Notes under the pieces: generated by a model
Databases searched by the model: none
What the model was told of the DNA's origin: nothing
The model's input: the letters and a program-made list of their open reading frames with translations, nothing else
Position numbers and translations under genes: made by a program
In this document: positions 1 to 10,376 of the stretch, piece by piece
How positions within the stretch are numbered: position 1 is the stretch's first letter
Layout of the letters: each line of letters begins with the position of its first letter
Assembly: GCA_025934635.1 (NCBI GenBank)
Contig: JAICWX010000304.1
Location: 1-10,376 of the forward strand
Reading direction: 5' to 3'
Source: Streptosporangiaceae bacterium
GTDB taxonomy: Bacteria; Actinomycetota; Actinomycetes; Streptosporangiales; Streptosporangiaceae
Length of the DNA: 10,376 bases

Positions 1-190
1 GATCGCCATCGACGCGACGCTGGAGATCAAGGACGCGGGCCCCGGCGGCGCCGAGGTCGACGTCAGCGGCAGCTACTCGGTGACCGGGCGGGTCGCCTCG
101 ATGGCCTCCTCGCAGGTCAAGAGGAAGGCCGACAAGATCCTCGAGGAGTTCTTCAGCCAGGCCGGGCAGGAACTGGGCACCGCCTCCTAG
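1..190 (+). CDS. CoxG-like SRPBCC family protein, C-terminal part
   Basis: Only the last 62 residues are in the window (frame from base 2, stop TAG at 188-190). The segment has a β-rich stretch with a G-SYSVTGRVAS turn followed by a final helix (KRKADKILEEFFSQAG). That pattern is typical of the CO dehydrogenase subunit G (CoxG) branch of the SRPBCC/START-like fold, where the C-terminal helix closes a hydrophobic pocket. CoxG proteins act in maturation or membrane recruitment of aerobic CO dehydrogenase, but many members stand alone with unknown ligands. The 5' part and any coxMSL genes would lie upstream of the window. It converges on the arsI gene with 44 bp between the two stop codons and no clear terminator. 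It probably marks the resident chromosome beside the arsenic cluster. The family call is fairly secure, the CoxG role is inference. Confidence 0.7.
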   Translation, partial: IAIDATLEIKDAGPGGAEVDVSGSYSVTGRVASMASSQVKRKADKILEEFFSQAGQELGTAS

Positions 191-234
191 CTACCGGATT
201 ACTGTTACCGGGCGGATTGCGGGTTTCTCCCTGG

Positions 235-753
235 TCATCCGCAGCAGGTGCTGACGGCTGCATCCTCTGCTCCGCTGGCGGCCTGCGGGCCACCGCAGCA
301 CTGGGCGGCCTGGCCGACGGCGGGGCCGTCAAGCTGGGCCTGTACGGCGTCCGAGCGCTGTTCGTCGTCCGGGCCCCAGAAGGTGGCGCTGTCTTCCAGG
401 ACGGTGTAGATCTCCCAGCGTTCGCCGCCGGGGGATCCGGTGACCCAGAACTTGTCCTGCCGGGCGTAGCAGCAGGTGGTGTCCCGTTCGTCGACCGCAG
501 CCAGGCCGGCCTGGGCGAGCCGGGTCTGCTCGGCGTCGACCGCGTCCGCGTCGGGGACTTCGACGCCGAGATGGTTCAGGGTGCCGCCCTGGCCGGGGTT
601 CTCGAGCAGGACGAGCTTGAGCGGCGGCTCGGCGATGGCGAAGTTGGCGTAGCCGGGCTTGCGCTTGGCGGGTCCGGTGCCGAACAGGGCGGTGTAGAAG
701 GTGACGGCCTCGTCGATGTCGTTGACGTTCAACGCGAGCTGGACCCGTGACAT
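235..753 (-). CDS. arsI: ArsI/CadI-type vicinal-oxygen-chelate dioxygenase (C-As lyase family)
   Basis: A 172-residue protein of the glyoxalase/VOC fold. ArsI enzymes cleave the carbon-arsenic bond of trivalent organoarsenicals such as methylarsenite, using Fe(II) and O2. The mycobacterial relative is known as cadmium-induced CadI. Visible landmarks are Q5, H61 (in LNHLGVEV) and E114 (in RWEIY), at the metal-ligand positions, and the vicinal pair C94-C95 in DTTCCY, the arsenical-binding thiols of the family. Position 5 is His in Bacillus ArsI, while the actinobacterial branch as I recall it has Gln. The C-terminal tail after about residue 125 is low in conserved features but holds two further Cys pairs (152-153, 170-171). 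Start: ATG at 751-753 is preceded by GGAGG with 5-nt spacing; the longer reading upstream would run through arsR1. It is divergent from arsR1, and a palindrome overlaps its promoter, so repression by an ArsR is likely. Methylarsenite lyase activity is inferred. Confidence 0.9.
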   Translation of the reverse strand: MSRVQLALNVNDIDEAVTFYTALFGTGPAKRKPGYANFAIAEPPLKLVLLENPGQGGTLNHLGVEVPDADAVDAEQTRLAQAGLAAVDERDTTCCYARQDKFWVTGSPGGERWEIYTVLEDSATFWGPDDEQRSDAVQAQLDGPAVGQAAQCCGGPQAASGAEDAAVSTCCG

Positions 754-758
754 GGCAA

Positions 759-763
759 CCTCC
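759..763 (-). promoter_or_regulatory. Ribosome binding site of arsI
   Basis: GGAGG on the minus strand, 5 nt before the ATG at 753. It fixes the arsI start, because the open frame continues upstream to 1155 without a stop. Confidence 0.8.
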
Positions 764-770
764 GATGGAT

Positions 771-786
771 ATTGACGTTCGTCTAT
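771..786. promoter_or_regulatory. ArsR-type operator over the arsI promoter
   Basis: Imperfect inverted repeat ATTGACG-TT-CGTCTAT with 6 of 7 arm positions matching. It overlaps a plausible minus-strand promoter for arsI: -10 GATAGA at 787-782, with TGGCAA at 810-805 as a weak -35 and a 17-nt spacer. Its reverse complement matches the site at 833-848 in 12 of 16 positions (ATAGACG then GTC-AT). Location and symmetry fit a winged-helix ArsR dimer. Binding itself is inferred. Confidence 0.55.
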
Positions 787-824
787 CTCTTGTCGCTGCC
801 GAGCTTGCCACAGGACATCGATTT

Positions 825-859
825 CTGTCAATATAGACGCGTGTCGATTCCATTGACAG
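825..859. promoter_or_regulatory. arsR1 promoter-operator with nested inverted repeats
   Basis: Two symmetric elements are nested here. The outer one has perfect 8-bp arms, CTGTCAAT (825-832) and ATTGACAG (852-859). The inner one is ATAGACG-CG-TGTCGAT (833-848) and resembles the operator at 771-786. The likely arsR1 start codon (GTG 841) lies inside the inner repeat. AT-rich sequence CAATATAGA at 829-837 could serve as a -10 region for a leaderless transcript. This arrangement would let ArsR1 block both its own gene and arsI. Confidence 0.45.
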
Positions 860-1200
860 TGATCAGCCCGGCCGAGACAGCCGCCTGCTGCGCCCCGCTG
901 ACCGCGCAGCCGCTGAGCATGGAGCAGGCCGAGCAGGTCGCGCCGCTGCTGAAGGCACTGGCCGACCCGGTCCGGTTGCGGCTGCTGTCCCTGGTCGCCT
1001 CGCGCCAGGGCGGCGAGGCATGCATCTGCGACCTGAACGAGGCATTCGACCTGACCCAGCCGACGATCAGCCACCACATGAAGGTGCTGCACGACGCCGG
1101 CCTGGTCGACCGGGACAAGCGCGGCGTGTGGGTGTATTACCGGATCCGCCCGCAAGCCCTGTCGGCCCTGGCTGCCCTGATCGGCTGCCCGCTGCCGTAG
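841..1200 (+). CDS. arsR: ArsR/SmtB family arsenic-responsive repressor 1
   Basis: A 119-residue winged-helix repressor that would release DNA on binding trivalent arsenic. The core runs from about residue 30 (LLKALADPVRLRLLSLVAS) through the recognition helix (LTQPTISHHMKVLHDAGLV, about 71-89) to the wing (GVWVYYRI). Two thiol sets are visible. C16-C17 sit in the N-terminal ETAACCAP segment; C61 and C63 sit in EACICDL at the start of the first HTH helix. An N-terminal Cys pair plus a Cys near the α3/α4 region resembles the inter-subunit As(III) site described for Corynebacterium glutamicum ArsR. Start: GTG 841 gives the family-like N-terminus (V/M)SIPLT; a TTG at 772 would add 23 unlikely residues across the promoter. 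There is no Shine-Dalgarno sequence, so the mRNA may be leaderless. It is divergent from arsI and 68 bp upstream of arsR2. The function is secure, the exact inducer is inferred. Confidence 0.9.
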   Translation: MSIPLTVISPAETAACCAPLTAQPLSMEQAEQVAPLLKALADPVRLRLLSLVASRQGGEACICDLNEAFDLTQPTISHHMKVLHDAGLVDRDKRGVWVYYRIRPQALSALAALIGCPLP

Positions 1201-1244
1201 CCGCGCTACCCAGTGATCGCCCGGCCAGGCTTCCCCGGGGCTCG

Positions 1245-1273
1245 TTCATCGTCTATCGTCGATTAACGATGAA
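1245..1273. promoter_or_regulatory. Operator overlapping the arsR2 start codon
   Basis: Perfect 8-bp inverted repeat, TTCATCGT (1245-1252) and ACGATGAA (1266-1273), around a smaller palindrome ATCG-T-CGAT (1255-1263). The right arm contains the arsR2 ATG. The segment TCGTCTATC (1249-1257) is identical to nine bases of the arsI-side operator (779-787). TATCGT (1254-1259) fits an actinobacterial -10 (TANNNT) and would give a leader of only a few bases. Autoregulation of arsR2-arsM is inferred. Confidence 0.5.
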
Positions 1274-1598
1274 TGATGTGGAGCCGCTGGACCGGCAGAC
1301 CGCCGACATGTACGCGGCCTGGTTCAAGGCGCTGGCGGACGGCACCCGGGTGCAGATCGTGTCGCTGCTGGCCCGGGCCGGGCGGCCGCTGACGGTCAAG
1401 GAGATCGTCGCGGCGGTGCCGGTGGGCCAGTCGACCGTGTCGGAGCACCTGCGGCAGCTCGCCGCGGTCCGGTTCGTGCTGGCCGAGGACCGCGGCACCT
1501 CCCGCCTGTACCGGATCAACGAGAACTGCGTGACCTGCTTCCCCACCGCCGCCGACTTGGTGATGGGCAGGCCATCGCCCGTCCCGCTGGGAGGATGA
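1269..1598 (+). CDS. arsR: ArsR family regulator 2 with C-terminal CxxC
   Basis: A 109-residue winged-helix protein with core WFKALADGTRVQIVSLL (19-35), HTH around 42-64 (VGQSTVSEHLRQL) and wing EDRGTSRLYRI (73-83). It differs from ArsR1 in having no Cys in the N-terminus or the HTH helix. Its only cysteines are C87 and C90 in NENCVTCFPTAAD, a C-terminal position used by a separate class of ArsR sensors. Some two-cysteine members with C-terminal thiols prefer methylarsenite, which would suit a gene directly upstream of arsM. Start: ATG 1269. No Shine-Dalgarno is visible, so the transcript is probably leaderless or very short-leadered. A long open frame upstream from 1020 overlaps arsR1 out of frame and is not real. 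The gene overlaps the ATG at 1595 and is probably translationally coupled to arsM. The family is certain, the ligand preference is inference. Confidence 0.87.
   Translation: MNDVEPLDRQTADMYAAWFKALADGTRVQIVSLLARAGRPLTVKEIVAAVPVGQSTVSEHLRQLAAVRFVLAEDRGTSRLYRINENCVTCFPTAADLVMGRPSPVPLGG
1590..1594 (+). promoter_or_regulatory. Ribosome binding site deciding the arsM start
   Basis: GGAGG abuts the ATG at 1595 with no spacer, but stands 6 nt before the ATG at 1601. The second ATG is therefore the better start, although the first gives an ATGA overlap with the arsR2 stop. Confidence 0.65.
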
Positions 1599-1600
1599 CC

Positions 1601-2338
1601 ATGGTTTCGGTGAACCGTGACGAGATCCGGGCGGCGGTCGCCGCCCGGTACGCGGGACTGGCCAAGGCCGCGCAGGCGGGCCAGGCAATCACCGACGGCG
1701 ACCCGGACGGAGGGAGCTACTGCGGCGCTGCTGGGTACCTGGACGTCGGCGCTCTGCCCGAGGCGGCGGTGCGGGCCAGCCTGGGCTGCGGCAACCCGGT
1801 CGCGGTAGCAGGCCTGCGGCCCGGTGAGACGGTGCTGGACCTGGGCTCAGGCGGCGGCATCGACGTGCTGCTATCCGCCCGCCGGGTCGGCCCGGCTGGG
1901 AAGGCCTACGGACTGGACATGACCCAGGAGATGCTGGACCTCGCCCGGGCCAACGCGGAGGCGGCCGGCGCGGGCAACGTCGAGTTCCTGCGCGGCCAGA
2001 TCGAGACGATCCCGCTGCCGGACGGCTCGGTGGACGTGATCATCTCCAACTGCGTGATCAACCTGTCCACCGACCGGGCCGCCGTCTTCGCCGAGAGCTT
2101 CCGCGTCCTGCGGCCCGGCGGCCGCCTGGGCATCTCCGACATCCTGGCCGAGGACCACCTCACCCCCGTCCAGCAGGCCGAACGCGGCGCCCAGGTCGGC
2201 TGCATCGCCGGGGCGCCCTCCTTCGCCGAGTACCACGACGGCCTGACCCGCGCCGGGTTTGCCGGCATCACGATCACCACGACCCACCAGGTCGCCGACG
2301 GCGTGCACTCGGCGATCATCCGCGCGGTCAAGTCTTGA
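1601..2338 (+). CDS. arsM: Arsenite S-adenosylmethionine methyltransferase
   Basis: A 245-residue class I SAM methyltransferase that converts As(III) to methylated arsenicals in the cytosol. The SAM-binding motif I is [16 protein letters not shown] (about 78-93), followed by the acidic GLDMTQEML loop (about 104-112). Numbering from the ATG at 1601, the three cysteines expected of ArsM are present: C63 (SLGCGNPVA), C151 (ISNCVINLS) and C201 (VGCIAGAPS). They correspond to the conserved As(III)-coordinating trio of the algal enzymes. The extra N-terminal pair seen in many ArsM proteins is reduced here to one Cys, C41 (SYCGAAG). Length is slightly short of the usual 260-280 residues because the C-terminal domain is compact. 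The stop overlaps the TTG start of the next gene, so arsR2, arsM and the GNAT look like one operon. With arsI nearby, this cell may both make and break methylarsenite. Confidence 0.93.
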
Positions 2339-3108
2339 CCGGGCCGGCCCCCGCGGCGGGCACGCGCATTGAGCCGATGACCGGAGCGCATGCTGACGCC
2401 GTGCTCGCGATCTACCAGGCCGGGATCGAGGAAGGGAACGCCACCTTCGAGACCCGCGCGCCGGACTGGGCGGCGTTCTCCGCGGCCCGGCTGCCCGCCC
2501 ACCGGTTCGTCGCGACCACTCAGGGCCGGGTCGCCGGGTGGGTAGCCGCCACGGCGGTGTCCGGCCGCCGCGTCTATGCCGGGGTGGTCGAGCACTCCGT
2601 CTACGTCGACCCCGCCGCCCGCGGCCGCGGCATCGGCCGCCAGCTCCTGGACAGGCTGTTCGCCTCGGCTGAGGCGGCCGGGATCTGGACCATCCAGTCG
2701 GGGATCTTCCCGGAGAACACGGCCAGCCTCGCCCTGCACCAGGCGGCCGGGTTCCGCGTCGTCGGGACCCGGGAACGAATCGGCCAGCATCACGGCCGCT
2801 GGCGCGACGTCATCTTGATCGAGCGGCGTAGCCGAGCGGTGTTACTCGTTCGCCAGGACCGGACACAGCAGCCGCACGCTGAGACCGAGCCGGACCGCGC
2901 TGGCGGTCACGGCGACGGCTATTGCCCATCCGGCTGCCGGATCGGCGGCCAGCACGCCGATGATCATGAAACCGTCCAGCGCGGCGGTTCCGACGCAGCC
3001 GGCCGTACCCGCCCGGCCAACGGGCCGGTACCCGATACCGCGGGCGGCGACTGCCAGCAGCGCCACGACGGTAACAAGCAGGGCGCCAGGCACGATCCTG
3101 GCCGCTAG
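2335..3108 (+). CDS. arsN: GNAT N-acetyltransferase, phosphinothricin/arsinothricin type, with anomalous C-terminal run-on
   Basis: The first ~166 residues form a complete GNAT domain of the phosphinothricin acetyltransferase branch. Landmarks are IYQAGIEEGNATFET (26-40), the acid E87 in VVEHSVYV, the acetyl-CoA loop RGRGIG (96-101), FPENTASLALHQAAGF (125-140) and HGRWRDVILIERRS (153-166). Relatives encoded in ars operons (ArsN1) acetylate the amino group of arsinothricin, and other members act on phosphinothricin. The substrate here is inferred from context. Start: TTG 2335 overlaps the arsM stop (TTGA); the ATG at 2377 would cut into the first β-strand (RIEPM). The family normally ends near residue 166. 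Here the frame continues for about 91 residues, and 267 bp of it lies antisense to the HAAS-domain gene. A TAG out of frame at 2829-2831 sits exactly where the stop would be expected, so a one-base deletion may have removed the native end. The extension (2833-3108) is probably not functional protein. Confidence 0.75.
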   Translation: MTGPAPAAGTRIEPMTGAHADAVLAIYQAGIEEGNATFETRAPDWAAFSAARLPAHRFVATTQGRVAGWVAATAVSGRRVYAGVVEHSVYVDPAARGRGIGRQLLDRLFASAEAAGIWTIQSGIFPENTASLALHQAAGFRVVGTRERIGQHHGRWRDVILIERRSRAVLLVRQDRTQQPHAETEPDRAGGHGDGYCPSGCRIGGQHADDHETVQRGGSDAAGRTRPANGPVPDTAGGDCQQRHDGNKQGARHDPGR

Positions 3109-3420
3109 GGGAACCGGCCAGGTCCACGCGCGGTCGGCGAGCAGCGCCATCGCCCAGCATGCCCCCACGGCCGGCCCGGCCGCCAGCAGCCGGCGGGCGG
3201 CCCGGCGGGCCGGGTGCGTGCGGACGAACTCCGCCACGATCAGGCCCGGATCGCCGAACTCGGTCACGGCGGCCTGCGCCGCCGCCTCGGGAGCCAGGCC
3301 CAGGCCCAGGTGCCGCCGGTAGGTTTCCTCCAGCCCGTCGGCCAGTTCGTCCACCACCGGTGCGGGCAGCTGGCGGGACAGTTCGCCGAGATAGCCGGGG
3401 ATCAGGCCAGGCCCGGGCAC
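2842..3420 (-). CDS. HAAS-domain integral membrane protein
   Basis: A 192-residue protein. Residues 8-70 match the HAAS/permease-prefix helical domain: YLGELSRQLPAPVVDELADG, then ETYRRHL, then AAAQAAVTEFGDPGLIVAEF. About four hydrophobic segments follow (roughly 78-97, 104-127, 140-158, 162-182) in a membrane region typical of such proteins. HAAS domains usually accompany PadR-type repressors and transporters; their molecular role is not well defined. The start is GTG 3418-3420, since no other start codon occurs upstream in frame before the promoter palindrome. No PadR gene is adjacent, which is unusual. Its last 267 bp lie antisense to the run-on of the GNAT frame. It is divergent from the DUF2306-like gene, and each gene has a copy of the same palindrome upstream, which suggests joint control. 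No direct link to arsenic is visible. Confidence 0.8.
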   Translation of the reverse strand: MPGPGLIPGYLGELSRQLPAPVVDELADGLEETYRRHLGLGLAPEAAAQAAVTEFGDPGLIVAEFVRTHPARRAARRLLAAGPAVGACWAMALLADRAWTWPVPLAARIVPGALLVTVVALLAVAARGIGYRPVGRAGTAGCVGTAALDGFMIIGVLAADPAAGWAIAVAVTASAVRLGLSVRLLCPVLANE

Positions 3421-3460
3421 GGCACGTCCCCGCGGCCTCTCACATGCTCGGCTCTCATAC

Positions 3461-3473
3461 GTAGCAACGCTAC
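3461..3473. promoter_or_regulatory. Palindromic operator, copy 1 (upstream of the HAAS gene)
   Basis: GTAGC-AAC-GCTAC, perfect 5-bp arms. Read on the minus strand it is GTAGCGTTGCTAC, differing in one base from the core of the palindrome at 3515-3539. It sits about 40 bp before the minus-strand GTG start at 3420, where a promoter is expected. Confidence 0.6.
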
Positions 3474-3514
3474 TTTAACCCTTCCTTCCAGGCAATACGC
3501 CCGGTAGCCTGACT

Positions 3515-3539
3515 TGATATGTAGTGTTGCTACATATCA
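3515..3539. promoter_or_regulatory. Palindromic operator, copy 2 (upstream of the DUF2306-like gene)
   Basis: Perfect 10-bp inverted repeat TGATATGTAG / CTACATATCA around TGTTG. The core GTAGTGTTGCTAC is 12/13 identical to the minus-strand reading of the site at 3461-3473. The ATGT-9N-ACAT layout recalls PadR-family operators (typically ATGT-8N-ACAT), and HAAS proteins usually pair with PadR regulators. The assignment to PadR is inference. It lies 27 bp before the ATG at 3567. Confidence 0.65.
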
Positions 3540-3566
3540 GGTTGATAGTGCGGAAGAAGGTGTCTG

Positions 3567-4112
3567 ATGGTCACCGCCAGCCGGATCCTGGGCGACCAGG
3601 TGGGCTCCACCGCCCCGGCCTTCCTGGCCTTCCTGGCCGTCCACGTCGCCGCTGGCCTGACCGCGGTGATCACCGGTGCGGTCGCTGCGCTGGCCCGCAA
3701 GGGCAGCCCCCGCCATATCCGGGCCGGCCGCTGGTTCTACCGGGCCATCACCGCCGTGTTCGTCACCGCAACCGCCCTAGCCGCGATGCGCTGGGCCCAG
3801 GACTGGTACCTGGTTGTCCTCGGCGCGGTGGCGTTCACCGCCGCCACCGCCGGATACCTGCACCGTCGCCGCCACCGCTACGGCGACACCGGCCACATTG
3901 CCGGGATGGGCATCGCCTACGCCGCCATGCTCACCGCGTTCTACGTCGACAACGGGCCGCATCTGCCGCTGTGGGACCGGCTGCCTCCTCTGACGTTCTG
4001 GTTCCTGCCCGCCGTCATCGCCTTCCCCGTCATCACCCGCGCGATCATCCGCGCGAAGAGCAAAGCGCGGGCATTACGATCCGCCGGTATCACAGTCCGC
4101 CGGTCTAGCTAG
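3567..4112 (+). CDS. DUF2306-like integral membrane protein
   Basis: A 181-residue, strongly hydrophobic protein with five predicted membrane segments (about 19-42, 57-74, 80-98, 110-128, 142-161). Between the first two is KGSPRHIRAGRWFYRA (45-60), which matches the DUF2306 signature loop with an H-x-x-x-G arrangement after a basic stretch. The family has no established function; the conserved histidines have prompted suggestions of heme or quinone association, which I cannot test here. Start: ATG 3567 with AAGAAGG 6-7 nt upstream (3554-3560). A second open frame from 3524 in another phase is a shadow. The stop (4110-4112) overlaps the convergent ArsR-ArsC stop (4105-4107), so the two genes meet tail to tail by 8 bp. 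It is probably controlled by the palindrome at 3515-3539, together with the HAAS gene. Confidence 0.72.
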   Translation: MVTASRILGDQVGSTAPAFLAFLAVHVAAGLTAVITGAVAALARKGSPRHIRAGRWFYRAITAVFVTATALAAMRWAQDWYLVVLGAVAFTAATAGYLHRRRHRYGDTGHIAGMGIAYAAMLTAFYVDNGPHLPLWDRLPPLTFWFLPAVIAFPVITRAIIRAKSKARALRSAGITVRRSS

Positions 4113-4782
4113 TCGCGGCCAGCATCGGCGCGAGCCGCCCGACCCGGCCGCTGAGGTCGGCGACGGCCGCGTCGAAGCTGGCGGGATCACCGGCCGGGAC
4201 CGGATCCGGGACGGACCAGTGCACGGCAGCCTGGCCGCCGAGTTCCTCGCGAGCCATATCGCAGACCGTAACGACGAGATCGCCGTCACCGTGGACTTCG
4301 CCTAGGTGGCGGGGCCGGAGCCGGGGCAGCGGCAGGTGGTGGCGGCGGGCGGCGTCGATCGCGCCCGGGTCGATGGCGGGCCCGGGACGGGTGCCGGCCG
4401 AGACGGCCGGCACGGGGCTGGCCCGGCGCCACAAGGCAGCGGCCAGGTGGGAACGCGCCGAATTGGCCGTGCACACGAACAGCACCCGCCGCGCCGCCCG
4501 GGCGGGCGGCGCGGCCCGGCCGTCCAGGGCGCCGGGGACCAGCCGCAGGTAGGTGCGGCGGCGGTCGCCCTCGGACCGGCGGCGGGCGATGATCCCGGCC
4601 TGCTCCAGCACGTGCAGATGGTGCGCCAGCAGGTTCGACGGCATGGCCAGCAGGGCCGCCAGCTCGGACGGGGAAGCGTCCCCGGCCAGCAGCGTGTCGG
4701 TGACGAGCAGCCGGGCCGGATCGGCCAGCGCGGCGTGCACCGCGGCGCGCCGGGCCAGCTCAGAAGTTCGCTCATCATACAT
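4105..4782 (-). CDS. ArsR-ArsC fusion: winged-helix regulator fused to LMW-phosphatase-type arsenate reductase
   Basis: A 225-residue two-domain protein. Residues 1-90 are an ArsR-like winged helix (VHAALADPARLLVTDTLL 15-32; HTH SPSELAALLAMPSNLLAHHLHVLEQAG 37-63; wing RRRSEGDRRRTYLRLV). Residues 98-225 are a low-molecular-weight phosphatase-like arsenate reductase. The P-loop is C104-TANSA-R110-S111, the CX5R nucleophile loop, with D193 in WSVPDPV as candidate general acid. The usual thioredoxin-coupled second and third cysteines are incomplete: only C174 (VTVCDMARE) is present. A mycothiol/mycoredoxin-coupled mechanism is therefore possible in an actinomycete. The HTH domain has no cysteine at all, so it cannot bind As(III) by the normal thiol site. 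Start: ATG 4780-4782, since the longer frame to 4836 runs across the promoter and palindrome. It is probably leaderless. It is divergent from the aquaporin gene with 37 bp between starts. Confidence 0.87.
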   Translation of the reverse strand: MYDERTSELARRAAVHAALADPARLLVTDTLLAGDASPSELAALLAMPSNLLAHHLHVLEQAGIIARRRSEGDRRRTYLRLVPGALDGRAAPPARAARRVLFVCTANSARSHLAAALWRRASPVPAVSAGTRPGPAIDPGAIDAARRHHLPLPRLRPRHLGEVHGDGDLVVTVCDMAREELGGQAAVHWSVPDPVPAGDPASFDAAVADLSGRVGRLAPMLAATS

Positions 4783-4818
4783 TGACTCAATCTTGACTGA
4801 GCTAACTTCACCTGTCAA
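4783..4818. promoter_or_regulatory. Divergent promoter-operator of arsRC and the aquaporin gene
   Basis: Minus-strand promoter: TTGACA (4818-4813), 17-nt spacer, CAAGAT (4795-4790). A transcript would begin near 4783, immediately before the arsRC ATG. An imperfect inverted repeat CTCAATC-TT-GACTGAG (4786-4801, 6 of 7 arm positions) overlaps that -10 and has the same 7-2-7 layout as the arsI-side operator. On the plus strand, TTGACT occurs at 4783-4788 and 4793-4798, and TAACTT (4803-4808) could act as a -10 for the aquaporin gene. The spacing from 4783 is short (14), so the plus promoter is less certain. Confidence 0.55.
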
Positions 4819-4819
4819 C

Positions 4820-5629
4820 ATGAGCGGCGTGAGCAATGCACCCGTCCCGCGGTGGCGCCGCCTGCTGGCCGAGTTGCTGGGCAGCGCGTTCCTGGCCGCG
4901 CTGGTGATCGGGTCCGGGATCGCCGCGCAGCGGCTGTCGCCGGGTCAGGCGGGCCTGGAGCTGGCGGAGAACGCGGCGGCGACGGCGGCCGGGCTGTTCG
5001 CGATCATTCTGATGTTCGGGCCCGTCTCCGGCGGTCACTTCAACCCGGTGGTGTCCTTCGCCGACGCCGCCTTCGGCGGCCTGTCCTGGCGGGACGCCGC
5101 CGCCTACCTGCCCGCGCAGATCGCCGGGTGCACCGCCGGGGCGGTCACGGCGAACCTGATGTTCGCCCTGCCCGCAGTCAGCATCTCGGCCAAGCACCGG
5201 GCCTCCGGGGCGCACTTCCTGTCCGAGGCAATCGCCACCGCCGGGCTGCTGCTGGTCATCTTCGCCCTCGCCCGCTCCGGCCGCGGCTCGTCGGCCCCGG
5301 CGGCAGTAGGCGCCTATATCGGCGCCGCGTACTGGTTCACGTCCTCGACGAGCTTCGCCAACCCGGCCATCACCATCGGCCGGATGTTCTCGGACACGTT
5401 CGCCGGGATCGAGCCGGGCTCGGTCCCGAGCTTCATCGGCGCCCAGGTCATCGGCGGGGCCCTCGCCGTCGCCGTCATCAAGGCGCTGTACCCCGCCATC
5501 ACCTCGGCCGACGCCGCCAGCATCGTCGTCCCGCACGGCGCTGGCACCGCCGCAGAACCGGCACGCGCCGCCCATGACGGCGTACCGCCGTCCGCCAGCC
5601 AGCAGGCCGGCCCGGCACGGTCCGGCTGA
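4820..5629 (+). CDS. aqpS: Aquaglyceroporin (MIP family), AqpS-type arsenite channel
   Basis: A 269-residue channel of the major intrinsic protein fold with six membrane segments. The first half-helix motif is GGHFNPVVSF (71-80, NPV in place of NPA) and the second is SFANPAITIGR (178-188). In classical aquaporins an Arg follows the second NPA and narrows the selectivity filter. Here Ile184 occupies that place and Arg comes four residues later, so the pore may be wide enough for As(OH)3. AqpS-type channels in ars operons let arsenite made by ArsC leave the cell down its gradient. Context fits: arsRC is divergent next door and no ArsB/Acr3 pump is present in the window. Start: ATG 4820 (MSGVSNAPVPRWRRLL), with the first helix at residue 14 onward; longer frames upstream cover arsRC antisense. 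The last ~35 residues are Ala/Pro/Gly-rich and probably disordered. The gene is followed by the flavoprotein after 27 bp. Arsenite as substrate is inferred. Confidence 0.87.
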   Translation: MSGVSNAPVPRWRRLLAELLGSAFLAALVIGSGIAAQRLSPGQAGLELAENAAATAAGLFAIILMFGPVSGGHFNPVVSFADAAFGGLSWRDAAAYLPAQIAGCTAGAVTANLMFALPAVSISAKHRASGAHFLSEAIATAGLLLVIFALARSGRGSSAPAAVGAYIGAAYWFTSSTSFANPAITIGRMFSDTFAGIEPGSVPSFIGAQVIGGALAVAVIKALYPAITSADAASIVVPHGAGTAAEPARAAHDGVPPSASQQAGPARSG

Positions 5630-5656
5630 CCAGGCACCAGAACAGGAGAGACCATC

Positions 5657-7261
5657 ATGCACGTGGTCATGATCGGCGGCAGCGACGCCGGGATCAGCGC
5701 GGCCCTGCGGGCCCGCGAACTCGATCCGGCCGCCGACGTCACGGTGGTCCTGGAAGACGCCTACCCGAACTTCTCCGTCTGCGGCATCCCCTACTACGTC
5801 TCCGGCGAGGTCAGCCACTGGCGCAACCTGGCCCACCGCACCGCCGCCGACCTCGAAGCCGCCGGGATGCGGCTGCGGACCGATACCACCGCCCGGCGGA
5901 TCGACGTGGCCGGCCGCAAGCTCCTGGTCACCACCCCCGGCGGCGGCGAGGAGGTCCTCGGCTACGGCAAGCTGGTCATCGGCACCGGCGCCGTCCCGGT
6001 CCGCCCGCCGATCGCCGGCCTGTCCGGCCCGGACGCCCTCGGCCCCGCCGACGGGGTGCACCTGCTGCACTCGATGGGCGACACCTTCGCCGTCACGCGG
6101 ACCCTGGAGGAAACCGCCCCGGCCAGCGCGGTCATCGTCGGCGCCGGGTACATCGGCCTGGAGATGGCCGACGCCCTGACCGTCCGCGGCCTGCACGTCA
6201 CCCAGATGGAGCAGCTGCCCGAGGTGCTGCCCACCGTCGACCCGCAGCTCGGCGCCCTGGTGCACGCCGAGCTCGCCGATCACGGCGTGGAGGTCCTGAC
6301 CGGCACCACCGTCCGGGCCATCAGCCAAGCCCCGCCCGGCGGATCAGGACAGCTGGAAGTGCAGGCCACCGCGGCCGACGGCACAGTGGTGACACGCCTG
6401 GCTGGCCTGGTCCTGGTCGTCGTCGGGGTCCGGCCCGAGACCGCCCTGGCCGCCGACGCCGGGGCCACGCTCGGCGCCAAGGGAGCGATCGCGGTCGACC
6501 CGATGATGCGGACCGGCCTGCCCGACGTGCTCGCGGCCGGGGACTGCGTGATCACCCATCACCGGCTGCTCGGCCAGACCTACCTGCCGCTCGGCACCAC
6601 CGCGCACAAGCAGGGCCGGGTCGCCGGGGAGAACGCCCTCGGCGGCACCCGCCAGTTCGCCGGCAGCCTGGGCACCCAGGTCGTCAAGATCTTCAGCCAG
6701 GCCGCCGCCCGCACCGGCCTGCGCGACCACGAAGCCGCCGCGGCCGGGTTCGACCCGGTCACCACCGAAACCGCCGCCGATGACCACAAGGCCTACTATC
6801 CCGGCAGCCACCGCATCACCCTCCGGGTTACCGGCGACCGTGCCACCGGGCGGCTGCTCGGCATGCAGCTGTTCGGCCACAAGGACGCCGGGATCGCCAA
6901 GCGCGTCGACATCGCCGCGGCCGCGATGTTCCACGGCATGACCGTGGATGAGGTCAGCGACCTGGACCTGTCCTACACCCCACCGCTCGGCAGCCCCTGG
7001 GACGCCGTGCAGATGGCCGCCCAGGCCTGGGTCCGCCAGACCCGGACCCGCTTAACCTCTCCGCTCCATCCGCGAAGAAGCACTCATGCCAGCGCACATC
7101 GCCCGGCCTGCCTCCCGGCCCCGCGTCCCGCGCAACTGGCGACCCGCGCCGCGGCGGGTGGCCTGGGCGGTGGTGGCCATGAAGAAACGGAGCCGCCTCT
7201 CGGAATCGAACCGGTGACCTACGCATTACGAGAGGACCGGTCGCCTGCTCTGGTGGCTTGA
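5657..7261 (+). CDS. FAD/NAD(P)-dependent disulfide reductase-like flavoprotein (CoA-disulfide reductase/NADH oxidase type), with C-terminal run-on
   Basis: The first ~463 residues form a complete pyridine nucleotide-disulfide oxidoreductase. The N-terminal FAD site is MIGGSDAGISAALRARE (5-21); a single redox Cys, C42, lies in YPNFSVCGIPYY as in CoA-disulfide reductase and Nox proteins. The NAD(P) site VIVGAGYIGLEMADAL starts near 159, the second FAD motif is AAGDC (D296), and a C-terminal dimerization domain ends in LDLSYTPPLGSPWDAVQMAAQAWVRQTR (436-463). It would use NAD(P)H to reduce a thiol disulfide, persulfide or O2. In this operon it may supply electrons for ArsC recycling or act on an arsenothiol; that is inference. 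Start: ATG 5657 with AGGAGAG 6-7 nt upstream. The family ends near residue 463, but this frame adds about 71 Pro/Arg/Ala-rich residues and runs across the tRNA fragment at 7190-7232. A TAA in another frame at 7053-7055 lies where a native stop would be expected, so the end may be altered by a small indel. Confidence 0.85.
   Translation: MHVVMIGGSDAGISAALRARELDPAADVTVVLEDAYPNFSVCGIPYYVSGEVSHWRNLAHRTAADLEAAGMRLRTDTTARRIDVAGRKLLVTTPGGGEEVLGYGKLVIGTGAVPVRPPIAGLSGPDALGPADGVHLLHSMGDTFAVTRTLEETAPASAVIVGAGYIGLEMADALTVRGLHVTQMEQLPEVLPTVDPQLGALVHAELADHGVEVLTGTTVRAISQAPPGGSGQLEVQATAADGTVVTRLAGLVLVVVGVRPETALAADAGATLGAKGAIAVDPMMRTGLPDVLAAGDCVITHHRLLGQTYLPLGTTAHKQGRVAGENALGGTRQFAGSLGTQVVKIFSQAAARTGLRDHEAAAAGFDPVTTETAADDHKAYYPGSHRITLRVTGDRATGRLLGMQLFGHKDAGIAKRVDIAAAAMFHGMTVDEVSDLDLSYTPPLGSPWDAVQMAAQAWVRQTRTRLTSPLHPRRSTHASAHRPACLPAPRPAQLATRAAAGGLGGGGHEETEPPLGIEPVTYALREDRSPALVA
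7190..7232 (-). repeat. Partial tRNA-Thr(CGU) 3' half (att-site copy)
   Basis: Matches 9754-9796 in 41 of 43 positions; differences are C/A at 7199/9763 and G/A at 7214/9778. It covers the anticodon loop, variable loop, T-arm and acceptor 3' strand of the intact tRNA-Thr, in the same orientation. The two differences break two T-stem pairs, and no matching 5' half exists beyond 7232, so it cannot be a functional tRNA. This is the standard trace of integration into the 3' half of a tRNA gene. Confidence 0.85.
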
Positions 7262-7324
7262 CTTGCACAGACAGCACAGCGGATCGCGCCCGGAGCGCTG
7301 TTTACCCTGGGTTTTCACGGGCCG

Positions 7325-7346
7325 CCGTTCCACGATCCGTTCCACG
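7325..7346 (+). repeat. Tandem CCGTTCCACG direct repeat (left arm-type sites)
   Basis: Two identical 10-bp units spaced 12 bp apart, 93 bp inside the left tRNA fragment. The 9-bp core CGTTCCACG recurs only at the right island end in this window. Confidence 0.6.
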
Positions 7347-7552
7347 GTGGCGCGCTTGGGAGGTCAGTTCTCAACGCGGTCTCCCGCTGCCATACCCGGT
7401 CCGCAGACGGTTAGCGAGCAAAGGAGTCACGCTCGGGATCTTCTCCCGCAGATCCTCTTCAGGCAGGGCAAGCCGGCTGGCGGCGATTGCGCGTCCGGGT
7501 CTGTCACACGGCCTGCCCTGCGAGGCGGGCCGCCAGGGAGCCAGCGGCGTGG

Positions 7553-7578
7553 TACGCCGTAGTACAGAAGAGTATGAT
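7553..7578 (+). promoter_or_regulatory. Promoter and possible operator of the toxin-antitoxin operon
   Basis: TATGAT (7573-7578) is a good actinobacterial -10 and would start transcription at or next to the ATG at 7585. Upstream is the palindrome TACG-C-CGTA (7553-7561) followed by a GTAC repeat, a candidate site for antitoxin autoregulation. The -35 is poor. Confidence 0.4.
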
Positions 7579-7584
7579 TTGAGC

Positions 7585-7872
7585 ATGACATCTCCAGGTG
7601 GGCGGCCGACTAATATCAGTGTCCGCCAATTCGTGGCGGACTCCGGGGCCGTAACGCGCGGGCTGCGGCAAGGGCGCGCGTACACGCTCACTCTCAACGG
7701 TGAGCCGCTGGCAAAGATGATCCCGATCCAGCGGCGCCGGGCGGTCCCGAAGGATGAAGTTCTAGCTATCTTCGCCACGGCGCCGGTGTTCGACGTGGAC
7801 GAGCTCCATGCCGACCTGGACGAGGCCGTCAGCCAGGATCTGAGCGACCCATACGAGGGGACCGGCCTGTGA
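7585..7872 (+). CDS. Phd/YefM-family antitoxin
   Basis: A 95-residue protein. Residues 10-50 (NISVRQFVADSGAVTRGLRQ, then AYTLTLNGEPLAKMIPI) match the Phd/YefM DNA-binding fold, in which a short helix precedes a strand ending in P-x-A-x-hydrophobic. The C-terminal third is acidic (FDVDELHADLDEAVSQDLSDPYE, 74-90), the usual toxin-wrapping segment. It would neutralise the PIN toxin and repress the operon. Start: ATG 7585, probably leaderless behind the TATGAT box. The open frame continues upstream to 7258, but that part has no family features. Its last codons overlap the GTG of the toxin gene (7869), indicating translational coupling. Codon use is a little less GC-biased than in the ars genes (e.g. 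CTA for Leu near 7762), consistent with acquisition. Confidence 0.82.
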   Translation: MTSPGGRPTNISVRQFVADSGAVTRGLRQGRAYTLTLNGEPLAKMIPIQRRRAVPKDEVLAIFATAPVFDVDELHADLDEAVSQDLSDPYEGTGL

Positions 7873-8291
7873 CGGCGCACGACGCCGCCATCGTGGATAC
7901 CAGCATCATCGCCGCGCTCAAGCTCTATGACCCGGCCGAGCTGCCCGGCACGATCTTGATCACGGCGGTGACGCTAGGCGAGTTGTCCTTCGGCCCGCAC
8001 GCGACCGACGATCCGGTCAAGCGAGCCGGACGAGTGGCCGTGCTGCAACATGTGGAGGCCACCTTCGACCCGCTCCCGTACGATCAGGGCGCGGCCAGGC
8101 TCTACGGTCAGATTTGCGCTGCGGTGCGCGCGGCGGGACGGGAGCCGCGCAAACGAGCCTCGGACCTGATGATCGCCGCGACGGCAGCCAGCAACCAGCT
8201 CCCGCTCTATACGGCTAACCCAGGCGACTTCAAAGGCGCCGGAGGCTTCGTCGAGGTGGTCGGCCTCCAAGCGCGGCCGAACGATCTCTGA
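7869..8291 (+). CDS. vapC: PIN-domain toxin, VapC family
   Basis: A 140-residue PIN-domain ribonuclease. The acidic metal-binding set is visible: D10 in IVDTSIIAAL, E38 in TLGELSFGP, D99 in ASDLMIAATA, and the N117/D120 region in YTANPGDFKG. VapC toxins cleave tRNA or rRNA when released from antitoxin; the exact RNA target cannot be read from sequence. Start: GTG 7869 overlaps the antitoxin stop by 4 bp, the normal arrangement for such pairs. The length fits the family and no damage is visible, so the pair may be active. It stands close to the tRNA end of a putative island, where toxin-antitoxin pairs often stabilise mobile DNA. Its 3' end is 21 bp from the convergent tetR stop. Confidence 0.87.
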   Translation: MTAHDAAIVDTSIIAALKLYDPAELPGTILITAVTLGELSFGPHATDDPVKRAGRVAVLQHVEATFDPLPYDQGAARLYGQICAAVRAAGREPRKRASDLMIAATAASNQLPLYTANPGDFKGAGGFVEVVGLQARPNDL

Positions 8292-8312
8292 GTAAGCCTG
8301 ATTTCGGATGTG

Positions 8313-8960
8313 TCAGCCGATGCCGAGCAACTGCCAGGCCAGGGTGGCCTCCAGCCACCGCTGGAAGTCCTCGGCCGTCCAGCCGAGGCGGTGGACAAGG
8401 CGCAGGTAGACGTCGGAGGCCATGTAGTTGCTGAGGATGTCCTCGCCCCTTTGCGGGTCGAGTCCGGGCCGGAGCGGCCCCTTGCCGCGGATGATACCTA
8501 GCAGGATCCCGGCGCCGACGCGGCGCTGGCGCTCGCTGGTTTCCCAGAGCTCGGCCAGTTCGGGCTCGCCGGCGGCGGCGCCGCGCAGCACCTCGTCGAT
8601 GCGGGCGTAGCGGCCGGACAGGCCGCTGATGTGCGCGGCGATCAGGCGCAGCGCCGCCTCGGCCGTCTGGGCATCGCGGGCGTGCTGCACCGTGGGGCGC
8701 TGGGCGACCGGTACCGGGTCGTCGTCGCCGGCCATGGCGATGTCGCGTACGGCCTTGAGGAGCTGCGCCTTGTTGCCGACCGCGGTGAACACCGTTGGCT
8801 TGCTGACCCCGGCGGCCGCGGCGATCTCGTCGATGGTCGTGGCGCTGTAGCCCCGTTCCAGGAACCGCTCGCGGGCAGCGGCCAGGATAGCGGCTCGTGT
8901 CTGCCGGGCCTGCTCCTGCCTGCGCGGTGAGCGGTACCTGCGGGGCTTGACATCGGTCAC
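8313..8960 (-). CDS. TetR family transcriptional repressor
   Basis: A 215-residue TetR protein. The N-terminal DNA-binding domain is RQTRAAILAAARERFLERGYSATTIDEIAAAAGVSKPTVFTAVGNK at about 19-64, with the HTH near 42-61. The C-terminal ligand domain (about 90-215) is helical with no recognised ligand signature. Start: a GTG at 8958-8960 fits a leaderless transcript, because TAAGAT (8972-8967) is a good -10 seven bases before it. A TTG at 8966 would add two residues. It is divergent from the small gene at 9027 and the SnoaL-like gene, so those are its most likely targets. An imperfect palindrome lies between (8971-8990). Confidence 0.88.
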   Translation of the reverse strand: MTDVKPRRYRSPRRQEQARQTRAAILAAARERFLERGYSATTIDEIAAAAGVSKPTVFTAVGNKAQLLKAVRDIAMAGDDDPVPVAQRPTVQHARDAQTAEAALRLIAAHISGLSGRYARIDEVLRGAAAGEPELAELWETSERQRRVGAGILLGIIRGKGPLRPGLDPQRGEDILSNYMASDVYLRLVHRLGWTAEDFQRWLEATLAWQLLGIG

Positions 8961-8966
8961 GAACAA

Positions 8967-9005
8967 ATCTTACCGTAGACATATTCGTTAGATGATGAGT
9001 TAAGT
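8967..9005. promoter_or_regulatory. Divergent promoter region between tetR and the small gene
   Basis: Minus strand: TAAGAT (8972-8967) as -10 for tetR. Plus strand: TAGACA (8976-8981) and TTAAGT (9000-9005), spacing 18, as a possible promoter for 9027. The segment 8971-8990 is a loose palindrome (TACCG...CGTTA, 12 of 20 positions symmetric) that could be a TetR operator. Confidence 0.4.
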
Positions 9006-9026
9006 CAATGGAGAATGGAGCGGGAC

Positions 9027-9233
9027 ATGTCAGTCATCGTGATCGCCGAGACACCCGGCCTGGATGCCGAGGGGTACGAGCGGATCGTCAAGGAGCAAGG
9101 CCGTCGCGTCGATGAGCGGGCCGCCGAATTCGGCCGCGCGGTGCTCGCGCCCGCCACGCAGCGGGCGGGCCTCACGCCCAGCCGACCGCAGGTCTTCCCG
9201 CTGCACTGCGCCCAGACGCGATCGGAGGCCTGA
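9027..9233 (+). CDS. Small protein of unknown function, possibly truncated
   Basis: A 68-residue product. The N-terminus, MSVIVIAETPGLDAEGYERIV (1-21), looks like the first strand and helix of a small α/β-barrel (Dabb-like) protein, whose members usually run to about 95-105 residues. After residue ~30 the sequence becomes Arg/Ala-rich and I see no second repeat of the fold, so the gene may be shortened or frameshifted. Start: ATG 9027 has GGAG at 9017-9020 with 6-nt spacing. It ends one base before the ATG of the SnoaL-like gene and is probably co-transcribed with it under TetR control. I do not recognise a function. Confidence 0.55.
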   Translation: MSVIVIAETPGLDAEGYERIVKEQGRRVDERAAEFGRAVLAPATQRAGLTPSRPQVFPLHCAQTRSEA

Positions 9234-9234
9234 G

Positions 9235-9654
9235 ATGGCCGTCGCGACTCCCGAGGCACTGGCCGCCGCGTTCAGCGGCGCACTCAATGACGGTGACGCC
9301 GACGCGCTCGGCGCCCTGTTCACCAAGGACGCCCTCTTCGTCAACATCGCCGGGATGCGCATGCCGGGCCGGGACGGCATCATCGATGGGCACCGGTGGG
9401 CGCTCGCCGGGCCCCTTAAGGGCAGCACGGTCACGGTGGAGGACCTCGCGGTCATCCCCGTGCGGGAGGACCTGACCATCCTGCACGCCACCAGCGTGCG
9501 CACCCCCCGCGCTGACGCCCCGGCGAGTGGCCTGCCGCCCGGCCGCACCGTCCTGGTCTTCACCCTCGTCCGCGCGGACGGCGGATGGCTCGCGACCGCG
9601 GCCACCAACACCCCGATAGCTGCCCTGCCGACCGCCGCCCCGGGCCGGTTATAA
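9235..9654 (+). CDS. SnoaL-like / SgcJ-EcaC family protein
   Basis: A 139-residue protein of the cystatin-like α+β barrel (NTF2-like) fold. Landmarks are ALAAAFSGALNDGDADALGALFTKDALFVNIAGM (8-41), a middle helix region GRDGIIDGHRW, and C-terminal strands TVLVFTLVRADGGWLATAATNT. This layout matches the SgcJ/EcaC and SnoaL-like small proteins that bind or convert small hydrophobic compounds. No specific catalytic residues can be assigned. Start: ATG 9235 with GGAGG at 9224-9228, 6-nt spacing. The frame extending upstream to 9064 is overlapped by the preceding gene. It is likely regulated by the divergent TetR and may act on that repressor's ligand; this is inference. Confidence 0.72.
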   Translation: MAVATPEALAAAFSGALNDGDADALGALFTKDALFVNIAGMRMPGRDGIIDGHRWALAGPLKGSTVTVEDLAVIPVREDLTILHATSVRTPRADAPASGLPPGRTVLVFTLVRADGGWLATAATNTPIAALPTAAPGRL

Positions 9655-9671
9655 GCCGGATTCGCCCAGTT

Positions 9672-9696
9672 CGTGGAACGGGTCACTCGTTCCACG
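9672..9696. repeat. Perfect inverted repeat CGTGGAACG / CGTTCCACG (right arm-type sites)
   Basis: Nine-bp arms with a 7-nt spacer (9681-9687), 17 bp after the SnoaL-like stop and 58 bp inside the tRNA repeat. There is no T-tract, so a Rho-independent terminator is less likely, although a hairpin could form. Each arm carries the same 9-mer as the repeats at 7326-7334 and 7338-7346. Confidence 0.65.
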
Positions 9697-9754
9697 GCCG
9701 AGACCCGCGATCCAGCGGGCACGCCAAATTCTTTACTGACCTGCGGATACGTTG

Positions 9755-9828
9755 AGCCGCCTATCGGAATCGAACCGATGACCTACGCATTACGAGTGCG
9801 TCGCTCTAACCGACTGAGCTAAGGCGGC
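9755..9828 (-). tRNA. tRNA-Thr, anticodon CGU
   Basis: 74 nt folding as a full cloverleaf: acceptor GCCGCCT/AGGCGGC, D-stem GCTC/GAGC, anticodon stem ACGCA/TGCGT with loop CTCGTAA, T-stem ATCGG/CCGAT with loop TTCGATT, discriminator U. Loop bases 34-36 are CGU, which decodes ACG threonine codons. No CCA is encoded. Its 3' half is the insertion target implied by the copy at 7190-7232. TAGACT (9861-9856) could be the -10 of its promoter. Confidence 0.95.
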
Positions 9829-9908
9829 AACGCCGTCCGACTGGACGACCCGATGAGTCTACCGGAAGCTGTGCCCGTGTCCGGCCCGGCCAGCAGGGTT
9901 GCAGCTCG

Positions 9909-9914
9909 TAATAT
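9909..9914 (+). promoter_or_regulatory. -10 element of a leaderless transcript
   Basis: TAATAT, with the predicted transcription start at about 9921-9923, coincident with the GTG start at 9923. No Shine-Dalgarno sequence precedes this GTG. Confidence 0.45.
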
Positions 9915-9922
9915 CCTCAGGC

Positions 9923-10376
9923 GTGCAGCTTCCCGGAGGCGAGGGCGCAGATCCTGACGGATCGGCGGCCGCCGGCCGCGCCCTGACCGGGGTACTGCAC
10001 AGGCACTGGATCTTCGCGGGGCTGGTGGTGCTCGCGGCCGCGCTGCGGGGCGTGGTGCTGGTGGCCTATCGTCCGGCGCTGATCTTCCCGGACAGCGTTC
10101 GGTACCTCCAGTATGCGCACAACTTCACGGCCGGGCACTGGAGCCCGGACGCGCTGCGGCAGAGCGGGTACTCGGTCGCGATCATCCCGGCGGTGCTGCT
10201 GCACGCCCCGTGGCTCATCCCGCTGGCGCAGCACTTGGCCGGGCTGGCCACGGCCGGGCTGGTGTACGCGGTGCTGATCCGCTCGGGGGCCCGGGCCTGG
10301 CTGGCGGCGGCCGCCGCGCTGCCGGTGCTGTTCGACCCGCTGCCGCTGGTGCTCGAGCAGTACGTGCTGACCGACA
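9923..10376 (+). CDS. Multi-pass membrane protein resembling GT-C glycosyltransferases, N-terminal part
   Basis: Runs off the window after 151 residues. A short polar N-terminus is followed by hydrophobic segments at about 28-49, 82-118 (two helices) and 126-145. Between the first two is FPDSVRYLQYAHNF (55-68), where D57-S58 occupies the place of the acidic first-loop motif of GT-C polyprenol-phosphate sugar transferases (GT39/ArnT-like). RQSGYSVAIIPA follows, also in the style of that group. Such enzymes move sugars from lipid carriers to acceptors on the outer membrane face. The start is GTG 9923, leaderless; there is no other start nearby, and the opposite-strand open frame is a shadow. 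This gene lies outside the island beyond the tRNA and is probably resident chromosome. The family is suggested by pattern only. Confidence 0.6.
   Translation, partial: MQLPGGEGADPDGSAAAGRALTGVLHRHWIFAGLVVLAAALRGVVLVAYRPALIFPDSVRYLQYAHNFTAGHWSPDALRQSGYSVAIIPAVLLHAPWLIPLAQHLAGLATAGLVYAVLIRSGARAWLAAAAALPVLFDPLPLVLEQYVLTD

What the first reader, a model, noticed from the sequence alone, without database searches (positions are those of the whole stretch)
4105..4782. ArsR-ArsC fusion whose DNA-binding domain has no cysteine
The winged-helix half (residues 1-95) contains no Cys, so the usual thiolate As(III) site is absent. The only cysteines are C104 (the catalytic nucleophile) and C174, both in the reductase half. 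The operator overlaps its own promoter. Inference: the protein may sense arsenate through its catalytic domain, coupling reduction or substrate binding to release of DNA, a one-component enzyme-repressor.
Basis: partly seen in the sequence, partly recalled or inferred. Interest (0 to 1): 0.75.

Follow-up and report, generated by a model that had tools for sequence, protein, structure and literature searches.

The report
Repressor fused to arsenate reductase
A soil actinobacterium carries a gene switch physically fused to an arsenic-reducing enzyme; the switch half lacks the sulphur atoms that usually sense arsenic, so the enzyme half may do the sensing, which still needs a test.

Summary
The minus-strand gene 4782..4105 encodes a 225-residue ArsR-type winged helix fused to an LMW-phosphatase-type ArsC; its only cysteines are C104 and C174. 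Absence of cysteine in one such protein is near chance (0.41), but it is a family trait: 67 of 73 actinobacterial relatives have none before the catalytic one, while C104 and C174 are kept in 73 of 73. The operator is larger than stated: two tandem dyads (4785-4802; weaker 4770-4787) cover the -10 box and start codon of a predicted leaderless promoter, and an aquaporin gene diverges from the same 37 bp. The model lacks the ArsR helix alpha5; ArsC follows the winged helix directly. In 38 of 44 loci a separate arsC exists, yet the fused active site stays intact. Alphaproteobacterial fusions sit beside gapdh-arsJ (6 of 6 fetched), and one clade has lost the As(III) triad, though another keeps it. 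I conclude: probably an autorepressor-reductase that reads arsenic through its ArsC half; DNA binding, effector and mechanism are not shown. Such fusions are known in print; I found no test of their sensing site in the papers I could search. New variant of a known kind.

The parts
4105..4782 (-). arsRC fusion gene, 225 aa (P0001)
4534..4782 (-). winged-helix DNA-binding half, residues 1-83, no Cys; helices 2-18, 22-33, 38-45, 49-61, wing 65-69/77-81, no alpha5
4117..4500 (-). LMWPc/ArsC domain, residues 95-222
4471..4473 (-). codon of C104, P-loop nucleophile by homology (CTANSARS)
   Evidence: equivalent in 73 of 73 relatives
4453..4455 (-). codon of R110, P-loop arginine
   Evidence: invariant in 66 rows
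4261..4263 (-). codon of C174, aligned with Cys82 of Trx-type ArsC; no Cys89 equivalent
4204..4206 (-). codon of D193 (acid of the PDP motif, role by homology)
   Evidence: invariant in 66 rows; a P[DN]P string somewhere in the chain in 70 of 73
4785..4802 (.). operator dyad 1, over the -10 box
4770..4787 (.). operator dyad 2, weak in this window, spans the start codon
4813..4818 (-). -35 box TTGACA of arsRC
   Evidence: sequence; TTGAC 28-45 bp before the ATG in 40 of 45
4790..4795 (-). -10 box CAAGAT of arsRC, 17-bp spacer; transcription start predicted at or next to the ATG (leaderless)
   Evidence: inference. The generic sigma-70 scan found no promoter here
4820..5629 (+). divergent MIP/aquaporin (AqpS-like candidate As(III) channel)
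   Evidence: Pfam MIP 1.5e-25; function inferred
5657..7261 (+). FAD/NAD(P) disulphide oxidoreductase, CoA-disulphide-reductase-like (under that model's cut-off), probably co-transcribed with MIP
772..1200 (+). free-standing ArsR with CC and CxC thiol motifs (6 Cys)
1269..1598 (+). second free-standing ArsR, Cys 87 and 90
1595..2338 (+). ArsM arsenite methyltransferase
   Evidence: NF008823 265.5 bits over cut-off 263
235..735 (-). ArsI/CadI family VOC protein (start codon not fixed)
   Evidence: NF041414 188 bits over cut-off 116

Best explanation
A single-chain repressor and arsenate reductase. A dimer holds the tandem dyads over its own leaderless promoter and the divergent aquaporin promoter (inferred from DNA). 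Arsenic is read by the ArsC half, not by the winged helix: arsenate enters the P-loop, C104 attacks it, C174 resolves the adduct, arsenite leaves, and a C104-C174 disulphide remains (chemistry inferred from pI258 ArsC, recalled). As there is no Cys89 equivalent to pass the disulphide on, the domain should stay in that state until an outside reductant resets it. Because alpha5 is gone and ArsC follows the winged helix directly (model), this state could loosen DNA binding, switching on the fusion, the aquaporin that lets arsenite out, and the flavoprotein beside it. Shown here by computation: architecture, conservation, dyads, context. Inferred: DNA binding, effector, latch. My confidence in steps: autorepressor on these dyads 0.85; ArsC half catalytically competent 0.75; sensing through the ArsC half 0.55; arsenate turnover as the trigger 0.35.
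For: No HTH Cys in 67 of 73, C104 and C174 equivalents in 73 of 73; free-standing ArsRs in the window and the same loci have at least 2 Cys in 29 of 29. Dyad at up to one mismatch within -70..+20 of the fusion's start in 48 of 73 loci (32 of 44 close, 16 of 29 distant); only 2 further places in all 73 loci, both before the Trebonia aquaporin gene; about 0.7 places expected in shuffled sequence. At exact match 5 of 8 whole genomes have it, only at the fusion's start, reversed control 0. Separate arsC in 38 of 44 loci, yet the fused active site stays intact. Model pLDDT 92.5, pTM 0.88, no alpha5; an alphaproteobacterial fusion keeps alpha5 and has pTM 0.64. Alpha fusions sit beside gapdh-arsJ, an arsenate export pair, in 6 of 6 fetched; the R. 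erythropolis fusion is divergent from pstSCAB. In the alpha tree the rows without the CCx5-7C site form one clade (17 rows, SH-aLRT 98, quick search).
Against: No experiment here. One alpha group keeps the As(III)-type triad beside ArsC (118 of 120 listed hits). The window shows no separate arsC, nor do 6 of 44 loci (L001-L004, L011, L024), so there the domain may be kept simply as the enzyme (the Trebonia genome of L002 does have two others). Zero Cys in one protein is near chance. 25 of 73 loci have no dyad at one mismatch near the start. At one mismatch the pattern is at background genome-wide in the 4 genomes searched. Dyad 2 is poor in the window (4 of 9 symmetric pairs). In Trebonia a free-standing ArsR gene ends before the aquaporin's dyads, so that copy might be its operator.
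Confidence: 0.55

Rival explanations
1. Product sensing: As(III), not As(V), is the effector, bound by C104 and C174 inside the ArsC pocket, so the protein is an arsenite-responsive repressor whose site has moved to another domain.
For: C104 and C174 equivalents are the only thiols kept in 73 of 73; they align with the catalytic Cys and Cys82 of Trx-type ArsC, and an arsenite-bound pI258 ArsC is in the PDB (1lju, title).
Against: Alpha fusions fetched lie beside gapdh-arsJ, an arsenate-export context. No third conserved thiol for a three-coordinate site.
Confidence: 0.2
2. Plain gene fusion: the winged helix no longer senses arsenic; it is a weakly autorepressing module, the ArsC half is just the enzyme, and arsenic control of the island comes from the thiol-bearing ArsRs next door.
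For: Cys-bearing ArsRs lie in the same island (window 772-1200 and 1269-1598). In the genome of L003, the nearest kin, no other ArsC was found (a MAG, so incomplete).
Against: 11 of 44 loci have the dyad at the fusion's start and no ArsR found at 1e-8 in the stretch held: L005, L007, L017, L022, L034, L036, L037, L039, L040, L041, L043 (L022 has a weaker ArsR match). 38 of 44 loci have another arsC.
Confidence: 0.2
3. Redox or phosphate sensor: the P-loop reads phosphate, or C104-C174 reads oxidation (mycothiol state), and arsenic is incidental.
For: A related LMW phosphatase is solved with phosphate bound (2wja, title); one relative lies beside pstSCAB.
Against: Known arsenic genes lie near the fusion in most of the 44 loci; phosphate is abundant in all cells (general knowledge).
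Confidence: 0.05

Closest known systems
Actinobacterial ArsR-ArsC fusions, clusters C4 and C7 of Firrincieli et al. 2019 (PMC6514093; passages read)
   Same: Same domain order and phylum; the paper's R. erythropolis PR4 locus-tag range includes the pREL1 fusion, which is 54.9% identical to this one over 86% of it.
   Different: It classifies by sequence; the 12 passages I read (of 17) do not discuss missing cysteines, operator or effector of the fusions.
ArsRC2 of Microbacterium sp. A33 (Achour-Rokbani et al. 2010; recalled, paper not held; cited in PMC6205960)
   Same: Recalled abstract: an unusual arsRC2 fusion that negatively regulates its operon, so repression by such a fusion has been reported.
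   Different: I could not read whether the sensing site was located; sequence not compared here.
S. aureus pI258 / B. subtilis thioredoxin-type ArsC
   Different: No Cys89 equivalent; fused to a DNA-binding half.
TtSmtB of Thermus thermophilus (PMC5658604; passages read)
   Same: An ArsR/SmtB protein reported to be released from DNA better by arsenate than by arsenite.
   Different: Free-standing, three cysteines, no reductase domain.
ArsR of the V. cholerae var operon (PMC9601151; passages read)
   Same: Beside gapdh-arsJ; altered As(III) motif; the authors suggest it probably senses As(V).
   Different: Free-standing; the authors say more work is needed on its effector.
ArsR-M fusion of Brevundimonas M20 (PMC10190100; passages read)
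   Same: Repressor fused to an arsenic enzyme, reported to bind its own promoter.
   Different: Methyltransferase, not reductase.

Membership tests
ArsR/SmtB winged-helix repressors | ArsR-type wHTH domain by profile | tested here: met
   HTH_5 25 bits over cut-off 22 and HTH_20 27.4 over 27; the NCBIfam metalloregulator model scores 46.6, under its cut-off of 55
ArsR/SmtB winged-helix repressors | thiol As(III) site in or beside the winged helix (arsenic-sensing ArsRs) | tested here: not met
   no Cys in residues 1-103
ArsR/SmtB winged-helix repressors | C-terminal alpha5 helix after the wing | tested here: not met
   absent from the predicted model
ArsR/SmtB winged-helix repressors | dyad operator overlapping the own promoter | tested here: met
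   (sequence only; binding not shown)
LMW-PTP-fold arsenate reductases (ArsC) | P-loop CX5R and PDP acid | tested here: met
   CTANSARS and PDP, invariant in the 66-row alignment
LMW-PTP-fold arsenate reductases (ArsC) | same fold | tested here: met
   the same lists hold tyrosine phosphatases, so fold alone does not prove an arsenate reductase
Thioredoxin-type ArsC (TIGR02691) | Cys10-Cys82-Cys89 triad (recalled) and profile cut-off | tested here: not met
   only two Cys; 19.5 bits against cut-off 174.3
Mycothiol-type ArsC (Cg_ArsC2) | no Cys82/Cys89 equivalents, works with mycoredoxin | tested here: inconclusive
   C174 is present where 3rh0 has none; activity not testable here
Known actinobacterial ArsR-ArsC fusions | ArsR then ArsC in one chain, homologous over nearly the full length | tested here: met
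Known actinobacterial ArsR-ArsC fusions | arsenate reduction and arsenic-dependent repression | not testable with these tools
   needs purified protein

The most novel reading that the evidence does not exclude
A single-turnover latch: the fused reductase is the sensor, and one reduction of arsenate leaves a C104-C174 disulphide with no third cysteine to clear it, which drops the repressor from DNA until a cellular reductant (possibly the flavoprotein encoded next door) resets it. Gene control would then report the reaction itself, As(V) reduced and reductant spent, not the concentration of a bound ligand.
Probability: 0.27. Interest if true: 0.78.

Novelty: new variant of a known kind. Interest (0 to 1): 0.55.

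Why it matters
ArsR repressors are the textbook arsenite thiol sensors and the base of arsenic biosensors (general knowledge). Relatives of this protein are widespread: 57 of 396 genomes drawn from the phylum of Trebonia match at E 1e-12 or better, in 3 of them with the reductase half only. A family with no thiol site in its DNA-binding half but a conserved two-cysteine reductase could be an enzyme that reports its own turnover to a promoter. That would give an arsenate-specific sensor, a natural contrast to arsenite sensors, and the question can be put to one gel-shift series.

Tried and rejected
Tried without result: viral-contig scan (no relative); the window's own genome (none held or laid); phage records (one unannotated record, not followed); generic promoter and terminator scan of 4650-4900 (none found). 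Considered and rejected: that the dyads belong to the neighbouring Cys-bearing ArsR (11 of 44 loci have the dyad at the fusion and no ArsR found at 1e-8 in the stretch held; exact matches in the 8 genomes searched lie only at the fusion); that the fusion is an artefact of annotation (the 120 listed hits are 81-98% identical over 69-100% of it; 44 loci from named genome records); that the lack of Cys in this one protein is itself significant (chance 0.41). I first took the dyad as 4786-4801 from one sequence; the relatives corrected it to 4785-4802 plus a second site. The 1-mismatch search gave about as many hits as its reversed control in four genomes (15 and 17, 7 and 5, 12 and 12, 4 and 3), so no wider regulon is claimed. 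Residues 1-94 were not searched apart for fold (notes that one domain fills the list).

Limits of counts: searches list only the best 120 hits each, biased to the query; the 44 loci come from two peptide patterns in the ArsC half, and their length and flanks differ, so genes beyond the held stretch are missed (e.g. an arsC of Trebonia); of the 52 plasmid records (40 listed) I fetched 10, of which 6 are alphaproteobacterial; one search used 73 loci (L001-L044, L055-L083) and left out L045-L054 as repeats or partial matches; start codons were chosen by a rule in the script. One search counted both strands and three spacer lengths (108 matches, one shuffle per locus, 4 expected); the recount takes one spacer and counts a place once, and I quote that. 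In the tree, P0152 was skipped for want of the motif and P0279 was left out of the list by hand after one search failed; 'lost' there means no Cys in the part after residue 75, so a Cys such as C59 may remain. Free-standing ArsRs were found by similarity to the window's own two, which have Cys.

Full report
What is there. The window is part of an arsenic island: ArsI/CadI (235-735, minus), a Cys-rich ArsR (772-1200), a second ArsR (1269-1598), ArsM (1595-2338), an ArsN1-like acetyltransferase (from 2335; under that model's cut-off), the fusion in question (4782-4105, minus), a divergent MIP channel (4820-5629) and an FAD disulphide oxidoreductase (5657-7261). The nearest locus by gene order is L003, a soil MAG labelled Nocardiopsis, whose matching genes are 81-95% identical; several close protein hits are labelled Streptosporangiaceae, so the source is probably a soil actinobacterium of that neighbourhood.

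The protein. Residues 1-83 form an ArsR-type winged helix and 95-222 an LMW-phosphatase-fold ArsC. Cysteines are C104 in CTANSARS and C174 in VTVCD. R110, D193, C104 and C174 are invariant in the 66-row alignment. C174 aligns with Cys82 of the thioredoxin-type enzymes; the mycothiol enzyme Cg_ArsC2 has none there (the Cys numbers of those enzymes are recalled). In the Cys lists no relative has a Cys in the 15 residues after the C174 equivalent. The alphaproteobacterial fusions, by contrast, mostly keep both (119 of 120 in one search and 92 of 120 in the other by the script's strict motif). The actinobacterial family is therefore a two-cysteine ArsC.

Is the missing cysteine meaningful? Not from one protein: probability about 0.41. 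Across 73 actinobacterial relatives, 67 have no Cys before the catalytic one and 6 have one, at scattered positions. Free-standing ArsRs in the window and the 44 loci have two or more in 29 of 29 open frames (a sample found by likeness to Cys-bearing ArsRs). Relatives are common in the phylum: 57 of 396 genomes match at E 1e-12 or better, 3 of them with the reductase half only.

The operator. Aligning the start regions of the window and 44 relatives shows TTGAC about 37 bp before the ATG (40 of 45; 44 of 45 with variants TTG[AC][CT]), a CAAnnT-like hexamer ending 7 bp before the ATG (at least 35 of 45 as CAAnnT), and the dyad over it. This is the form of a leaderless promoter (inference; the generic sigma-70 scan found none). 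The element is ACTCAR-N6-TTGAST, often twice, 15 bp apart, at -20..-3 and -5..+13. At up to one mismatch it is found at the fusion's start in 48 of 73 loci (32 of 44 and 16 of 29), with only two other places in all 73 loci and about 0.7 expected in shuffled sequence. At exact match it was searched in 8 whole genomes: 5 have it, all at the fusion's start, and the reversed control has none; the other 3, among them the window's nearest kin, have no exact match. At one mismatch the pattern is no longer informative genome-wide. Symmetry is 4.8 and 5.2 of 9 pairs for the two sites against 2.7 in background; in the window it is 6 and 4. The two other places are both in Trebonia, where the aquaporin gene lies 3 kb from the fusion and carries tandem dyads directly upstream. 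This suggests that the channel shares the regulator, though a free-standing ArsR gene ends some 200 bp before that site.

Context. A MIP gene diverges directly from the fusion in 17 of 44 loci and in the window; a thioredoxin-type arsC does so in 10 of 44; a separate arsC lies somewhere in the held stretch in 38 of 44. The fused domain is thus usually redundant as an enzyme but keeps its active site. The exceptions are L001-L004, L011 and L024, and the window itself shows none. In the genome of L003 (a MAG, so incomplete) the only LMWPc proteins found are the fusion and one other, phosphatase-like protein, with no glutaredoxin-type ArsC and no Acr3. There the fusion may be the only reductase and the aquaporin the arsenite exit, as in the AqpS system of Sinorhizobium described in PMC6205960 (passages). 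Trebonia has two other arsC copies and no Acr3; the L011 genome has an Acr3 and an arsC match that holds a stop codon.

An independent lineage. The tblastn search of plasmids found alphaproteobacterial fusions at 28-37% identity. In 6 of 6 that I fetched, the fusion lies beside the GAPDH-ArsJ pair, an arsenate export system (PMC9601151, passages). These have a longer joint: the model of a Paracoccus member keeps helix alpha5 (77-94) and a loose linker, pTM 0.64, while the actinobacterial model has no alpha5 and pTM 0.88. One set of 120 listed hits has the CCx5-7C site in 118; another set lacks it in the 119 that have the motif, 84 of them with no HTH Cys at all and 35 with one or two elsewhere. 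On a quick tree of 52 rows the rows without the site form one clade (17 rows, SH-aLRT 98), grouped with a row with a partial and a row with a full triad inside rows that have it. This reads as loss of the As(III) site in a protein that kept its ArsC domain. It supports, but does not prove, that the ArsC half can carry the sensing. It also shows that a fusion can keep both.

How it most likely works. Repression by a dimer on the tandem dyads (confidence 0.85), catalysis at C104 with C174 resolving (0.75), sensing by the ArsC half (0.55), and arsenate turnover as trigger (0.35). In pI258 ArsC the C89L mutant was solved as a disulphide intermediate (1lk0, title; that it is Cys10-Cys82 with a looped-out helix is recalled); the present family lacks Cys89 by nature, which suggests the latch of the novel case. 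None of these steps has been measured here.

What is known. Fusions of ArsR and ArsC are described in PMC6514093 (passages) and PMC6205960, which says that if functional they would be an advantage in arsenite sensing and/or detoxification (passages). Repression by ArsRC2 of Microbacterium A33 is recalled; the paper is not held. Arsenate-preferring release from DNA has been reported for a free-standing ArsR/SmtB protein of Thermus (PMC5658604, passages) and arsenate sensing proposed for V. cholerae ArsR (PMC9601151, passages). In searches I found no paper that tests the effector or the sensing site of an ArsR-ArsC fusion; I read passages of the most relevant listings only, and most subscription papers are not in that library.

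Verdict. The kind of protein is known; the sensing mode would be a new variant.

Noticed in passing
window 4105-4112: The fusion gene and the convergent gene 3567-4112 (no Pfam match over cut-off) overlap at their 3' ends.
   Followed up: no
window 2335-3108: The ArsN1-like acetyltransferase matches its family only over residues 18-164; about 90 further residues continue in frame, perhaps a lost stop or a frameshift.
   Followed up: no
window 7869-8291: PIN-domain protein (VapC-like) with a short open frame just upstream, possibly a toxin-antitoxin pair, near the island's end.
   Followed up: partly
L088 788-4691 (R. erythropolis pREL1): A plasmid pstSCAB phosphate transporter runs divergently from the fusion gene, a hint of shared arsenate/phosphate control.
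   Followed up: no
L002 9916-9948 (Trebonia kvetii): Tandem dyads of the fusion's operator type sit directly upstream of a displaced aquaporin gene.
   Followed up: yes
L058: A relative with a 395-residue chain: eight further Cys lie beyond the ArsC pair, in a C-terminal extension.
   Followed up: no
MT835669.1 15569-16171: An unannotated record filed as a phage from human faeces encodes a relative 57% identical over 88%; possibly a plasmid or misfiled contig.
   Followed up: no
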